In this document: piece after piece, positions 1-64,000 of the stretch
Layout: each line of letters starts with the position of its first letter
Position numbering within the stretch: the first letter of the stretch is position 1
NCBI RefSeq assembly: GCF_003315205.1
Contig: NZ_QNRR01000002.1
Location: 590,881-654,880, forward strand
Direction of reading: 5' to 3'
Source: Roseimicrobium gellanilyticum
GTDB lineage: Bacteria > Verrucomicrobiota > Verrucomicrobiia > Verrucomicrobiales > Verrucomicrobiaceae
Length of the DNA: 64,000 bases
The notes under the pieces: generated by a model
Told to the model about the DNA's origin: nothing
Seen by the model: the letters and a program-made list of their open reading frames with translations, nothing else
Databases searched by the model: none
Translations under genes and position numbers: made by a program

Positions 1-165
1 CTTGCGCAGTCGCTCGCGAGCCCGCTCGGGATCGAAACGGCCGACAGCCTCCAGACTGGCCTTCATGGCTGCGATGCGAAGAGCAGCAAGTTCTTCGAAA
101 TCGGCTGCCGAGACGACGGCAAAGGTGACGTGGCCTGAAGGTGTCGAGTTGGATGCTTGGGTCAT
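1..165 (-). CDS. GNAT-family N-acetyltransferase (N-terminal part only)
   Basis: The first 55 residues of a protein that runs off the left edge of the window. It begins at the ATG at 165-163 and reads MTQASNSTPSGHVTFAVVSA, followed by a helix and the segment GRFDPERARERLRK. A polar start, a beta strand, then a 'LRIAAMKASLEAVGRFDPERARERL' type helix (split here between two short quotes) is typical of the alpha1 region of GNAT acetyltransferases, which move an acetyl group from acetyl-CoA to an amine. The start codon overlaps the stop of the upstream NTF2-like frame by four bases (ATGA), so the two were probably translated together. The acetyl-CoA binding motif lies outside the window, so the substrate cannot be guessed. 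Confidence 0.6.
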   Translation of the reverse strand, partial: MTQASNSTPSGHVTFAVVSAADFEELAALRIAAMKASLEAVGRFDPERARERLRK

Positions 166-516
166 ACTTTGGGGTCGAGAGTCTTCGTGCCGGAGATAAA
201 CCGGGCTGCGGTGATTCTGCCGTTACGCACCTCATACATCGCCACCAACTCGAGCCTGCCCGTGCCTTCAGGAAAGGTCCGGGTCACTTCTTCATGGTCA
301 ATCACGACCTCTCCCATCACGAGGCGCTTGATGAGCTTTGCGTGCAGATTCGGCTCGCTGAATCGGGCGATGAAGCGCTCGCGTAATTGCGCCGCTCCAC
401 TGGCCAGCAATGTGGAGGGATACTCAAAGTGCTGCGCGTCCTCAGCATAGGTCGCCATCAAGGCGTCAACGTCCCTGGCGTTGCACTACGGTTTCAGGTG
501 AGTGGGATGGTGCCAT
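162..516 (-). pseudogene. NTF2-like/SnoaL-family protein, frameshifted near the N-terminus
   Basis: The main frame (from about 479 down to 162) encodes NARDVDALMATYAEDAQHFE and then a compact alpha+beta cone fold ending GRITAARFISGTKTL, typical of small NTF2-like/SnoaL proteins. There is no ATG at the expected place: the only in-frame starts are a TTG at 461 and an ATG at 458, both inside the conserved first helix. The missing N-terminus is present in another frame, starting at the ATG at 516-514 (MAPSHSPETVVQRQ) and stopping at 468-466. The two frames join where CAACGCCAG and AACGCCAG-like sequence coincide, as expected from a deletion between short direct repeats that removed about four codons plus a frame shift. 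The stop overlaps the start of the GNAT gene. Function is unknown; it may be inactive, or the shift may be a sequencing error. Confidence 0.6.
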
Positions 517-562
517 GGTTGTCCGAACGGTGTGTTAACGCAGGCCGGGGGGCAAAGCCCAG

Positions 563-598
563 AAAAAAGGCGCTGGTTTGCGAAATGCTCCAGCGCCT
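563..598 (-). terminator. Rho-independent terminator of fumC
   Basis: On the minus strand a 9-bp stem (AGGCGCTGG paired with CCAGCGCCT, positions 568-576 and 590-598) is followed by six Ts (A-run at 563-568 on the plus strand). It lies 35 bases past the fumC stop, in the right orientation to end that transcript. Confidence 0.8.
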
Positions 599-632
599 CT
601 TTGGCAAATGTCAGTGAGACAGGAATGGAGGC

Positions 633-2057
<1,425 letters not shown>

Positions 2058-2067
2058 GGATGATTGA

Positions 2068-2151
2068 TTACATTGCTCCCTTCTGCAGGTACGTGAAGGC
2101 GATGATTCCTGCGACGAGGAAGAAGATGGCGATGAGGGCTCCAGCGATCAT
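2068..2151 (-). CDS. Possible 27-residue single-helix membrane peptide
   Basis: A short frame, MIAGALIAIFFLVAGIIAFT followed by YLQKGAM and TAA, sits just upstream of fumC on the same strand. About 20 residues are almost wholly hydrophobic with small residues (G, A) spaced as in a transmembrane helix, and the tail is polar/basic. Such a composition is unusual for random sequence in a GC-rich intergenic gap. No ribosome-binding site is obvious. I do not recognise a family. It could be a real small membrane protein cotranscribed with fumC, or chance. The rest of the 2152-2367 gap holds the presumed promoter regions of fumC and rpsN; I see no other gene there. Confidence 0.4.
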   Translation of the reverse strand: MIAGALIAIFFLVAGIIAFTYLQKGAM

Positions 2152-2367
2152 GGTATTGGTGAGAAGAGAGTTGTGGATAGCGAGGAGGAAAGGGAGGTCA
2201 AGGAGTTAGGCTCCCGGAGGCTCCTCCTTGAAGATAACAGAGGCACCCGCACCCTTGTATCGTTTCCAGCAGGTTCCCTCGATTGGGCGGGGATGCCTAA
2301 GGCATCTTAAACATCTTTGAAAATTCCCCTTGCAAACAGGGAAGAACTCAGCAAACTACGCGGCTCT

Positions 2368-2637
2368 ATGGCAAAGACCTGCTGGCTCGAGCGCAACAAG
2401 CGCAAACAAAAGACTGTTGATAAATATGCCAAGCTTCGTGAGGAGCTCAAGGCAAAGAAGGACTATGTGGGCCTCTCCATGCTGCCCCGCGATGCCAGCC
2501 CTACTCGTCTGGTGAACCGCTGCCGCGTCTCCGGCCGCCGTCGCGCTTTCATCCGCCGTTTTGAAATGTCCCGTCTTACCTTCCGTGAAATGGCCTCTGC
2601 TGGCCTCATTCCCGGAGTGACGAAATCGAGCTGGTAA
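2368..2637 (+). CDS. rpsN: 30S ribosomal protein S14
   Basis: Component of the small ribosomal subunit head, contacting 16S rRNA. The 89-residue protein starts MAKTCWLERNKRKQKTVDKY and ends MASAGLIPGVTKSSW, the standard S14 ends. It is the long, zinc-free (C-minus) type: the usual CxxC pairs of the 61-residue form are absent and the conserved block RCRVSGRRRAFIRRF is present. A longer in-frame start at 2317 is rejected because family members begin at MAK. The possible promoter TTGCAA at 2333-2338 with a weak AAACTA 17 bases later would give a short leader. A strong terminator follows at 2678-2710. It stands alone rather than in the spc operon, as is common for extra or relocated S14 genes. 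Confidence 0.95.
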   Translation: MAKTCWLERNKRKQKTVDKYAKLREELKAKKDYVGLSMLPRDASPTRLVNRCRVSGRRRAFIRRFEMSRLTFREMASAGLIPGVTKSSW

Positions 2638-2677
2638 TGTCTCACCTCCGGTGGGCGTGACCACAATTTGACTTTGC

Positions 2678-2710
2678 GAAGGTGCTGCGTTTGCAGCACC
2701 TTCTCTTTTT
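2678..2710 (+). terminator. Rho-independent terminator after rpsN
   Basis: GAAGGTGCTGC (2678-2688) pairs perfectly over 11 bases with GCAGCACCTTC (2693-2703) around a GTTT loop, followed by a T-rich tract. It lies 40 bases after the rpsN stop and immediately before the FmdB-like gene. Confidence 0.88.
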
Positions 2711-2718
2711 CGGACGAA

Positions 2719-2970
2719 ATGCCCACCTACCATTACATCGCCGAAAAACCTGAGGAGGGTTGCCCTCGCTGCCGCAAGGGCTTCGACCTGCGCCGCCCCC
2801 TCGACCGGCCCGCTCTGACCCACTGTCCGCTTTGCAAGAAGCCTGTGGTGAAGGTACTGCAGCCGTTCAATACCCCCAAAATCACCAAACCCCTGTCTGT
2901 TTCGGACGCCAAGAGTGCCGGCTTCACCGTTCTGGAGAAGCGCTGCGATGGCTCCTACGAAAAACGCTGA
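2719..2970 (+). CDS. FmdB-family small zinc-ribbon protein
   Basis: 83 residues beginning MPTYHYIAEKPEEGCPRC. The opening Y-x-Y and two Cys pairs (CPRC and CPLC, about 23 residues apart) form the zinc ribbon of the FmdB/putative regulatory protein family, followed by a basic tail. The start ATG at 2719 is chosen because the family begins MPTY/MPIY. Family members are small cytosolic proteins of uncertain role, sometimes called regulatory. Here the second half is somewhat longer than the minimal ribbon. It sits directly behind the rpsN terminator and 33 bases before the CNNM transporter gene, with which it may be cotranscribed. Confidence 0.75.
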   Translation: MPTYHYIAEKPEEGCPRCRKGFDLRRPLDRPALTHCPLCKKPVVKVLQPFNTPKITKPLSVSDAKSAGFTVLEKRCDGSYEKR

Positions 2971-3003
2971 GGCGCGGAACCTGCTGTTTCCAGCCTCCCC
3001 ATC

Positions 3004-4452
3004 ATGACCGATCTCTCAGACCCTGCCTCGTTCCAGCTGCTCGCCTCCTCCTTGGTGCGCGAGTGGGAATTCACTACTTGGGATGTCCTGTGGAGGCTCG
3101 GAATGGTGATGTTTTTCGTGCTGCTGAATGGCTTCTTCGTGGCGGCGGAGTTCGCCATCGTGAAGGTGCGTGAGAGCCAGCTCCAGGCGGAAGCCGAAGA
3201 GGGTAATCGGCAGGCGGTGTTCGCCCAGTCCGTGGTGAAGCATCTGGACGCGTATCTTTCCGCCACTCAGCTGGGCATCACGCTGGCGAGTATCGCCCTC
3301 GGTATGGCGGGTGAGCCCCTGCTGGCGCAGATGATTGAGCCCTGGCTCTTCAAGGTGGGTGTGCAGAGTGACAACGTGGTGCACGGCATCGCCTTCGGCA
3401 TTGCCTTCACCGTGATCACATTCCTGCACGTGGTGCTTGGGGAGCTGACGCCGAAGTCCCTGGCGATTCGCAAGTCTCTGCCCACCACCCTGTGGGTGTG
3501 CCGTCCCCTGCACATCTTCATGGTGGCACTGAAGCCCTTCATCTTTGTCCTGAACGGCACGGCAAACTGGCTGCTCAAGAAGCTCTTCCATATCGACCCT
3601 GTGGGCGAGAGCGAGCGCGTGCACTCTGAGGAGGAGCTCAAGCACATCGTGGCCGCCAGCGAAGAGTCGGACGAGGTGACGGAAACGGAGAAGCGCATCG
3701 TGCTGAATGCCCTGGCGCTCAATGACCGCTACGTACGCGACGTGATGACGCCACGCAAGGACGTGATTTCCCTGGATGTCGACGAGCCCTTTGAAGTGAA
3801 TCTCAAGCTGGCCATTGAGTCCAAGCACACGCGCTTCCCACTGGTGGAAGGGCACCTCGACCATAGCATCGGCCTGGTGCACATCAAGGACATGCTCCGG
3901 CTCATGCAGGAGCCCGGGAGCTCTGGCAAGGACCTGCGCCGCATCAAGCGTGAGCTGCTGCTCGTGCCGGAGATGATGCCGGTGGACAAGCTGCTGAAGC
4001 AGTTCCTCGACAAGCACGCTCACCTCGCTCTTGCGGTGGACGAGTACGGTGGCGCTGTGGGGATTGTGACCCTCGACAACGTCGTGGAAGAGATTGTGGG
4101 TGACATTCAGGACGAGTTCGACACCGCTGAGAAGCCCGAATTCCACCGCATCAATGATGACGAGTTTGACGTGGAAGGTACGCTCAACCTCTACGAACTC
4201 AATGAGTTGACGGATCTTGAGCTGGAGAGTGACGAGGTTACGACCATCAGCGGCTACGTCACCCATGCACTCGGCCATTTCCCGAAGCAGGGCGAGACGC
4301 TCCGCGTGGAGGACTACGAAGTCACCGCTACCAAAGTGGAGGCGCGACGCATCGCGCAGCTCCACTTCAAGCGTGTGCCCAAGGTGGACGACGAAGAAGG
4401 CTCGGAGTCAGGCTCCGGTCAGGGCGAAGTAGAGACGGCGAAATCGAACTAA
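3004..4452 (+). CDS. CNNM/CorC-type (hemolysin-like) transporter with CBS pair
   Basis: 482-residue membrane protein of the HlyC/CorC/CNNM family, linked in other bacteria to Mg2+ or cobalt efflux. Residues about 30-190 form the CNNM (DUF21) membrane domain, including FFVLLNGFFVAAEFAIVKV and GMAGEPLL; about 225-345 is a CBS pair (RDVMTPRKDVISLDVDEPF and LALAVDEYGGAVGIVTLDN); about 370-450 is the CorC_HlyC C-terminal domain, GYVTHALGHFPKQGE. Motif order and length are as usual for the family. The tail is acidic and Ser/Gly-rich. The old 'hemolysin' label has no bearing on function here. It converges with the next gene, only 10 bases away. Confidence 0.9.
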   Translation: MTDLSDPASFQLLASSLVREWEFTTWDVLWRLGMVMFFVLLNGFFVAAEFAIVKVRESQLQAEAEEGNRQAVFAQSVVKHLDAYLSATQLGITLASIALGMAGEPLLAQMIEPWLFKVGVQSDNVVHGIAFGIAFTVITFLHVVLGELTPKSLAIRKSLPTTLWVCRPLHIFMVALKPFIFVLNGTANWLLKKLFHIDPVGESERVHSEEELKHIVAASEESDEVTETEKRIVLNALALNDRYVRDVMTPRKDVISLDVDEPFEVNLKLAIESKHTRFPLVEGHLDHSIGLVHIKDMLRLMQEPGSSGKDLRRIKRELLLVPEMMPVDKLLKQFLDKHAHLALAVDEYGGAVGIVTLDNVVEEIVGDIQDEFDTAEKPEFHRINDDEFDVEGTLNLYELNELTDLELESDEVTTISGYVTHALGHFPKQGETLRVEDYEVTATKVEARRIAQLHFKRVPKVDDEEGSESGSGQGEVETAKSN

Positions 4453-4462
4453 AAGGTGACAG

Positions 4463-4810
4463 CTACAGCCCTGTGGCCGCCTGTCTCCCTTCGGCTATTG
4501 CCAGGTTCTGACGTATCTCTCCAAGGGCATCCAGAGCCTTCTGCGCTGCTGGCTTGGGCGAATCTCCGTTGAACGTGGCTGGCTGCGGAACGCCTGCGAA
4601 TTCGCGCCCGAAGCAGGCTTCCACCAGCGGCCACATGTGATGCAGCTTCTGAAGGATCATTTCCTCACCCTCCAAGTACTCTTCGGTCTTGGAAAAGTAG
4701 TGCTTTGCCTCCTGCTGTTGGTCAGGATTCAGGCCGGAGGGTTCGCGACGCAACAGCCTCTCCAGTTGGAGAAGCTCCAGAGACGACTTTGTGGCAGTAT
4801 GGGGATGCAT
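4463..4810 (-). CDS. Conserved unknown helical protein, paralogue of 5402-5770
   Basis: 115 residues, soluble, rich in Leu, Glu and Gln, with no signal peptide or membrane helix. The core LERLLRREPSGLNPDQQQEA ... EEYLEGEEMILQKLHHMWP can be aligned with the neighbour at 5402-5770 (LEQLLMYEYHGLEIHQQREA ... RLLNADEDLITRLGRLWP), so both belong to one small family. It looks like an all-helical bundle. I do not recognise the family and cannot assign a function. It lies downstream of the ABM monooxygenase on the same strand. Confidence 0.6.
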   Translation of the reverse strand: MHPHTATKSSLELLQLERLLRREPSGLNPDQQQEAKHYFSKTEEYLEGEEMILQKLHHMWPLVEACFGREFAGVPQPATFNGDSPKPAAQKALDALGEIRQNLAIAEGRQAATGL

Positions 4811-4890
4811 GGCAGTCGTGGGGTTGTTTCACCCAGTGAATCGCACGACGCCATGGCGATGACCGGGGTTCACCCCCTAGTGATGGCCGG

Positions 4891-5184
4891 TCAGCCATCG
4901 ATCACTTCACCACACACACTGGACTTGCTGAGGATGAGACCTCCATCGGCGCGCTGGCGGAAGAGCAGGAAATGGGGCGTCTGACGATGTGCCTCAAGGG
5001 CCGCGAGATCGTCATAGGCCTCGGTAAGGGTGAAGACATTGGGACGGTCCACACTACGGCTGATCTCGAAGCGGCGGCAGCCGGGCTCCTTCGTGCGTGC
5101 GTCCGCGGCTTCTTCCTTGATGTAGCCCAAAAATTCATCCACGCGGTCAGGCGCGATTTCCAGAGTGACGAGGAGCGAGATCAT
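4891..5184 (-). CDS. ABM-domain monooxygenase (YgiN-like)
   Basis: 97 residues with the antibiotic-biosynthesis monooxygenase (ABM) ferredoxin-like fold: strand MISLLVTLEIAPDRVDEFL, the EPGCRRFEISRS segment, then FTLTEAYDDLAALEAHRQTP with the conserved H-x-x-T-P-H-F at its end. Family members are cofactor-free quinol or polyketide monooxygenases and also include LsrG, an isomerase of AI-2 breakdown. The start ATG is 5184-5182. There is no neighbouring redox operon, so the substrate is unknown. The gene sits between two members of an unknown helical family on the same strand, separated from the upstream one by a terminator. Confidence 0.8.
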   Translation of the reverse strand: MISLLVTLEIAPDRVDEFLGYIKEEAADARTKEPGCRRFEISRSVDRPNVFTLTEAYDDLAALEAHRQTPHFLLFRQRADGGLILSKSSVCGEVIDG

Positions 5185-5253
5185 GCTCTGCCATGGCTGC
5201 TGATGGCTGGTGAGTCAAGCCGCGTACGGAAGGCGATGGCCCTCCTGCTACCA

Positions 5254-5290
5254 AAAAAAGCGCCCGCCGGTGCTCCCACACCGGCGGGCT
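5254..5290 (-). terminator. Strong terminator, minus strand
   Basis: Minus strand: GCCCGCCGGTG, loop TGGGAG, CACCGGCGGGC, then GC and seven Ts. Eleven-pair stem. It lies about 110 bases past the stop of the 5402-5770 gene and may belong either to that gene or to a separate small RNA (see 5254-5369). Confidence 0.85.
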
Positions 5291-5369
5291 TTCACATCAA
5301 CACACTGTGGTCTTACCACTCAAGGGATTCATCGCTGCTCCCGGATCGCGCGGTTGGATGGACTGCAAT
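5254..5369 (-). ncRNA. Candidate small RNA / conserved 3' UTR, copy 1
   Basis: The stretch before the terminator at 5254-5290 resembles the stretch before the terminator at 6247-6281. Both contain TCCATCC early, a central GAT-x-x-TCCCT, a TGTG-rich end, and then an 11-pair GC stem whose loop ends GGGAG. Length from TCCATCC to the T-run is about 110 in each. Similarity is patchy by eye, so this may be a pair of related small RNAs or two diverged 3' UTRs. No convincing peptide is encoded (an 11-codon frame, MNPLSGKTTVC, is not shared). Confidence 0.3.
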
Positions 5370-5401
5370 TTTTTTGAGTTTTTTTTCCGGGCCGGAATTT
5401 G

Positions 5402-5770
5402 CTAGGAGCGGACCTCCTCGTGGAGGCGGTGCCGGAATGCCCGAATGGCCTCCACTGCCTCGGTAGCGATTTCATAGGCTGCTTCCACTTCACTCTCTGC
5501 CTGACTGAATAGTCCGGCGGCGGTCAGTTGTTCCGTCCGTGAGCGTAGCGCGAGGCTTCCACAGAATACATCCTCTACCCGTGGCCAGAGTCGGCCGAGG
5601 CGGGTGATCAGGTCTTCGTCTGCATTCAGCAGACGGATGGCTTCGCTGAAGCATCGCCCTGCTTCCCGCTGCTGGTGTATCTCCAGCCCGTGGTATTCAT
5701 ACATCAGGAGCTGCTCCAAATGGGCGAGCTCGGTGGAGCACTCGATCTCCGGCGGCAAGTTCATGGCCAC
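5402..5770 (-). CDS. Conserved unknown helical protein, paralogue of 4463-4810
   Basis: 122 residues, predicted soluble and helical, starting MAMNLPPEIECSTELAHLEQ. It shares with the protein at 4463-4810 the pattern LE-x-LL...GL...QQ-x-EA...F...W-P-x-V-E-x-F-G, at matching spacing. No known family recognised. Its middle, NADEDLITRLGRLWPRVEDV, is the best conserved part. The gene lies 56 bases downstream of a further small unknown gene on the same strand and is followed by a terminator 110 bases on. Confidence 0.6.
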   Translation of the reverse strand: MAMNLPPEIECSTELAHLEQLLMYEYHGLEIHQQREAGRCFSEAIRLLNADEDLITRLGRLWPRVEDVFCGSLALRSRTEQLTAAGLFSQAESEVEAAYEIATEAVEAIRAFRHRLHEEVRS

Positions 5771-5826
5771 TTCGGGGTTGGATCCCTTGAGGGAAAATGG
5801 AAGACGAGAGAAGTCTCTGGATGTCC

Positions 5827-6027
5827 TCAGGCAAAAGCCAGTTCACTATCTTCAACACCGTTCTCCGTGGGAAGTTCTTCCACGGTACTGACCTCTTCGA
5901 GGTCAAACGCCAGGATGGGCTGGCCCTTGGCGGTGCAGAGCCAGTAGACTCCCGCACCTTTGGAAACCAGATCTCCCTCCACATCCACAGCCATGCTGTC
6001 CTGATACTTGATTCGATACCGTTTCAT
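5827..6027 (-). CDS. Small unknown protein, 66 residues
   Basis: From the ATG at 6027 the protein reads MKRYRIKYQDSMAVDVEGDL, then a second pair of beta-prone segments (GVYWLCTAKGQPILAFDLEE) and an acidic tail. An earlier in-frame ATG at 6075 is possible, but its extra 16 residues look less protein-like. Alternating hydrophobic residues suggest a small beta barrel or sheet. No family is recognised. It is the first gene of a minus-strand run down to 4463. Confidence 0.45.
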   Translation of the reverse strand: MKRYRIKYQDSMAVDVEGDLVSKGAGVYWLCTAKGQPILAFDLEEVSTVEELPTENGVEDSELAFA

Positions 6028-6246
6028 AAATGCCGGTTCGTAGAAGTGGACTCCCTCGCACGGCACCTCAGGCAAAAGAAGCGCGACGAAGGACGTCTAT
6101 CATGACGGCTGGTGACGCATTTTTCAATCCTTGATTGGTAGGCAAATTCTTCACATTTATGGTTTCTGTGCCTTCACGAAAACCTAAAGCCTCGTACTAG
6201 GTAAAAGCGCCCAATCGGACGATGACCTTCTGCATCAACGCCTCTC

Positions 6247-6281
6247 AAAAAAGCCCGCTGGCGCTCCCGACGCCAGCGGGC
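6247..6281 (-). terminator. Strong terminator after the DUF72 gene
   Basis: Minus strand: GCCCGCTGGCG, loop TCGGGAG, CGCCAGCGGGC, then six Ts (A-run at 6247-6252). It lies 94 bases past the DUF72 stop codon and closely resembles the terminator at 5254-5290, including the GGGAG loop. The rest of the 6028-6374 gap contains no gene I can support. Confidence 0.85.
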
Positions 6282-6355
6282 CCACACACATGAACTCTGA
6301 CAATCAACGGAGGGAAATCGTGTCGTGCTGGAAGTGTGGCCGGATGGAGTTGAAA
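6247..6355 (-). ncRNA. Candidate small RNA / conserved 3' UTR, copy 2
   Basis: Partner of the 5254-5369 candidate. On the minus strand it begins TTTCAACTCCATCC (from about 6355), has a TTTCCCT block in the middle and a TGTGTG run before an 11-pair terminator with a GGGAG-ending loop. It could also simply be the 3' UTR of the DUF72 gene. Confidence 0.3.
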
Positions 6356-6374
6356 GAAATTCCGCCACGAAGCT

Positions 6375-7352
6375 TCAGTCGCGTGCAGTTTTCTTTCTTT
6401 CCTTGCGCAGCTCCCAGACGGGCCAGCGTTCGCGGGGTTCTTCCCTGACGAAGACATCAGGGTGCTCTGGTGAGGATGCGTGTGATACTCCAAGCTGGTG
6501 CGCGAGATTCATGGCATCGAACGGCGCATGGACTTTCACATCGTTGTCGAAGTAGACAAAGATATCCCTTCCTCGGGATAAAACACGAGGCCGAGGCGCT
6601 GTTAGTTTTGTTTTGGCAGGCGTCTTCCCCCGCGACCAGCCCCGTATTTTGCGTGCCCACTCCCGGAGTGCGGATTTCGTGTAGCCGCTGACGTAGAGTT
6701 TCTCGTCGCCATGGAGTCGCAGATACATGAAGCCAGTCGTCGGATCTTCCATGAATGGCCACTTGCCTGCGGTGTCAGCGACTACAAGCGCAACTTGGTA
6801 TTTCCGGAGTAGAGAAACAAAATCCTCACATTCGAAGGACGCATGGCGCACTTCCATGGCGTGGCGTAGCGGAAGGTTGGCTCGTGCCTTGATTACTGCC
6901 CGAGTTTTCAGCTTGTCATTGTGCCGCCTCGCCAGTTTGGATGCGGCATCGGTATCTTTTGGCAGTAGCTTGAGGAATTCCTCTATCAAGTCGTGATCGT
7001 ATTTGAGGCTGGGCGGAAGCTGCCAGAGAAGCGGTCCCAGCTTTTCACCGAGATATAGCACGCCTGACGCGAAGAAGTTTGCCAGAGGCGTTTTTACATC
7101 CTTGAGTCTCAGGATGTGGGTGACGTATCGCGCTCCTTTCACCGAGAAGCAGAAACCCTCAGGAGTTGCCTCATGCCACTTTCGATAGCTCGATGGGCTC
7201 TGTAGCGAATAGAACGACCCATTGATCTCGATGGAGTTCACCTGCCTGGAGGCAAACTCAAGTTCCCGATGCTGGGGCAATCCCTTCGGATAGAACACGC
7301 CCCGCCACGGGGCGTATCTCCAGCCGGAAATGCCAATGCGCATCTCGCTCAT
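6375..7352 (-). CDS. DUF72 (YecE-family) protein
   Basis: 325 residues from the start MSEMRIGISGWRYAPWRGVF. This opening, with G-x-S-G-W and a W-x-G-x-F-Y-P, plus LEFASRQVNSIEINGSFYSL, LGPLLWQLPPSLKYD, VVADTAGKWP and YLRLHGDEKLYVSGY, matches DUF72 TIM-barrel proteins, whose biochemical role is unproven. It is longer at the C-terminus than short YecE proteins and ends in a basic tail. The upstream in-frame codon at 7397 would add 15 unconserved residues, so the ATG at 7352 is preferred. It is divergent from the ECF41 operon across a 120-base gap and is followed by a terminator at 6247-6281. Confidence 0.88.
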   Translation of the reverse strand: MSEMRIGISGWRYAPWRGVFYPKGLPQHRELEFASRQVNSIEINGSFYSLQSPSSYRKWHEATPEGFCFSVKGARYVTHILRLKDVKTPLANFFASGVLYLGEKLGPLLWQLPPSLKYDHDLIEEFLKLLPKDTDAASKLARRHNDKLKTRAVIKARANLPLRHAMEVRHASFECEDFVSLLRKYQVALVVADTAGKWPFMEDPTTGFMYLRLHGDEKLYVSGYTKSALREWARKIRGWSRGKTPAKTKLTAPRPRVLSRGRDIFVYFDNDVKVHAPFDAMNLAHQLGVSHASSPEHPDVFVREEPRERWPVWELRKERKKTARD

Positions 7353-7438
7353 AACAAGGTATCGCCGGGTCTTCGCTGGCTGGCTGGATGTACGCATTCC
7401 AGAGCCGTCATCCCTGGCGCGAAGTTTTTTTGGGATTC

Positions 7439-7465
7439 TGTCACAGGCCGGAGCGCTGGATCGTC
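7439..7465 (+). promoter_or_regulatory. ECF41-type promoter
   Basis: TGTCACA (7439-7445), 16 bases, CGTC (7462-7465). This is the -35/-10 pair described for ECF41 sigma factors, and the gene for an ECF41 factor is the last gene of the operon that starts 10 bases further on. The expected transcription start falls at about 7471-7474, almost on the ATG at 7476, so the message would be nearly leaderless. Confidence 0.75.
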
Positions 7466-7475
7466 AGCACTGGTG

Positions 7476-8279
7476 ATGAACACTACAAATGACAGCTCAA
7501 AGGGGAATGATGGACAGGCGCTCAGGATCGTGGTGATCGGGGGGACCGGACTGATTGGAAAGGAAGTGGTGAGACTTCTTCAAAAGAAGGGGCATGACGT
7601 GGTTGTGGCGTCTCCCTCCACAGGGGTGAATATTCTCACTGGTGAAGGCCTCGCCAACGCGCTCAATGGTGCCCAGGTCGTCGTGGATGTGACGAACTCG
7701 CCGTCGTTCGAAGAGAAGGCTGTGTTGGAGTTCTTCCAAACAGCCGGTCGCAACATCCACGCTGCGGAGGCTGCCGCAGGGGTGAAGCACCATGTGGCCC
7801 TTTCCGTGGTGGGCACGGATCGGCTTCAGGAAAGCGGCTACTTCCGTGCGAAGCTGGCCCAGGAAAACCTCATCAAGACGTCGGGTATTCCGTTCAGCAT
7901 TGTACGTGCGACCCAATTCTTTGAATTTGTGGCCGCCATTGCGCAGTCCTTTGCCAACGGGGACTCCATTCGCGCCACGCCGGAGCCCTTCCAACCCATG
8001 GCGGCGGCGGATGTAAGTGCGGCCGTCGCTGACGCTGCCCTTTCCGGACCAACAAATGGCATCTCTGATGTCGCCGGACCGGAACGTGTAGGCATGGCCA
8101 CACTCGTGCGCAAACATCTCGCTGCACAAGGAGACAAACGCGAAGTCATCGAGGATGCCAATGCAGCATACTTCGGTGTGAAGATTGATGACAAGTCTCT
8201 GGTGCCGCTGGGAGAAGCCAGGCTTGGCAGCGTGAGATATGACGAGTGGCTCGCTTCCCAGGCAGTCACAGCGAAGTGA
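7476..8279 (+). CDS. NmrA-like NAD(P)-binding oxidoreductase (atypical SDR)
   Basis: 267 residues with an N-terminal Rossmann fold: LRIVVIGGTGLIGKEVVRLL carries the G-x-x-G-x-x-G nucleotide-binding motif at about residues 22-29. Later segments (VKHHVALSVVGTDR, AKLAQENLIKTSGIPFSIVR, PFQPMAAADVSAAV) fit NmrA/atypical-SDR proteins, which use or sense NAD(P). It lacks the classical Y-x-x-x-K of SDR enzymes. First gene of the ECF41 operon; oxidoreductases and epimerases of this type are the usual ECF41 partners. The start is the ATG at 7476, just behind the predicted promoter, with no room for a ribosome-binding site on the message. Confidence 0.85.
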   Translation: MNTTNDSSKGNDGQALRIVVIGGTGLIGKEVVRLLQKKGHDVVVASPSTGVNILTGEGLANALNGAQVVVDVTNSPSFEEKAVLEFFQTAGRNIHAAEAAAGVKHHVALSVVGTDRLQESGYFRAKLAQENLIKTSGIPFSIVRATQFFEFVAAIAQSFANGDSIRATPEPFQPMAAADVSAAVADAALSGPTNGISDVAGPERVGMATLVRKHLAAQGDKREVIEDANAAYFGVKIDDKSLVPLGEARLGSVRYDEWLASQAVTAK

Positions 8280-8322
8280 ATGCATCACGACCAGATAATC
8301 GAAACTCAGTGACCCCACTATT

Positions 8323-8748
8323 ATGAAACCAACCCTCCTTCTTGCCGCGACCCTGCTGGCACTCAACCTCACGACACCTCTCGCAGTGAATGCTGCGGAC
8401 AAAGAGCCCGTGGAGATTAAAGAGCTTTTCAAACGCGCCCACCCTGAACTCGCTGACAAGGAAGTGCTGGTGAAGCGCATTGAGCTTCAGCCCGGCGCTT
8501 CAGCACCTCCGCATGTGCATCCCGGCATGGTGACCGGATATGTGGAGCGTGGTTCGCTGGAGTTTCAGTTGAAGGACGAGCCATTGCTCAAGCTGAAGGC
8601 CGGTGACACCTTCTTTGAGCCGCCAGGCAGCTATCACATGGTAGCAAGGAATCCAGATGCCACGAACGTCACGGTGGTGATTGCTTTCGTGGTGAATCCC
8701 AAAGGAGCGCCGCTGTCCACACCGTTGGAAGGTCATGGAAAACACTGA
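8323..8748 (+). CDS. Secreted cupin-domain protein
   Basis: 141 residues. Residues 1-25 form a signal peptide (MKPTLLLAATLLALNLTTPL then AVNAAD). A single cupin domain follows, with the metal-binding G(X)5HXH-type motif as GASAPPHVHPGMVTGYVERG and the second motif as PGSYHMVARN. The fold is a small beta barrel, probably binding a metal in the periplasm. Overlaps the DoxX gene by 14 bases, so the two are translationally linked within the ECF41 operon. The role is unknown; such cupins often accompany redox-stress genes. Confidence 0.85.
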   Translation: MKPTLLLAATLLALNLTTPLAVNAADKEPVEIKELFKRAHPELADKEVLVKRIELQPGASAPPHVHPGMVTGYVERGSLEFQLKDEPLLKLKAGDTFFEPPGSYHMVARNPDATNVTVVIAFVVNPKGAPLSTPLEGHGKH

Positions 8749-9172
8749 ATCCATGCTGCAAGGGAAGTCGCGCTCCGTGAGCACCTTGGTCGAATGGTCG
8801 CTGCGAGTCAGCCTCGCAGCGGCCTTTCTCTCCGCGGTGGCGGATCGTTTCGGTCTCACCGGGCCTGCTGGAGCTCCCAATGTGGGTTGGGGATCGTGGC
8901 AGCCGTTTGTGGACTACACAGGGACGCTGCTCTTCTTCCTGCCAAAGGGGCTTGTGTCAGTGGCTGCCGTTCTTGCGACAGCAGCGGAAGTCATCCTCGC
9001 TTTGTGGCTGTTGACGGGTTGGCAAACCCGGCTCGCTGCATACGGCAGTGCGTTGCTTCTGCTGAGCTTTGCATTGGCCATGACACTCGCGCTCGGGGTG
9101 AAGGCGCCGCTGAACTATTCGGTGTTCACCGCGGCCGCGGCAGCCTTTGCATTGGGTGCGATGAAATCATGA
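8735..9172 (+). CDS. DoxX-like membrane protein
   Basis: 145 residues with four predicted membrane helices: LRVSLAAAFLSAVADRF (about 24-40), a second at VSVAAVLATAAEVILALWLL (about 70-90), one at AYGSALLLLSFALAMTLAL (about 100-118) and one at SVFTAAAAAFALGAM. The pattern WGSWQPFVDYTG between the first two and the overall layout fit the DoxX/DoxD-like family, found with thiol or quinone stress genes. It overlaps the cupin gene by 14 bases and ends 27 bases before the ECF41 sigma gene. Confidence 0.8.
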   Translation: MENTESMLQGKSRSVSTLVEWSLRVSLAAAFLSAVADRFGLTGPAGAPNVGWGSWQPFVDYTGTLLFFLPKGLVSVAAVLATAAEVILALWLLTGWQTRLAAYGSALLLLSFALAMTLALGVKAPLNYSVFTAAAAAFALGAMKS

Positions 9173-9199
9173 GCCGCCGCTGGACAAGACCGGGTCTGG

Positions 9200-10102
9200 A
9201 TGTCCTCTTGGACTCTCATGCTTGAAGTCTTCACAGAGCATCGCAAGACCCTCTTCGGTATTGCCTACCGGATGCTGGGTCGTGTTTCTGAAGCGGAGGA
9301 CATGGTTCAGGAGGTCTGGATTCGATGGCAAAAGCAAGATGCATCTGCCATCGATTCACCCAAGTCATGGCTGGTCTCCACCATGACGCGTCTGTGCATT
9401 GATCAACTGCGCTCGGCTCGCCGTGAGCGCGAGGAGTACTACGGCGTCTGGCTGCCGGAGCCCCTGATGCAGGCAAGTGGCAATGAGCCGGACAAGGCCG
9501 CGGCTGTGTCGGACTCGCTCACCATGGCCTTCATGATGATGCTGGAGTCGCTCGATCCGGTGGAGCGTGCCACGTTTCTCCTGCGCGAAGTCTTCGACTA
9601 CGACTATGCGGACACCGCAGCCATCGTTGGAAAGAGCGAGGTGAATTGCCGACAGATTGTCCGCCGGGCAAAGGCCCAGCTTCAAGCACGGCCCCAGTCG
9701 AACCTGACACCCAATGCGCAGGCGCAGCGTCTGGTGGAGCAGTTCTTCCGCGCGGCGGACACGGGGCGGATTGAGGAACTCCTATCCATGCTTACAGAAG
9801 ACGCCACCCTGTATAGCGATGGAGGTGGGCGTGTGAGGGCGGCGGGTCGACCTATTTGCAGTGCCGACCACGTGAGCCGCTTCCTGGCTGGCATCTGGCC
9901 AAGATTGCCGGAGGATACCGAATGGCGTGCTGCCACAGTGAATGGACGTGCGGGAGCGATTTTGCGAGCGCAGGGGGATATTTATGGCGCCTTTGCCTTC
10001 GATATCGATCATCTTCGCGTGCAGAAGGTGTATTTTGTGTTGAATCCCGAGAAGCTTCGGCATCTTGCCGGAGCATGGGAGCAGGGCACCGGCGGTGGGT
10101 GA
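9200..10102 (+). CDS. ECF41-family RNA polymerase sigma factor (SigJ-like)
   Basis: 300 residues. Sigma region 2 lies at about 10-80 (LFGIAYRMLGRVSEAEDMVQ), region 4 at about 105-165 (DPVERATFLLREVFDYDYAD), and a C-terminal SnoaL-like domain at 175-290. ECF41 hallmarks are present: YYGVWLPEPL in the linker, DGGGR at residue 207, and an NPDKL-like motif as NPEKL at 282-286. In this group the fused C-terminal domain controls sigma activity in place of a separate anti-sigma factor. The start could also be the in-frame ATG at 9218; neither has a good ribosome site. It is the last gene of its operon, and the operon carries a matching promoter, which suggests positive autoregulation. Confidence 0.93.
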   Translation: MSSWTLMLEVFTEHRKTLFGIAYRMLGRVSEAEDMVQEVWIRWQKQDASAIDSPKSWLVSTMTRLCIDQLRSARREREEYYGVWLPEPLMQASGNEPDKAAAVSDSLTMAFMMMLESLDPVERATFLLREVFDYDYADTAAIVGKSEVNCRQIVRRAKAQLQARPQSNLTPNAQAQRLVEQFFRAADTGRIEELLSMLTEDATLYSDGGGRVRAAGRPICSADHVSRFLAGIWPRLPEDTEWRAATVNGRAGAILRAQGDIYGAFAFDIDHLRVQKVYFVLNPEKLRHLAGAWEQGTGGG

Positions 10103-10142
10103 AGCTCGGTGGGGTGGCGTTGCTGCCAAGTGTTTCCGGGAT

Positions 10143-11927
10143 TCAGCGGTCTGGACTTCCCACTGCGCTTGTCACTGTTGTCATTGTAGATTTTTCCCTG
10201 GTGGAATCGGTCGTGGAAAGTGGAACTTCCTTCCTGCGGACAACCCATTTCCCGAAGCGTTGTGCAATCCGGATACAAGGCTCGTCTACGAATGCCGTCA
10301 CCGCCAGCGCGACACCCCAAGTGGCAACCAGATAGGTCACGAAGGTAATCAGCACCGCCACATGATACCAGCCGCCATTCGGCAGGATATACCAGGTAGT
10401 GGCTGCTTCGAGCGGTACCAGGGCCAGGAGCAGCCAGCACGAGAACACATAGATGATCACGTTGTGCACGCCGTAGACTGCGTAAGATTGGCGACCCAGA
10501 GAGTTCAGCCAGGGATGCGTAAGCCGGCGCTGCAGCCAGGGCGAAAGCAGCAGGGCTGAGACCACCAGCACCGCACCCACCAGACCCTGTTTGCGGCTTG
10601 GAAAGAGAAGTTGAAGATTCGGGATGTATTGGCTGAGCCAGGCATCAAAACCTTGCTGCAGGTGGTCGTGATCCATCTGCAGGCCGATGAGCAACCCCAC
10701 CGTGAACAGGGCGGGTGCACACACCTTCACCCAGTTCCATGAGGTGGGCAGGGTGTAGCTTTTGAAAAGATCTGCGAGGAGTGCTCCAAAAACGAATCCC
10801 GCATAACCATCCCACCTTAGCAGCCAGATGAGGATGGGATAGGCGAACCAGCGAAAAGACCTTCCTCCCAGCAGCAAGGCGAATCCATAGATCAAGAACG
10901 ATCCCCACAACTCGTACCGGATCGTCCAGAAGACACCGCAGTAGTCTGAGGCCGTGCTGTACGGAATCAACAAATCTCCCAGGAAGCCTGTCCAATGCTT
11001 GGGCGGCACGTGACTGTTCTCAAAGTAGATGCCGCTCTGCCGGAGAAGCCAGACGGCCAGCATCACGAGGGCCATCACGCCGAGCAGTCGCACGGGACGA
11101 CGCACAATGGCCTCCAGAATGCGACGGACATCCACCCGAGTGGCTCCCGCGAAGGGAAGGAACAGGACAAAACCACTCAGGACAAAGAACGTGTCCACGG
11201 CGAAGCCGCCGGCATTCAGCAGTGAGGCGAAAGGCACATTCCGGTGCAGCGCGACGAAATCATACCAGGTCTTGCCCTCCACGATGGGAAGGTTGATCTC
11301 CCGGTAGAAGAGCCAGACAAAATGGGTCACCACCACCACCAGACACGCGATGCCCCGCAGTGCCTCCAGATAGGGCAGTTTGTTGGTCCCCAGTGGATGG
11401 TTCTGGTAGTACTGCCGCACCTTGGGCTTCAGGAGCAGGATGAGTCCCAGATACACCGGCCAGCGCAGCCAATGTGGCACAGGTTTGGGGATCCAGACTT
11501 CGTAGCGTGGACGCGCGGCAGGCTTGTCTCCTTCAGTCTTGAAGGGCACTACCCAGAAGGTTTTGTCGCCCAACATGTAGCTTCCGGGGCCGGCACTCCG
11601 CGTGTCCTGCATGGTGCGGTAGGGGCCACGAAGCTGCCTACCGTCTTCCCGTATTTGAACCTGACGCAGCAGGTGTGTCTCCTGGGGCATGCCCGAGGGG
11701 TAGCGAGGCTTCGCCATCTCCGGCATCGTCGGACTCGCGGGTGCGAGTTTAACCTGATGTTTTTTCCCAATCAGTCGGCCCGTGAGGTCCTGCGTGAGGA
11801 TGAGCGCAGCCAGGACCAGGAAGCAACCGAGGGCAACCCGCTTCCACAGCGATGAGGAAGCAGGGGGCGAAAGAGGGTGGGGCTGAGAGTTAGAAGGCAC
11901 CACAGGCGCGATGGAAACATTTTCCAT
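10143..11927 (-). CDS. Membrane acyltransferase (acyltransferase 3 / OafA type)
   Basis: 594 residues from the ATG at 11927. A first membrane helix at about 25-45 is followed by a roughly 120-residue extracytoplasmic segment with many Pro and basic residues, and then by the ten-helix acyltransferase 3 domain starting LEALRGIACLVVVVTHFVWL, which contains the R-x-x-A and catalytic His typical of the family. These enzymes add acetyl or other acyl groups to envelope glycans. The extra N-terminal helix plus soluble segment is unusual compared with a plain OafA. The start codon lies inside a long inverted repeat (11900-11939). No glycan cluster is next to it. Confidence 0.85.
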   Translation of the reverse strand: MENVSIAPVVPSNSQPHPLSPPASSSLWKRVALGCFLVLAALILTQDLTGRLIGKKHQVKLAPASPTMPEMAKPRYPSGMPQETHLLRQVQIREDGRQLRGPYRTMQDTRSAGPGSYMLGDKTFWVVPFKTEGDKPAARPRYEVWIPKPVPHWLRWPVYLGLILLLKPKVRQYYQNHPLGTNKLPYLEALRGIACLVVVVTHFVWLFYREINLPIVEGKTWYDFVALHRNVPFASLLNAGGFAVDTFFVLSGFVLFLPFAGATRVDVRRILEAIVRRPVRLLGVMALVMLAVWLLRQSGIYFENSHVPPKHWTGFLGDLLIPYSTASDYCGVFWTIRYELWGSFLIYGFALLLGGRSFRWFAYPILIWLLRWDGYAGFVFGALLADLFKSYTLPTSWNWVKVCAPALFTVGLLIGLQMDHDHLQQGFDAWLSQYIPNLQLLFPSRKQGLVGAVLVVSALLLSPWLQRRLTHPWLNSLGRQSYAVYGVHNVIIYVFSCWLLLALVPLEAATTWYILPNGGWYHVAVLITFVTYLVATWGVALAVTAFVDEPCIRIAQRFGKWVVRRKEVPLSTTDSTREKSTMTTVTSAVGSPDR

Positions 11928-11939
11928 GCACGCCTGTGG
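11900..11939. promoter_or_regulatory. Inverted repeat covering the acyltransferase start codon
   Basis: CCACAGGCG (11900-11908) then ATGGAAA (11911-11917) pair with TTTCCAT (11921-11927) then CGCCTGTGG (11931-11939), a stem of 9 and 7 pairs with a small bulge and a three-base tip. In the minus-strand mRNA the start codon would be in the upper stem. Confidence 0.5.
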
Positions 11940-12019
11940 CTTTAATCGCAAATTCAGATTTCAGAGACATGCAGAAAACACCTGAGCCTGGCAGGCACTT
12001 TGCACGTTTCTCGTGAGGG

Positions 12020-13171
12020 CTATAGCGCTGGGAGGTCAATCCACTTCCGCTTCTCCCAAGACTCAAGACCTGCCTCCGCGAGCTGCACACCCTTCGCACC
12101 CTCGCGCAGTGTCCAGCGGAAGGGGGCGTCCGTGACCACGTGTTTCAGGAACAGCTCCCACTGGATCTTGAAGGCGTTGTCATAGGTGGTGGCATCGGGC
12201 ACTTCCTGCCAGCCATTGAAGAAATTGATGGGCTGCTCAATATCAGGATTCCACACGGGGCGGGGCGTCGTGCCCTGCGCCTGCACCCAGCACTTGCGCA
12301 GGCCTACGATCGCGGAGCCGTGCGTGCCATCCACCTGCATGGTGAAAAGATCATCGCGACGCACGCGGACGGTCCAGGAGCTGTTGAACTGGCAGATCAC
12401 CCCAGCATCCGTTTCGAAGGTGGCATAGCACGCATCATCTGAGGTGCAGGGGTACACCTTGCCCCGTTCATCACGGCGCTCTGGGATGTGGGTGGCGCCC
12501 AGGCAACTCACGGACTTCACTTCACCGAAGAGATTGTCCACCACGTAGCGCCAGTGGCACAGCATGTCCACGATGATGCCGCCACCGTCTTCCTTGCGGT
12601 AGTTCCACGAAGGGCGCTGAGCAGGCTGGTCTTCATCCAGACCAGTGAAGACCCAGTAGCCGAACTCACCACGCACACTGAGAATCTTGCCGAAGAATCC
12701 CTGGTCGCGCAGCACCTTGAACTTGCGAATGCCCGGGAGCCAGAGCTTGTCCTGCACCACGCCGTTCTTCACTCCTGCATCTTCGCATACCTTGGCGAGA
12801 CGGATGGCCTCGGCAGTTTCCACCGCCGTGGGCTTTTCGCAGTAGATGGCCTTGCCCGCCTTCACCGCCTTTTCCACGAAGCCGGCGCGCTGGAGGGTGC
12901 CGGAGGCGTCGAAGAAGATTTCGTAGGAGGGATCCGCCAGTGCGGCATCGAGGTCTGTGGTGTACTTCGCCACTCCGTGCTTTTGGGCGAGTGCACGCAG
13001 CTTGTCCTCATTGCGACCAGTGAGAATCGGATCCGGCATGATGGTGAGGTCATCATTCACCTTCAGGCCGCCCTGTTGCATGATGGCTAGGATGGAGCGG
13101 ATGAGGTGCTGGTTCGTGCCCATGCGTCCCGTGACGCCGTTCATGATGATGCCGATTCTACGTGTTTCCAT
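12020..13171 (-). CDS. Gfo/Idh/MocA-family oxidoreductase
   Basis: 383 residues. An N-terminal NAD(P)-binding fold ([20 protein letters not shown]) is unusual in that the glycine loop reads G-V-T-G-R-M-G rather than the more common G-x-G-x-x-G; the EKP motif ([15 protein letters not shown]) at about residues 115-120 is intact and marks the family. The C-terminal domain supplies the substrate site. Such enzymes oxidise or epimerise sugars and cyclitols. It forms an operon with the sugar isomerase-like gene upstream (91-base gap), divergent from an AraC regulator, so sugar catabolism controlled by that regulator is likely. Confidence 0.88.
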
Positions 13172-13261
13172 GCGTGATAAATGAGGATGAAAGGTTGTGC
13201 GAACGAGTGAGTGATAGGGTGTGATGTCTCTCGATGGATGCTCTGACCGCGGCGTCCCGCG

Positions 13262-14095
13262 TCAGTGAACATGCTCCTGGTATGCCTGGGCAATCATTCC
13301 AAGGTATTCTCCCTGATCCATGCCCCAGTACCGCGTGGAAAAGATCTCCACCTCGTTGTGTCCGGTGAAGCCCGCTTCTTCCACCCAGCCCTTGATCTTG
13401 CGAATCGGGATGCAGCCTTCTCCCATGAGACCGCGGTCGTTCAAAATGTCTGTCGTGGGTGTCTTCCAGTCGCATGCGTGGAAGGCGAAGAGGCGGTTCT
13501 TCTCCGCGGTGTGCTTGATGTTTGCCTCCAGAGCGTCATCCCACCACACGTGGTAGACATCCACGGCAATGCCCAGCCCTTCAGGAGAACCGAGGGCGTC
13601 ACACACGTCATTGGCCTGTTTTGTGGTGTTGATTGCGGAGCGGTCGTCCGCATACATGGGATGCAGCGGCTCGATGGCGAGCTTCACTCCTGCCTGCACC
13701 GCGACAGGCAGCACCCGGGCGATGCCATCCGCGATCTGCTTTCGAGACTCCTCCAAGGGTTGTCCCGGTACGGCGCCACACACCAGCACGATCAGTGGCG
13801 CGCCGAGCGCATGTGCTTCTTCGATGGCTCGCAGGTTGTCGTCAATCGCAGCCGCCCGACGTGTCGATGTGGGACCGGGAAAGAAACCACCACGGCACAG
13901 GCTCACAATCTCCAGACCCGCATCACGAAGCATGGCGCCTGCCTTTTGCGGCTCCTGACCCTGCAGGTGCTGCCGCCAGACAGTGATGCCGGTGGCCCCC
14001 GCGGTGGGGTAGTGTTTGGCGCACTCTTCCAGGGACCAGGGCTTGGTCGTCATGGTATGAATGCAGAAGCGGGACAGCGGTGTGGGCGGCTTCAT
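13262..14095 (-). CDS. Sugar phosphate isomerase/epimerase-like TIM barrel
   Basis: 277 residues of the AP-endonuclease-2/xylose-isomerase-like TIM-barrel family. Metal-ligand segments are visible: a Glu in KLAIEPLHPMYADDRS, an Asp and His in GIAVDVYHVWWDD, HACDWKTPTTDILNDRG, and a final Glu in GHNEVEIFS. Enzymes of this kind isomerise or epimerise sugars or inositols using Mn2+ or Co2+. It starts at the ATG at 14095 and is the first gene of the two-gene unit with the Gfo/Idh/MocA enzyme. The shared upstream gap with an AraC regulator holds candidate operators. Confidence 0.87.
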   Translation of the reverse strand: MKPPTPLSRFCIHTMTTKPWSLEECAKHYPTAGATGITVWRQHLQGQEPQKAGAMLRDAGLEIVSLCRGGFFPGPTSTRRAAAIDDNLRAIEEAHALGAPLIVLVCGAVPGQPLEESRKQIADGIARVLPVAVQAGVKLAIEPLHPMYADDRSAINTTKQANDVCDALGSPEGLGIAVDVYHVWWDDALEANIKHTAEKNRLFAFHACDWKTPTTDILNDRGLMGEGCIPIRKIKGWVEEAGFTGHNEVEIFSTRYWGMDQGEYLGMIAQAYQEHVH

Positions 14096-14142
14096 GATAT
14101 AGCAAGCTTAATGGACTGCCTGTAGAACGCGATCGTACTCAG

Positions 14143-14182
14143 TAGCACAAATTCGACATTCCCGTTTGTTCGTGCTATAGCA
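14143..14182. promoter_or_regulatory. Candidate operator between AraC regulator and sugar genes
   Basis: The 108-base divergent gap contains TAGCAC (14143-14148) facing GTGCTA (14172-14177), overlapping the perfect palindrome TGCTATAGCA (14173-14182). TATAGCA occurs again as a direct copy at 14098-14104 beside the isomerase start. Repeated half-sites in the gap of an AraC regulator are the usual binding arrangement. Confidence 0.4.
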
Positions 14183-14203
14183 GACTAAGCCGAACGCCTC
14201 CGC

Positions 14204-15037
14204 ATGAAGAACTACCGTCCTCTACTCATCCAGGACCTCAATCTCCAAATGCCGGGCATCAAGATCCTGCGCCTGCGCCTGAACCGGCATCTTCCCGAGG
14301 CACGTTGGAATGAGCACTCCCATGAGCATGACCAGGTGCTCATCTACCTGAACGGACGAGGCCAGCAGCGAGTGGAGGGCACACTCTTCACTGCGGGACC
14401 GGGGACGGTGATTCACATTCCTCCGGGTAAACCCCACGCTTTTGAGCAGCACGCGACGCGACCGCCGCTGTGCCTGGTGCTGGATGTGGAAATGGGAACG
14501 GGCCGGGGCGTGTCCCACACCTGCGATCAACTTACTGCGGACCAGCTTGCCGAAACCAAGGCGCGTCTGAGCACGCTCTTCCGCCATCAGCAGATTGAGC
14601 GGCGTGAGATGAGCTTCCGCGTGGCGGCCGTGGTGCTGGATGTGCTGGACATGGCGCTCAAGGCCATCGGCTGGCTCACGCCGGTGAATCGTTTCAGCAC
14701 GTCCCGACATTTCTCCATCTCGAAACGTGTGGAGCGTCTGCTGGAGTCGAAGGATGGTGCCGAAGTGAGCCTGGAAGAAATCTCCAAGCACACGGGCTAC
14801 CAGCATGATCACCTCAATCGATTGCTGCGCACCGAGTGTGGCCTCACTCTGGGACAGCTGCGTTCTCGCACACGGCTGAAGCGCGCTGTGGCCTTGCTGG
14901 CCGAGGATCTGACCATTCAGGAGGTGGGGGAGAAGATCGGCATACTCGACGCGAACTACTTCGCGCGTTGGTTCCGCCAACAGACCGGAGTGAGTCCCAG
15001 CGAGTGGAAGCGAAATCCTCGTGAGCTTGGCGTGTAG
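14204..15037 (+). CDS. AraC-family regulator with cupin sensor domain
   Basis: 277 residues. The N-terminal cupin (about 25-100; HSHEHDQVLIYLNGRGQQRV and HIPPGKPHAFEQHATRPPL) is expected to bind a small ligand, often a sugar. Two helix-turn-helix motifs follow at about 175-270, with the second ending AEDLTIQEVGEKIGILDANY FARWFRQQ TGVSPSEW in family style (quoted in pieces). The gene faces away from the isomerase/oxidoreductase pair across 108 bases, so it probably controls that pair and itself. Confidence 0.92.
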   Translation: MKNYRPLLIQDLNLQMPGIKILRLRLNRHLPEARWNEHSHEHDQVLIYLNGRGQQRVEGTLFTAGPGTVIHIPPGKPHAFEQHATRPPLCLVLDVEMGTGRGVSHTCDQLTADQLAETKARLSTLFRHQQIERREMSFRVAAVVLDVLDMALKAIGWLTPVNRFSTSRHFSISKRVERLLESKDGAEVSLEEISKHTGYQHDHLNRLLRTECGLTLGQLRSRTRLKRAVALLAEDLTIQEVGEKIGILDANYFARWFRQQTGVSPSEWKRNPRELGV

Positions 15038-15129
15038 TTCATCAGGGAGAGAGTGTGGAATTGCTCCTTCCACTTGCGCCAGACCTGTGGCTTTGCCAAC
15101 TATGCGGTTTCTTTCCACACGCAGCTTTG

Positions 15130-16863
15130 ATGGATCAGGCAACAAACAGCAGTAGCAACAGCCTTCCGGAGGCGGTGCGGCAGTTGCGTCGTGAGGTTCT
15201 GTGGACGGCCAGTCGCGAGAAACAGGTAACCTCGTACGTCGACCTTCAATCCAGCGCTTTTGACCACGAAGTGAGGGGCTTCCACCTGCTGGAAACACTG
15301 CCGGACGGAAGACGCATCCGGTGGATGAGCACGCGTGCGGACTTCCTGTTGAAGGTTGGCGCACCTTCGCTCAACATCGAGGTTCGCAGTGGTGTGGTGC
15401 AAAATGTGCTCACCGTTCTCGTGCAGGGCAACGAGGTGAAAGCGCTGCAGCTCACCTTTGAATGGCAGTCCGCCGAAATCGACCTCCGGCCCTACTTGGG
15501 CAGGGAGGTGCGGGTGGAATTACGCACCAGCGGTGTGCTCGCGGCCCCCGGTGATTCACGCGAACTTTCCGCCCAGGTAGCCCGGCTCAGTACGGGAAGT
15601 GGGGCGAAGGTTGCTGCGGCTGATGACGATGATGGAATGCCAAAGCAGAGGAGTCCCCATCAGGGAGCCGGATGGTGCCATCCGCCGCTGGCCGAGTTGC
15701 CGCCCTTTTCCCATGATGTGTCCCCGCAGATTGGAGCTGCATCCTATTCGGTCGCGCCGTCCTCGGTGCTGCTGGCCGTGAAGTTCTTCCGCCCCTTCGA
15801 TCCGACCAGCGAGGAGATGCTGTCCATGGCCAGGCTCCTGAGGCAATCCGGCTTTCGCGTACACCTTGCTGCGGAGGAGGTGCACGAGTCCTTTCTTCAG
15901 CACATCTCGTCGTTGGATGATCTCACGGCGCAGGTGCGTGAGGAGAATGGCATCCTCATTCTCCACCACGGCACTTCGTGGGACTATGGGAAGCGGCTCA
16001 TGCAGCACAGCCGTGCGCGGTGCAAGATGCTCCGCTACCACAATGTTTCGAAGTCAGAGACGTTCCTGAAGTATCCTGCCGGCTACCTCGAGCCGACCAT
16101 TGCAGGCCGGTTCGAGACGACAGATCTCATTCCGCACGCCACGCATCTCACCGCTCCCGCATTTTCAGCGCTGGGCGATCTGCTTGCCTGCGGAGCTCCT
16201 CCAGAGAAACTGTTGCATCTGCCGTTTCTTCATGATTTGGAGAAACTTGATGAGCTGCAATTGGGACCCGTTCCTGTAGAGCTTCTGCGCAGCAGCGCGT
16301 CTTTGAAAATTCTCGTCCTCGGTCGCCAGTTGCCTTCCAAAGGGCTGCATCACTGCCTGGCGGCTCTCGCACACTATCGTCGCGCCTATGGTGACGGCAT
16401 CAGCATGCATTTCGTGGGAGCGCGGAATGCGTTGCATGAGCGGTACATCCAGGAGCTGGAGCTATTGGTCGACGAACACGCGCTTGCAGGCATGGTGACC
16501 TTCACTTCGGAAGTGAACCGCACTCAGGTGGCATCATGGCTGAGGCACTGCGATGCCTTGCTCACCATGAGTGAGTCCGAGGCGGCCTGCATTCCCATCT
16601 TTGAGGCAGGCTGGTTTGGGAAGCCGATTCTGGGATATCAATGCGGCGGTAAGACGGAGCACGCGGGGCCGGGCCAGCTTCTGTTTGAGTCGCTCGATCC
16701 CGCGCTTCACGCTGCAGCATGGCACAGGCTGGTCCAGGAGCCGGAACTGCGCATCACACTCGGAGCCCTGGCATGGCAGCATGTTCGTGAGCACTTCGGC
16801 ACCGCAAAAATTCACGCACGCTTCATGGAAGTGATCCGGCTGATCTCGGCAGGGCGCTCCTAG
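15130..16863 (+). CDS. Glycosyltransferase (GT-B, GT4-like) with extra N-terminal domain
   Basis: 577 residues from MDQATNSSSNSLPEAVRQLR. An initial 150-170 residue beta-rich domain (HEVRGFHLLETLPDGRRIRW) is unlike ordinary glycosyltransferases and may bind carbohydrate. The GT-B catalytic part begins around residue 210: LGRQLPSKGLHHCLAALAHY opens the nucleotide-sugar domain, and the E-x7-E motif is EAACIPIFEAGWFGKP near residue 490. Together these fit retaining GT4 enzymes. The frame is open 75 bases further upstream, but residues before MDQ look non-native. There is no polysaccharide cluster nearby, so the product is unknown. It follows the AraC gene by 92 bases. Confidence 0.8.
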   Translation: MDQATNSSSNSLPEAVRQLRREVLWTASREKQVTSYVDLQSSAFDHEVRGFHLLETLPDGRRIRWMSTRADFLLKVGAPSLNIEVRSGVVQNVLTVLVQGNEVKALQLTFEWQSAEIDLRPYLGREVRVELRTSGVLAAPGDSRELSAQVARLSTGSGAKVAAADDDDGMPKQRSPHQGAGWCHPPLAELPPFSHDVSPQIGAASYSVAPSSVLLAVKFFRPFDPTSEEMLSMARLLRQSGFRVHLAAEEVHESFLQHISSLDDLTAQVREENGILILHHGTSWDYGKRLMQHSRARCKMLRYHNVSKSETFLKYPAGYLEPTIAGRFETTDLIPHATHLTAPAFSALGDLLACGAPPEKLLHLPFLHDLEKLDELQLGPVPVELLRSSASLKILVLGRQLPSKGLHHCLAALAHYRRAYGDGISMHFVGARNALHERYIQELELLVDEHALAGMVTFTSEVNRTQVASWLRHCDALLTMSESEAACIPIFEAGWFGKPILGYQCGGKTEHAGPGQLLFESLDPALHAAAWHRLVQEPELRITLGALAWQHVREHFGTAKIHARFMEVIRLISAGRS

Positions 16864-16884
16864 GCAGGCAAAGGAGGTGAAGCT

Positions 16885-17757
16885 TCAGGCCGCCCGGCTG
16901 AGCAATCCTTCCGCCACAGGACGGAAATGACCATCGAGTGTGATGGCTTCGCGGATGGTGCCTTCCTCCAGCAGCAGGTGCGCGCGCCATTCATAGCGCA
17001 GCACGTAGGCGGCGCCTGGTTCACGCATGCCACTGGCAGGAGTTTCGCCGAGGACTTCATGTCCCAGGTGATCGCGTGAGAGATCCGTGAGCGCAGTGCC
17101 GAACTGATCCGCCAGGATGGTGTATACTCCATCTCGTGCAGAGACCTTGGCCTCGAGTTCAGCATCGTTCAGTGCATGCACCTTTGACCCATCCTGCAGC
17201 ACCACGGGCAGGCGCTGCACCAGATACGTCTCTGACGCATCACGGGTGGGAACTTGGTGTACCAGGGGGACCTCGTAGTGGGTCCATCCGCTCAGGCCGG
17301 CGAGCGCGGAGCGCGTGATGGGAATCGCCAGATCATGCACAGGATTGTAGAACTCCATCGCATCCGAGCACACGCAGGCCGGTCCCTTCTCTCTCAAGAT
17401 TTCGCGCACTTGGTCTGCCACGCCCTGGAAGTAGGCGACATCCCGCTGCAGCAGCCGGGTGTAGAATTCCTTCTCGGCGTGGTTCAGAAACAGGGCGCGG
17501 TCGAGGAGGCCGATTCTCGCAAGGCCCTGACGAGTCTGCTCCACCCGGTCTTCACCGCCGCCATCCGTCAGGAAAATCATCCAGGGCTTCACGCGCTGGA
17601 CCAGTCCGTAGACCGCCAGTTCGTGATTGGGGTGACTGAAAACAAAGACCGTTGGAGATGGGAGGAGAGACACTGAAGGAAAGTGGGTAAACCTTCCTTC
17701 AATAGCGCCGCAATAGCACAAAAAGTCAATCATCCGCATGGGGACAAAAGACTGCAT
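16885..17757 (-). CDS. PIG-L/LmbE-like protein, divergent
   Basis: 290 residues. FVFSHPNHELAVYGLVQRVK matches the metal-binding A-H-P-D-D-E-x-x-G motif of PIG-L deacetylases with H-P-x-x-E kept and both Asp residues replaced; MIFLTDGGGEDRVEQTRQGL occupies the place of the usual T-x-G; and FYNPVHDLAIPITRSAL stands where the second metal-site His lies. These enzymes remove acyl groups from amino sugars. The altered motif makes activity uncertain. An alternative start is the ATG at 17739. It converges with the glycosyltransferase gene 21 bases away, which could mean a shared glycan theme, but this is only suggestive. Confidence 0.5.
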   Translation of the reverse strand: MQSFVPMRMIDFLCYCGAIEGRFTHFPSVSLLPSPTVFVFSHPNHELAVYGLVQRVKPWMIFLTDGGGEDRVEQTRQGLARIGLLDRALFLNHAEKEFYTRLLQRDVAYFQGVADQVREILREKGPACVCSDAMEFYNPVHDLAIPITRSALAGLSGWTHYEVPLVHQVPTRDASETYLVQRLPVVLQDGSKVHALNDAELEAKVSARDGVYTILADQFGTALTDLSRDHLGHEVLGETPASGMREPGAAYVLRYEWRAHLLLEEGTIREAITLDGHFRPVAEGLLSRAA

Positions 17758-17823
17758 CCTGCCACGGCCGGTGAAAGCTGGGTCAGCTCCGCTGAGCAGC
17801 GATCACCGGGAGACGACTGGCGG

Positions 17824-19413
17824 CTAGGGTGCTGCCGGTTTTGCGCGTCCTACGTACAATGCATACATTTTTGCCTTGCTGTTCGCTGGGAAATTGAGCC
17901 TCAGCGCGACAGCCTTGCCCTTCGGCAATGCATTGCTCTTCAGCTTCGGCCAGGTGACGGCGCCATGCAGGGACTCCTCAGAGATGACAGCGGCGTTCGC
18001 GCCGGAGTAGTCGGGCAGGGGACGATCGTGATCATCGAGCACTTCCACGGTGATGGGGGACTCTGATGTCACGCCAGCTACATTGATGTGCACCGGCTGC
18101 GCTTCATCTGAGACTGCAATGGTCTTGGTGACACAATGAGCGGCGGTCGCAGGCACGTGCTGGGTGAAATGTCCAAATCCATCCCGCCGCCAGGTGGCGA
18201 GGCCGACCTCCATGTTGCGGAACTGGCCTTCATTGTCCCAGTGGGAATACCACACGTAGGTTTTGTCTCCCACGTTGGCAAAGGCATGGCCTTGCAACAG
18301 GGAGATGCAGTCCCAGTCCTTGCCTTCTTCTCCACGGGGAATCATGGCAAAGTCCGTCACAGGCTCGCGGAAGCGGATGCCGTCATTGCTCACAATCATG
18401 CCAAGGCTCATGCGCATGCCCCAGAAGTAATTCTTGTCCTTGGGCCGCTCCTTCGGACCGTGCTGCCACATGCCGTAGAAGCCCACGAGCACATTGCCGC
18501 GATTCCAGATGCCGGCGCCCATGTGCGTCTGCGAACCTTCAAGCGGCTTCTCATGAGTCGCATACTGGATGGGCCGCATGAATGACGTGGCCTTCGCCTG
18601 GGACCAGTGTTCGAAATCAGGTGAGCGGTAGGCGAGCATCACGCGGCCAATGTCACGTCCATCCATGTGCCACGTCCACGGCGAGATGAGTTGTCCGGTG
18701 GCATAGTAGAAATTGCCGAAGCGATAGAGGCCGCTCACCTCGAACCGCTCGCCGGCGCTGTTCATGGGGCGATCGCCCACGACTTTCCACGTCAGGCCGT
18801 CTGCACTCGTCGCACAGACAAAGGCACCCCAGCGGGACTCATTGGGACCAATCGGTGTGCGCCCGCCACGCACATCTTCGAAGGGGGGATGTGCGATGTA
18901 CGCACATTTGTAGCGGCGTTCGGGATTCGGATCCTCGGGTTCATAGAGCACGGTCAGAAAGTCATTCACCCGCGTGAGCGAGTAGGGCTCACCTTCGATG
19001 AGGCAGATGTTGTTTTTCTTGTTTCCATTGAGATCCACGAGATTGAGTTCGGGCTTCGTCCAGTGAACGCCATCCGTGCTCTCTGCGTAGCACATGGGCC
19101 TCCACCATCCCGGAGCCTGGTACTTCTCAATCTTCCGCTGCATCATGCCGAGGTACCACATGCGGAATTTCTTCCCGTCATGCAGCACGGTGCCGTAGAG
19201 GACAGCATGGCCGAAATCGGGCGAACCCTCCGGCCCTGTGCGCAGCACGGGGTTCTCCGGATGCTTTTCGCCCTGCACGAGATCCACGTGCAGGTTGTGC
19301 TTCCAGGGAATCGACTCGTCGTCGAAAGGAAAGAACACCTGTTCATCGGCGCGCGCCGTGTGAAGAGCGCCCGCAGTGAGCAGCAGACAGAGCAGGGAGG
19401 AGATGCGTGTCAT
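17824..19413 (-). CDS. Secreted glycoside-hydrolase-like five-bladed beta-propeller
   Basis: 529 residues. Residues 1-22 are a signal peptide (MTRISSLLCLLLTAGALHTA). The rest has repeated Asp/Trp-rich blade segments, for example MWYLGMMQRKIEKYQAPGWW, CYAESTDGVHWTKPELNLVD, CATSADGLTWKVVGD and IWNRGNVLVGFYGMWQHG, in the style of GH32/43/68-type propellers that act on plant or microbial polysaccharides. Catalytic residues cannot be fixed by eye. It is likely cotranscribed with the FadR-type regulator, whose gene ends 29 bases upstream of this start, so the regulator probably senses a sugar-derived acid or related metabolite. Product may act in the periplasm or outside the cell. Confidence 0.75.
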   Translation of the reverse strand: MTRISSLLCLLLTAGALHTARADEQVFFPFDDESIPWKHNLHVDLVQGEKHPENPVLRTGPEGSPDFGHAVLYGTVLHDGKKFRMWYLGMMQRKIEKYQAPGWWRPMCYAESTDGVHWTKPELNLVDLNGNKKNNICLIEGEPYSLTRVNDFLTVLYEPEDPNPERRYKCAYIAHPPFEDVRGGRTPIGPNESRWGAFVCATSADGLTWKVVGDRPMNSAGERFEVSGLYRFGNFYYATGQLISPWTWHMDGRDIGRVMLAYRSPDFEHWSQAKATSFMRPIQYATHEKPLEGSQTHMGAGIWNRGNVLVGFYGMWQHGPKERPKDKNYFWGMRMSLGMIVSNDGIRFREPVTDFAMIPRGEEGKDWDCISLLQGHAFANVGDKTYVWYSHWDNEGQFRNMEVGLATWRRDGFGHFTQHVPATAAHCVTKTIAVSDEAQPVHINVAGVTSESPITVEVLDDHDRPLPDYSGANAAVISEESLHGAVTWPKLKSNALPKGKAVALRLNFPANSKAKMYALYVGRAKPAAP

Positions 19414-19442
19414 TTGGTTTTGGGTTCTGAGGTGGTGGTGGT

Positions 19443-20222
19443 CTATCGGTTCGTGGCAGCGCGCTTCCTGCGAGCCTTGCCTGAAGCGGCACCGGCAGTG
19501 GTTGCCTTCTTTGACTTGGCTCCCGGAGTTGGTGGCTGCCGATGCGGATCGAGGTGCGCTTCCATCAGACGCTCAGCCTGCGCCACTCGCCCGCGACGCA
19601 AGGCAGTGACGATTTGCCGGTGCTCATCCAGCGTGCGCCTGGCCACGGCGGCATCGTGCCGGTAGCGTTGGCGCACATTCCGGAAGAATTCCTCCAGCAG
19701 CCTGCCAAACTGGATGAGGAACCGATTGTGGCTCGCTCCGAGGAGCGCCTGGTGAAAGGCAGCATCGGCTTCGGTCGGGGCAAATCCTTGTTTGTGATCG
19801 CGCTCCATCTGCTCATTCGCTTCCTCCATGCGCAGGAAATCCTCCTCCGTGGCATTGGCCGCTGCGAGCCGCAGCACCCCCAGCTCGATGGTGCGCCGTG
19901 CTTCATACATTTCACTCGCATCCTCATCCGTGCGCAGCCACAGAGCCTGGGTCACTTCCCCCAGCAGGGAGAGGTCCACCGCCTGTATGACAGAGCCCCT
20001 CTTGGGCCGCCGCTCCAGAGCACCGATCATCTCCAGTGATTTCAGCGCCTCGCGCACCGTGTTCCGTCCCACACCAAGGTCATTTGCCAGTTCACGCTCT
20101 GTAGGCAGCTTGTCCTCGGGGCCGAGTCCCCGCGCGGAGATGTTCTCCAGCAGGCTGCGCAGCACCTGACGACTCAGAGGTTGGTATTCCACCGGTTTGA
20201 GCTTCTTCATCACCATGGCCAA
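19443..20222 (-). CDS. FadR-type GntR-family transcription regulator
   Basis: 259 residues. A winged helix at about 10-80 (LPTERELANDLGVGRNTVRE ALKSLEMIGALERRPKRGS, quoted in two parts) carries the GntR recognition helix, and an all-helical FCD ligand domain spans about 95-225 with metal-type residues in DAAFHQALLGASHN and LDEHRQIVTALRRG. The last 35 residues are Lys/Arg/Ala-rich and likely disordered, which is unusual. An exact FadR-family operator sits 8 bases upstream of its start, so autoregulation is likely. Ligand is unknown; sugar acids are common for this subfamily. First gene of the unit with the secreted propeller. Confidence 0.93.
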   Translation of the reverse strand: MAMVMKKLKPVEYQPLSRQVLRSLLENISARGLGPEDKLPTERELANDLGVGRNTVREALKSLEMIGALERRPKRGSVIQAVDLSLLGEVTQALWLRTDEDASEMYEARRTIELGVLRLAAANATEEDFLRMEEANEQMERDHKQGFAPTEADAAFHQALLGASHNRFLIQFGRLLEEFFRNVRQRYRHDAAVARRTLDEHRQIVTALRRGRVAQAERLMEAHLDPHRQPPTPGAKSKKATTAGAASGKARRKRAATNR

Positions 20223-20229
20223 AAGTACA

Positions 20230-20242
20230 TTGGTAGGACCAA
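20230..20242. promoter_or_regulatory. Candidate operator for the FadR-type regulator
   Basis: TTGGTAGGACCAA is a perfect 5-bp inverted repeat around AGG and fits the FadR-subfamily consensus T-N-G-T-N3-A-C-N-A. It lies 8 bases upstream of the regulator start codon. Confidence 0.65.
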
Positions 20243-20345
20243 AGAACTTTCATTAAAATCGCGTGCGGTGGGGCATTCGCTCAGGGGTCGCGCTCATCAC
20301 CGCATCCTGGATTGCCCAGTACACGAGCCGGTGCTAGAGCAGTGG

Positions 20346-21368
20346 ATGCCCGCCAGTAACATCCTCGAAAAGACCCGCTGCTACCTCTCCGGCCCCATGG
20401 ACTTCGTGGGGTCCAGGGTGATTGAGAAATACTTCGGCTGGCGCGCGCTGCTCACTCCCATCCTCAAGGCCTTCCATATTCGCGTGCTGGATCCGTGGAA
20501 CAAGCCCGCCATTCGAGGCCATGAAAACTATGGCCAGGAGGGCGTGTTGCCCAACAAGGAGCAGTATGAGGCCGACTTCTGGACGAATGCCGCCACCCGT
20601 GTGCAGTTTGAGCGGGACTTCTGGGAGACGGTGCACATCGACCTGCGCATGACAGACCTCTCGGACTTCGTCATCGCCTTCGTCCCCACCAACACGTACA
20701 GCGTGGGCACGGTGCACGAAGTCATTGTCGCGCGCCAGCAGCAGAAGCCTGTCTTGATGGTCAGTCCGCCCATCCGCTTCGACCTCTTTCCTGAACTCAA
20801 TGCTCTCTCCGAGGCCGAGAAACGCGCGCTGAAGTCCGCAGGCTTCAAGGAGAATCCGCAGGGCATCCCCAGCCAGTGGTACGGCAACATTGTCGGTGGC
20901 AGGAACATGTTTGACGGCTTCGGTTGGGAGGCTCTGGACTTCAAGCGCCCGGATTTCTACGAAGTGCTCATCCCAACCCTGCTGGCCGATGCGAAGCCTG
21001 CGGACGAATCCGGTCCCGATTTCCAGCGCTGGCAGCGAGTCTCCCATTGGTGCGCAAACAGCGGGGAACTGGGTGCTTTGCGCGGGGGCGTGCTGGATCA
21101 CATGCGATTCCACCAGGAGAGCGAGCGCAGACTCCTCGAACGCGAGCTGCACCAATCCAAGGAAGAGGACCGCCGCTACTTCTGGCACAACCAGCCCTAC
21201 ACACCGAAGCGAAGCCTGCTCTACCAGTTCCTCTGCATCGCCAGCGGCTACATCCCGCCGAAGCTGAACATCCTCTCAGCTCTCGATGACGATGGCAACG
21301 TGGTGCCGCGCATTCACGAAAGCATGGATGACGACTGGCTGCTTATCTCGGCGGAGCATGAGGGGTGA
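20346..21368 (+). CDS. Nucleoside 2-deoxyribosyltransferase-like protein
   Basis: 340 residues from MPASNILEKTRCYLSGPMDF. The opening C-Y-L-S-G-P-M-D and the later DLSDFVIAFVPTNTYSVGTV HEVIVARQQQKP (in two parts) match the fold of the NDT-like family, where the S-G-P-x-D loop binds nucleotide and a following acidic residue is the nucleophile. The remaining ~170 residues are longer than usual for NDT, with a helical tail. Function is uncertain: base exchange on deoxynucleosides or hydrolysis of nucleotide sugars. The start at 20346 is chosen over the open frame from 20181, which overlaps the regulator gene. It overlaps no other gene and ends 5 bases before the convergent DUF1553 gene. Confidence 0.65.
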   Translation: MPASNILEKTRCYLSGPMDFVGSRVIEKYFGWRALLTPILKAFHIRVLDPWNKPAIRGHENYGQEGVLPNKEQYEADFWTNAATRVQFERDFWETVHIDLRMTDLSDFVIAFVPTNTYSVGTVHEVIVARQQQKPVLMVSPPIRFDLFPELNALSEAEKRALKSAGFKENPQGIPSQWYGNIVGGRNMFDGFGWEALDFKRPDFYEVLIPTLLADAKPADESGPDFQRWQRVSHWCANSGELGALRGGVLDHMRFHQESERRLLERELHQSKEEDRRYFWHNQPYTPKRSLLYQFLCIASGYIPPKLNILSALDDDGNVVPRIHESMDDDWLLISAEHEG

Positions 21369-21373
21369 GCCCC

Positions 21374-24262
21374 TCAATACACATACGCGAACTCATTTGA
21401 GTTCAGCAGTACGAGGCAGAGCTCAGCCAGACCTCGTGTGTTGGCATCCACATTGCTCATCTTCTTGTCCGGCACGAAGTTCTCATACACATGCAGACGC
21501 TCGGAGAAGGAAAACTTCTCCCCGGTGTTCTCTTCCACTGCTTCACGGATGATTTCCTTCGGGCGGGTGCTCGGGGCCAACGTGGTATTTGTGTGTTTCG
21601 CAGTCATCTGCTCCCAGTGAGCGAGCAGCAGGGCCATGCGAGCTTCATCCGGCGTCGTGCCAGTCGTGAGCAGGCAGGTGCGTTGCAGTGCCGCCTTGCG
21701 GTCTCCCTGAGTCTCCTTCAGTGTGCGCAAAGCGAGAGCCACCGCACGGTCATAGGTCGCCTCGCTGTTGAAAAGGCTGAAGACCTGCGGCGTCACGTTG
21801 CTGGCATCGCGTGCCTCGCAGGAGAATTCCGGTGAAGGCTCGTTGAAGACTTCCATGAACGGATCCGCGAGGCCGCGAATCTTCAGCACATAGATGCTGC
21901 GGCGATGACGCTGCTGGGGCAGGGGATTGGGCTGCCATGCGGAGGCAAAAGTGCCCATCACCTGGCGTGGCTGCAGCGCCGCTTCCAGATTGATCTCCGG
22001 GCGCACGGGAATGCCTCCCATGGCCGGATTCAGTTCTCCCGAGGCAGACAGCATGCTGTCGCGCAATTCTTCCGCACGCAGGCGTCGCGGCAGGAAGGCG
22101 GCATAGCTCATGCCTTCAGGATCCTTCCTGGCAAGCAACTCCCGATCTGGGTGCTGCGAACTGCGGCGATAAGCATCGCTGGACATGATGAGGCGATGCA
22201 TCGTTTTGATGGACCATCCCTTCGCCACGAATTCACCCGCGAGCCAGTCAAGCATCTCCGGATGCGTGGGCTTCTTTCCGGTGCCACCGAAGTTGTTCGG
22301 ATTGCCTGCGATAGCCTTGCCAAAGTGCCACTGCCAGATGCGGTTCACCATGGTGCGGGAGGTGAGTGCGTTCTGCGGGGAGGCGATCCACTGGGCGAGT
22401 TCCAGGCGTCTCCCGGAAATGTCGCTGGTGATGGCGGTGCGATGCCCCCATGACTCCGCGGCGGCAGAGAGCACGCCGGGCGCCACCTTTTCCTTGGGTG
22501 AGAAAGGGTCGCCACCTCCGAGGATGCTGGTCTCTTCCAGTTCACCAGTGGTCATGCGATGGGGTGGCATGCGCAGCGGCGCGGAAACGGACTTCATGTC
22601 AGGGGTGCGGCCGCTGTAGACACTGAAGGCAATGGGCTCATACCTTTCCATTTCCCACTTCAAGCGCTCCAGACCTTTGCGAGCCACACGATCCATGCCG
22701 TAGTCTTCCGTGGTGAACCCGGCGTGCCGAGGTGGCAGCTGGTCTTCGGGAAGGCCCTGCTGCATCAGCTTGTTGCGAGCCTCGTCATAGCCGCCGCGCT
22801 GGCGTTTGGCCTTGCCCTTCTTGTTGTTGCCCGGGGCTTCCACAGCCGATGGGTTCTTCACCTCAGCCAGTGCCTTCTCGAAGGGCGCGGAGTCGAGCTT
22901 CTTCTCCGCATACCATTGTCGAGCGGCCGCCGTGGACTTCTCACTCAGTCGGGCCAGCGTCGCCAGATGCTCCTGCTCACGCAGACGCAGTGTTTTGATT
23001 TCCTCAAAGCCCTGCACGTTCTCCGCTGGCAGGAACGGCGCCGCACGCTCCACAAGTTGCGTGGTGGAGAAGCAAGCTTGCATCGCATAGTAGTCACGGG
23101 TGGGGATGGGATCGAATTTGTGATCATGGCACCGCGCGCATTGCAGCGTGTGTCCCATGAAGGCCTGACCTACGATGTCCGTCACGTCATCAAGGAAACG
23201 CTGGCGGGCCACTTTGGCGACTTCCATGCCGGTAAGCTCCCACGGACCCATGCGCAGGAAGCCGGGGGCGATGTACAGTTCTCCGGATGCTGCATCTTTG
23301 TTCCGCTCTGCGATCTCGTCTCCCGCAATCTGCTCCAGGATGAATTGATCGTATGGCTTGTCCGCGTTGATTGCGCGAATCACATAGTCGCGATACCGCC
23401 ACGCATTGCCCCGCTCGTAGTCATTGGCGAAGCCGGAGGAATCCGCATAGCGTGCCACATCCAGCCAGTGCCGGCCCCAGTGCTCGCCATAGTGGGGGCT
23501 TGCCAGCAGACGCTCCACCACCTTGGCAAAGGCTTCCTTCTCGGGCAGAGGATCCTTCACAAAAGCCTCCACCTCCTCCGGCGACGGCGGCAGGCCCAGC
23601 AAGTCAAACGAGGCTCGCCGAATCAGCGTCCTCCGCTCCGCAGGCGGCGCCGGCGTGACGCCCAGCACCTTCATCTTCGCATTGATGAACCCATCCACCG
23701 GATGCACCTCGCTACGCTCGAGATTTGAAATCTTCAGCGGTTGGTACGCCCAGAGGTCCTCAGGCTTGTAGCGGCGATTTGTCCAGTCTGCGGAGAGTCC
23801 GCCACTCGTCTGCATGGGCACGCCATCGGCGGATTCCCACGCGTGCTTCTGCAAGGTCGCCAGCTTCTTCTCATCTGGCCATGGAGCCCCATCGGCAATC
23901 CACTTGCGCACCACCTCGATTTGCTCCGCGCTGAGCTTGTCATTCTCCTTGGGTGGCATCGCGAGATCTTCGTCTTCTCGCGTGACCACCTTCATGAGCA
24001 GACTCTTCTCCGGTTCCTTGGGCACGAGCGTGGCCTCACCGCTGTCTCCACCGGAGAGCATGGCTTCACGGGTGCGCATGTCCAGGCCGCCCTTGATCTT
24101 CTTCGGATCCTCTCCGTGGCAGGCGAGGCATTTCTCCTTGAAGAGTGGCAGCACCTTCTGCGCGTAGTGCTTCTCCGCCTCCTCAGTGGTGGCGGCGCCC
24201 GCAGGGAGAGCGAAGCCCAGTGCGGTGACATGAAGGAGGAAAGCCGTGGATCTCGGAATCAT
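21374..24262 (-). CDS. PSCyt1-DUF1549-DUF1553 secreted cytochrome-like protein
   Basis: 962 residues. Signal peptide (1-23), then a cytochrome-c-like domain (PSCyt1) with heme motif CLACH at residues 45-49 and the axial-Met region LAMPPKEN, then DUF1549 around 190-390 (HPVDGFINAKMKVLG and HYGEHWGRHWLDVARYADS) and DUF1553 around 600-930 (TSRTMVNRIWQWHFG, ending LNSNEFAYVY). The combination is a hallmark of Planctomycetota and Verrucomicrobiota and is thought to take part in breakdown of complex polysaccharides. A second CxxCH at about residue 390 (LQCARCHDHKFDPI) is also present. Start chosen at MIPRST, giving a clean signal peptide. Last gene of a three-gene operon with an ECF sigma factor and a FecR/LamG protein. 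Confidence 0.95.
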   Translation of the reverse strand: MIPRSTAFLLHVTALGFALPAGAATTEEAEKHYAQKVLPLFKEKCLACHGEDPKKIKGGLDMRTREAMLSGGDSGEATLVPKEPEKSLLMKVVTREDEDLAMPPKENDKLSAEQIEVVRKWIADGAPWPDEKKLATLQKHAWESADGVPMQTSGGLSADWTNRRYKPEDLWAYQPLKISNLERSEVHPVDGFINAKMKVLGVTPAPPAERRTLIRRASFDLLGLPPSPEEVEAFVKDPLPEKEAFAKVVERLLASPHYGEHWGRHWLDVARYADSSGFANDYERGNAWRYRDYVIRAINADKPYDQFILEQIAGDEIAERNKDAASGELYIAPGFLRMGPWELTGMEVAKVARQRFLDDVTDIVGQAFMGHTLQCARCHDHKFDPIPTRDYYAMQACFSTTQLVERAAPFLPAENVQGFEEIKTLRLREQEHLATLARLSEKSTAAARQWYAEKKLDSAPFEKALAEVKNPSAVEAPGNNKKGKAKRQRGGYDEARNKLMQQGLPEDQLPPRHAGFTTEDYGMDRVARKGLERLKWEMERYEPIAFSVYSGRTPDMKSVSAPLRMPPHRMTTGELEETSILGGGDPFSPKEKVAPGVLSAAAESWGHRTAITSDISGRRLELAQWIASPQNALTSRTMVNRIWQWHFGKAIAGNPNNFGGTGKKPTHPEMLDWLAGEFVAKGWSIKTMHRLIMSSDAYRRSSQHPDRELLARKDPEGMSYAAFLPRRLRAEELRDSMLSASGELNPAMGGIPVRPEINLEAALQPRQVMGTFASAWQPNPLPQQRHRRSIYVLKIRGLADPFMEVFNEPSPEFSCEARDASNVTPQVFSLFNSEATYDRAVALALRTLKETQGDRKAALQRTCLLTTGTTPDEARMALLLAHWEQMTAKHTNTTLAPSTRPKEIIREAVEENTGEKFSFSERLHVYENFVPDKKMSNVDANTRGLAELCLVLLNSNEFAYVY

Positions 24263-24310
24263 GGCTGGAGTGCTTGTCTGATGCGCCCTGTAACGAAGGC
24301 ACTGCCGCAA

Positions 24311-25963
24311 TCATTGCGGCTTTCCGATCTCAAACATCTGGCGAACTACCGAGGGATCCAGAGCCACGCTGTAGATGAGAAATTCATCCAGGCATCCATT
24401 GAGATTGCGCACGGGGAACTGATGCTCCTTCGTCGGCAGCCCCCAGTTGCCCATCTCGCACGCGCCGTAGACAATCTTGCGACCGGGCTGGTAGAGCGGA
24501 GAAATCTCGCGGCTCACTTCGCGGCCATCCACGAACTGCACGGATTCACCGCTGCAGTTGTCATACGTCACCACCAGCTGGTGCCACCGGCCGAGGTTCG
24601 TCTTCGTGAAGACCACCGGTGAGTAGTAGATTTGGTTCACCTTCTTTTCAGGAGTCTTCTCGTCCGGATATGCGATGGAGAACATCATCCGGCCATCTTC
24701 CAGAATCTGCCAGTGTGGCTCGCCGGTCTCGTAGCCATCCGTGAGCAGCAGCGCGTTGTATTTGCGATCGAGTCCATCCACCTTCACCCAGCAGGCGAAG
24801 GTTAGCGCCTCATATTCGCCATCCAGTTTCATGCGCACACGATCACCTGGACGCTTGAATTCCAGGGCATCCTTCATCGGCCAGCGACCTTGAGTCCACC
24901 GCGCGCCCACCGCGCCACCATTGCGGGACTTGTCATTGCCGGCGGCGTTGTTCACGAGGCGGTCCCAATCGTGCCAATGGCGGAACAAGTAGCACGCCAC
25001 CAGTCGCGGATCCCTACGGGTCACTTGGGACCATTGATCCCATTCGTCATAGCGGATGCGCGCCATCTTACCCGCGAGATCCTTCAGGTCATCAATGCTG
25101 GCGAAGTCCGCCGGGGCCGCATCCATGGGGGAGTAGAGCGCTCCCATGCGTTTCAGGCCCATGCCCTCCGTGAGGCTCACCATCTTGCCCGTTTCAGGAT
25201 GGGCTTCCACTTCACCTTCGAACACATGCACCTCGCCTTCACCCTTCGCGCTGTCCACATGCACACCGAACTCCGTTCCTAGGTCCACCAGCTTCATGCC
25301 AGGTGTCAGCAGCCGGAATCCCTGTGCTGGCGGTGGCACGCGCACGCGGGCTTTTCCATCCGTGCAGACAGCTTCCCACGGTGACACGATCTCCAGCACG
25401 GCAGGTCCCTCCAGCAGGAGCTGTGCTCCGCTGAAGAACTCAATCTGCGCCAGACCACATCCCAGCTCAAAGCGACCTGCGTTCAGCGTATCGCCTGCAC
25501 GCATGGGTGGGGGGTTGTCCAGCCATTCCGTGTTCCATTGATTGGTGATGATCGCACAACCGCGATCCGTCTCCTCTGCGGTGGCCGCCACCGTCGTGGG
25601 CGCAATGCTATCGCCCTGCAGTACCTGGAAGGTTTGTTCACCACCGTTGCTGTTGTCACTCAAGAGGGCAAAGGTCGCGATACCCAGCACCGCCAGCGCT
25701 GCCGCGGCCGCCCAGGGCACCCATGCCGCGATACGCCGTTTCGTGGCATTCCGATTCCGGGCACCTTCCGGTTGCCACGCATTCAGTGCCGCCACACCGG
25801 CTTGTTCACGCAACAGCGAGTCGAGATTCACCTCCCGGCGCAGCTTCTTGCGCACGTCGGGTTCGTTGCGGAGCACGAGTTCCAGCTCCGCAAACTCCTC
25901 CTTCGTCAGGCTCTGATTGAGCCAGCCGGCGATGAGGAAGTCTGTCCTGCTTTGATTCTTCAC
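24311..25963 (-). CDS. FecR-like anti-sigma membrane protein with LamG domain
   Basis: 550 residues beginning at a GTG (25963-25961) that overlaps the stop of the sigma gene (GTGA); the site AAGGAGG stands 10 bases upstream. Residues 1-75 are cytoplasmic and helical, 81-101 a membrane helix (WVPWAAAAALAVLGIATFAL), about 140-270 a FecR-like periplasmic domain (GLAQIEFFSGAQLLLEGPAV, then MKLVDLGTEFGVHVD), and 350-545 a LamG/concanavalin-like domain (ALEFKRPGDRVRMKLDGEYE). By position and domains it likely senses a glycan and holds the neighbouring ECF sigma factor inactive. The fusion of FecR to LamG is typical of Planctomycetota and Verrucomicrobiota rather than of iron-transport systems. Confidence 0.9.
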   Translation of the reverse strand: MKNQSRTDFLIAGWLNQSLTKEEFAELELVLRNEPDVRKKLRREVNLDSLLREQAGVAALNAWQPEGARNRNATKRRIAAWVPWAAAAALAVLGIATFALLSDNSNGGEQTFQVLQGDSIAPTTVAATAEETDRGCAIITNQWNTEWLDNPPPMRAGDTLNAGRFELGCGLAQIEFFSGAQLLLEGPAVLEIVSPWEAVCTDGKARVRVPPPAQGFRLLTPGMKLVDLGTEFGVHVDSAKGEGEVHVFEGEVEAHPETGKMVSLTEGMGLKRMGALYSPMDAAPADFASIDDLKDLAGKMARIRYDEWDQWSQVTRRDPRLVACYLFRHWHDWDRLVNNAAGNDKSRNGGAVGARWTQGRWPMKDALEFKRPGDRVRMKLDGEYEALTFACWVKVDGLDRKYNALLLTDGYETGEPHWQILEDGRMMFSIAYPDEKTPEKKVNQIYYSPVVFTKTNLGRWHQLVVTYDNCSGESVQFVDGREVSREISPLYQPGRKIVYGACEMGNWGLPTKEHQFPVRNLNGCLDEFLIYSVALDPSVVRQMFEIGKPQ

Positions 25964-26520
25964 GCGTGAGCCTCCTTGCGCATGTGCTTCTCCGCGCACT
26001 CCAGCAGCGCCGCACGGAGACGCTGGATTGTCTTGTAGAAGGCCTGGGCGCTCTTGCCCGCCTTCTCTGCCACCTCATGAAATTTCACGCCGGGCTGATA
26101 CGCCAGATGCAGCAGCTCCTTCTGGCGGGGGTCGAGTTTTTCCAGGCACTTGCAGAGGGCAAGGCGATGCGCCTCCAGGTTGTCCGTTTCTTCAAGGGAC
26201 TCTTCGGCCAGCAGGTCGAGGATGTCGTCATTGAAGACGAGCCTGTCGCGCGACATGCGGCGCAAGTGCTTGAGCGATTCGAAACGCGCAATCGCTGCTG
26301 CCCACGCCATGAAGTTTGTGCCCATGTCGAACTGGTCAAACTTCCGCCAGGCCACGATGCTGGTCTCCTGCATCACCTCATCCACATCGTCCCAGTCAGG
26401 CAGCAGACTTCTCAGGAACCCGCGCAACCGCCCCTCATGCGCCACGAAGAGACGCACAAACGCCTCGTAGGTCTCCGGCGGGGCCTCGATGCGGGGAGTG
26501 GGAGGAGTGTCTTCGGGCAT
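25960..26520 (-). CDS. ECF sigma factor (Rhodopirellula/Verrucomicrobium type)
   Basis: 186 residues from MPEDTPPTPRIEAPPETYEA. Sigma region 2 at about 18-85 (LLPDWDDVDEVMQETSIVAW, then FMAWAAAIARFESLKHLRRM) and region 4 at about 120-172 (LDPRQKELLHLAYQPGVKFH EVAEKAGKS in two parts). The open frame extends to 26817, but only residues from the ATG at 26520 match the family. It directs RNA polymerase to a small regulon, probably including its own operon. It overlaps the FecR/LamG gene by four bases and heads the operon with the DUF1549/DUF1553 protein. Its 180-base upstream gap contains inverted repeats (26573-26725). Confidence 0.93.
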   Translation of the reverse strand: MPEDTPPTPRIEAPPETYEAFVRLFVAHEGRLRGFLRSLLPDWDDVDEVMQETSIVAWRKFDQFDMGTNFMAWAAAIARFESLKHLRRMSRDRLVFNDDILDLLAEESLEETDNLEAHRLALCKCLEKLDPRQKELLHLAYQPGVKFHEVAEKAGKSAQAFYKTIQRLRAALLECAEKHMRKEAHA

Positions 26521-26572
26521 GCCCCAGTGTACCACCGGTGGGGGCGATTTTGGACGACAAATCGCGTGGGAG

Positions 26573-26725
26573 TCCGGTAGGACGGTGCTACCGGGGCAGT
26601 GGTTGTTTGGCGTGCGGGGTAGAGCACGCAACGTTCTTCTAAAGCGTACAACTCGTTGAATGATAAGATTATACGACAGATGATTTCCACCGTCGCACTG
26701 CTTACTGTCGCACCGTCCTACCGGA
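26573..26725. repeat. Inverted-pair repeat around the sigma-operon promoter region
   Basis: TCCGGTAGGACGGTGC at 26573-26588 recurs exactly in inverted orientation at 26710-26725, 153 bp end to end. The left copy is itself a hairpin: CCGGTAG (26574-26580) and CTACCGG (26588-26594), with a GTAG/CTAC head. A further hairpin GCGTGC (26610-26615)/GCACGC (26624-26629) lies between. The right copy forms the last codons of the D,D-carboxypeptidase gene. Layout resembles the REPIN-like elements at 47.0, 54.2 and 56.4 kb. Confidence 0.55.
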
Positions 26726-27640
26726 ACTCCACCACCACCGGAAGAGATTCCGCACCTCCGCATACCGTACTTCCTCCGAGGGCGCGCCGAGGATGGTGAC
26801 GATGAGTGGCATGCCATTCTGCTCGCCCCGGGCGATGAGGCAGTACCCAGCTTGATTCGTCATGCCGGTCTTCACGCCGTCATAGCCGCCAAGCTTGAGC
26901 AGTTGATTCGAGTTTTCCCAGGTGATGTCGCGGGTCTTTGTTGTGCTCCCCGGGAGCAGGACCTTGCCGGTGTACTTCTGGGTCTTCACAACCTCAGCAA
27001 ATGCGGGATCCTTCATCGCGGCGATCGCCAGGATGACGAGGTCGCGCGCCGTGGTGGTGGGGTCCTTGTCCTCACCACCGTCACCATAGGACTGGCGGTA
27101 CACCGTGTTCTTCATCCCCAGGCGGATGGCTTCACGGTTCATCTCCGCGATGAAATTGCAGCGCGTGCGGAAGCCGGGTGTCTTCACGCTGTCCGGCGTC
27201 TCCTTTCCGGGTGGTTGCAGGCGCGCATGGAAATGCTCTGCAAACGCATTCCCCATGTCATTGCCGGAGGGCAGCATCAGACCTCGCAGGCCATCACGCA
27301 CCGAGATCTTCTCGCCAGCCTTCACACCCGCAGTCGAGCCTGCCGTCGCATCCGCGAGCTTGGAGATGGTCACCATTTCATCCAGCACCGCGGGGTCCTT
27401 CTTCGCGAGCCCCAGCACCACGTGAGCGCACATGGCTTTCGTCGTGCTCGCGGACTTCAGCTTCTCATCGGGCTGGTGGGATGCCAGCACCTCGCCAGTA
27501 TTCCCATCCGCAATCACCCATGCCTTTGCCGTGGTGATGGGCGGCGTCGCCAGATCCTCGGCAGCAAATAGCGTGAGGGTGGGGGAGAAGGCCATCAGAA
27601 GACAAGTGGCGAGCAGCAGCGCAGGCAGAGGGAACTTCAT
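26702..27640 (-). CDS. Serine D-Ala-D-Ala carboxypeptidase (peptidase S11, PBP5-like)
   Basis: 312 residues from MKFPLPALLLATCLLMAFSP, a signal peptide of about 27 residues. All three catalytic motifs are present: S-x-x-K as STTK with Ser65 and Lys68, S-x-N as SGN at Ser125-Asn127, and KTG at 257-259. The enzyme trims the terminal D-Ala from peptidoglycan stem peptides in the periplasm. It lacks the C-terminal PBP5 beta domain and amphipathic anchor, so it is a short form. The last eight residues (SSGRTVRQ) come from sequence of a repeat (26710-26725), which may have replaced the original end of the gene. In-frame sequence upstream to 27661 is ignored because MKF opens the signal peptide. Confidence 0.92.
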   Translation of the reverse strand: MKFPLPALLLATCLLMAFSPTLTLFAAEDLATPPITTAKAWVIADGNTGEVLASHQPDEKLKSASTTKAMCAHVVLGLAKKDPAVLDEMVTISKLADATAGSTAGVKAGEKISVRDGLRGLMLPSGNDMGNAFAEHFHARLQPPGKETPDSVKTPGFRTRCNFIAEMNREAIRLGMKNTVYRQSYGDGGEDKDPTTTARDLVILAIAAMKDPAFAEVVKTQKYTGKVLLPGSTTKTRDITWENSNQLLKLGGYDGVKTGMTNQAGYCLIARGEQNGMPLIVTILGAPSEEVRYAEVRNLFRWWWSSGRTVRQ

Positions 27641-27861
27641 GGAAGGGATGCGGCTAACCAAGACGATGGTGCGTCAGATGGCAATACAGATTGCTGGTGA
27701 CTGCACACCCGTGGCCAGCTGCGTCGAGCGGAAATGACGCCGAACTTCCAAAAATTTCACCACGGTGCCCTGGCTCACGAGAAGAGTAAATCTTCACACC
27801 CTTTGGAGAACCCGGCCCGGCTGCCGACCGGAGGGAGGTACTGATCTGAAGGGTAATGAAG

Positions 27862-27901
27862 TATATATACACACTCTCCTTTAGGGGAGTGTGTATATAT
27901 A
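27862..27901. repeat. 18-bp near-perfect hairpin, AT-rich tips
   Basis: TATATATACACACTCTCC (27862-27879) pairs with GGGGAGTGTGTATATATA (27884-27901) around TTTA; the single mismatch becomes a G-U pair in RNA. It lies in the 442-base gap between the carboxypeptidase and the secreted protein at 28083. It has no T-run in either direction beyond the TA repeat, so it is an unusual terminator at best. The rest of the gap contains no gene I can support. Confidence 0.75.
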
Positions 27902-28082
27902 TTGCCCTCAGCACCCGGGTTCGGGGTGAGAAGGAAAAGGAATGTTCACAGTGGAAAATTCAGGTGTGAACATATCATGCCTGAGAAACGTGGCAGCCAG
28001 ACGAGGTGCCCACTCGCAACAATGCGATGTGCAAAACGGTGGACAGTCTTCCGGGTTTTGGCTTTGATCCTGGCCCCCCCCC

Positions 28083-29399
28083 ATGAAAATTGCCGCGGCC
28101 TGCACTCTGCTGTTCCTTTTCTGCGCAGCTCCCTTCGCAGTGGCAGATCAACCTGCCCCTGAATTTCGCCATGTAACGACAGCACAGGGTGGGCGCTGCT
28201 TCTTCAAAATGATACCGGAGAAGTGGCACTATGAGAACAACAGACCTGTGAAGGAGAAGGAGGCATGGGGCGTGGCCTACGAGCTTGATGAAAACGGCGA
28301 GTTCGTGGAGCTGTGGCGCACTGAAGGCTGGTACGCATCTGAGGTCTTCCTGTCCGATGATGGACGGTACCTCGTGCGCATGGGAGTGTGGCCTACCATC
28401 AGTGAAAAATTCGACGACGTGGCCGTTGCGTTCTATGACCGCGGCAAACTTCTGAAATCTTACGAGGTGCGTGACCTTGTCAAACAACCGCATCGCATAG
28501 AGTTCTCCGCGAGCCACTATGAGTGGCGGCCCGAACAGCAGACCGTCCCTAATGGCATCAGCACAGAATTGTTTCCAGGGAGCTTCCTTCAGAGTGACTA
28601 CCTCCAGGGAGACTATTTTCACCTCGTGATGATCGACAAGACGGCCTACCGTTTCGACCTGGCGACGGGCAATATCCTTGCCACCGAAACTGATCCTGGC
28701 GCCAGGAGTCGGCGTGAAATCTGGGATGCTGAGCGGAAGGCAGAGCAGGAAAGAGGTGAAGCCCTGTATCGCACATGGCCCCGGAGAGCAGTGTATGAGC
28801 AGCATTTCACAGCCTCGGAAATCAGTGCTGACGACTGGTATACCAGCGGAGTGTGGTTCCACGGAACGAACTGGGACGCAAACCTGACGCCCAAGAAGGA
28901 CTATGGACGGGATAGCATGGTTGAGGCCGTCTTCCCGTTATCAAAGAAGGGAGACATTGAAGTCACGATTACTCCTCAGGAAATTGAGGAGGCATTTTCC
29001 TCCGTATTGCGACATCCCTTCGTCGCGGAGAGGTTTAAGCATGGCGCTACCGGAATTCGCCTGCGCATCACTGGCGATCGCCTTCATTGGAATACCCCTG
29101 AACTGGAGAAGTGGTTGAAACAGACACGCGGGGCTGCTCCCAAGGAAGCGGAACTGCGCCACTGGGCCCAAGCAATCATTGATGAAAAGGAGCAGTTGAC
29201 CCATCCCGAAGTGCCCCAAGACCCCTTTTCTCTCCCCCCTGCCAGCTTTCGCTCCTCCTTTACCAGCTTCTACCTCAATGCGAAAACCGGCGAACTGTTG
29301 TATGAGGATGAGTCTGCACCATTTCCATATCCTACAGTCTTGCTCGATGCGAAAGGAACCCGAATTGCTTCCAGCGCTGATAAGAAACATGCGGAGTAG
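28083..29399 (+). CDS. Secreted protein of unknown function, 438 residues
   Basis: Residues 1-21 form a signal peptide (MKIAAACTLLFLFCAAPFAV, then ADQP). The mature part has an N-terminal beta-rich section (GVAYELDENGEFVELWRTEG, VFLSDDGRYLVRMGVW) that resembles beta-propeller repeats, a charged helix (SRREIWDAERKAEQERGEAL), and a C-terminal part ending SPFPYPTVLLDAKGTRI-like sequence. No catalytic motif is recognised. The ATG follows directly on a run of nine Cs (28074-28082), leaving no ribosome-binding site in the usual place. Gene neighbours give no clue. Confidence 0.7.
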   Translation: MKIAAACTLLFLFCAAPFAVADQPAPEFRHVTTAQGGRCFFKMIPEKWHYENNRPVKEKEAWGVAYELDENGEFVELWRTEGWYASEVFLSDDGRYLVRMGVWPTISEKFDDVAVAFYDRGKLLKSYEVRDLVKQPHRIEFSASHYEWRPEQQTVPNGISTELFPGSFLQSDYLQGDYFHLVMIDKTAYRFDLATGNILATETDPGARSRREIWDAERKAEQERGEALYRTWPRRAVYEQHFTASEISADDWYTSGVWFHGTNWDANLTPKKDYGRDSMVEAVFPLSKKGDIEVTITPQEIEEAFSSVLRHPFVAERFKHGATGIRLRITGDRLHWNTPELEKWLKQTRGAAPKEAELRHWAQAIIDEKEQLTHPEVPQDPFSLPPASFRSSFTSFYLNAKTGELLYEDESAPFPYPTVLLDAKGTRIASSADKKHAE

Positions 29400-29808
29400 A
29401 ATGCGATGACCATCAGCACCGACATCACCTTTTCAGACCGCCAAGCACTCAGGTGGCACTCCATCACTCATCGGGAGCATCTAGCGCTTTTGATTGGCTG
29501 GTGCTTCGCGTAAGATGGGCCGCCTTACTCCTGCTGATGTGGCTCTTTGCCTTTTGCCGTGTTCCTGTTTTCAAGCTTCTTCCGTCGGCTCGCGCGAATT
29601 CCGGAAGCTGGGGGAGCGCGTCAGGTCCAAGCATGAAGTATAGGCTACGCACGACTCCGCGTCTTGAGGTAAAGAAGCAGGTGGTCGGCAGGCAAGGACA
29701 CGGAGATTTCCCACCTCTCCGCATCAACCGCTTGTGCGGGCCGCGATTCTGGGTGAAGCAACGCGTCCTTTCCATCATTCTCCCAGCCTTCCCTTCTTCC
29801 ATCCTTCA
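29400..29808. other. 409-base gap without a supportable gene
   Basis: Frames open on both strands over most of this stretch (about 119 codons forward, 112 reverse), but neither has a convincing start, composition or motif. The forward frame has one hydrophobic stretch (RWAALLLLMWLFAF). GTAAG (29509-29513) and CTTAC (29524-29528) form a small hairpin. It may be remnant sequence; I see nothing definite. Confidence 0.5.
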
Positions 29809-30144
29809 ATGAGCATCTTTGACAACGCCATCAGTGCCGGTGTGAAAATGGCCGTGAACCACATGCTGGCAGACATTGGCAGCATCACGCAGTTGCACCT
29901 CGACATCAAGGCCAAGACCGTCACGGCCACGGTGGAACTGCTGGGGGAGGTGTCACCCATCGACTTTCAGGTGGGTCAGTACGTGCTCGCGAAGAAGGAG
30001 GATGGCGTCTACATCACGCTGAAGGACATCACCTGCTCCCGTGAGTGGCTGCAGAAGGCCATCCAGAAATTCGAGCCTGAGCCCACGGTGAAGCTGCCGG
30101 AGAAGCTCGCGAGCGCAGTCAGCTTTGCTGGGATGGTACAGTAA
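29809..30144 (+). CDS. Conserved-looking unknown small protein, 111 residues
   Basis: Starts MSIFDNAISAGVKMAVNHML at the ATG 29809. The first helix is followed by strands (ITQLHLDIKAKTVTATVELL, IDFQVGQYVLAKKEDGVYIT) and a C-terminal helix. Codon use and composition match neighbours, and an in-frame extension upstream to 29734 looks like noncoding sequence. Neither signal peptide nor membrane helix is present. I do not recognise a family. It lies 79 bases ahead of the thioredoxin gene and may be cotranscribed with it. Confidence 0.6.
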   Translation: MSIFDNAISAGVKMAVNHMLADIGSITQLHLDIKAKTVTATVELLGEVSPIDFQVGQYVLAKKEDGVYITLKDITCSREWLQKAIQKFEPEPTVKLPEKLASAVSFAGMVQ

Positions 30145-30223
30145 TTGCAGCTGCTCCTGATTCTCTCTTTGCATATGCCAAAAATGGCTTGTGCATCGCG
30201 TGGCATGCCTTCATGATGAGGCC

Positions 30224-30853
30224 ATGAAGACTTCGCACTTCACCGTTGCCGGACTGGCCTTCGCGCTGGTGCTCGCCTTTGCTCCCGCGCTCCGTGCCGA
30301 AAACACGGTGTATCCCGCTGTCAAAGACTCCCTGGTCAAGTCCAAGGGGAAAAACGTTGAGACCTTTGACGCTGCTGCGCTGAAAGACGCGAAGTACGTC
30401 GCCATCTACTACTCCGCCTCCTGGTGCGGCCCCTGCCGCGCCTTCACCCCGGACCTGGTCAAGTGGTACAAGCGGAACAAGTCCAAGAACCCACACTTCG
30501 AGCTCATCTTTGTCAGCAGCGACCGCTCCGCCAAGGACATGGCTGAGTACATGAAGGCAGACGACATGGAATGGCCGGCTCTCGCCTTCGACAAGAAGAA
30601 GGACTCCGCCTCATCCGCCGTGACGAAATACTCTGGTCGTGGCATCCCGTGCCTCGTTCTCATCGACGAGACAGGAAAGGTGCTCTCCGACTCCTACGTG
30701 GACGGCAACTATGTAGGCCCACGCAAGGTACTCGAGGATATTGAGAAGACGTTGAAGGACAATCCCGCAGCAGGGGCCGCAGCCAGTGGTTCGAGTGGGA
30801 GCGCGCTGGATCGCTTCAAGAGCACCAGCACCAGTACCACACCTGCCCGCTGA
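30224..30853 (+). CDS. Exported thioredoxin-like protein (nucleoredoxin/tryparedoxin type)
   Basis: 209 residues. Signal peptide at 1-23 (MKTSHFTVAGLAFALVLAFA), then a thioredoxin fold with the redox motif WCGPC (Cys68 and Cys71), followed by FTPDLVKWYKRNKSKNPHFE and the cis-Pro loop in GRGIPCLVLIDETGKVLSDS. This spacing resembles tryparedoxin/nucleoredoxin proteins, with an insertion FVSSDRSAKDMAEYM. It probably reduces disulphides or helps cytochrome maturation in the periplasm. The Ala/Ser/Thr-rich tail (AAGAAASGSSGSAL) looks disordered. It precedes a proline-rich lipoprotein gene by 84 bases. Confidence 0.88.
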   Translation: MKTSHFTVAGLAFALVLAFAPALRAENTVYPAVKDSLVKSKGKNVETFDAAALKDAKYVAIYYSASWCGPCRAFTPDLVKWYKRNKSKNPHFELIFVSSDRSAKDMAEYMKADDMEWPALAFDKKKDSASSAVTKYSGRGIPCLVLIDETGKVLSDSYVDGNYVGPRKVLEDIEKTLKDNPAAGAAASGSSGSALDRFKSTSTSTTPAR

Positions 30854-30937
30854 GAAGGCATGGCACACACAGGCGTTCTGCATGGAAACTCAGGTGATTG
30901 AATGATTCGCCGCGTGACCCGGTCGAAGACTCTCTTC

Positions 30938-31462
30938 ATGGCAAGTTACAAACCCCTCTTCGGCCTGGCCCTGGCGACACTGCTGGGCAGCTGTGTTTAC
31001 GTCCCGCCACCGGAGCACTACGGCGGACCACCACCGCCTCCAGATGTTCCGCCTCCGTATCACTACGATGGTGTGCCGCCACCTCCACCAGAGCCTGACT
31101 ACTACTTCGGACGGGGCAGAGGGGACAGAAACTACGAATTCGACTATCAGCGCCACCGTCGCGGTCGCACGCAGTACTTGCGTGAAGTGGACCCTGACTA
31201 TGCAGTAGAGTCTCCGGAGAGCGAGGGAACCATGCCTCCTGACGAGGGCGCTGCCGATGCCGAGCCATCCCCAGCACCATCGCCACCTCCTGCTCCTGCT
31301 CCCAAGATTGACCCCACCACGGTGCCCTACGGCACAAGGACGAATACTCCCGGTCGCGCGAAGAGCCCCTATCCGCCCTATCGTGAACTCGATGTCTCCG
31401 GCATGAGATCCGGCTCGATGGCCAAGGACCCCACGACAGGGAAGGTCTTCCGCGTGCCGTGA
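30938..31462 (+). CDS. Proline-rich lipoprotein
   Basis: 174 residues from MASYKPLFGLALATLLGSC; the lipobox LLGSC gives a lipidated Cys at residue 19. The mature protein has Pro-rich and Tyr-rich stretches (YVPPPEHYGGPPPPPDVPPP), an RG/R-rich segment (GRGRGDRNYEFDYQRHRRGR) and an Ala/Pro spacer (PSPAPSPPPAPAPK), then a conserved-looking end, PYRELDVSGMRSGSMAKDPT. That end appears as a small motif near the ends of other Verrucomicrobia lipoproteins in my experience, but I cannot confirm this. Anchored in a membrane, likely spanning or coating the cell envelope; no enzymatic domain. An upstream in-frame ATG (30902) is less likely. Confidence 0.7.
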   Translation: MASYKPLFGLALATLLGSCVYVPPPEHYGGPPPPPDVPPPYHYDGVPPPPPEPDYYFGRGRGDRNYEFDYQRHRRGRTQYLREVDPDYAVESPESEGTMPPDEGAADAEPSPAPSPPPAPAPKIDPTTVPYGTRTNTPGRAKSPYPPYRELDVSGMRSGSMAKDPTTGKVFRVP

Positions 31463-31500
31463 TGCCCCGACATCATCCTCCAACGGGTGGACTGTGACTC

Positions 31501-32025
31501 ATGCTTTGCGCGGAGCTTCGCTTCTGTCCGTTTCAGGAAGTGCATGCCGAGGCGCTGCTTTCATGGCGGTACGCGCCTCCCTACAGCATGTACAGTCTCC
31601 AGCCGGAGGATCAGCACGCAGCCATCAAGGAATTGCTCCGCCCCGACCTGCACTACGTAGCAGTCCTCAATGAGGACGATGACCTGATCGCGTTCCGTTG
31701 CTTCGGCCCGGATGCCCAAGTGCCAGGTGGTAGCTACGAGGGAGAGGCGCTGGACCTCGGTGGAGGATTGCGTCCAGACCTTACCGGAAAAGGCCTAGGG
31801 CAGCATGTCATCGCCGCAGCGATGAACTATGCCATGGGGAGATTTTCTCCCACGCTCTTTCGGACGACGGTCGCGAGCTTCAATCAGAGGGCTGGGAAAG
31901 TTTGCGAGCGCCTCGGCTACCAAGTCGCTCGCTCCTTCGTGCGCCCTTCTGACGGCATGTCGTTCAACATCTTCCTCAAAAAAGCGCAGATGGTCGAGCT
32001 GGTGATTCCGATGAAGGAAGCATGA
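31501..32025 (+). CDS. GNAT-family N-acetyltransferase
   Basis: 174 residues beginning MLCAELRFCPFQEVHAEALL. GNAT motif A is visible as LDLGGGLRPDLTGKGLGQHV (the R/Q-x-x-G-x-G/A acetyl-CoA loop is LTGKGLG, about residues 95-101), and motif B as FNQRAGKVCERLGYQVARSF, which ends with the typical G-Y/F. Such enzymes acetylate amines on small molecules, peptides or ribosomal proteins; the substrate is unknown. It is the last of a run of plus-strand genes and faces uxaC. Confidence 0.85.
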   Translation: MLCAELRFCPFQEVHAEALLSWRYAPPYSMYSLQPEDQHAAIKELLRPDLHYVAVLNEDDDLIAFRCFGPDAQVPGGSYEGEALDLGGGLRPDLTGKGLGQHVIAAAMNYAMGRFSPTLFRTTVASFNQRAGKVCERLGYQVARSFVRPSDGMSFNIFLKKAQMVELVIPMKEA

Positions 32026-32090
32026 TCTTCAACAACCACGCTCATCCATTGCAAACCACGGCTCAACCATCGCTCAGCGCGCTCGCTTCC

Positions 32091-33512
32091 TCACCCTCTC
32101 GCCACATCCATGCCGAAGTAGGCATGGGCGTTCGCGTAGCAGATGCGCTTCACCATGCCGCCCACCAACTCGTAGTCGTCCGGCACGAGGCCATTCTCCA
32201 TGTCGCGACCAATGAGGTTGCACAGGATGCGGCGGAAGTACTCGTGACGGGGAGGGGAGAGGAAGCTGCGTGAATCCGTGAGCATGCCCACGAAGTGGCT
32301 GAGCAGTCCGGTGGAACTCAGCGCATTGATCTGCCACTCCATGCCTTCCAGGCAGTCGAGGAACCACCAGCCGCTGCCGAACTGCAGGCGCCCTGCGACG
32401 CCGTTCTCATTGCCCTGATAGTTCCCGATGATGGTGGAGAAGATGTAGTTGTCCTTCGGGTGCAGATTGTAGAGCACCACCTTGGGCAGGTGACCGCGCT
32501 GCTCCAGCGTATCCAGATAGAAGCGTAGACCCTGCGCATGCGAGGGATCATCAATCGAGTCGCAGCCGATGTCGCGGCCCAAGCTCTTGAAGAGACGGGC
32601 ATTTGTATTGCGCAGCGCCCCGAGGTGGAGCTGCTTCGTCCAGCCTTTCTCCGCATCGAGCTGGCCAAAGTACAGCATCAGGTAGGAGCGGAAGCGCGTG
32701 ATGGCCTCGGCCGAGAGAGCCTTGCCCGCGCGTGCCTGGTCGAAGATGGACTTCGCCTCGGCATCTGTCGCCGTTTCCGTGTCCATGTTCGTGAGACCAT
32801 GGTCGCTGAGACGTCCGCCGATGGAGTGGAAAAAGTCATGCCGCTGGCGGATGCCCTGCAGGAAGGAGTCGAGCGTATCGCATGCCTGTCCCGTGATGCC
32901 AGCGAGCTTGTCCACCCACGTATTCCACGCGGGCACATCTTCCAGACGCATGCCGGCATCCGGGCGGAACGTGGGATACACTTTCACGGGGAAGTCGCTG
33001 AGCTTCGCCACTGCCTGGTGATGCTCCAGCGTGTCCGTGGGGTCATCCGTGGAGCACACCACGCGCACGTTCGAGCGGGAAAGCAGATTCCGGCAGGAGT
33101 ATTCCGGTGTGGCGAGTTGCTCATTGCAGCGGTTCCAGATGCTCTCTGCCGTCTTTTCGTTCAGCGGCTCATCGATGCCAAAGAAGCGTTTCAGCTCCAG
33201 AGCCGTCCAGTGGTAGAGAGGATTGCGCAGCGTGTGCGGTACCGTCTTGGCAAAGGCGAGGAACTTTTCCTTCCACGGCGCATTGCCTGTCACGTGGCTC
33301 TCCGGGATGCCGTTGGCACGCATGGCGCGCCACTTGTAGTGGTCCCCGCCCAGCCAGATGTGCGCGATGGTCTCAAACTTCTGGTCCCGCGCCATCTCAT
33401 CCACCGGCAGGTGGGTGTGGTAGTCGTAGATCGGCTCATTCTCGGCATACTCATGGTAGAGCCGCCGCGCAGCCTTGGTCGTGAGGAGGAAGTCGTCGTG
33501 AATCAGAGACAT
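32091..33512 (-). CDS. uxaC: Glucuronate isomerase
   Basis: 473 residues, the normal length of UxaC, which interconverts D-glucuronate and D-fructuronate (and galacturonate/tagaturonate). Conserved blocks are visible: YDYHTHLPVDEMARD (metal-binding HxH) near residue 30, HWTALELKRFFGIDEPL near 100, VCSTDDPTDTLEHH near 150, LHLGALRNTN near 290, GCDSIDD near 315, KVVLYNLHPKDNY near 345, and GMLTDSRSFLSPPRHEY near 425. TIM-barrel amidohydrolase-related. It starts at the ATG 33512. The usual partners uxaB/uxuA are absent here, but the window also holds a PL6 polysaccharide lyase. Confidence 0.96.
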   Translation of the reverse strand: MSLIHDDFLLTTKAARRLYHEYAENEPIYDYHTHLPVDEMARDQKFETIAHIWLGGDHYKWRAMRANGIPESHVTGNAPWKEKFLAFAKTVPHTLRNPLYHWTALELKRFFGIDEPLNEKTAESIWNRCNEQLATPEYSCRNLLSRSNVRVVCSTDDPTDTLEHHQAVAKLSDFPVKVYPTFRPDAGMRLEDVPAWNTWVDKLAGITGQACDTLDSFLQGIRQRHDFFHSIGGRLSDHGLTNMDTETATDAEAKSIFDQARAGKALSAEAITRFRSYLMLYFGQLDAEKGWTKQLHLGALRNTNARLFKSLGRDIGCDSIDDPSHAQGLRFYLDTLEQRGHLPKVVLYNLHPKDNYIFSTIIGNYQGNENGVAGRLQFGSGWWFLDCLEGMEWQINALSSTGLLSHFVGMLTDSRSFLSPPRHEYFRRILCNLIGRDMENGLVPDDYELVGGMVKRICYANAHAYFGMDVARG

Positions 33513-33620
33513 GCCGCCAGCTAAGCGCGTGCCCGGTGCGGGGTCAAGGGGTGGGGTGCTTCAGAAGCCAGTCTCGAACCTCCGGAACGCACCTGCTTTC
33601 ACGGTGACCTGCCACACCCA

Positions 33621-33660
33621 GCAGCCCTGGGAGCGCCGGTCCCGCAGACGGGACCGGCTG
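33621..33660. repeat. GC-rich stem-loop, dispersed-repeat type
   Basis: GCCGGTCCC (33635-33643) pairs perfectly with GGGACCGGC (33650-33658) around GCAGAC, preceded by TGGGAGC. The TGGGAGC-stem layout is of a kind seen scattered between genes in many soil and freshwater bacteria; no T-run follows, so simple termination is unlikely. It sits 7 bases past the end of the pseudopilin-like array on the uxaC side. Confidence 0.6.
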
Positions 33661-33664
33661 CATT

Positions 33665-34381
33665 CTACGGCTTTACTTCCACGTCCAGGACCCTCCATTC
33701 CCCGGAAGCCGTGCCCACTTCACCATGCTGGGTAAAGAGATTTGTGCCTTCGCCCATGTCCTTCATTGGCACTGCTGTCCCAGACTTGGAGTCCAGAGGT
33801 TGGATTCCCACACTGCTGTCGTTCATCCCGATAATGATACCCGAGGACCAGGCTCGCCCGCGTGTCTCAGTTCCCTTCGCGTCAGGGTTCCACATGGGCG
33901 ACCATGCCGTGACGACTGGGTTTTCATAAACAAGAGGAACGCTTCCAGAAGCACTATCGGATAGTCCCGCCGTCATGGCCCAGTGATTCTCGCCGGCTTC
34001 GAGCGCCTGCTGGAAGTCGGGTGCCGCTCCAACCTTCCCATCAGGAATAAAGGGGCTCACCGGGCAGCCAAAGATGTGCTCACTCTCATCGTCGAAGATG
34101 CCTTCCTTGAACAGTTCCCGGAAGACTTCATTGGAACTGCGAGGGTTCTTCAAGAAGGAATCAGGATATTTGCCATCATGGTCGGAAGAATAGATGCGCA
34201 ATGCTGTGATGATCTGGCGGCAGTTGGAAATGCCCTTGTCCATCTTGTTGTGTGGACTGCGGATTACCAGGGGAAGCGCCAGCAAGATCAGAAAGATGAG
34301 CAGAAGGAACGCCACGATTCCGGCCACCATCTCCGGCCAGGTGAGCACCCGTTTTCTGCTCGTGGTCGGTCCTTCTCTCAT
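33665..34381 (-). CDS. Pseudopilin-like protein, array member 5
   Basis: 238 residues from MREGPTTSRKRVLTWPEM. One membrane helix (MVAGIVAFLLLIFLILLALP, about 18-37) is followed by ISNCRQIITALRIYSSDHDG and KYPD, the block that follows the pilin helix in Verrucomicrobia pseudopilins. Then come FGCPVSPFIPDGKVG, AGENHWAMTAGLSDS, VYENPV, and GMNDSSVGIQPLDSKSGTAV. The prepilin cleavage motif (G-F-T-L-x-E) is missing. Last gene of a five-gene tandem family. The stretch 33724-33830 is almost identical in DNA to 34491-34597 of the next member, which points to recent duplication or gene conversion of that part. Confidence 0.7.
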   Translation of the reverse strand: MREGPTTSRKRVLTWPEMVAGIVAFLLLIFLILLALPLVIRSPHNKMDKGISNCRQIITALRIYSSDHDGKYPDSFLKNPRSSNEVFRELFKEGIFDDESEHIFGCPVSPFIPDGKVGAAPDFQQALEAGENHWAMTAGLSDSASGSVPLVYENPVVTAWSPMWNPDAKGTETRGRAWSSGIIIGMNDSSVGIQPLDSKSGTAVPMKDMGEGTNLFTQHGEVGTASGEWRVLDVEVKP

Positions 34382-34434
34382 TCGTCTTTTGGATTGCTGT
34401 TGAGTTTGGGAGCCAAATTCCGGCTGGCAGTTCT

Positions 34435-35133
34435 TCAGGGCTTCACTTCCACGTCCAGAATTGTGAACCCCGTAGAGACGGACGAATCTCCATGCTGGGT
34501 AAAGAGATTTGTGCCTTCGCCCATGTCCTTCAGTGGCACTGCTGTCCCAGACTTGGAGTCCAGAGGCTGGATCCCCACGCTGCTGTCGTTCATCCCTACG
34601 ATGACACCACTGCTCCAGGACCTTCCCCGCGTTTTTGTTCCTTTGGCATCGACATTCCACTTTGGTGACCAGGTGGCGATGACCGGATTTTCAAACACCA
34701 ACGGAATGCTTCCTGAAGCACTATCGGACAGTCCGCTCGTCATGGCCCAGTGGTTTTCTCCGGCTTCGACGGCTTGCTTGAAGCTTGGTGCTTTGCCAAT
34801 GTCTCCGTCAGGAACAAACTGGCTCATGGGGCAGCCCAACATCAACTCATTGTCGATGATGTTCTTCTGGAACAGAATTCGGAAGACCTCATTGGAGCTT
34901 TGCGGATTGGCCAGGGCGGCATCCGGATACTTTCCTCCGTGATCCGATGAGTACATTCTCAGTGCGGTAATGATCTGACGGCAATTCGAGATGCCAATCG
35001 TGATGTTACCCCTCTTCGAAATGCGTCCAAAGGTGGGAATGAACATGGATGCGAGCAGGCAGGCCGCAGTCAGGACCACCAGAATGTGCAGGCAGCCAAA
35101 GCGAGAGCGGTTCGGTTTTATGACATCACTCAT
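34435..35133 (-). CDS. Pseudopilin-like protein, array member 4
   Basis: 232 residues: MSDVIKPNRSRFGCLHILVV opens a membrane helix (about 14-33), then GISNCRQIITALRMYSSDHG and KYPD, FGC-like LGCPMSQFVPDGDIG, AGENHWAMTSGLSDSASGSI, and NDSSVGIQPLDSKSGTAVPL. Same layout as its neighbours. The start ATG overlaps the stop of the broken member 3 by four bases (ATGA), so it was probably translated by coupling to that gene and may be expressed less well since the stop codon arose. The gap to member 5 is 53 bases. Confidence 0.7.
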   Translation of the reverse strand: MSDVIKPNRSRFGCLHILVVLTAACLLASMFIPTFGRISKRGNITIGISNCRQIITALRMYSSDHGGKYPDAALANPQSSNEVFRILFQKNIIDNELMLGCPMSQFVPDGDIGKAPSFKQAVEAGENHWAMTSGLSDSASGSIPLVFENPVIATWSPKWNVDAKGTKTRGRSWSSGVIVGMNDSSVGIQPLDSKSGTAVPLKDMGEGTNLFTQHGDSSVSTGFTILDVEVKP

Positions 35134-35825
35134 TTTTCTTCAATATCTAGGATCTCACCCGTCGGAAAGGCGGTTGGGTCTATCGCTGCCTCGAAAAGGT
35201 CCTTCCCATGCACCTTCTTCAGAGGCACTGCCGTCCCTTTCATCGTTTCCAGTGGTCGAAGCGAAACCGAGCTGTCATTCATTCCAATGATGACGCCCTT
35301 GCTCCATGACCGACCGCGCACACCGGTCCCCTGAGCGTCGGGGTTCCACACGGGGGGCCAGGTCGCCTTGGCCGGATTCTCAAAGACCAGCGGAATCTCG
35401 CCCGGGGCACTATCCGAAAGTCCCTCCGTCATCGCCCAGTGATTCTCTCCTGCTTCGACGGCATGGGCAAACTGAGGTCCTTCTCCGATGTTTCCATCGG
35501 GAACAAAGCGGCTGACAGGACTACCGAAAGTCGATTCGTTATCGACGATCTTCTCCTGAACCAGCACCCGAAAAACTTAATTCGAGCTCTGCGGGTCAGC
35601 CATCGCTGCGTACGGATAATTGCCGTTATGATCGGCGGCATAGGTGCGCAGAGCATTGATCACGTGACGGCAATTCTGAATGCCCTTGGTAAGGTTGCCT
35701 CGTGCGCTGATTTGCCCACACCGGGGAATGAACTGGCTGGCGACCAGGACAAAGGCAACCAAGGCCACCGTATTGCGGAAGATGGACCACCAGGGATTCT
35801 TTGAGCGAGGAGGTTCTTCGAACAT
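35130..35825 (-). pseudogene. Pseudopilin-like protein, array member 3, with internal stop
   Basis: The full frame has 231 codons of family sequence with a TAA at codon 83 (35579-35577). The five paralogues read S-S-N-E-V-F-R or equivalent there, and here the DNA is AAT TAA GTT; a single change from GAA (Glu) to TAA explains it. Before the stop: membrane helix and IQNCRHVINALRTYAADHNG; after it: FGSPVSRFVPDGNIG, AGENHWAMTEGLSDSAPGEI, and GMNDSSVSLRPLETMKGTAV. Both halves are otherwise intact, so the change is recent or an assembly error. A GTG at 35567 could restart the downstream half. Stop overlaps the start of member 4. Confidence 0.75.
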
Positions 35826-35834
35826 CGGGTTTGT

Positions 35835-36515
35835 TTAATCCACATCCAGCACCGCACTTTCCGTGAGCGTTGCGGGATCCATGGTCACTTCAAAGGAGTC
35901 CTTCTCTTCCGTGTCTGTGCCGAAGTGCTTCCTCAAGGGCACTTCCGTTCCTTTCTTCAATGCCAATGGATGAAGCGAGACACTCGAGTCATTCGAACCC
36001 AAGATGACCCCGCCTCTCCATGAGCGGCCTCGCGTAGGTGTCCCTCGGGCGTCCAGATTCCACGCAGGTGGCCAGGTGGCGATGGCGGGATTCTCGTACA
36101 CCAGCGGCGCGTATCCGGTGGCACTGTCATCGAGACCGGCTGTCATCGCCCAGTGATTCTCTCCTGCTTTCAAGGCCTCAGCGTGGTTGGCGTCATCACC
36201 AATGTTGCCATCAGGCACGAATGGACTGAGGGGGCAGCCAAAGATCCGTTCGTTGGTGACGATGTCCTCCTTGAACAGGATGCGGAAGACTTCGTTCGAG
36301 CCTCGCGGATTTGCCAGAGATTTGTCCGGATAGTCTCCACCATGGTCCGCGGCATAGGCGCGCAGTGCGGAGATGATTCTCCTGCAATTGGACACGCCTT
36401 CCTGGATACGGTTCTTCTCCATGATTTCTGCAGGGCTGGGAGCAAGCCGCAGGACGATGAGCGCAGGCACCAAAAGGCCGAAAATGACTGGCATGCACGA
36501 TGCTTTCGATTTCAT
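35835..36515 (-). CDS. Pseudopilin-like protein, array member 2
   Basis: 226 residues from MKSKASCMPVIFGLLVPALI, a short membrane helix right at the N-terminus (about 7-25), then GVSNCRRIISALRAYAADHG and DYPDKSLANP, FGCPLSPFVPDGNIG, AGENHWAMTAGLDDSATGYA, NPAIATWPPAWNLDARGT and NDSSVSLHPLALKKGTEVPL. A longer upstream frame reaching 36605 overlaps member 1 and is not believed. The gap to the next member is only 9 bases. Compared with members 4 and 5 its C-terminal loop carries an insertion (HFGTDTEEKDSFEV). Confidence 0.7.
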   Translation of the reverse strand: MKSKASCMPVIFGLLVPALIVLRLAPSPAEIMEKNRIQEGVSNCRRIISALRAYAADHGGDYPDKSLANPRGSNEVFRILFKEDIVTNERIFGCPLSPFVPDGNIGDDANHAEALKAGENHWAMTAGLDDSATGYAPLVYENPAIATWPPAWNLDARGTPTRGRSWRGGVILGSNDSSVSLHPLALKKGTEVPLRKHFGTDTEEKDSFEVTMDPATLTESAVLDVD

Positions 36516-36522
36516 GGGGCTC

Positions 36523-37212
36523 TTACTCCACATCCAGCACCTCACCCTTCGGGAAGGTCGTCGGGTTGATGGCCGCCTCGAAGGCATCCTTCCCGCTGGA
36601 GGCATCGGGCTTCAACCCCACGGCTGCGCCACTCTTGGCAGCCATGGGTTGCGAAGCCACGGCAGTGTCATTCGTTCCGATGATGACGGTGTTATTCTTC
36701 CACGTGCGACCACGGACGGGTTTCTCTTCCACATCAGCATTCCATTTGGGAGGCCATGTGGCGTTTACCGGATTTTCATAAACCACGGGAATGGCCCCTG
36801 CCGAGGAGTCATTCAGCCCTGCGGTCATGGCCCAGTGATTCTCGCCAGCCTGCACTGCCTTCCCATACTTCGTGGACTGAGGTCCGATATAGGCGTCTTC
36901 GATCTTGCCATCGGGCTCGAAAGGACTGGGCGGACACCCGAAGATCGCTTCGTTGTCGAGGATTTGCTCCTCAAAGAGCTGGCGAAACGCTGCGTTGGCC
37001 GTCTTTGTCCCATTGATGTGGGCGTCGGGATACTTGCCGTTGTGGTCCGAGGCATAGATGCGCAATGCCACCAGGATCTGGCGGCAGTTTGAGATGCCCT
37101 TGGTGATCTGGCTTCGCTCGGAAATTCGGTCACATGCCACCGTTCCCAGCAGCGTCACTGCCAGCAATCCCACGCCATACTCCACCTTGGTAAATCTCGA
37201 CCTGCCTTGCAT
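36523..37212 (-). CDS. Pseudopilin-like protein, array member 1
   Basis: 229 residues: MQGRSRFTKVEYGVGLLAVT and a membrane helix with a Cys at its end (LLGTVACDRI, about 18-28), then GISNCRQILVALRIYASDHN and KYPDAHIN, FGCPPSPFEPDGKIE, AGENHWAMTAGLNDSSAGAI and GTNDTAVASQPMAAKSGAAV. The most divergent member: an insertion around DAYIGPQSTKYGK and N-D-T-A-V for N-D-S-S-V. First gene of the tandem array, 61 bases downstream of an orphan histidine kinase on the same strand. Its LLGTVAC segment could be read as a lipobox, though it is not a strict one. Confidence 0.7.
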   Translation of the reverse strand: MQGRSRFTKVEYGVGLLAVTLLGTVACDRISERSQITKGISNCRQILVALRIYASDHNGKYPDAHINGTKTANAAFRQLFEEQILDNEAIFGCPPSPFEPDGKIEDAYIGPQSTKYGKAVQAGENHWAMTAGLNDSSAGAIPVVYENPVNATWPPKWNADVEEKPVRGRTWKNNTVIIGTNDTAVASQPMAAKSGAAVGLKPDASSGKDAFEAAINPTTFPKGEVLDVE

Positions 37213-37273
37213 GCCTCCATGGCATCAGAAAACCTTTTGCTGAACAAGGCGGAACCGGGCCTTCACATACAAT

Positions 37274-39322
37274 TCACACTCCATTCACATTTACCCGCAC
37301 ACTTGCTCCTTCTCCGGGTCTGCTGCTCACCTCCAGCTCCGCGCTAATCTTCCGGGCCCGCTCCTGCATGCCGCGAATGCCAAAGTGACCATCCATTGCC
37401 TGGGCTGCAGTCAGGTCGAATCCCTTGCCGTCATCGGAAATGGTGAGCGCAAGCGTCTCTACAGCTTCATCTCTGGAGAGCTGGACACGGACACTTCGAG
37501 CCTGCGCATACTTCAGCGCATTATTCACCGCTTCACGAGTGATGCGCAGCAGGTGGTGTTGTACGAGAGGCGGTACTTTCAGATCCGTGACGTCGCTCTC
37601 GAACTTGAGCGGGACGGTGGTATTCACCTGCAGGTGTTCCACCAGTGAGCGGAGTGAGGCATCCAGCGGTGCGTCTTGTCGTGAGGCATCACGCAGATCC
37701 CACACGAAGTCCCGTGTGTCCGTTTGCAATCGCCCGAGCAAACGGCGCTGCTGGTCGAGCAGGTCATGAGCCTTCGCATCCGCCACCCGTGGCAGGGCGG
37801 CATCCAGCCGCAGGGACAGCCCTGCGAGCTCCTGCTCCAGTGTGTCATGAAACTCCCGGGCGATGCGCTGGCGTTCTTCCATGATGGCTTCGCGCTGGGC
37901 CTTGGCTTCGATCACTGTGAGCTGTCGCGACACCTGGCGGCGCAGCAGGGCGATCCAGATCAAGGCGAGCAGTGCCAGCGTCATGGCTCCGCCGAAGGCG
38001 AGCCCGATCCGCTCGGAGTTCCACCACGGGGTGCTCTGCAGTATCACCACATCTCGCGCATCACGCAGCCACAGGCGGTATGCGGTGGGCTTGGCGCGAT
38101 AGCCGTCACTGCGCGTTGCAGTCACTCGTGCAAGGCCTGTCAGGCGCAGCAGCGCTCCGCTTTGCACCTCACGTGGCAGAAGGGTGGGGGAGGTGACGTT
38201 GATGCTCACCGGCCCTGTTTGCGTCACCAGCTCCGTAGTGTGGTCACGGTCGGTGCGCTGTGCGACCTGCACCTCCAGAGTGATCAATTCCGCATCACGC
38301 CCATCCTGCAGGCCACCAGGATTCTCCGGCGTCGGTGCAGGCACCGCTTCAGTGCCCACCACGCGACACTCGGCCTCGGTAAGATGAGCGCTGAAGACGC
38401 CCATCTCGGGGAATCCCAGCGCCTCCACCACGTCACCAGCCTTGATACCCGTGTCATCCGTCTGCACAAAGACGCTCTCGTCGCCTTGCCTTAGGAAAAG
38501 TCCTCCCGCCAAGGGCGCACTGAGCGCCACGCCTTGTACCTTCACACGGTGGGCCCGTGAGATCGCGCGTTGCAACTCGGGCAGCGGTATCGGTGGTGAC
38601 TCGAAGGCCTCAGGCGGTGCAGATTTGATGAGTTCCACATCGTCGATGCTGCGCACGCGGATGTATGGCGCTACCAGCTCCCGCCGGTCATTGATGTCAC
38701 CTGCGGCGAGACCCCGGATGCGCAGCTCCGCGTCCACCCAGGGCGGGAGTTCCGTGGGGACTTCATCGAACCGTACCTCCACCACCTTCGCGCCGGTGAG
38801 CAGCCGCAGGGTGAAGGCGTTTTCTCCCACCCGATGGAGTGAGCGTCCGACTCCGGAGAGGGTCACGTAGTGGTAGTGGTACCTTCCGGAGGCCAGGTCA
38901 TCCTGCGTGATCTCTTTCGGTGCTGGAGGCGGCTCATACCGTCCAAGAAACTCGATGGTTTCAGGCTTGATGCCTCCAATGATCAGGCCGTTGTGAGTGA
39001 CTCCGCTTACCCGAAGGCGCGTGCCAATGGCCGGTCGCGGATTGGACTTGGCTGCCCGAATGAAGGTCACACCGGTATCATCCTGGAGGAAGATGGTGTT
39101 CCCCGGGTCCAGGAAGGTCACGACCGCATCCAGAGAAACCGCTGCTGGGTCACCGTCCTTTGGCGTCACATGCGCGGCAATGTCGCGTGCCGTGGTGAGT
39201 GTCTGGGCGGCCGCCTGCTGCGCAAAGAGTACTGCCACAGCCACGACACCCGCGAGCAACGCCCTGTGGAGGGAGGCGCAGCGGCGGTGAGCCTGCGGAC
39301 AATCTGGCGAAGACAGGGGCAT
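37274..39322 (-). CDS. NarL-type sensor histidine kinase with OB-fold-like sensor
   Basis: 682 residues. Signal or membrane helix near the N-terminus (HRALLAGVVAVAVLFAQQAA), a large extracytoplasmic part of about 380 residues with repeated OB-like strands (for example NTIFLQDDTGVTFIRAAKSN and GGLFLRQGDESVFVQTDDTG), a membrane helix at about 445-465, then a HisKA_3 domain with the phospho-acceptor His492 in REFHDTLEQELAGLSLRLDA, and a HATPase domain (REAVNNALKYAQA, ISDDGKGFD, HFGIRGMQERA). Usually followed by a LuxR-type response regulator; none is next to it. A start at 39364 is less likely. Ligand unknown. The downstream tandem array may be cotranscribed with it. Confidence 0.93.
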   Translation of the reverse strand: MPLSSPDCPQAHRRCASLHRALLAGVVAVAVLFAQQAAAQTLTTARDIAAHVTPKDGDPAAVSLDAVVTFLDPGNTIFLQDDTGVTFIRAAKSNPRPAIGTRLRVSGVTHNGLIIGGIKPETIEFLGRYEPPPAPKEITQDDLASGRYHYHYVTLSGVGRSLHRVGENAFTLRLLTGAKVVEVRFDEVPTELPPWVDAELRIRGLAAGDINDRRELVAPYIRVRSIDDVELIKSAPPEAFESPPIPLPELQRAISRAHRVKVQGVALSAPLAGGLFLRQGDESVFVQTDDTGIKAGDVVEALGFPEMGVFSAHLTEAECRVVGTEAVPAPTPENPGGLQDGRDAELITLEVQVAQRTDRDHTTELVTQTGPVSINVTSPTLLPREVQSGALLRLTGLARVTATRSDGYRAKPTAYRLWLRDARDVVILQSTPWWNSERIGLAFGGAMTLALLALIWIALLRRQVSRQLTVIEAKAQREAIMEERQRIAREFHDTLEQELAGLSLRLDAALPRVADAKAHDLLDQQRRLLGRLQTDTRDFVWDLRDASRQDAPLDASLRSLVEHLQVNTTVPLKFESDVTDLKVPPLVQHHLLRITREAVNNALKYAQARSVRVQLSRDEAVETLALTISDDGKGFDLTAAQAMDGHFGIRGMQERARKISAELEVSSRPGEGASVRVNVNGV

Positions 39323-39399
39323 GGTGGGACAACTCTTATCCCACCAAAGCACAAGCTGCCACACCTGGGTAGTGCGATGACTGGCACCGCCGAAGCGGC

Positions 39400-39660
39400 C
39401 TAGCTCGAGCTCTTCTTCCCGGCGAACAGGCGAAAGACCAGAAGGATGAGAATCGCACCCACGACGGAGGCGATGAAGCCCGCCGGTTCATTGGGCGCAT
39501 ACCACCCGAGTTGCCGTCCGAGGAAGCCCGCGACAAACGCGCCCGCGATGCCGAGCAGCATCGTGATGATACAGCCTCCAGGATCGCGTCCGGGAGTGAG
39601 GAACTTGGCAATGACCCCGACGACGAGGCCGATGATTAGTGTCCAGAGGAATTCCATCAT
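39400..39660 (-). CDS. GlsB/YeaQ/YmgE-type small membrane protein
   Basis: 86 residues from MMEFLWTLIIGLVVGVIAKF. Three membrane helices with Gly-rich loops: LVVGVIAKFLTPGRDPGGCI carries the hallmark G-x-I-A-x-x-L-x-P-G-x-x-P-G-G motif, then LLGIAGAFVAGFLG and FIASVVGAILILLVFRLF. This is the transglycosylase-associated (Tag) family of small stress-linked membrane proteins; the name does not imply enzymatic activity. It stands alone between the kinase and the phosphodiesterase gene. Confidence 0.93.
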   Translation of the reverse strand: MMEFLWTLIIGLVVGVIAKFLTPGRDPGGCIITMLLGIAGAFVAGFLGRQLGWYAPNEPAGFIASVVGAILILLVFRLFAGKKSSS

Positions 39661-39815
39661 GGGAGTAGATAAGGTTATCGCATGCTCTGACCGGACATCC
39701 GGTCCCACGTTGAATCGTTTCGCGTGTTTTACATGGCCTCATCACGTGAAGTTCTCCTTTTGTGGGAGGGGGAGGCTGTAAGTGCGGTGCTGTCAGCCCC
39801 GTATTCGGAGGAAGC

Positions 39816-41198
39816 ATGCATCGCCGCCTCTCCCTCCTCCTTGCCATTGGTGCCGTCGTTCTCGGGTTTTCCCATTCTTCATCTGGTGCCGACTCGGACA
39901 GGCACGTCATTCTCATCAGTGTGGACGGCCTGGCCCACTACTACTTCGAAGACCCGAAGGCGGAGATGCCGACCATCCGGCGCCTGGCCGCAGAGGGGGC
40001 TCGCGCGAAGCACATGACCACCTCCCTGCCCACCGTCACCTGGCCGAACCACACCACTCTTGTCACGGGTGTGCATGCAGGGAAGCACGGCGTGATAGGC
40101 AATGACTTCTTCGATCGCAAAGAGCAGAAGGTGGTGGCTTACATCCCAGACCCCGTTTTCAACAAGGATGAGATCGTCAAGACACCCACCATCTATGACG
40201 TGGTCCATGATGCCGGGATGAGTACGGCTGGCATCTGCTGGCCTGCCTCCCGTGGCGCCAAGTCCTGGGACTGGACCATTCCTGATGTTTTCGACCAGGC
40301 GACCTTCGAGCAATACAGCACGCCTTCACTGTTGGCAGAGTGTCGTGAAGCGGGCATCCCCTTCGAGAAACAGAATGAGTGGTGCAAGGCCGGGACCGCT
40401 GGCAAACCCATGCGCGACTGGCTGTACGCCAATCTCGCCTGCCACATCATTCGCAAGCACAAACCCAAACTCATGTGCCTGCACTACATGAGCGTGGATG
40501 GTCTGCAGCATGGCTACGGCAGCAAGACTCCCGAAGCCTACTGGGCCATCAATGACTCAGACAACCGCATTCGCCAGGTGGTGGAGGCGGTGGAGGACGC
40601 CGGTCTCAAGGACAAGACGACCTTCGTCGTGACAGCGGACCATGGCTTCATCACCTACAAGAAGCGCATTCAGCCGAATGTGCTGCTCAAAAAGGAAGGA
40701 CTCATCAAGGCCGCCTTGGGAAACAAAGTCACCGAGCGTCGCGTGTGGTGCCACGCCCAAGGGGTGGCGTACATCTACATCCTGGACCAGGCGAATCGTG
40801 ATGCCCTGTTGAAAGACCTGACTCCGAAGCTCGCAGCGCTCGAAGGCATCGAGGAGGTGATTGAAGAGAAGGACTTCGCCAAGTATGGTCTGGAGACAGC
40901 AGCCAAGGACCCGCGCATGCCAGACCTGATTCTCTCCCCCAAGGATGGATACGTCATCGGTGGCGACGTCGGTGGCGATGAGTTGGTGGTTGCCGCAGAT
41001 GCGCCCAAGGGGGCGCATGGCTACTCCCCGGCAAACCCACTGATGGATGCAAGCTTCGTAATCAGCGGCGCGGGCATCAAGAAAGGGGTGATTATTGACA
41101 AGATGGCCAACATCGATGTGGCTCCCACCATGGCGAAGCTACTCGGCGTCGAAATCAAGGGTGCGGACGGTCGCGTGCTCACGGAGGTGCTGAAGTGA
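39816..41198 (+). CDS. Secreted nucleotide-pyrophosphatase/phosphodiesterase-like enzyme
   Basis: 460 residues from MHRRLSLLLAIGAVVLGFSH, with GGAGGA five bases upstream of the ATG. After the signal peptide (about 1-26) comes the alkaline-phosphatase-superfamily core: metal Asp in VILISVDGL, nucleophile Thr in the TVTWPNHTTLVTGVHAGKHG block, second-site ligands in MSVDGLQHGYG and TADHG, and a final His in GAHGYSPANPLMDASFVISG. These residues match the type I phosphodiesterase/nucleotide pyrophosphatase (NPP) family, acting on phosphodiesters or possibly glycan phosphates. It overlaps the following PL6 lyase gene by four bases, so they are translated together. Confidence 0.92.
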   Translation: MHRRLSLLLAIGAVVLGFSHSSSGADSDRHVILISVDGLAHYYFEDPKAEMPTIRRLAAEGARAKHMTTSLPTVTWPNHTTLVTGVHAGKHGVIGNDFFDRKEQKVVAYIPDPVFNKDEIVKTPTIYDVVHDAGMSTAGICWPASRGAKSWDWTIPDVFDQATFEQYSTPSLLAECREAGIPFEKQNEWCKAGTAGKPMRDWLYANLACHIIRKHKPKLMCLHYMSVDGLQHGYGSKTPEAYWAINDSDNRIRQVVEAVEDAGLKDKTTFVVTADHGFITYKKRIQPNVLLKKEGLIKAALGNKVTERRVWCHAQGVAYIYILDQANRDALLKDLTPKLAALEGIEEVIEEKDFAKYGLETAAKDPRMPDLILSPKDGYVIGGDVGGDELVVAADAPKGAHGYSPANPLMDASFVISGAGIKKGVIIDKMANIDVAPTMAKLLGVEIKGADGRVLTEVLK

Positions 41199-42523
41199 GA
41201 GCGCGGCACCTTCTGTCGCTCGCGGTTATCGGCCTGTCACTCCAAGTGGGTGGAAACGTCACCGCCGCTGAGTCTCGCATTGCAGCAAACGATGTCGCTG
41301 CCTTCGACGCTGCGGTGAGCGCTGCCAAGCCGGGAGATGCCATCCTGCTTGAGGCAGGCGAGTGGAAGGATGTCGCGCTTGTACTCAGGGGAGCGGCCAG
41401 CAAAGCCCAACCCATCACGCTCCGAGCGGCAACGCCTGGCACGGTGAAGTTTACCGGTGATAGCAGTCTGAGGCTCTCAGGCAACCATCTCGTCGTGGAG
41501 GGACTCTGGTTTCACAATTGTTTCCCTCTGAAGTGGGATGTGGTGATGTTCCGCGAAGACTCGAAGAAGCTGGCAAACGACTGCACGCTCCGTGACTGTG
41601 CCATCACCCAGGACTCGGAGACCAAGGATAGCAAGGAACGGAAGTGGGTCTCGCTCTACGGAGTGGGTCACAAGGTGGAGCGCTGCCACTTTGAGGGAAA
41701 GACGAGCAAGGGAACACTGCTGGTCGCCTGGCTGCCGGAGAAGGAGGGGGAACCTCCGAAGCATGAGATCATGGGCAACTACTTCGGTCCCCGCCCGAAG
41801 CTGGGAAAGAACGGAGGGGAGATCATCCGCCTGGGAGACAGTGATACGTCCATGCAGGACGCCGCCTGTGTGGTGAAAGGCAATCTCTTTGAGAAATGCG
41901 ACGGCGAAGTGGAATGCATCTCCAACAAATCGTGCGGTAACGAATACTCCGGCAACACCTTCATCGAGTGCCAGGGGACGCTTACGCTTCGTCACGGGAA
42001 TCGCTGTCTGGTCATGAACAATTGGTTTGATGGCAGGCACCGCAAATTCACCGGCGGCATCCGGGTGATTGGCGAGCACCACGCTGTCGTGGGGAATCAT
42101 CTTCAGGGACTGGAGGGCGATGGCGCCCGTACGGCAATCTGCGTCATGAACGGCATCAAGGACTCGCCTGCCAATGGCTACCTCCAGGTGAAGGCGGCGA
42201 AGATCACAGGCAATTCCATTCTCGATTGCAAGCACAGCATCATCATTGGTTATGCGGATGAAGATGTGCAGGCGCTCATGCCGCCGGAGTGCACCTTTGC
42301 ACAGAACACCATTCAGACCCGGGGAGACAAGGCCATCGAATTGGTGGAGACCGCAGCGGCAGTGAAATGGACTGGCAACCGGGTTGGTGGAGGAGAGACA
42401 GGCCTGCCGCCCAATGATGGAATCGTCATGACAGATGGACAGGCGTCACATCCAACCGCTGTCGCAGGGCCTCTGCCTCGTGCTGAAGTGGGTGTGAAAT
42501 GGATTTCTGCTTTGGGAAAGTAG
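41195..42523 (+). CDS. Polysaccharide lyase family 6 (chondroitinase-B/alginate-lyase type)
   Basis: 442 residues beginning at a GTG (41195) that overlaps the previous stop (GTGA). Signal peptide about 1-25, then a right-handed beta-helix with the PL6 active-site segments: KCDGEVECISNKSCGNEYSG, with the catalytic Lys in N-K-S-C-G-N, and TLTLRHGNRCLVMNNWFDGR, with the catalytic Arg in R-H-G-N; then FTGGIRVIGEHHAVVGNHLQ. PL6 enzymes cleave alginate or dermatan/chondroitin sulphate by beta-elimination. Which polymer cannot be told. Coupled to an NPP-type phosphodiesterase, a pairing not expected from plain alginate use loci. Confidence 0.95.
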   Translation: MRARHLLSLAVIGLSLQVGGNVTAAESRIAANDVAAFDAAVSAAKPGDAILLEAGEWKDVALVLRGAASKAQPITLRAATPGTVKFTGDSSLRLSGNHLVVEGLWFHNCFPLKWDVVMFREDSKKLANDCTLRDCAITQDSETKDSKERKWVSLYGVGHKVERCHFEGKTSKGTLLVAWLPEKEGEPPKHEIMGNYFGPRPKLGKNGGEIIRLGDSDTSMQDAACVVKGNLFEKCDGEVECISNKSCGNEYSGNTFIECQGTLTLRHGNRCLVMNNWFDGRHRKFTGGIRVIGEHHAVVGNHLQGLEGDGARTAICVMNGIKDSPANGYLQVKAAKITGNSILDCKHSIIIGYADEDVQALMPPECTFAQNTIQTRGDKAIELVETAAAVKWTGNRVGGGETGLPPNDGIVMTDGQASHPTAVAGPLPRAEVGVKWISALGK

Positions 42524-42764
42524 GTGCAATTCGCAATGTAGGGGTGGCCCTGATGCACGATTAAGCGAGAAGATTGCATCCATGCATGATGCAATTTTTC
42601 TCATCAATAAGGTCATGGGATTATTCAGCCCGGAAATGTGGATGAAGTCACGCACGGGTCGAATGGGGTGCGAGATCTGATCGTCGAATTGATAAGCAAG
42701 CCACAGTCTGCCGTCATGGTGACGGAGCACATCGCAGCTTGCGGAAACCAAACCCCCTTGAACC

Positions 42765-43109
42765 ATGAAACTGCCAGTAATCGCCTTGTGCACGATGCTC
42801 TCTGCATTCGCCCTGCCGGCGACAGCAGACACGCTGCAAACGCGTACGGCGGAATTCAACGGTGCCCCGGCTCAGGGACAGACGCTGCTCTTTAACGGCG
42901 ACTCTTCTGATGCCCAGTTGGTGAAGCGCAAGCATCGCCACCGCCACCACAGCCACCGTCATTCCGGCTACCGATACCGTGGCCACCACCACCATCACCA
43001 CAACTACTACCGCCCGTACTACAGGCCTTACTATTACGGTCGCCCGTACTACTACGACCCGTACCGGTATTCCTACCCGCGCGGTGGCTTCTACTTCCGC
43101 ATCTTCTAA
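42765..43109 (+). CDS. Secreted His/Tyr/Arg-rich protein
   Basis: 114 residues. Signal peptide at 1-22 (MKLPVIALCTMLSAFALPAT), then a short polar linker and a C-terminal half dominated by His, Tyr, Arg and Pro: KRKHRHRHHSHRHSGYRYRG, six consecutive His, then YYRPYYRPYYYGRPYYYDPY. Such runs can bind metals or form a sticky, low-complexity surface layer. No known family, but the pattern is one commonly annotated as 'hypothetical' in this phylum. A terminator follows 50 bases on. The 241-base gap before it has no other gene. Confidence 0.8.
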   Translation: MKLPVIALCTMLSAFALPATADTLQTRTAEFNGAPAQGQTLLFNGDSSDAQLVKRKHRHRHHSHRHSGYRYRGHHHHHHNYYRPYYRPYYYGRPYYYDPYRYSYPRGGFYFRIF

Positions 43110-43158
43110 CGGTGATGCGGCTATAACGATCGAATCGTACCGAGCTGGAAATGCAAAA

Positions 43159-43190
43159 GGCGGCACCTCCGGGTGCCGCCTCTTTTTTTT
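43159..43190 (+). terminator. Terminator after the His/Tyr-rich gene
   Basis: GGCGGCACC (43159-43167), loop TCC, GGTGCCGCC (about 43172-43180), then TC and eight Ts. It lies 50 bases past the His/Tyr-rich gene stop and 27 bases before the end of the ThuA gene, which comes from the other side. Confidence 0.9.
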
Positions 43191-43216
43191 GAAAATGACT
43201 TTGATGACGTGGCGGC

Positions 43217-44239
43217 CTACTTCACATAGTCCGCTGGCTTCTTGCCTTTCACATTCGTGCCGAAGCCATACATCGTGGCAGCGTAGTCGCCGATGATTTC
43301 CACATTCGCCTTCTCGGGTACTTCGAGCCCGGTGAAGGCGTAGGCGGCATTGACCACCACGCGGCGCAGGTCTTCGTTCTTGAGATCGGTGGCGGCGCCC
43401 AGGGTGCTGGTGAGGATCTTGTTTGTCTTGCCAGCTTCGTTCTTGTACTCACGGGTCCAGATCACCGGCATCATGGGTGAGTTCACATCTTGTTCCGCTT
43501 TGTCCGTGGCGCGCTTTTTTGAGTAGGCAGCGGGTGCGGTGTCTGCTGTCATGCCCGAGAGCACCTGGCCACGTACGAGAATCTTGGCATCGGCCGGGGG
43601 ATAGGCTTCATACACATCGCTGTCACCGAAGAGATTCGTCACACCGCGCAGGATGGGGTCGCTCTTTGCTGCTTCTTCAATCACTCCTTTGGTCGCCTCG
43701 GACTTGTGCTTGCCCCAGTGGGTGACCCAGGTTTCGCCCAGCACATTCTTGCCAAAGCCACCTTTCCACTCGGGACTGGTCCAGCCGTATTTCGCGTACG
43801 GAGACTTGGAGTCCTTTGGATAGTTGAAGGCATGCGTGCTGGTGCGCAGGGCGATGATGGGCTTGCCCGCGAGGTAATAGTCCGCGAAATGCTTCATCAG
43901 CTCATCCGTCGGGGCGCGGAAGCGCCAGAGCATGATGCACAGATCCGCCTGGTCCAGCGCCTCCATGCCGGGAAGGTTGCTCGAGTTCTTCGGCTCGATT
44001 TCACCCGTGGCCGGGTCGATGCTCCACACCACCGTGCAGGTGAAGCCATGCTTCTCCGCGAGTATCTTCGCCAGCATGGGCATCACTTCCTCCGAGCGGT
44101 ATTCTTCATCGCCTGCGAGCAGGACGACCTTCTTCCCTTTGCCGGGACCGTCCTTTCCTTCGAGGGTGACTTGAGCCGGCGCGACGACCGCAGCCGTGGC
44201 GCACAGGAGGGCAGTGGTGAAGAGGGTGCGAAGTTTCAT
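43217..44239 (-). CDS. ThuA-domain secreted protein
   Basis: 340 residues from MKLRTLFTTALLCATAAVVA, a signal peptide of about 23 residues, then a ThuA/glutamine-amidotransferase-like fold: KKVVLLAGDEEYRSEEVMPM and the segments WRFRAPTDELMKHFADYYLA GKPIIALRTSTHAF (in two parts), followed by WTSPEWKGGFGKNVLGETWV. ThuA proteins were first linked to trehalose use and are common in Planctomycetota and Verrucomicrobiota with sugar enzymes. Active-site residues are not certain. In-frame sequence upstream to 44311 is excluded. Confidence 0.88.
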   Translation of the reverse strand: MKLRTLFTTALLCATAAVVAPAQVTLEGKDGPGKGKKVVLLAGDEEYRSEEVMPMLAKILAEKHGFTCTVVWSIDPATGEIEPKNSSNLPGMEALDQADLCIMLWRFRAPTDELMKHFADYYLAGKPIIALRTSTHAFNYPKDSKSPYAKYGWTSPEWKGGFGKNVLGETWVTHWGKHKSEATKGVIEEAAKSDPILRGVTNLFGDSDVYEAYPPADAKILVRGQVLSGMTADTAPAAYSKKRATDKAEQDVNSPMMPVIWTREYKNEAGKTNKILTSTLGAATDLKNEDLRRVVVNAAYAFTGLEVPEKANVEIIGDYAATMYGFGTNVKGKKPADYVK

Positions 44240-44347
44240 GAGGGAATGGTGAATCAACAAACGGACGTGGAAGAAAACTCTAGCAGCGGGGTGATAACGC
44301 AGGGAAGGCATTTCTGGACATCAAGCGCGATGAAACTGCCTGAAAGG

Positions 44348-44480
44348 TTAGCCGCAAAAAAACGCAAAAAGCACAAGAGGAATGAGCTTGCAGCATCCAA
44401 TACCGCGTGGCCGCCCATGCCGTGTGATCACATAGTCCGCTTCTTCCATTTTTGAGACTTTTGCGTTTTTTTGCGGCTAA
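44348..44480. repeat. 133-bp inverted-repeat element, TTAGCCGC/GCGGCTAA ends
   Basis: TTAGCCGCAAAAAAACGC (first 18 bases from 44348) recurs inverted at 44458-44480; the arms of about 23 bases differ at one position. It fills most of the 327-base gap between ThuA and hisC. It contains no gene. The arms are A/T-run rich and unlike the GC-rich REPIN-like elements elsewhere in the window, so it is probably a separate non-autonomous repeat. Confidence 0.7.
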
Positions 44481-44566
44481 TCCCTTTCCGCGCCTCCCGC
44501 CTATCGCGTTGAGCAGGCGGCGCGCCCTTGCAAATTCGCCCATCCTCGCGGATGGAAGACGTTCAC

Positions 44567-45661
44567 ATGAACGTCTGGAACCACGCCAACCCTCAACTCA
44601 AAGACCTCGTCTCCTACAAGCCCGGGAAGCCCATCGAGGAGCTGGCCCGTGAGCGCGGCCTGAAGCCGGAGGACATCATCAAGATGGCCTCCAATGAGAA
44701 CCCCCTCGGCCCCTCGCCGAAGGCCATGGAAGCCATGGTCCAGGCCATGACCCAGGCGCACATCTATCCGGACGGCTTTGGATTCAAGCTGCGCGACGCC
44801 CTCGCGAAGAAGTTCGGAGTGGGCATCGGCCAGATCGTGCTGGGCAATGGCTCCAACGAAATCATCGAGTTCATCGGCCACGCTTTCCTCAAGCCTGGTG
44901 ACAACATCATTACCGCCGAGCACGCCTTCGTGGTGTACAAGCTAATGGCGACCCTCTTCGGCGCGCAGACCATCGAAGTGCCGGACCCCGGCTTCGTCCA
45001 CGACCTGGATGCCATGCTGGCGGCCATCACGCCCCAGACGAAGGAACTCTTCATCGCAAATCCCAACAACCCCACCGGTACCATGGTGACCATGGAGGCG
45101 CTGGAGCGCTTCATGGACAAGGTGCCGGATCACGTGGTGGTGGTGATTGATGAAGCATACTACGAGTTCGTGAACGAGCCTCAGGACACGATGAAGTTCG
45201 TCCGCGAAGGGCGGAACGTCATCCTGCTTCGCACCTTCTCGAAGATTCAAGGCCTCGCCGGTTTGCGCATTGGCTACGGCGTCGGCCCTGAGGAACTCAT
45301 CGCGGTGCTGCACAAAACCCGGCAGCCCTTCAATGCAAACGCCATCGCGCAAGCGGGCGCGGTCGCAGGCCTGCTGGATGATGAGCACCAGAATCGCACC
45401 AAGCAGATCACGGACGAGGGCCGAACCTACTTCGAGCAGGAGTTCGCTGCGATGGGCCTGCCATTCGTGAAGAGTCACGCGAACTTCGTGCTCGTGCAGG
45501 TGGGGGATGGTGATGCCGTTTTCCAGAAGATGCTGGACAAGGGCGTCATCGTCCGTGCCATGGCGGAGTACAAGCTGCCCGACTGGGTGCGCATCTCGGT
45601 GGGCACCATGGAGCAGAACAAGCGTTGCATCGCCACGCTGCGCGGCATCCTCGGCAAGTAA
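44567..45661 (+). CDS. hisC: Histidinol-phosphate aminotransferase
   Basis: 364-residue PLP enzyme converting imidazole-acetol phosphate to histidinol phosphate in histidine synthesis. Family features: SNENPLGPSPKAMEAMVQAM near residue 37, GNGSNEIIEFIGHAFLKPGD near 90, NPNNPTGT near 160, and the PLP-binding Lys226 in TFSKIQGLAGLRIGYGVG. The ATG at 44567 follows GGAAG at a spacing of eight; an in-frame ATG at 44552 is also possible. It lies 13 bases upstream of mnmE. A second his gene, hisD, is 7 kb away, so the pathway genes are scattered. Confidence 0.96.
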   Translation: MNVWNHANPQLKDLVSYKPGKPIEELARERGLKPEDIIKMASNENPLGPSPKAMEAMVQAMTQAHIYPDGFGFKLRDALAKKFGVGIGQIVLGNGSNEIIEFIGHAFLKPGDNIITAEHAFVVYKLMATLFGAQTIEVPDPGFVHDLDAMLAAITPQTKELFIANPNNPTGTMVTMEALERFMDKVPDHVVVVIDEAYYEFVNEPQDTMKFVREGRNVILLRTFSKIQGLAGLRIGYGVGPEELIAVLHKTRQPFNANAIAQAGAVAGLLDDEHQNRTKQITDEGRTYFEQEFAAMGLPFVKSHANFVLVQVGDGDAVFQKMLDKGVIVRAMAEYKLPDWVRISVGTMEQNKRCIATLRGILGK

Positions 45662-45674
45662 CGGCCGCCTGTTC

Positions 45675-47027
45675 ATGACAGACACCATCGCCGCCATCAG
45701 CACCGCCTTTGGCGAGGCGGCGATCAGCGTGCTGCGCGTCTCTGGCACGGAGGCCGTGAGGGTGGGGGACAGCATCTTCCGCGGGAAAGCTCCCGTGGCA
45801 GAGTTGCCGTCGCGCGTGCAGCATCTGGGCCGCATCGTGGATGTGAGTGATGCCACAGTGGACTCGGTGCTGCTCACCGTCTTCCGTGGTCCTGCGAGCT
45901 ATACGGGCGAGGACATGGTGGAAATCTCCTGCCACGGCGGAATCCTCGTCACGCGGCGGATCTATGAGCTGTTGCTCGCAAGTGGCGCTCGCGCCGCCGA
46001 GCCGGGAGAGTTCACCCAGCGTGCCTTCTTGAATGGCAAGCTGGACCTCACCCAGGCAGAGGCGGTGATGGATCTCATCCACGCCCAGAGCGAGCTTGCA
46101 CTTCAGGCGGCTTCGCAACAACTCGAAGGAAGACTCGGTCACACCGCCGAGCAGATGCGTGAGGATCTCATTCATCTGCTCGCGCACCTGGAAGCCTACA
46201 TTGATTTTCCGGAGGAGGACATCGATCCGGACACGGGAGATGCCATGCTGAAACGCATGGAGGCGTTGCAAACCACGCTGCGTTCCCTATTGGAGACCGC
46301 CGAGCACGGGCGCATCCTGCGCAGTGGCGCGCGTACCGTGATCTGCGGTGAACCCAATGTGGGCAAGTCTTCGTTGCTCAATCTCCTCACCGGGTTTGAG
46401 CGTGCCATCGTGAGTCCGCAGGCAGGCACCACGCGGGACACCATTGAAGAAATGCTGCACATCCATGGCCTGCCTTTCCGTCTGGTGGATACCGCGGGCC
46501 TTCGCCAGCATACGAGCGATTTCATTGAGCAGCACGGCATGGAGCGTACGCGCAAGGAACTCTCCCAGGCGGATGTGATTCTCGAAGTGGTCGATGGAAG
46601 CAAGCCGCAGGCTGAGGCGCATCGCGTTCCTGTGCCCGCTGGCCGTGAGAAGGCGCATGTGCTCATCTTGAACAAGGCAGACCTCGGCACGCATGATTCG
46701 TGGAGTGAGGTGTCTTCCGTGGCGCTTTCGTGTTCCAGCGCCCTGGGCGTGGAAGCACTTCGCAATGCCATGCGCGATGCGGTGTGGAGCAGCGCGGCAT
46801 CCGGAAATGCGCAGCTTGTCGCCATCAACGCCCGTCACAAGTCCTGCTTTGAGCGAGCCTCTGCCGCCCTGAGAGAAGCCGCCGAGACCTTCCGTGCCAG
46901 CACTGGCACCGAGTTTGTCGCGCTTCACGTGCGCGAAGCCATGCAGGCCATTGGCGAAGTCACCGGCCGCGTGGACGTGGAGGAAGTGCTGGGTGCCATC
47001 TTCAGCACATTCTGCATTGGGAAGTGA
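45675..47027 (+). CDS. mnmE: tRNA uridine-5-carboxymethylaminomethyl modification GTPase
   Basis: 450 residues. With MnmG it forms 5-carboxymethylaminomethyluridine at the wobble position of tRNA. The N-terminal domain starts MTDTIAAISTAFGEAAISVL; the C-terminal G domain has G1 GEPNVGKSS (about 224-232), G2 TTRDT, G3 DTAG and G4 NKAD; and the protein ends FCIGK, the conserved C-terminal Cys motif. The start is fixed by homology of MTDTIAAIST, 13 bases after hisC. It ends 11 bases before a repeat element (47039-47180). Complete and of normal length. Confidence 0.97.
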   Translation: MTDTIAAISTAFGEAAISVLRVSGTEAVRVGDSIFRGKAPVAELPSRVQHLGRIVDVSDATVDSVLLTVFRGPASYTGEDMVEISCHGGILVTRRIYELLLASGARAAEPGEFTQRAFLNGKLDLTQAEAVMDLIHAQSELALQAASQQLEGRLGHTAEQMREDLIHLLAHLEAYIDFPEEDIDPDTGDAMLKRMEALQTTLRSLLETAEHGRILRSGARTVICGEPNVGKSSLLNLLTGFERAIVSPQAGTTRDTIEEMLHIHGLPFRLVDTAGLRQHTSDFIEQHGMERTRKELSQADVILEVVDGSKPQAEAHRVPVPAGREKAHVLILNKADLGTHDSWSEVSSVALSCSSALGVEALRNAMRDAVWSSAASGNAQLVAINARHKSCFERASAALREAAETFRASTGTEFVALHVREAMQAIGEVTGRVDVEEVLGAIFSTFCIGK

Positions 47028-47038
47028 CGGAGGTAAGA

Positions 47039-47180
47039 AAGTAGTCCGCCGAGCTTCGGCGGTCAGGAGGGTGAAAAGCTCTTGGCAGCAGGACTCCAAC
47101 TCGGAACGGGCGAGTTCATCTTGGGAAGCGCAATTCGGGAGTCGCGTCCCATGACCGCCGAGGCTCGGCGGACTACTTTC
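47039..47180. mobile_element. REPIN-like element, copy A (142 bp)
   Basis: Left arm AAAGTAGTCCGCCGAGC onward (47039-47066) and right arm 47153-47180 are inverted copies matching at 27 of 28 bases. Each arm is itself a hairpin (CCGCCGAGC / GCTTCGGCGG style) with a GTAG-type head and GGTCA tail. The middle, 47067-47152, has no gene. The gap 47028-47241 between mnmE and the MFS gene is otherwise empty. Confidence 0.75.
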
Positions 47181-47241
47181 CTTGCAGCTTCCGCAAGGAG
47201 TGCTTCTCAAGAGTCGTTGTTTGCGCTTCCCTTTACCCCGC

Positions 47242-48615
47242 ATGGCATCCTCAGCCTCTACTCCCGACCCGACGATCAAACCTGAATTGTCCCCGCTCGA
47301 CAGCGCTCGCAAGAAGGCCTTCAGGCGGTTGCTTCCCATCCTCTTTGTCAGCTATCTCATCGCCTACATCGACCGTAACAACGTGGCGGTGGCGAAGCTG
47401 AACATGAGGTATGACCATCCATGGTTCGATGAAGCCGTGTATGGACTGGGAGCGGCACTCTTCTTTGTGGGTTATTTTCTGCTGGAGATACCTGGGAGTC
47501 TCATGGTGGAGCGTTGGAGTGCACGGAAGTGGATCTGCCGCATCATGGTCTCTTGGGGGCTCATGGCCGGTCTCACAGCTTTTGTCACCTCTCCGACCCA
47601 GTTTTACTGGGTGCGGTTTTTGCTTGGCTTGGCAGAGGCTGGTTTTTTCCCGGGTGTGATTGTGTATCTCACCCATTGGTTTCCTCGTCGTGACCGTGCT
47701 CGCGCGCTGTCCCTCTTTCTGGTAGCGACCCCGGCGGCGCAGGTGATCAATCCCCTCGTCGCGCGTCTGATCTTGCCTGTTGGTACGTCTCGGGAGGTGG
47801 ATGGAGCCCTCGTCACCATACCGGATTTCATGGGGCTCGCGGGCTGGCAGTGGGTTTTCATCATCTGGGCACTTCCAGCCATCATTTTGGGTTTCATTGT
47901 CCTCTTCTTCCTGACGGACAAGCCGCACCAGGCGGCGTGGCTCACACCGCAGGAGCGCCAGGCCTTGGAGAGCGAGTTGGAGCGCGAGCGAATGGAAATG
48001 CGAGGTGGCAAAAAGCGCATGGGCATCATGGAGGCTTTCCGTCATCCCAAGGTGTTGCTTCTCACCCTGGCCTATTTCTGCGTGGTGAGTTGCAGCTACG
48101 GCATGGAGTTCTTCATGCCGTCCATCATCAAGGAGTGGTACAGCATGGATATCAAGCCACTCATGCTTTTCATCATTCTCCCGCCCATGGTGGCTCTCGT
48201 GGCCCAGCTCGCGTGCGGATGGAGCTCGGACCATTTCAATGAGCGCCGCTTCCACGCCGTGGTTCCGCTGGTCATTGGCGCTTGTGCCGTCTGCTCCCTG
48301 CCATTTCTCAAGGGCAACGTGTGGATCACCGTAGGTCTCATGATGGTGGCCTTCGCTGGGTTCAAGGGGTACATGCCCGCCTTCTGGTCCCTGCCGAGCC
48401 TTTTCCTTGTGGAGGCGGCCGCGGCCAGCAGCATTGGCCTGATCAATTCCGTCGGAAACCTCGGTGGTTTCATGGGATCTTTTGTCATGGGGAAGGCGCG
48501 TGAGATGACTGGCTCCTACGATGTAGGCCTCTGGTACCTCAGCGGCTCGATGCTCTGCTCGGCGATTATCCTTTTCTTCATGGGAATCGGGAAGCGCGAA
48601 AAGGCGCCCGATTAG
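47242..48615 (+). CDS. MFS transporter, anion:cation symporter type
   Basis: 457 residues with about twelve membrane helices. The MFS signature after helix 2 and the segment SYLIAYIDRNNVAVAKLNM (family D-R-x-N) in the first helix mark the ACS/MHS-like group, which take up organic acids such as tartrate or phthalate derivatives, or sugar acids. LHM-like segments GLAEAGFFPGVIVYLTHWFP and GFKGYMPAFWSLPSLFLVEA recur in this group. The start MASSASTPDP is chosen because the earlier in-frame ATG lies within repeat-flanking sequence. It sits between two core genes without catabolic partners. Confidence 0.9.
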   Translation: MASSASTPDPTIKPELSPLDSARKKAFRRLLPILFVSYLIAYIDRNNVAVAKLNMRYDHPWFDEAVYGLGAALFFVGYFLLEIPGSLMVERWSARKWICRIMVSWGLMAGLTAFVTSPTQFYWVRFLLGLAEAGFFPGVIVYLTHWFPRRDRARALSLFLVATPAAQVINPLVARLILPVGTSREVDGALVTIPDFMGLAGWQWVFIIWALPAIILGFIVLFFLTDKPHQAAWLTPQERQALESELERERMEMRGGKKRMGIMEAFRHPKVLLLTLAYFCVVSCSYGMEFFMPSIIKEWYSMDIKPLMLFIILPPMVALVAQLACGWSSDHFNERRFHAVVPLVIGACAVCSLPFLKGNVWITVGLMMVAFAGFKGYMPAFWSLPSLFLVEAAAASSIGLINSVGNLGGFMGSFVMGKAREMTGSYDVGLWYLSGSMLCSAIILFFMGIGKREKAPD

Positions 48616-48764
48616 GAGATCTCACCGGAACAGGGCAGGCCCCACGGTGCCGTCGCTGCAAGCGCGGGCCCTTTCTTCATGAAACTTCACTTTTCATTCC
48701 CGTAAAACGTGCTCACTATCGGCGCTCAGTGATTTGATCATCCCTACGCGCCCTTCCCCTGAGC

Positions 48765-50696
48765 ATGAGAAAAAAAGCCCCTGACTGGTCCATCGCGGAA
48801 TCCGCCGAAACGTACGGCATTCGCGAATGGGGGAACCAATACTTTGACATCTCCGCCAAAGGAGAGGTCGTCGTACACCTTCGCGATGGCAATAAGACGA
48901 AGGCGGTCAGCATTCCGGACATCGTGCGTGGCATGAAGGAGCGCGGCATGCAGCTGCCGGTGCTCATTCGCTTCGGCGATCTCCTGCGCTGGCGCATCGA
49001 GGAACTGAACGAAGGCTTTGCCACCGCCATTCGTGAGGCGGCCTACCGCGGGAAGTACCGCGGCGTCTATCCCATCAAGGTCAACCAGCAGCAGGAGGTC
49101 ATTGAGGAGGTGACCAAGTACGGCCGCAAGTATCACTACGGCCTCGAGGCCGGCAGCAAACCGGAACTCATCGCCGCCCTGGCCTACATGCAGGATCCGG
49201 AGGCCTACATCGTCTGCAACGGGTACAAGGACGAAGAGTTCATCGACCTCGCCCTGTACGCCCGGAAGATGGGCATCCAGGTGCTCATGGTGCTGGAAAT
49301 GCCCAGCGAGCTGGACCTCATCCTGGAGCGCAGCAAGAAGCTCGGCATCGAGCCCGCCCTCGGCGTGCGCATCCGCCTTACCACCGAGAGTGCCGGTCAC
49401 TGGAGCGAAAGCGGTGGGGAGAAGAGCGTCTTCGGCCTGAACATTTCCCAGGTCATGGCAGCCGTGGATAAGCTGCGTGACTGCGGCATGCTCCACTGCC
49501 TGCGCATGCTCCACTACCACCAGGGCTCGCAGATTCCCAGCATTCGCGCCATTCGTAATGCCGCCGTGGAAGGCGCGCGCGTCTATGTAGGCCTTGTGCA
49601 GGAAGGCGCCAAGATGGGCATCCTGGACCTTGGCGGTGGTCTCGCCATCAGCTACGATGGCCTGAAGAGCGGCTCTGAAGGCAGCAGTGACTACGGCACG
49701 AAGGAATACTGCGCGGACGTCATCGAAGCCATCAGTGAAGTCACGGACGAGGCCGGTGTGGAGCACCCGGACATCATCACGGAATCGGGCCGAGCCGTCG
49801 TGGCCTACTACTCCGTGCTGGTGATCAACGTGCTGGACATCAACCGCTACGAGGCCTCTGGCATCAAGCGTCTGCCAAAGAAGCCACCGGCGCTGCTGAA
49901 GAACATTTTTGATCTCCGTGCGAAGGCTCTCGGAAACGGCGCCAATCCCTCCCGGGAGTACATCCAGGAAATCTACAATGACGCGGTGTACTACCGCGAG
50001 AAGATCCGCTCCGAGTTCAACTCGGGTAAGATCACCCTGCGCCAGCGCTCCATGGGCGAGGAACTCTACTGGGAGATCCTGACCTGGGTCTCCAGCAAGA
50101 TGCAGGAGGCCGGTCATACCTCCGACCAGATGGATCGCCTGGAGGCCGTGAAGACGGACTACTACTACGGGAACTTCTCCGTCTTCCAGAGCCTGCCGGA
50201 CTCCTGGGCCATCGACCAGCTCTTCCCGGTGATGCCCATTCACCGTCTCGGTGAGAAGCCGACCCGCCCCGTGGTGCTGAGCGACATCACCTGTGACTCG
50301 GATGGCAAGATGGATCGCTTCATCCACTCCCAGGACATCCACAGCACCCTCCCGCTGCACGATATCAAGATCGAGGGTGAAGACTACATGCTCGGCATCT
50401 TCCTGGTGGGAGCCTATCAGGAAACCCTCGGTGACCTGCACAACCTGCTGGGTGATACGAACGTGGTCAGCGTCCGCATCGAAGGCGGTCGTCTCAAGTA
50501 CACGCGCGAGCTGGAAGGCGACACCGTCTCCGAAGTGCTCACGTACGTGGAATACGAACCCAAGGAACTCATCCGCCGCTTCCGCGTGCTCGCGGAGGAA
50601 GCCGTGGTGAAGAAGCACATCTCCGCCCGCGAGCGCTTCGAAATCATGGAAGCCTACGAAGAGGGCCTGCGCGGCTATACGTACTTCGAGAGCTGA
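48765..50696 (+). CDS. speA: Biosynthetic arginine decarboxylase
   Basis: 643 residues, the normal size of SpeA, which turns arginine into agmatine using PLP. Visible: PLP Lys105 in YRGVYPIKVNQQQEVIEEVT, substrate-loop region HYGLEAGSKPELIAAL, GVRIRLTTESAGHWSESGGE, LDLGGGLAISYDG, and the C-terminal CDSDG motif in SDITCDSDGKMDRFI near residue 510. A 149-base gap precedes it. It heads, with the carboxynorspermidine synthase gene 127 bases on, a polyamine route from arginine. Agmatine to putrescine enzymes are not in the window. Confidence 0.96.
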   Translation: MRKKAPDWSIAESAETYGIREWGNQYFDISAKGEVVVHLRDGNKTKAVSIPDIVRGMKERGMQLPVLIRFGDLLRWRIEELNEGFATAIREAAYRGKYRGVYPIKVNQQQEVIEEVTKYGRKYHYGLEAGSKPELIAALAYMQDPEAYIVCNGYKDEEFIDLALYARKMGIQVLMVLEMPSELDLILERSKKLGIEPALGVRIRLTTESAGHWSESGGEKSVFGLNISQVMAAVDKLRDCGMLHCLRMLHYHQGSQIPSIRAIRNAAVEGARVYVGLVQEGAKMGILDLGGGLAISYDGLKSGSEGSSDYGTKEYCADVIEAISEVTDEAGVEHPDIITESGRAVVAYYSVLVINVLDINRYEASGIKRLPKKPPALLKNIFDLRAKALGNGANPSREYIQEIYNDAVYYREKIRSEFNSGKITLRQRSMGEELYWEILTWVSSKMQEAGHTSDQMDRLEAVKTDYYYGNFSVFQSLPDSWAIDQLFPVMPIHRLGEKPTRPVVLSDITCDSDGKMDRFIHSQDIHSTLPLHDIKIEGEDYMLGIFLVGAYQETLGDLHNLLGDTNVVSVRIEGGRLKYTRELEGDTVSEVLTYVEYEPKELIRRFRVLAEEAVVKKHISARERFEIMEAYEEGLRGYTYFES

Positions 50697-50823
50697 TCTG
50701 ACGATTCTGTCACCAAGGCTTTGTCTCCCAAACCCATCATCCTCTGCATGATGGGTGGCGGGGACCGCTCCCCATGAATCCTCCCTTTTGACTTTTCCCA
50801 TTTAACTTTTCACTTTCTCCTCC

Positions 50824-52032
50824 ATGTCCCACAGAGTCCTCATCATCGGAGCCGGCGGCGTAGGCCGCGTCGTCGTCCACAAGTGCGCACAGCTTCCGGA
50901 AGTGTTTGGCGAGATCATGCTGGCCAGCCGCACCAAGTCCAAGTGCGACGCCATCGCCGCTGAACTGAAGCGCCCCATCCAGACCGCTGCGGTGGACGCG
51001 GACAATGTTCCCGAACTCGTAAAGCTGCTGAAGGAGTTCAAACCGGAAGTGGTGATCAACGTCGCGCTCCCGTACCAGGACCTCACCATCATGGACGCGT
51101 GCCTCGAAGCAGGCGTGCACTACATCGACACCGCGAACTACGAGCCGCGCGATGTCGCCAAGTTCGAGTACCACTGGCAGTGGGCGTATCAGGAGAAGTT
51201 CAAGGCCGCTGGTCTCACCGCGCTGCTCGGTTGCGGCTTCGACCCCGGTGTGACGAACGTGTACACCGCGTACGCGATGAAGCACCACTTCAGCAAGATC
51301 GACACGCTGGACATCATCGACTGCAACGCCGGCGACCACGGCAAGGCCTTCGCCACGAACTTCAATCCCGAAATCAACCTCCGCGAAGTCACTGCAAACG
51401 GACGCTACTGGCAGGATGGCAAGTGGGTCGAAACGAAGCCTCTTGAGATCAAGCGCAGCTTCGACTTCCCGGATGGCATCGGCCCGAAGAACATCTACTG
51501 CCTGTACCATGAGGAACTGGAGTCGCTGGTGAAGCACTTCGATATCCGTCGCGCCCGCTTTTGGATGACCTTTGGCGACAACTACATCAAGCACATGGAG
51601 GTGCTGGTGAACGTGGGCATGACCCGCATCGACCCCGTGGTGCACAAGGGTGTGGAAATCATCCCGATCGAGTTCCTCAAGACCCTGCTTCCCGAGCCCG
51701 GCACCCTCGGCCCCGATACCAAGGGCAAGACCTGCATCGGCAACTGGATCGAAGGCACCGGCAAGGACGGCAAGTTCAAGCGCTACTACGTGTACAACAT
51801 CAAGGACCACGAGGACTGCTATGCCGAGACGAACAGCCAGGGCGTGAGCTACACCACCGGTGTGCCCGCCATGATTGCTGCCCGCCAGCTTCTCACCAAT
51901 CCCTCCGAGTACCGTCAGCCCGGCGTCTGGAACGTGGAGCAGCTCAACCCGGATCCCTTCATGGAAGACCTCAATAAGTACGGTCTGCCCTGGGTGGAAA
52001 CCTGGCCGACCGAGCCGCTGCCGGGGGAGTAG
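50824..52032 (+). CDS. Carboxynorspermidine synthase (saccharopine-dehydrogenase family)
   Basis: 402 residues. Rossmann motif RVLIIGAGGVGRVVVHKCAQ, then NVALPYQDLTIMDACLEAGV HYIDTANYEPRDVA (in two parts) and LLGCGFDPGVTNVYTAYAMK are strongly conserved in carboxynorspermidine dehydrogenases, which condense aspartate semialdehyde with putrescine or diaminopropane using NADPH. The C-terminal half (YVYNIKDHEDCYAETNSQGV) also fits. Neighbouring speA supports a polyamine role: the alternative spermidine pathway via carboxyspermidine, independent of S-adenosylmethionine decarboxylase. The decarboxylase (NspC) that completes it is not in this window. Confidence 0.93.
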   Translation: MSHRVLIIGAGGVGRVVVHKCAQLPEVFGEIMLASRTKSKCDAIAAELKRPIQTAAVDADNVPELVKLLKEFKPEVVINVALPYQDLTIMDACLEAGVHYIDTANYEPRDVAKFEYHWQWAYQEKFKAAGLTALLGCGFDPGVTNVYTAYAMKHHFSKIDTLDIIDCNAGDHGKAFATNFNPEINLREVTANGRYWQDGKWVETKPLEIKRSFDFPDGIGPKNIYCLYHEELESLVKHFDIRRARFWMTFGDNYIKHMEVLVNVGMTRIDPVVHKGVEIIPIEFLKTLLPEPGTLGPDTKGKTCIGNWIEGTGKDGKFKRYYVYNIKDHEDCYAETNSQGVSYTTGVPAMIAARQLLTNPSEYRQPGVWNVEQLNPDPFMEDLNKYGLPWVETWPTEPLPGE

Positions 52033-52041
52033 AGTCGACCT

Positions 52042-52713
52042 TCAGCTTGAGGGGAGGTCAATGGTTGACCTCCCTGCATGGGTCACCGGATGTGCATTGA
52101 CTGCTCGCAGCAGCTCAATGAGTGCCTGACTGCCATGCTTCTTGGCATAGTCTCGTTCCAGTGCGGAGATGCCTGTGACAGCAAGAAAAAGGGCACTCCC
52201 ACTTTCTTGCTGGAACTCCGCGTCGTACCCAGTTGGGGACGAGAGAACGACGTGCGTAAGTTCGCTCTTCTCCCAATCAATGGCGCTCCCCAGAGGAATC
52301 CTGTCGAAGTATTCCATCGGCGGTTTCTCCCCAAGGCGTCCGAGCTGAAGGCCAAGTTCATGCACCATGAGTTGGTGCAAACGCTGGATGGGCCAATCGG
52401 CGTCGACATCTGTCTCAAAGGTGAACTCACATCCGAAACCAGAGATGCCATCGGGATTGGGGAGATCATCAAACCACGCGTTGGAAAGGCCTGAGCTAAC
52501 ATAGAGCCAGCTTTCACGTTGCTTGGTCGGGGCAAATTTGAATACCCCGCAGGTGGACCATCGCGGATCCTTCAGGTTAGCCTTTTCTAGGCGAGAGAAG
52601 GGAATGGGGTAGATGCCTTGGTTCACGTCGCCGAAGAGCCTGGGATAGAGGACATCCTCCCGGTGTTCCCAAATGCGTTCAAACCAGCCTTCCCAGCTCT
52701 CGTTCGTTGACAT
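52042..52713 (-). CDS. Suppressor-of-fused (SUFU)-domain protein
   Basis: 223 residues from MSTNESWEGWFERIWEHRED. The segments WLYVSSGLSNAWFDD, GFGCEFTFETDVDADWPIQR, LHQLMVHELGLQLGRLG and LTHVVLSSPTGYDAEFQQES resemble the SUFU-like fold found in many bacterial proteins, where it is often linked to toxin-immunity or peptide contexts, though function here is unknown. It converges with the carboxynorspermidine synthase gene; a 10-bp perfect hairpin (GGGAGGTCAA/TTGACCTCCC, 52052-52074) covers its last codons. Confidence 0.7.
   Translation of the reverse strand: MSTNESWEGWFERIWEHREDVLYPRLFGDVNQGIYPIPFSRLEKANLKDPRWSTCGVFKFAPTKQRESWLYVSSGLSNAWFDDLPNPDGISGFGCEFTFETDVDADWPIQRLHQLMVHELGLQLGRLGEKPPMEYFDRIPLGSAIDWEKSELTHVVLSSPTGYDAEFQQESGSALFLAVTGISALERDYAKKHGSQALIELLRAVNAHPVTHAGRSTIDLPSS
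52052..52074. terminator. Perfect 10-bp hairpin between convergent genes
   Basis: GGGAGGTCAA (52052-52061), loop TGG, TTGACCTCCC (52065-52074). It lies just past the end of the carboxynorspermidine synthase gene and inside the end of the SUFU gene. No T-run follows on either strand, so a two-way terminator is possible but not shown. Confidence 0.35.
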
Positions 52714-52841
52714 GCAATGAGGTAGAGACAGGACCGGCCGTTTGGCAATAGTCAAGTCGACTGCGCTACACCATTTGAAAACTCTGGCATCCCATGTAGC
52801 GTGCCGACCCCTTCGTTCTTACCCCTCGAAGGTCACCCTCC

Positions 52842-54128
52842 ATGAGAATCATCCGCTACACCGACGCCGAATACGCCAACGAATCACGACGCCTTGACCG
52901 CCGTGCCGAAGCGTCTGACCGCGTACGGGAGGTGGTGTCATCCGTCATCAAGGACATCCGCGAGCGTGGCGACGCCGCGCTGCTGGAACTGACGAAGAAA
53001 TTCGACGGCGCGGATCTCACTCCTGACACCCTGGCCATTCCCATCGCCGACGCGGAGCTTGCCATCGATGCGCTCGAACCCCGCGTGCGCGAGGCCATGG
53101 AGGCTTCGAAGCGCAACGTGCAGACCTTTGCCCAGCAGTCGATGCGCAAAGCTTGGTCCATGACCAATGAACAGGGCGCTGAAGTAGGCGAGGTGTTCCA
53201 CCCCTTCGAGCGTGTGGGCGTGTACGTCCCCGGCGGCACCGCACCATTGGTGAGCACGGCCATCATGACCGTGGCCATTGCCGCTGCGGCAGGAGTTCCG
53301 GAAATCGTCGTGTGCTCACCCTGCGGCAAGGAAGGCCAGGTGAATCCCAATCTGCTCGCCGCACTGCGGCTGGCGGGGGCGACGGAAATCTATCGCGTCG
53401 GTGGCTCACAGGCGATTGCCGCCATGGCCTTCGGCACGGAGACCATCAAGCCTGTGACGAAGATCTTCGGCCCCGGCAACAGCTACGTGGTGGAAGCGAA
53501 GCGCCAGGCCTTCGGCGTTGTCTCCGTCGACCTGCTTCCCGGACCGAGTGAAGTGCTCGTTCTCGCGGACAAGAGCGCGAATCCGGCCTTCATCGCCGCA
53601 GACCTGCTCGCCCAGGCCGAGCACGGCAAGGACAGCGGTGCCGGATTCCTCACGGATGACGCCGCCCTGCTCGAAGCCGTGCTGAAGGAAGTCGAAACAC
53701 AGGGGGCCAAGCTCTCCCGTCAGGACATGGTGCGCAGTGTGCTGGACAAGGAATGCTTCCTCATGCTGGTGCCCACGCTCGAAGAGGGCGCGGAAATCGT
53801 GAACAACTACGCTCCCGAGCACTTGAGCCTCATCACCGAGCGCGAGCAGGACATCCTGCCACTCATCCGCACCGCAGGCGCCATCTTCCTGGGCAACTAC
53901 TCACCCGTGGCTGTCGGCGACTTCCTCGCTGGTCCCAGCCACACCTTGCCGACCGGCGGGGCAGGGAAGTCCTTCCCTGGTCTCACGGTGGACATGTTCC
54001 AGCGCCGCACCAGCATGGTCCGCCTTTCCAAGGAAGCCTGCGCGAAATCCGAGTCCGTGGTCCGCATCTTCAGCGAGATCGAAGGGCTGGACGCGCACGG
54101 GAATTCCGTGAGTGTGAGATCGATCTAG
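52842..54128 (+). CDS. hisD: Histidinol dehydrogenase
   Basis: 428-residue zinc enzyme that oxidises histidinol to histidine in two NAD+-dependent steps. Family blocks: RVGVYVPGGTAPLVSTAIM-type segment at about 122-140, CSPCGKEGQVNPNLLAALRL, VGGSQAIAAMAFGTETI, FGPGNSYVVEAKRQ, zinc/substrate residues in ADLLAQAEHGKDSGAG (Gln and His) and the late YAPEHLSL and GPSHTLPTGG. The start ATG at 52842 follows a GGTC-rich leader; no strong ribosome site. It ends 21 bases before the second REPIN-like element. hisC is 7 kb away, in a different operon. Confidence 0.97.
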   Translation: MRIIRYTDAEYANESRRLDRRAEASDRVREVVSSVIKDIRERGDAALLELTKKFDGADLTPDTLAIPIADAELAIDALEPRVREAMEASKRNVQTFAQQSMRKAWSMTNEQGAEVGEVFHPFERVGVYVPGGTAPLVSTAIMTVAIAAAAGVPEIVVCSPCGKEGQVNPNLLAALRLAGATEIYRVGGSQAIAAMAFGTETIKPVTKIFGPGNSYVVEAKRQAFGVVSVDLLPGPSEVLVLADKSANPAFIAADLLAQAEHGKDSGAGFLTDDAALLEAVLKEVETQGAKLSRQDMVRSVLDKECFLMLVPTLEEGAEIVNNYAPEHLSLITEREQDILPLIRTAGAIFLGNYSPVAVGDFLAGPSHTLPTGGAGKSFPGLTVDMFQRRTSMVRLSKEACAKSESVVRIFSEIEGLDAHGNSVSVRSI

Positions 54129-54149
54129 AGAAGTGGTTCGCCATATTGG

Positions 54150-54289
54150 TGGTCCGCACACTCCGTTGTGCGGTCACGCCTGCGCGTTCCTTGAAGCTCC
54201 AAGCCCACCCCGTTTTGCAAATGCGCCAGCAGGCAGCGGTATCAGGCGTGAAGCAACGTCCCTGACCGCACAATGGAGTGTGCGGATCA
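54150..54289. mobile_element. REPIN-like element, copy B (140 bp)
   Basis: TGGTCCGCACACTCCGTTG onward (54150-54176) and 54263-54289 are inverted copies matching at 25 of 27 bases. Each arm is a hairpin around ACTCC with the same GGTCA-type inner end as copy A. It fills the gap between hisD and dhaK (54129-54396); the rest of that gap has no gene. Confidence 0.75.
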
Positions 54290-54396
54290 CACTGGCGCAC
54301 TTCATTTTGACAACTCCCGTCGCCCCCGTTAAAACGGCGGGCGCATTTCGCCACCGCAGCAGCAACCAGAAGCACCACCCTTCCTTACACACCGTC

Positions 54397-55407
54397 ATGA
54401 GCTCCAATTCCGCCAAGAAGATCATCAACGACCCCCTCAAGTGTGCCGACGAACTCTTCGAAGGCCTGGTGCTCGCCTATGATGGCAAGGCCCGCAAAGT
54501 CGGTACGCGTTCCATCGTCATGAACGATCTGCGCCCGGATGCGCCCGCGCTGCTCATCGGCGGTGGCGCTGGTCATGAGCCGATTTACCACGGTCTCGTG
54601 GGCAAGGGCATGGCGGACGGCGCCGCGATTGGCGACATCTTTGCGGCTCCTTCCCCTGACATCGTGCTCGAAGCGACCCAGGCGGTGAACCGTGGCAAGG
54701 GCGTGCTCTATCTCTACGGCAACTACGCCGGGGACGTGATGAACTTCGACATCGGCGCGGAACTCGCGGTCGAGGAAGGCATCGAGGTGAAGACCGTGAT
54801 CATCAATGATGACGTGGCTTCCGCGCCCCCGGATGCCAAGCACAACCGCCGTGGTGTTGCTGGTCTCGTGCCGGTGGTGAAGCTCGCTGGCGCTGCTGCT
54901 ACCAAAGCCGCTTCACTCGATGAGCTTGCCCGCATCGCCCAGAAGGCCGTGGACAACACCCGCACCGTCGGCGTCTCCACCAAGCCAGGCAGCATTCCCG
55001 CCACCGGCCAGCCGACCTTCGAACTCGCAGATGACGTCATCGGCCTCGGCATGGGCATCCACGGTGAGAAGGGCGTGGGCCTCATCCCCATGTGCACGGC
55101 AGATGAACTCGCTCCCAAGATCCTCGACCTCATCTTTGCCGACGACCTTCCGCTGAACGCAGGTGACGAGATCGTGTTCTTCGTGAACAGCCTTGGCAGC
55201 ACCCACATGATGGAGTTGCTCATCCTTCTGCGCGCGGCGAAGCCCATCCTCGAGAAGCGCGGGCTCAAGGTGCACCAGACCATCGTGGACAACATCGTGA
55301 CCTGCCAGGAAATGGCCGGCGTGTCCTTCAGCATCACCAAGCTCGATGCCGAGCTGAAGGCCCTCTGGGACCTTCCCTGCGAGAGCGTGGGATATACCAA
55401 GCTTTAA
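54397..55407 (+). CDS. dhaK: Dihydroxyacetone kinase subunit DhaK
   Basis: 336 residues from MSSNSAKKIINDPLKCADEL. DhaK binds dihydroxyacetone covalently through a His, here His222 in VIGLGMGIHGEKGVGLIPMC, and passes phosphate from DhaL or DhaM. The substrate loop LLIGGGAGHEPIYHGLVGKG and GDVMNFDIGAELAVEEGIEV are standard. Frame open to 54133 is ignored since it runs through a repeat. A terminator follows, so the dhaL gene 2.6 kb away on the same strand is transcribed separately. No DhaM or PTS gene is present. Confidence 0.94.
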   Translation: MSSNSAKKIINDPLKCADELFEGLVLAYDGKARKVGTRSIVMNDLRPDAPALLIGGGAGHEPIYHGLVGKGMADGAAIGDIFAAPSPDIVLEATQAVNRGKGVLYLYGNYAGDVMNFDIGAELAVEEGIEVKTVIINDDVASAPPDAKHNRRGVAGLVPVVKLAGAAATKAASLDELARIAQKAVDNTRTVGVSTKPGSIPATGQPTFELADDVIGLGMGIHGEKGVGLIPMCTADELAPKILDLIFADDLPLNAGDEIVFFVNSLGSTHMMELLILLRAAKPILEKRGLKVHQTIVDNIVTCQEMAGVSFSITKLDAELKALWDLPCESVGYTKL

Positions 55408-55463
55408 GCATTGGGACAAGAGTTCAACGCCTGCCGCTGCAACGGTGGGCCATTTACCCAAAG

Positions 55464-55489
55464 CGGGGCCCCTTACAGGCCCCGTTTTT
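55464..55489 (+). terminator. Terminator of dhaK
   Basis: CGGGGCC (55464-55470), spacer CCTTACA, GGCCCCG (55478-55484), then TTTTT. It lies 57 bases past the dhaK stop. Confidence 0.8.
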
Positions 55490-55558
55490 GTTGTGAGCTG
55501 AGGGACTTACGCGGAAGCGCCACAGTCACCGGGAACATTGCACTGTTATGTGAAAAAC

Positions 55559-55592
55559 CCATGCACCATGCAACGGTGTGCATGGTGCATGG
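55559..55592. repeat. Perfect 14-bp inverted repeat upstream of the CsbD lipoprotein
   Basis: CCATGCACCATGCA (55559-55572) and TGCATGGTGCATGG (55579-55592) are perfect reverse complements around ACGGTG. It lies 130 bases before the lipoprotein start and may be an operator or an RNA hairpin; no T-run follows. The surrounding gap 55490-55721 has no gene. Confidence 0.7.
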
Positions 55593-55653
55593 AAATGGCC
55601 GGTGTTTTCATAAGGCGTTTGATGTCAGCGTGTTGCGCTTGGTTTTGGGTGTC

Positions 55654-55668
55654 TGGCCCAAATCATGC
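55654..55668 (+). promoter_or_regulatory. Sigma-54-like promoter (weak call)
   Basis: TGGCCCAAATCATGC has GG and GC separated by exactly ten bases, fitting the -24/-12 pattern (TGGCAC-N5-TTGC) at most positions. It lies 53 bases before the lipoprotein ATG at 55722, a fitting leader length. Chance is possible. Confidence 0.25.
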
Positions 55669-55721
55669 CCTTAGTGGAGATGAGAGCGCCACAGGCGTTC
55701 TCACAAAACCAACTCCACAAC

Positions 55722-56096
55722 ATGAAAACACGACTGCTGTTGATTGCCCCGGCATTGATGCTCGGCCTTGCCGCTTGCAAAGAAAGTCCCCGTGAGCAGG
55801 CTCGCGAAGCCCGTGAAGAGGCTCGTGAAGAAGTCCGGGAGGCCCGAGAAGAGGCTCGTGAAGCTGCTGCCGAACGTCAGGAGAAAGTGAACGAGACTCT
55901 GACTGCTTCACCTTCCAAGCTCAAGGCGAAGGGAAGCTGGAATGAAACCAAGGGCAAGCTGAAGCAAAAATTCGCCGAACTGACAGACGACGACCTCCTC
56001 TACCAGGAAGGCAAGGAAGACGAGCTGTATGGCCGTCTCCAGCAACGCCTCGGGAAGACTCGCGAGGAAATCGACCGGATTATCGATGAACTCTAA
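55722..56096 (+). CDS. CsbD-domain lipoprotein
   Basis: 124 residues. Lipobox LGLAAC puts the lipidated Cys at residue 19 ([19 protein letters not shown]). A highly charged helix of EAREE-type repeats ([20 protein letters not shown]) forms a spacer of about 30 residues, then a CsbD domain, [20 protein letters not shown] and [20 protein letters not shown]. CsbD proteins are general stress-response proteins, usually soluble; a lipoprotein form with a coiled spacer is less usual. Upstream gap holds a 14-bp inverted repeat and a sigma-54-like site. It precedes a short membrane protein gene. Confidence 0.85.
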
Positions 56097-56186
56097 GCGG
56101 GATTCGGAGTTCGCTGCGTGACCCGGCGCTCCGGCCGGATACGCGATGGAGAGTCCCATTTCGCCAAACCCTCACCCGACCAAACC

Positions 56187-56315
56187 ATGAAAACCCCTGA
56201 ACCACCCCCTGGTCGTTTCGAACCGAAAGGCAAGATTGGCTACATCATCCTCTGGCTGATGGGCGTGCCTGCATCTGTGCTCTTTGTCATCTTCCTGCTG
56301 CGCGGTTGCACGTGA
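56187..56315 (+). CDS. Short single-helix membrane protein, 42 residues
   Basis: MKTPEPPPGRFEPKGKIGYI followed by ILWLMGVPASVLFVIFLLRG and CT. One membrane helix of about 20 residues and a proline-rich cytoplasmic start. No known function; similar short proteins are common in this phylum. It is 90 bases after the CsbD lipoprotein on the same strand and is followed by a clear terminator, so the pair may form one stress-response unit. Confidence 0.6.
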   Translation: MKTPEPPPGRFEPKGKIGYIILWLMGVPASVLFVIFLLRGCT

Positions 56316-56348
56316 GTAGCTTCGACGACGACATGAGTTCGAAAAACA

Positions 56349-56385
56349 AAAGCTGGCAGACTTCAAATCTGCCAGCTTTTTCTTT
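56349..56385 (+). terminator. Terminator of the CsbD/short-membrane-protein unit
   Basis: AAAGCTGGCAGA (56349-56360), loop CTTCAAA, TCTGCCAGCTTT (56368-56379), then TTTCTTT. It ends one base before the third REPIN-like element starts. Confidence 0.88.
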
Positions 56386-56386
56386 A

Positions 56387-56526
56387 AGGAGGTTAGGCGT
56401 CCTCGCCTGACAGCGGACGTTAGACCTCCGGTCTGACGGAAGGGTATCGCGATCCGCCACGGTCCTTTCGCCACGTCAGGCTGGAAAGCCTAACGCCCAC
56501 TGTCGGACTGGAAAGTCCAACCTCCT
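56387..56526. mobile_element. REPIN-like element, copy C (140 bp, double pairs)
   Basis: AGGAGGTT (56387-56394) and AACCTCCT (56519-56526) close the element. Inside each end are two hairpin units: AGGC-x-GCCT and AGAC-x-GGTCT on the left, AGGCT-x-AGCCT and GGACT-x-AGTCC on the right, joined by GAC/GTC spacers. Same overall length as copies A and B. It touches the end of the gene at 56528. Confidence 0.75.
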
Positions 56527-56527
56527 C

Positions 56528-56881
56528 TCATCGGCCAGCCCATCTTTTCTCCAGCGAATGCAATCCGCGCTTCACCGCATCCACACCATCTTCTGCGAGG
56601 TGGCTAGCCTTCCTGTAGGCAGGTCGCTCCGTGAGATGCGCCAGCCGTGCCTGGATGTCCTCCAGCAGCCGCAGTGCCTTGCTCTTCGGCGGAGGTGGGG
56701 GGGTGAGCAGTTCCTTGAGCACGATACCCACGGCGCAACCCACGCCCACGATTGTGAGGATGGTGGCCACAGGATGCTCGCGAATCATGTTCTCCACCTG
56801 CTTCAGCGTCGAGGGGGGCGGCACATCGTGAGGAGAGGGAATGTGCGGAACGGGCGGAACTGGTTCAAGGGAATCACTCAT
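56528..56881 (-). CDS. Membrane protein with YqjD/ElaB-like layout
   Basis: 117 residues. A Pro-rich soluble N-terminus (SLEPVPPVPHIPSPHDVPPP) is followed by ENMIREHPVATILTIVGVGC AVGIVLKELL (in two parts), a membrane helix with an REHP-type start as in DUF883/YqjD proteins, and a helical C-terminus (KSKALRLLEDIQARLAHLTE). YqjD-like proteins associate ribosomes with the membrane in stationary phase. Overlaps the next gene's start region by 8 bases, in the same transcript. Confidence 0.6.
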   Translation of the reverse strand: MSDSLEPVPPVPHIPSPHDVPPPSTLKQVENMIREHPVATILTIVGVGCAVGIVLKELLTPPPPPKSKALRLLEDIQARLAHLTERPAYRKASHLAEDGVDAVKRGLHSLEKRWAGR

Positions 56882-57152
56882 GACCGGTTTGGGGCTTGGA
56901 TTGGGAGGATGCGAGCACCAGTTCCGCCGCCTTCATGATGCCGAAGGTGAGCAGAGCGGGTTTCAAAAGGGTGAGCGCCGTGCTGGTGGCCGCAGAGACG
57001 ATGAAGCGCTTTGGCAGCACATGGAAGAGAAGTCCGATGCCAAAAGCCACCGCGACTGCTTTCGCGGGTTCGCGCCGAGCCATTGTCTCTGCTTCGTGCA
57101 GGATGTCGTGGACGAAGTCTCCGAGCGGTTTGGCTGGCGTCTCTTGGCTCAT
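56874..57152 (-). CDS. Second YqjD-like membrane protein
   Basis: 92 residues from MSQETPAKPLGDFVHDILHE. A helical amphipathic N-terminus is followed by AETMARREPAKAVAVAFGIG LLFHVLPKRF (in two parts), where R-R-E-P-A-K-A-x-A-x-A-x-G-x-G is the DUF883-like pattern, and a second hydrophobic stretch (TLLKPALLTFGIMKAAELVL). Likely a stress-linked inner-membrane protein. It overlaps the gene at 56528-56881 by 8 bases. Both sit beside CsbD and GlsB-like stress proteins. Confidence 0.6.
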   Translation of the reverse strand: MSQETPAKPLGDFVHDILHEAETMARREPAKAVAVAFGIGLLFHVLPKRFIVSAATSTALTLLKPALLTFGIMKAAELVLASSQSKPQTGHE

Positions 57153-57251
57153 GATGGCAGGTATCCGGCTTGAAGGTGAATCGAGGAAACTGCGGGGCCT
57201 CTCGTGGAATCGCGTCCCATGCCGTGTTCGTGTGGATACGCCTTTGCCGCG

Positions 57252-57935
57252 CTACCCGGAAGGCAGCAGCCCCTTCTCCCGGAAGAGCCGGGCCAGCGTT
57301 TCCTTGCCCCCGCGCTCGATGATGTCGCCATGGCCCACGATCACGCGTTCGAAGTCCCACTGCATCATTTTCGTGAGCGACTGCTTGAAGGCCGCCTCGT
57401 CCTTCACTTCTTTGAGGAAGATGCGGCTCACACCCGGCCCACCCTGAAGGCCGGAGGCAAGCTTCAGCAGCAGGCGCACCCAGGCGCCGGCGGTGGTGGG
57501 CACGTTGAACACCAGGTCCGCCACAATGAGGGTGCGGCTTGGAACGTGCAGGAAGACATACTCGTTCAACCCTGGCATGCCAGCGATGGGCAGTACCTCC
57601 AGTAGCCCGTGCCACTCCGCAGGCGGTTGTGTCAGCGGCTTCGGTGCCACTCCGCCTCCAGTGTCAGGGAATCCCGGTGGCAAATACATGTCCGCTTCAG
57701 GGAAGACGGCGCGTCCCTGCACGGTATAGGTGTCGTGAATGGTCGCGCCTTCCACCATCCAGGCGGGCGTGCCCAGTTCTCGGATCGCTGCCGCATCCGC
57801 CGCGCTGAAGGGGGCCGTGGAATGGATCACCACCTGCCCCCCGATGCGGATGATGGTAACCGTGCGACCAAGATTCGCTCCCAAAAGCTTCATGGGATAG
57901 CGCGCCACCCAGAGATTCTCCGCGACCTGCTGCAT
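57252..57935 (-). CDS. DUF4336 (metallo-beta-lactamase-fold-like) protein
   Basis: 227 residues from MQQVAENLWVARYPMKLLGA. V-A-x-N-L-W-V and ANLGRTVTIIRIGGQVVIHS fit the DUF4336 family, which folds like metallo-beta-lactamases but often lacks the full HxHxDH set. VEGATIHDTYTVQGRAVFPE, HVPSRTLIVADLVFNVP and ERVIVGHGDII follow in the family order. A frame open to 58034 has extra residues that are not believed. Function unknown. Upstream of the two YqjD-like genes on the same strand. Confidence 0.75.
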   Translation of the reverse strand: MQQVAENLWVARYPMKLLGANLGRTVTIIRIGGQVVIHSTAPFSAADAAAIRELGTPAWMVEGATIHDTYTVQGRAVFPEADMYLPPGFPDTGGGVAPKPLTQPPAEWHGLLEVLPIAGMPGLNEYVFLHVPSRTLIVADLVFNVPTTAGAWVRLLLKLASGLQGGPGVSRIFLKEVKDEAAFKQSLTKMMQWDFERVIVGHGDIIERGGKETLARLFREKGLLPSG

Positions 57936-58051
57936 GGTCCGCACGAAACGACGGGTCTGGAAATTTGCCAAGGGTAAATCCGGAGACCCTGCGCTATTCA
58001 CCTTGCCGTTTGACAAAGGCCCGCCTGTCTCCATGTAATCCGCCCCGTTTT

Positions 58052-58687
58052 ATGCCCAAGACTTCCCTCTCCAAAGAAGACGTGAAAGCCATGCTGCTGC
58101 TGGCCTGCGAGCGCATCATCGCCGCCGAGCCCCAGCTTTCCGAAGCCGACCGCAATCTCGGTGACGGTGACCACGGTCTCGGCATGCAGCGCGGCATGAC
58201 CGCTGCCAAGGAAAAGCTGAATGCCGCTGAGCCCGATAGCGTTGAAAAAGCTTTCTCCACCGTGGGCATGGCCATGATGAGCAGCATGGGTGGCGCGAGC
58301 GGGGCCATCTTTGGCACCTTCTTCCGCAATGGTGGCAAGGCCCTCGCAGGCAAGGAAACCTTCGATGCCGCAGCCCTCGCCGCCTTCCTACAGGCCGGAG
58401 TGGACGGCGTGAAGTCCCGTGGCGGCGCCGCTGTCGGTGACAAGACCGTGGTGGATGCGATGGAACCTGCCGCCGTAAAGGCTGCTGAAGTCGCTGGCGA
58501 TGCTCTCCCCGAAGCCATCACTGCGGTAGCCGCAGCCGCGGAAGGTGGCTTGGAAGCCAGCAAAGCCCTCGTCGCGAAATTTGGCCGCGCCAAGACCCTT
58601 GGCGAAGCCGCGATTGGTTTCCCCGATGCCGGCGCCATGTCCGTGACCGTCATCATCAATGCGATGAAGGACTACATCACCGCGTAG
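58052..58687 (+). CDS. dhaL: Dihydroxyacetone kinase subunit DhaL
   Basis: 211 residues from MPKTSLSKEDVKAMLLLACE. The nucleotide-Mg loop is NLGDGDHGLGMQRGM (residues about 49-63), with the Asp residues that bind ADP/ATP, and MSSMGGASGAIFGTFF and GGAAVGDKTVVDAM complete the DhaL fold. Works with DhaK to make dihydroxyacetone phosphate. Starts at the ATG 58052, just beside the divergent DUF4336 gene. It lies 2.6 kb from dhaK, which is unusual. The LsrF-like aldolase gene follows by 87 bases. Confidence 0.95.
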   Translation: MPKTSLSKEDVKAMLLLACERIIAAEPQLSEADRNLGDGDHGLGMQRGMTAAKEKLNAAEPDSVEKAFSTVGMAMMSSMGGASGAIFGTFFRNGGKALAGKETFDAAALAAFLQAGVDGVKSRGGAAVGDKTVVDAMEPAAVKAAEVAGDALPEAITAVAAAAEGGLEASKALVAKFGRAKTLGEAAIGFPDAGAMSVTVIINAMKDYITA

Positions 58688-58774
58688 TCTCCCTGTTCCG
58701 CCCAGTCCCTTGTCCTAATCGGACTACCAGCCTCTATTTTCGTCTCCCCAGAACACCCAAACCACAAAGCATCC

Positions 58775-59731
58775 ATGGCAGACATCCAGACCAGCGCCTC
58801 CGACAAGAAGGAGAAGGAATATTTCACCGACATCCCGCAGGAGGCCCCCGGCTTCTTCCTCAAGGGCTCCCACCAGTATGACTGGGGTCTCAAGAACCGT
58901 CTCAGCAAGGTTTTCAATCCCAAGGATGGCCGCACCGTGATGCTCGCCTTTGACCACGGCTACTTCCAGGGGCCCACCACGGGTCTTGAGCGCGTGGACC
59001 AGACCATCCTTCCGCTGGAGCCGTATGCGGACTGCCTCATGCTTACCCGCGGCATCCAGCGCAGCGTGATCCCCGCCTCCACCACGAAGGCCATCGCCCT
59101 CCGCGCCAGCGGCGGCACCAGCATGGTGAGCCCCATGGAAGAGTGGGAAGGCGAAGTCGGCGACAAGAAGTTCAAGCTTCAGCGCCCCGGCTTTGAGCCT
59201 CTCTCCAACGAGAGCACCGCGCTCAACATCGAGGAAGCCATCCGTCTCAATGCCTCCATCCTCGCCGTGCAGGTCTTCGTGGGCAGCGCCTATGAGCGCC
59301 AGTCTCTGAAGAACATGACGGACCTCGTGGATGCCGCCAGCCGCTATGGCATCGGCGTCATGGGCGTCGTGGCCGTCGGCCGCGCCATGGCTCGCAATGC
59401 GCAGTACTTCCGCCTCGCCACCCGCATCATGGCGGAACTCGGCGCGAACGTCGTGAAGTGCTACTACACGGAAGAAGGCTTCGAAACCATCACGAGCTGC
59501 TGCCCTGTGCCGATCGTCATCGCCGGTGGCAAGAAGCTTCCCGAACTCGACGCACTGAAGATGAGCTACAACGCCATCCAGCAGGGCGCGAACGGTGTGG
59601 ACATGGGCCGCAACATCTTCCAGAGCGATGATCCCATCGCCATGATGCAGGCCGTGCGCGGCGTCGTGCACGAAGGCCTCACCCCCGAGCAGGGCTACCA
59701 GAAGTACCAGGACCTCAAGGGCAAGCGCTAA
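58775..59731 (+). CDS. LsrF-like class I aldolase (DhnA-type)
   Basis: 318 residues of the DeoC/LsrF-like TIM-barrel family: [20 protein letters not shown] near residue 53, [20 protein letters not shown] near 89, and the Schiff-base Lys228 in [20 protein letters not shown], followed by [11 protein letters not shown]. LsrF itself acts on a phosphorylated autoinducer-2 derivative as a thiolase. Here the neighbours are DhaL and (further off) DhaK; an aldolase that uses or makes dihydroxyacetone phosphate fits that context better, so the LsrF name is given as resemblance only. A terminator follows. Confidence 0.85.
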
Positions 59732-59771
59732 GCCTCGCGCTAGAGATACAGGTTAAGAGTTACTTGAATGA

Positions 59772-59803
59772 AGAGCCGCCTCGTTTGGGGCGGCTCTCTT
59801 CTT
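59772..59803 (+). terminator. Terminator of the dhaL/aldolase unit
   Basis: AGAGCCGCC (59772-59780), spacer TCGTTTGG, GGCGGCTCT (59789-59797), then CTTCTTT. It lies 40 bases past the aldolase stop. Confidence 0.8.
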
Positions 59804-59843
59804 TGGAGAATTGAACCTTGAGGCACTCCGTGACCTGCCATCA

Positions 59844-60581
59844 TCAGGCACTGTCATCTGAGTCTGCCTTGGACCGCTCCGACCACCATTGCTGGAGGGC
59901 CACAAAAGCCATCAAGACAGAGAGCGGACTCAAGAACACGGCATGTGGGTAGACCACGAGGAAAAATGTCGTGTGGATTGCGGCCCACGACCAGGCAATG
60001 ACGCGCTCCCTTCTTGTGAAGTATCTGCAGATGGTGAACCACACAAAAAAAGCGGGAAGAGCCGCGGTGAAGATCCAGAACAGCCGGATGTTCATGGGCG
60101 TCTGGTCGAGTCGTTTTAGACCGGCGCGGGCTGGCTCCACAGCCAGGTGCAACAGCGCAGGAATCAGCGGCATGAATGCCCAATAGAGCGAAAAGTCCTG
60201 GGAAGGGATGGTCGCAGCAACTGGGCAGTAAAGAGATCGCACTTGAGCAATGGGTGTGATCAGGACGACAAAAAGGGAGAGGAGCTGATGGAGTGGAACA
60301 ATCCGCAACACCAGCCAGATCCAGAGCCAGAACGCAAGCTCGTGACAAATGACGGGAAGCCCCAGCGACATCAAGAAGTAGCGCTCGGACATCTGTGGCA
60401 GGGTAGTTGCAAACGCACATGCGACCACCAGCAGCCAGCCAAGAGCAAGGTATCGCTGCCACTTCGCGAAACGCTTTTCCAATGTGAACCACGACCAGAA
60501 TACCGGGAATACACCGACTCCCAGCCAGAAGAACGCAGCACTGCGGCGGTCGCGCGGAGTGAGAATGAGTGCCGGGGTCAT
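59844..60581 (-). CDS. Membrane protein, paralogue of 60592-61062 (long form)
   Basis: 245 residues from MTPALILTPRDRRSAAFFWL. About seven membrane helices: FFWLGVGVFPVFWSWFTL, then YLALGWLLVVACAFATTLPQ, and so on, ending FLSPLSVLMAFVALQQWW. It shares with its upstream neighbour the opening R-R-x-x-x-F-F-W-L-G-V and PVFWSWFTL plus the following helix, so they are tandem duplicates. No family recognised. Function unknown. Ends in an acidic soluble tail, SKADSDDSA. An earlier in-frame start at 60767 overlaps its neighbour's coding region and is not believed. Confidence 0.6.
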   Translation of the reverse strand: MTPALILTPRDRRSAAFFWLGVGVFPVFWSWFTLEKRFAKWQRYLALGWLLVVACAFATTLPQMSERYFLMSLGLPVICHELAFWLWIWLVLRIVPLHQLLSLFVVLITPIAQVRSLYCPVAATIPSQDFSLYWAFMPLIPALLHLAVEPARAGLKRLDQTPMNIRLFWIFTAALPAFFVWFTICRYFTRRERVIAWSWAAIHTTFFLVVYPHAVFLSPLSVLMAFVALQQWWSERSKADSDDSA

Positions 60582-60591
60582 GGCAGCATGG

Positions 60592-61062
60592 CTAAGCAGA
60601 ATCGCCCAGTTCCCTCTGCACTGGCGCCAGTGTGAAGTGCAACAAGGCAGGGACCAGGATCGCCATGGCATGCGCGAAGCCCAGTGGTTGCTGGCAGAAA
60701 TTTTCCAAGGCTTGTTCGGATGCCGGGGAGCCGGTAAAGACCGCGACCACCCAGCAAAAGACGACAATGTCGATGAACGATGGGCATCCCGTGTGGTAGA
60801 TATGTCTTAGCACCAACCAAGCGAACAAGCCCCCTCCCACTGCGATCGAGATGAATTGAAGATTGGCCAGCGCAAACTGGTAGTGCCCCACCATTTCGGG
60901 CCATGTCAGCACGACTACAACGGTGAATCCTGCCAGCCAACCGAAGGCCAGACCCCTGCTGAGTTTCGAGTGTTTTGGCCCAAGGGTGAACCACGACCAG
61001 AACACCGGAAGTATCAGCACACCCAGCCAGAAGAAGAAATCCCTGCGGAAATTCGCGTGCAT
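60592..61062 (-). CDS. Membrane protein, paralogue of 59844-60581 (short form)
   Basis: 156 residues: MHANFRRDFFFWLGVLILPV, FWSWFTLGPKHSKLSRGLAF and so on, with about four membrane helices. Aligned with the neighbour it ends where the long form has about three further helices, so it may be a truncated copy; the shared ending HFTLAPVQRELGDSA still looks clean. Ten bases separate the two. No function is known. Confidence 0.55.
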   Translation of the reverse strand: MHANFRRDFFFWLGVLILPVFWSWFTLGPKHSKLSRGLAFGWLAGFTVVVVLTWPEMVGHYQFALANLQFISIAVGGGLFAWLVLRHIYHTGCPSFIDIVVFCWVVAVFTGSPASEQALENFCQQPLGFAHAMAILVPALLHFTLAPVQRELGDSA

Positions 61063-61113
61063 TGCCGTGCCCTTATTGGATCGATTCCACCACGACGCGT
61101 ATTTCGTGTCGAG

Positions 61114-61593
61114 CTAGTTCTTTTTCGCCCTGGGTTTTTGTTTCGTGAGCACACATTCCTCTGGGAAGTAGTGCTGGCCGGTCGAGTTCTTGATCTTCCA
61201 CTCCAGCTTGCCTTTCACGATTTTCATCTCGGCTTCACCTTCGCCATCGCCGTAGCCGCTCTTGAATTTTACCGAGGCCACGCCATTCACCACGGTGCCA
61301 GTGATGGAAGGCGGGCTGCCAAATTCCTTCAAGACCGTATCCACACGCCGGCCACCGCCGACCACGGAGTTGTGATAACCTTCAATCTTGTCGCCGGTCT
61401 GCACGAGGTCGAAACCGAAACCGCTCTCTTTGGTTTGGAAGTTCCAGTCTCCTGTGAAGTCTGGCGCGGCTGCTGGTTGTTCAGTGGGCTTTTTCTTGTC
61501 TTCAGCTTGCAGGGAGATGCAAAGCAGCGTTGCAAGGGCTAGCGAAGCACTTTTCACAAAACCACGGCGGCACAAGTTCACGCTGATCATCAT
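61114..61593 (-). CDS. Secreted beta-rich protein, unknown function
   Basis: 159 residues from MMISVNLCRRGFVKSASLAL. Signal peptide to about residue 30 (LCISLQA). The mature part, DFTGDWNFQTKESGFGFDLV followed by QTGDKIEGYHNSVVGGGRRV and VASVKFKSGYGDGEGEAEMK, looks like a small beta barrel (lipocalin-like) with a short C-terminal helix and basic tail. No active-site motif. It opens the run of minus-strand genes from the membrane paralogues, but is not obviously linked to them. Confidence 0.65.
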   Translation of the reverse strand: MMISVNLCRRGFVKSASLALATLLCISLQAEDKKKPTEQPAAAPDFTGDWNFQTKESGFGFDLVQTGDKIEGYHNSVVGGGRRVDTVLKEFGSPPSITGTVVNGVASVKFKSGYGDGEGEAEMKIVKGKLEWKIKNSTGQHYFPEECVLTKQKPRAKKN

Positions 61594-61673
61594 GGTGGCG
61601 TGTTTAACACGAGCTTTGCACCACGCAACGCTCGATGCGTTTACGATTTGGAAACCTTTTCCGAACGCGAGCG

Positions 61674-63341
61674 CTAGTTACCCTCCGTCTCCCGCCCCTC
61701 CCACGGAGTCCTGCGAATGACACTGTTCAGCATGTAAAACGCTCCGCTCATCACCAGCGCTTCTCCAACGAGAAATGCCCAGAACCACCCCTCCTTCCAT
61801 GTCCACCACGATGCGACACCGATGAAGGCTGAGACCAGCGTGACGGCGAGCATGAGCACGCATCCCATGCTGGGATCGCGCTGTTCTTCGGGAGGTTTCG
61901 CAAGCGGGAGCCAGGTGCCCATGAGGGCGGGAGTGAGGGAGAACGTGGGAAGGAAAAAGAGCGCGGGCAGCATCATCACTAGTGGTACCGGAGACTTCTG
62001 GATGACGGCCATCACCGCACTCTGCAGCACCAGCATGGGCAGCGTGAGCAGCGCCAGCACCGCTTTTCTTGTGCCGTGGAACAGAGGGGCCCAGTGGGAG
62101 AGGGGGGCGATGTGAAACAAGGCTGTGGCCCGCCAGTGCTCGGAGCGCTGCAGCAGGAGCATGGCCTGCAGGGGGATGATGCCCATGTAGCAGGCCATGA
62201 AGGCCTGCAGCCAGGAAAACCTCTCCGTACGGTCTCCGCTGCTGGAAGTCAGCACCATGATGAAAGGCATCACCAGCAGAGGGGCGATGCCCGGATACAG
62301 TCGCAGCTTCATCTCGCGGTCGCGGAACATGTAGGCGGTGGTGAGCATGAAAGCCTGCTTCTCCGTAGTGTCCCGCAGCCACCAGCGGAGCAGCGGGAGA
62401 TTGAGCAGCTGCTTGAGACGTTTGCCGCGTGGCTGTGTGGCGGACTCCACCGGGTTTGCCATTTCATTGAGCGCCATCAAGCCCTTCCCATACGCGGAGC
62501 CCAGCACGCCAAAGGCGAACCAACTCACCAGTGCTGTCGCTGCGAGCCCCGTGCCTGCCGCGATGAGCAATCGCGGTGAAGCACCGGAGCCTGACACTAC
62601 GGAGTCGAGCGCGCCGAACCAGACTGGCGGGAGTGCCAGTGCCCATGGGCTGAAGGCTTCGATGCTCGTGAGGTCCTTCATGCCCAGTGCGCGTGGCAGG
62701 ATCTGGGCACCCACCACCATCACCACGGCGAGCAGGGATTGCAGGCCCGCCAGCACGTTGTCCAGCCGCTCGCGCCCCATCCATTTCAGACACAGGTTGT
62801 ACACCAGCACGATGCAGGCGGAGCAGAAGACCATGAGCAGCACCGTAGAAACGAAGTGTGCCGGAATGAAGGCATACGTCGCACCCTTGCTCCACAGTCC
62901 TGCCACCATGCCAATCGCATTCAGGGAAAGTGCGAGCAGCAGAGCGAAACATACGAGCACGGCAATCTTCGCCCGCAGGAGCTGCCGTGGTGTCACCGGT
63001 CGGTGAAGAAGGATTTCCGCCTCCTCCTTCATGAAGAGCATGGTGCCTGCATTCGCTGCCAGAGTCAGGCTGGCGAACATGAGCGTCCAGGCGTGCAGCA
63101 CGCTGGCGAAGGTGAATGTCTCCAGCGTGGGAGCGAGCACGGCGGGCACGGCGCCGAACACTCCGAACAGCAACATCGAAATCCCGAGTCCCATGTGCTT
63201 CCGCGCCTGGTGGGAGGCAGCGTGCTGCGCGGCGCGTCCTCGAAAAAGCAGCTTCCAGAAGAGGCGTCGCAGCACCGCCTCCGTGGAAAGAACCTTCGCC
63301 GGAGAATCGAACAGCGCGGGGCTGGTGGCGCGATCGTGCAT
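61674..63341 (-). CDS. ABC exporter permease
   Basis: 555 residues with about twelve hydrophobic stretches, such as LGISMLLFGVFGAVPAVLAP, AKIAVLVCFALLLALSLNAI and VVMVVGAQILP. It precedes, by 26 bases, the ATP-binding gene of the same transcript, which supports an ABC-2-like export system. A long cytoplasmic loop around ALGMKDLTSIEAFSPWALAL and RHAR-like positively charged linkers is present. No match to a named substrate class. Starts at the ATG 63341. Confidence 0.8.
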   Translation of the reverse strand: MHDRATSPALFDSPAKVLSTEAVLRRLFWKLLFRGRAAQHAASHQARKHMGLGISMLLFGVFGAVPAVLAPTLETFTFASVLHAWTLMFASLTLAANAGTMLFMKEEAEILLHRPVTPRQLLRAKIAVLVCFALLLALSLNAIGMVAGLWSKGATYAFIPAHFVSTVLLMVFCSACIVLVYNLCLKWMGRERLDNVLAGLQSLLAVVMVVGAQILPRALGMKDLTSIEAFSPWALALPPVWFGALDSVVSGSGASPRLLIAAGTGLAATALVSWFAFGVLGSAYGKGLMALNEMANPVESATQPRGKRLKQLLNLPLLRWWLRDTTEKQAFMLTTAYMFRDREMKLRLYPGIAPLLVMPFIMVLTSSSGDRTERFSWLQAFMACYMGIIPLQAMLLLQRSEHWRATALFHIAPLSHWAPLFHGTRKAVLALLTLPMLVLQSAVMAVIQKSPVPLVMMLPALFFLPTFSLTPALMGTWLPLAKPPEEQRDPSMGCVLMLAVTLVSAFIGVASWWTWKEGWFWAFLVGEALVMSGAFYMLNSVIRRTPWEGRETEGN

Positions 63342-63367
63342 GAGCGGCGTGGGTTTTCTTTTTCTGC

Positions 63368-64000
63368 TCAGTGTTTCACCATGAGTTGCTTGGCAAAATC
63401 CTGCGCCCGCGCCTCGAGATGCGTGAGACCCGTGAGCTGTGTGAAGAGATGCTCCAGTGTTCCCGCCTGGTGCTCACGTACCAGGGCGCCGGGATCGCCC
63501 TCAACCAGAAGCCTGCCTTGCACCATGATGGCCACGCGATTGCACACGCGCTCGACGACATCGAGAATATGCGAGCTGTAGACGATGGTCTTGCCCTCGC
63601 GCGCCAGCGTCTCCAGCAGTGCCTTGAAGCCAACCGCGGCGTTTGCGTCGAGGCCGTCCAGAGGTTCATCCAGGAAGACGACGCGCGGGTTGTGCAGCAG
63701 CGCGGCGGTGATCACCACCTTGCGCTTCATGCCTTTGGAGTAGGCACCTAGCAGCTTTGTCTCAAGAGTGTTCCAATCGAGCTCGAAAAAATCAAGGAAC
63801 TGGCGGATGCGCGGCTTTGCTTCTTGCTCAGAGATACCATACAAGGCGCCGACCATCAGGAGAAACTCCAGGCCGGTGAGCGCCTCGTACACGGCGCCCG
63901 AGTCCGGGACGAATCCCAGCAGCCGCTTTGCTCCGATGGGGTCCGCGGCTACGTCCACACCGCAGATGATCGCTGTGCCCGCATCCGGCTTCAGCATGCC
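63368..64000 (-). CDS. ABC exporter ATP-binding protein (partial)
   Basis: At least 211 residues; the N-terminus with the Walker A motif lies beyond the window edge, where the frame is still open (the last codon visible encodes Gly before MLKPDAG). The Q-loop region RLLGFVPDSGAVYEALTGLE, the signature SKGMKRK (a diverged LSGGQ, about residue 90 of the visible part), Walker B VVFLDEPLDGLD and the H-switch IVYSSHILD are present. It powers export through the permease whose gene lies 26 bases downstream. Substrate unknown. Confidence 0.88.
   Translation of the reverse strand, partial: GMLKPDAGTAIICGVDVAADPIGAKRLLGFVPDSGAVYEALTGLEFLLMVGALYGISEQEAKPRIRQFLDFFELDWNTLETKLLGAYSKGMKRKVVITAALLHNPRVVFLDEPLDGLDANAAVGFKALLETLAREGKTIVYSSHILDVVERVCNRVAIMVQGRLLVEGDPGALVREHQAGTLEHLFTQLTGLTHLEARAQDFAKQLMVKH

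Follow-up and report, generated by a model that had tools for sequence, protein, structure and literature searches.

The window, a 64,000-nucleotide stretch of the genome of the soil bacterium Roseimicrobium gellanilyticum, carries a tandem array of genes that, by their homology, are descendants of pseudopilins of the type IV prepilin family. The best overall explanation, which we regard as probable, is that a prepilin family has expanded in tandem and lost its signal, and that its heads are now uncleaved, membrane-tethered, and non-polymerising. More tentatively, and with rather less confidence than we would give an even case, we suggest that Verrucomicrobiaceae repeatedly turn a filament-forming prepilin into uncleaved, non-polymerising tethered heads, which then multiply, diverge, and become joined to other membrane domains; such pilin-derived envelope proteins would form a functional class that is new. 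A pilin family is defined by its cleavage and assembly signal; here that signal decays while the head remains constrained, apparently more than once.

Five consecutive paralogues occupy positions 33665 to 37212 on the minus strand (Table 1), with intergenic gaps of 7, 9, −4, and 53 bp, the negative value being a 4-bp overlap (ATGA) of copies 3 and 4. The paralogues are 48–56% identical to copy 1, and a hidden Markov model search of the genome recovers the array copies with E-values of 1e-94 to 1e-124, which rules out chance resemblance among them. They share the blocks ISNCRQI, FGCP-x-S-x-F-x-PDG, AGENHWAMT, ENP, NDSSV, and GTAVPL, and a single hydrophobic helix lies at the N-terminus of each intact copy. 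A reading of the letters alone (the sequence-only reading) had described five tandem paralogues; the run of five on one strand, the shared blocks, and the gaps stand, but the in-frame stop and altered FGCP block of copy 3 indicate one interrupted gene and no intact fifth copy, leaving four intact genes. The listed open reading frames of copies 2 and 5 are over-long, with likely starts at 36515 and 34381. Assembly genes are absent from the neighbourhood of the array in the window. In copy 1 and its orthologue the helix ends in T-V-[AS]-C-D, which by eye is weakly lipobox-like, so that an alternative anchor is possible for this copy.

Table 1. The array, its flanking genes, and the distant regulator (window coordinates, except for the regulator; −1/+5, residues at the canonical register, read by eye from alignments)
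Feature	Position	Strand	−1/+5	Remarks
uxaC, glucuronate isomerase	32091..33512	-		directly downstream of array; position kept in sister genome
Copy 5 (238 aa)	33665..34381	-	V/E	N-terminus VLTWPEMVAGIV; Glu5 kept
Copy 4 (232 aa)	34435..35133	-	R/H	RFGCLHILVVL; structure predicted
Copy 3, interrupted	35130..35825	-	W/R	in-frame TAA; FGCP changed to FGSP
TAA stop within copy 3	35577..35579	-		in frame; GAA in sister-species orthologue
Copy 2 (226 aa)	35835..36515	-	ambiguous	N-terminus MKSKASCMPVIFGLL; prepilin signal unrecognisable; start picked by homology
Copy 1 (229 aa)	36523..37212	-	R/E	N-terminus MQGRSRFTKVEYGVGLLAV; Glu5 kept; relic of GFTLIEL
Histidine kinase, HisKA_3/HATPase_c (NarX/NarQ-like)	37274..39364	-		directly upstream of array, 61 bp
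Probable response regulator of window kinase	G000:C2:726824-727450			outside window

The array genes matched no Pfam or NCBIfam family at cut-off, and PHROGs gave nothing usable for them; sub-threshold matches to GspG and CbtA were set aside. A family profile built from the four intact copies detected three further members in the same genome. The N-terminus of one of these (C3:581086) is a perfect prepilin sequence, MKTRLQQGFTLIELLVVITIIAILASLAVPTFGRIQ (QGFTLIELLVV), and a class III prepilin signal of textbook form (MKTRLQQGFTLIELLVV; GFTLIELLVV) is found in family members of other Verrucomicrobiaceae. The heads of the array proteins align over their full length with those of the canonical members, and the AGENHWAMT core is a signature of the entire family, canonical and signal-less alike. 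The pseudopilin reading is correct as ancestry, since family members, one of them in the same genome, have a canonical signal. The search against pilin profiles that the sequence-only reading had proposed separates the two states: the C3:581086 paralogue is the genome's best match to N_methyl (PF07963), and the array genes have no match to it.

The family was found in 50 of the 57 relatives searched, and strong matches are nearly confined to Verrucomicrobiaceae in a phylum-wide draw. Next to the canonical paralogue, in the two same-genus genomes as well as in several other genera, is an Amidase_3 (N-acetylmuramoyl-L-alanine amidase) gene, and this locus is conserved in at least six relatives. 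No publication on this AGENHWAMT pilin-like family turned up in our literature searches. Some members have GYF_2-DUF4190 in place of the prepilin N-terminus; in GYF_2-DUF4190 membrane proteins (L134, L137, L071, L076, and L018) the membrane segment is followed by all or part of the pilin-like head (e.g., L018:1045-1905, L134:453-1568, and L137:448-1617). Two other proteins of the R. gellanilyticum genome contain pilin-like head fragments without the AGENHWAMT core, one with several membrane helices (L017:1201-2082) and one with a possible signal peptide (L019:1246-2733). Across the whole genome there are 43 N_methyl prepilin matches and 15 matches to secretin domains, but a single prepilin peptidase gene was detected (C4:576119-576808).

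Canonical and signal-less states were assigned by a motif rule of our own. Among canonical members, 68 of 71 have Gly or Ala at −1 and Glu at +5, with −1 exactly 38 residues before the SNCRQ block. This pair, the class III signal of type IV pilins and pseudopilins, is kept in no array copy. G-F-T-L-x-E is likewise missing from all of them, as had been noticed from the letters alone, and relics survive in copy 1 (RFTKVE) and copy 5 (VLTWPE). The two residues never occur together in the array of the sister genome either, its copy 8 having G/Q. A signal-less N-terminus common in other genera, KKGWGCLQWGVV, lies at the same register and keeps Gly-1, with Glu5 replaced by Gln. Cleavage may still occur in many Prosthecobacter-type copies and one sister copy, which retain Gly-1 (GWGCLQW). 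The idea that GWGCLQW is a general membrane-anchor module was ruled out, the motif occurring in the nine genomes searched only in family members and at the GFTLIEL register.

Gly-1 is critical for prepilin processing (PMC4471445), whereas Glu5 is dispensable for it; Glu5 mutants form no homopolymers, yet can co-assemble with wild-type subunits (PMC4471445; PMC5059446). In the mechanism we propose, the single hydrophobic helix would insert each copy N-in/C-out and place the head in the periplasm, as homology and flanking charges suggest. With Gly-1 replaced by Arg, Val, or others, the prepilin peptidase would be unable to cut most copies, which would therefore stay in the inner membrane as tethered heads and would not polymerise. 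We think it likely, though speculative, that these heads bind some ligand or protein partner, possibly the filament of the canonical paralogue. The proposal that the array encodes working secretion or surface pseudopilins is not supported, the defining signal being lost in every copy. Weak-signal copies might instead enter the filament of the canonical paralogue as minor (pseudo)pilins, diversifying its surface or priming assembly. Such a role would suit the co-assembly of Glu5 mutants (PMC4471445), the retention of Gly-1 in several related-genus copies and in sister copy 8, the match between array and canonical heads, and the presence of a peptidase gene and secretins in the genome; we nevertheless judge it distinctly unlikely, given that copies 1, 3, 4, and 5 have replaced the residue critical for processing, that the helix, which forms the core of a filament, is diverging fast in sequence, and that no assembly genes neighbour the array.

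Comparison with the sister genome (a single contig of 7,957,748 bp, the only other same-genus genome examined) reveals eight array copies, flanked like the window's five by this kinase and uxaC. Window copies 1, 3, 4, and 5 pair as orthologues with sister copies 4, 5, 6, and 8. From these sequences the array is a genus-level, lineage-specific tandem expansion, as the sequence-only reading had anticipated; the copy count in related genomes that it proposed yields these eight copies, along with the family's presence in most relatives. An identical tract of 43 bp is common to copies 4 and 5, which are 91–95% identical in local windows; 21 of 20,000 shuffles gave a run as long as their 13 identical codons, a result that suggests gene conversion between them. 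On sequence evidence, the set of copies turns over as genes duplicate, undergo partial conversion, and decay through nonsense mutation.

Constraint on the array proteins is the reverse of that on the canonical paralogue. For the canonical gene, identity between the orthologues of the window and sister genomes is 96% over the N-terminus and 75% over the head, whereas the array orthologue pairs share 31–56% of N-terminal and 66–77% of head residues. In pooled counts, N-terminal identity between the two genomes is 43/45 for canonical versus 84/185 for array residues (Fisher p = 6e-11), and head identity is 138/183 versus 519/733 (p = 0.23). Head dN/dS lies between 0.06 and 0.15 for orthologue pairs with estimable dS, a rough range since several dS values are near saturation; the identity contrast is independent of it. 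By this comparison of sequences, the array heads are under purifying selection, and the signal and helix have been released. Were the array simply decaying debris, redundant prepilin duplicates on their way to becoming pseudogenes, the nonsense codon in copy 3, the unequal copy numbers of the two genomes, and the lost signal would all be expected. The low head dN/dS, the four intact genes here and eight in the sister genome, and the retention of orthologous copies at corresponding positions make that account very improbable.

The step from canonical to signal-less appears to have been taken repeatedly, in several genera of Verrucomicrobiaceae. On a head-only tree of 114 rows the signal-less label requires at least nine changes; a head-only tree of 41 rows requires at least seven, four of them forced by well-supported branches, and the AU test on a head-only tree rejects a single signal-less clade (p = 3.2e-6). 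Within a genus, signal-less heads tend to cluster with the canonical ones. An appearance of repeated loss could also arise if heads undergo gene conversion within each genome: there may have been one ancient signal-less lineage, with conversion against the canonical gene in each genome making the repeated losses an artefact. GWGCLQW is common to two genera whose heads cluster by genus, and the shared tract and local identity of copies 4 and 5 also fit such a history. We consider it fairly unlikely, as no long canonical–array identical tract was found (the longest exact run reported is 26 bp), the array N-termini differ from GWGCLQW, and the relics of copies 1 and 5 differ from each other. The question concerns history only, and a single ancient loss would be compatible with the uncleaved, tethered heads that we propose.

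The structure predicted for copy 4 by AlphaFold from 25 family rows (pLDDT 90.7) has a 52-residue helix (residues 11–62) and a beta head, so that the modelled chain shows the helix and C-terminal beta head of a type IV pilin or pseudopilin. Foldseek returned no match to this model at E < 0.001. In a second look (VIA), type IV pilins filled the top five of seven rows, with Z scores of 3.0–5.6, and the best solved-structure match was PilA4 of Thermus thermophilus (Z 5.6, 3.5 Å over 117 residues). A model of the head alone (pLDDT 93.9) had no match among solved structures with Z ≥ 2, and in a sequence search of solved structures pilin matches were restricted to the helix. The expectation that the structure would resemble pilins is thus upheld for the full-length model, but not for the head by itself, and the structural case is one of helix and overall arrangement. 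We regard this model-based evidence for a pilin fold as moderate; the argument is carried by the sequence link to the canonical members.

The kinase upstream had been called an orphan. No response regulator lies beside it, and the kinase–regulator adjacency of a NarL-type two-component regulon is not found for it in the window genome, but a probable cognate regulator is encoded elsewhere. In Verrucomicrobium (genus inferred), the kinase orthologues (51% identity) have the same divergently transcribed genes on their flanks, and they overlap the gene of a NarL-type regulator by one base. The best match to that regulator in the window genome (76%; next best 53%) lies about 97 kb from the kinase, and the corresponding match in the sister genome about 103 kb; sequence comparison makes this distant NarL-type regulator the probable cognate of the window kinase. 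The Verrucomicrobium operon is accordingly split in the window's genus, the kinase remaining with its flanks and the regulator lying apart (L161:6660-9409; L173:8822-9643), and the array occupies the place where the regulator would be. A scar was sought at the relocated regulator, where the neighbours merely differ. The kinase–array adjacency is conserved in both same-genus genomes and permits co-transcription; it provides no evidence of regulation, scans for promoters and terminators did no better than chance, and control of the array by the kinase, as once suggested, is unsupported.

Several further features were observed in passing. A paralogue of the window kinase with an in-frame TAG (G000:C12:86651-88687) adjoins a NarL-type regulator (C12:85992-86606), and two adjacent, near-identical sugar phosphate isomerase-like genes (L173:6606-8789) lie downstream of the relocated regulator. 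In the window, a type I phosphodiesterase gene (39762-41198) lies beside one for a chondroitinase-B-type lyase (PF14592, 41195-42523), a pair conserved beside the kinase in Verrucomicrobium.

Annotation based on the signal misses a set of pilin-derived proteins, and the array offers a clean test of the role of a pilin head without a filament. Among known systems, the type IV pilins and type II secretion pseudopilins (GspG/PulG, PilA) resemble the array in their long N-terminal helix and beta head, as predicted in the model; the family members with canonical N_methyl signals are homologous to it, and the best solved match is T. thermophilus PilA4. Unlike them, the array lacks the Gly-1/Glu5 pair, an N_methyl match, and nearby assembly genes, its helix is variable, and its family-specific head (AGENHWAMT...NDSSV) has no solved relative. 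SBP_bac_10/DUF1559 prepilins of Planctomycetota and Verrucomicrobiota share, by eye, a late DGxV/NDSSV-like block and, following the helix, an NCRQ/NLRQI-like one; the window proteins differ in having no PF07596 match, one distant relative matching below threshold (E = 0.0094). The GYF_2-DUF4190 membrane proteins of Verrucomicrobiaceae, unlike the array, are multi-domain and wholly lack a prepilin-type N-terminus; like the array, they carry the pilin-like head or part of it.
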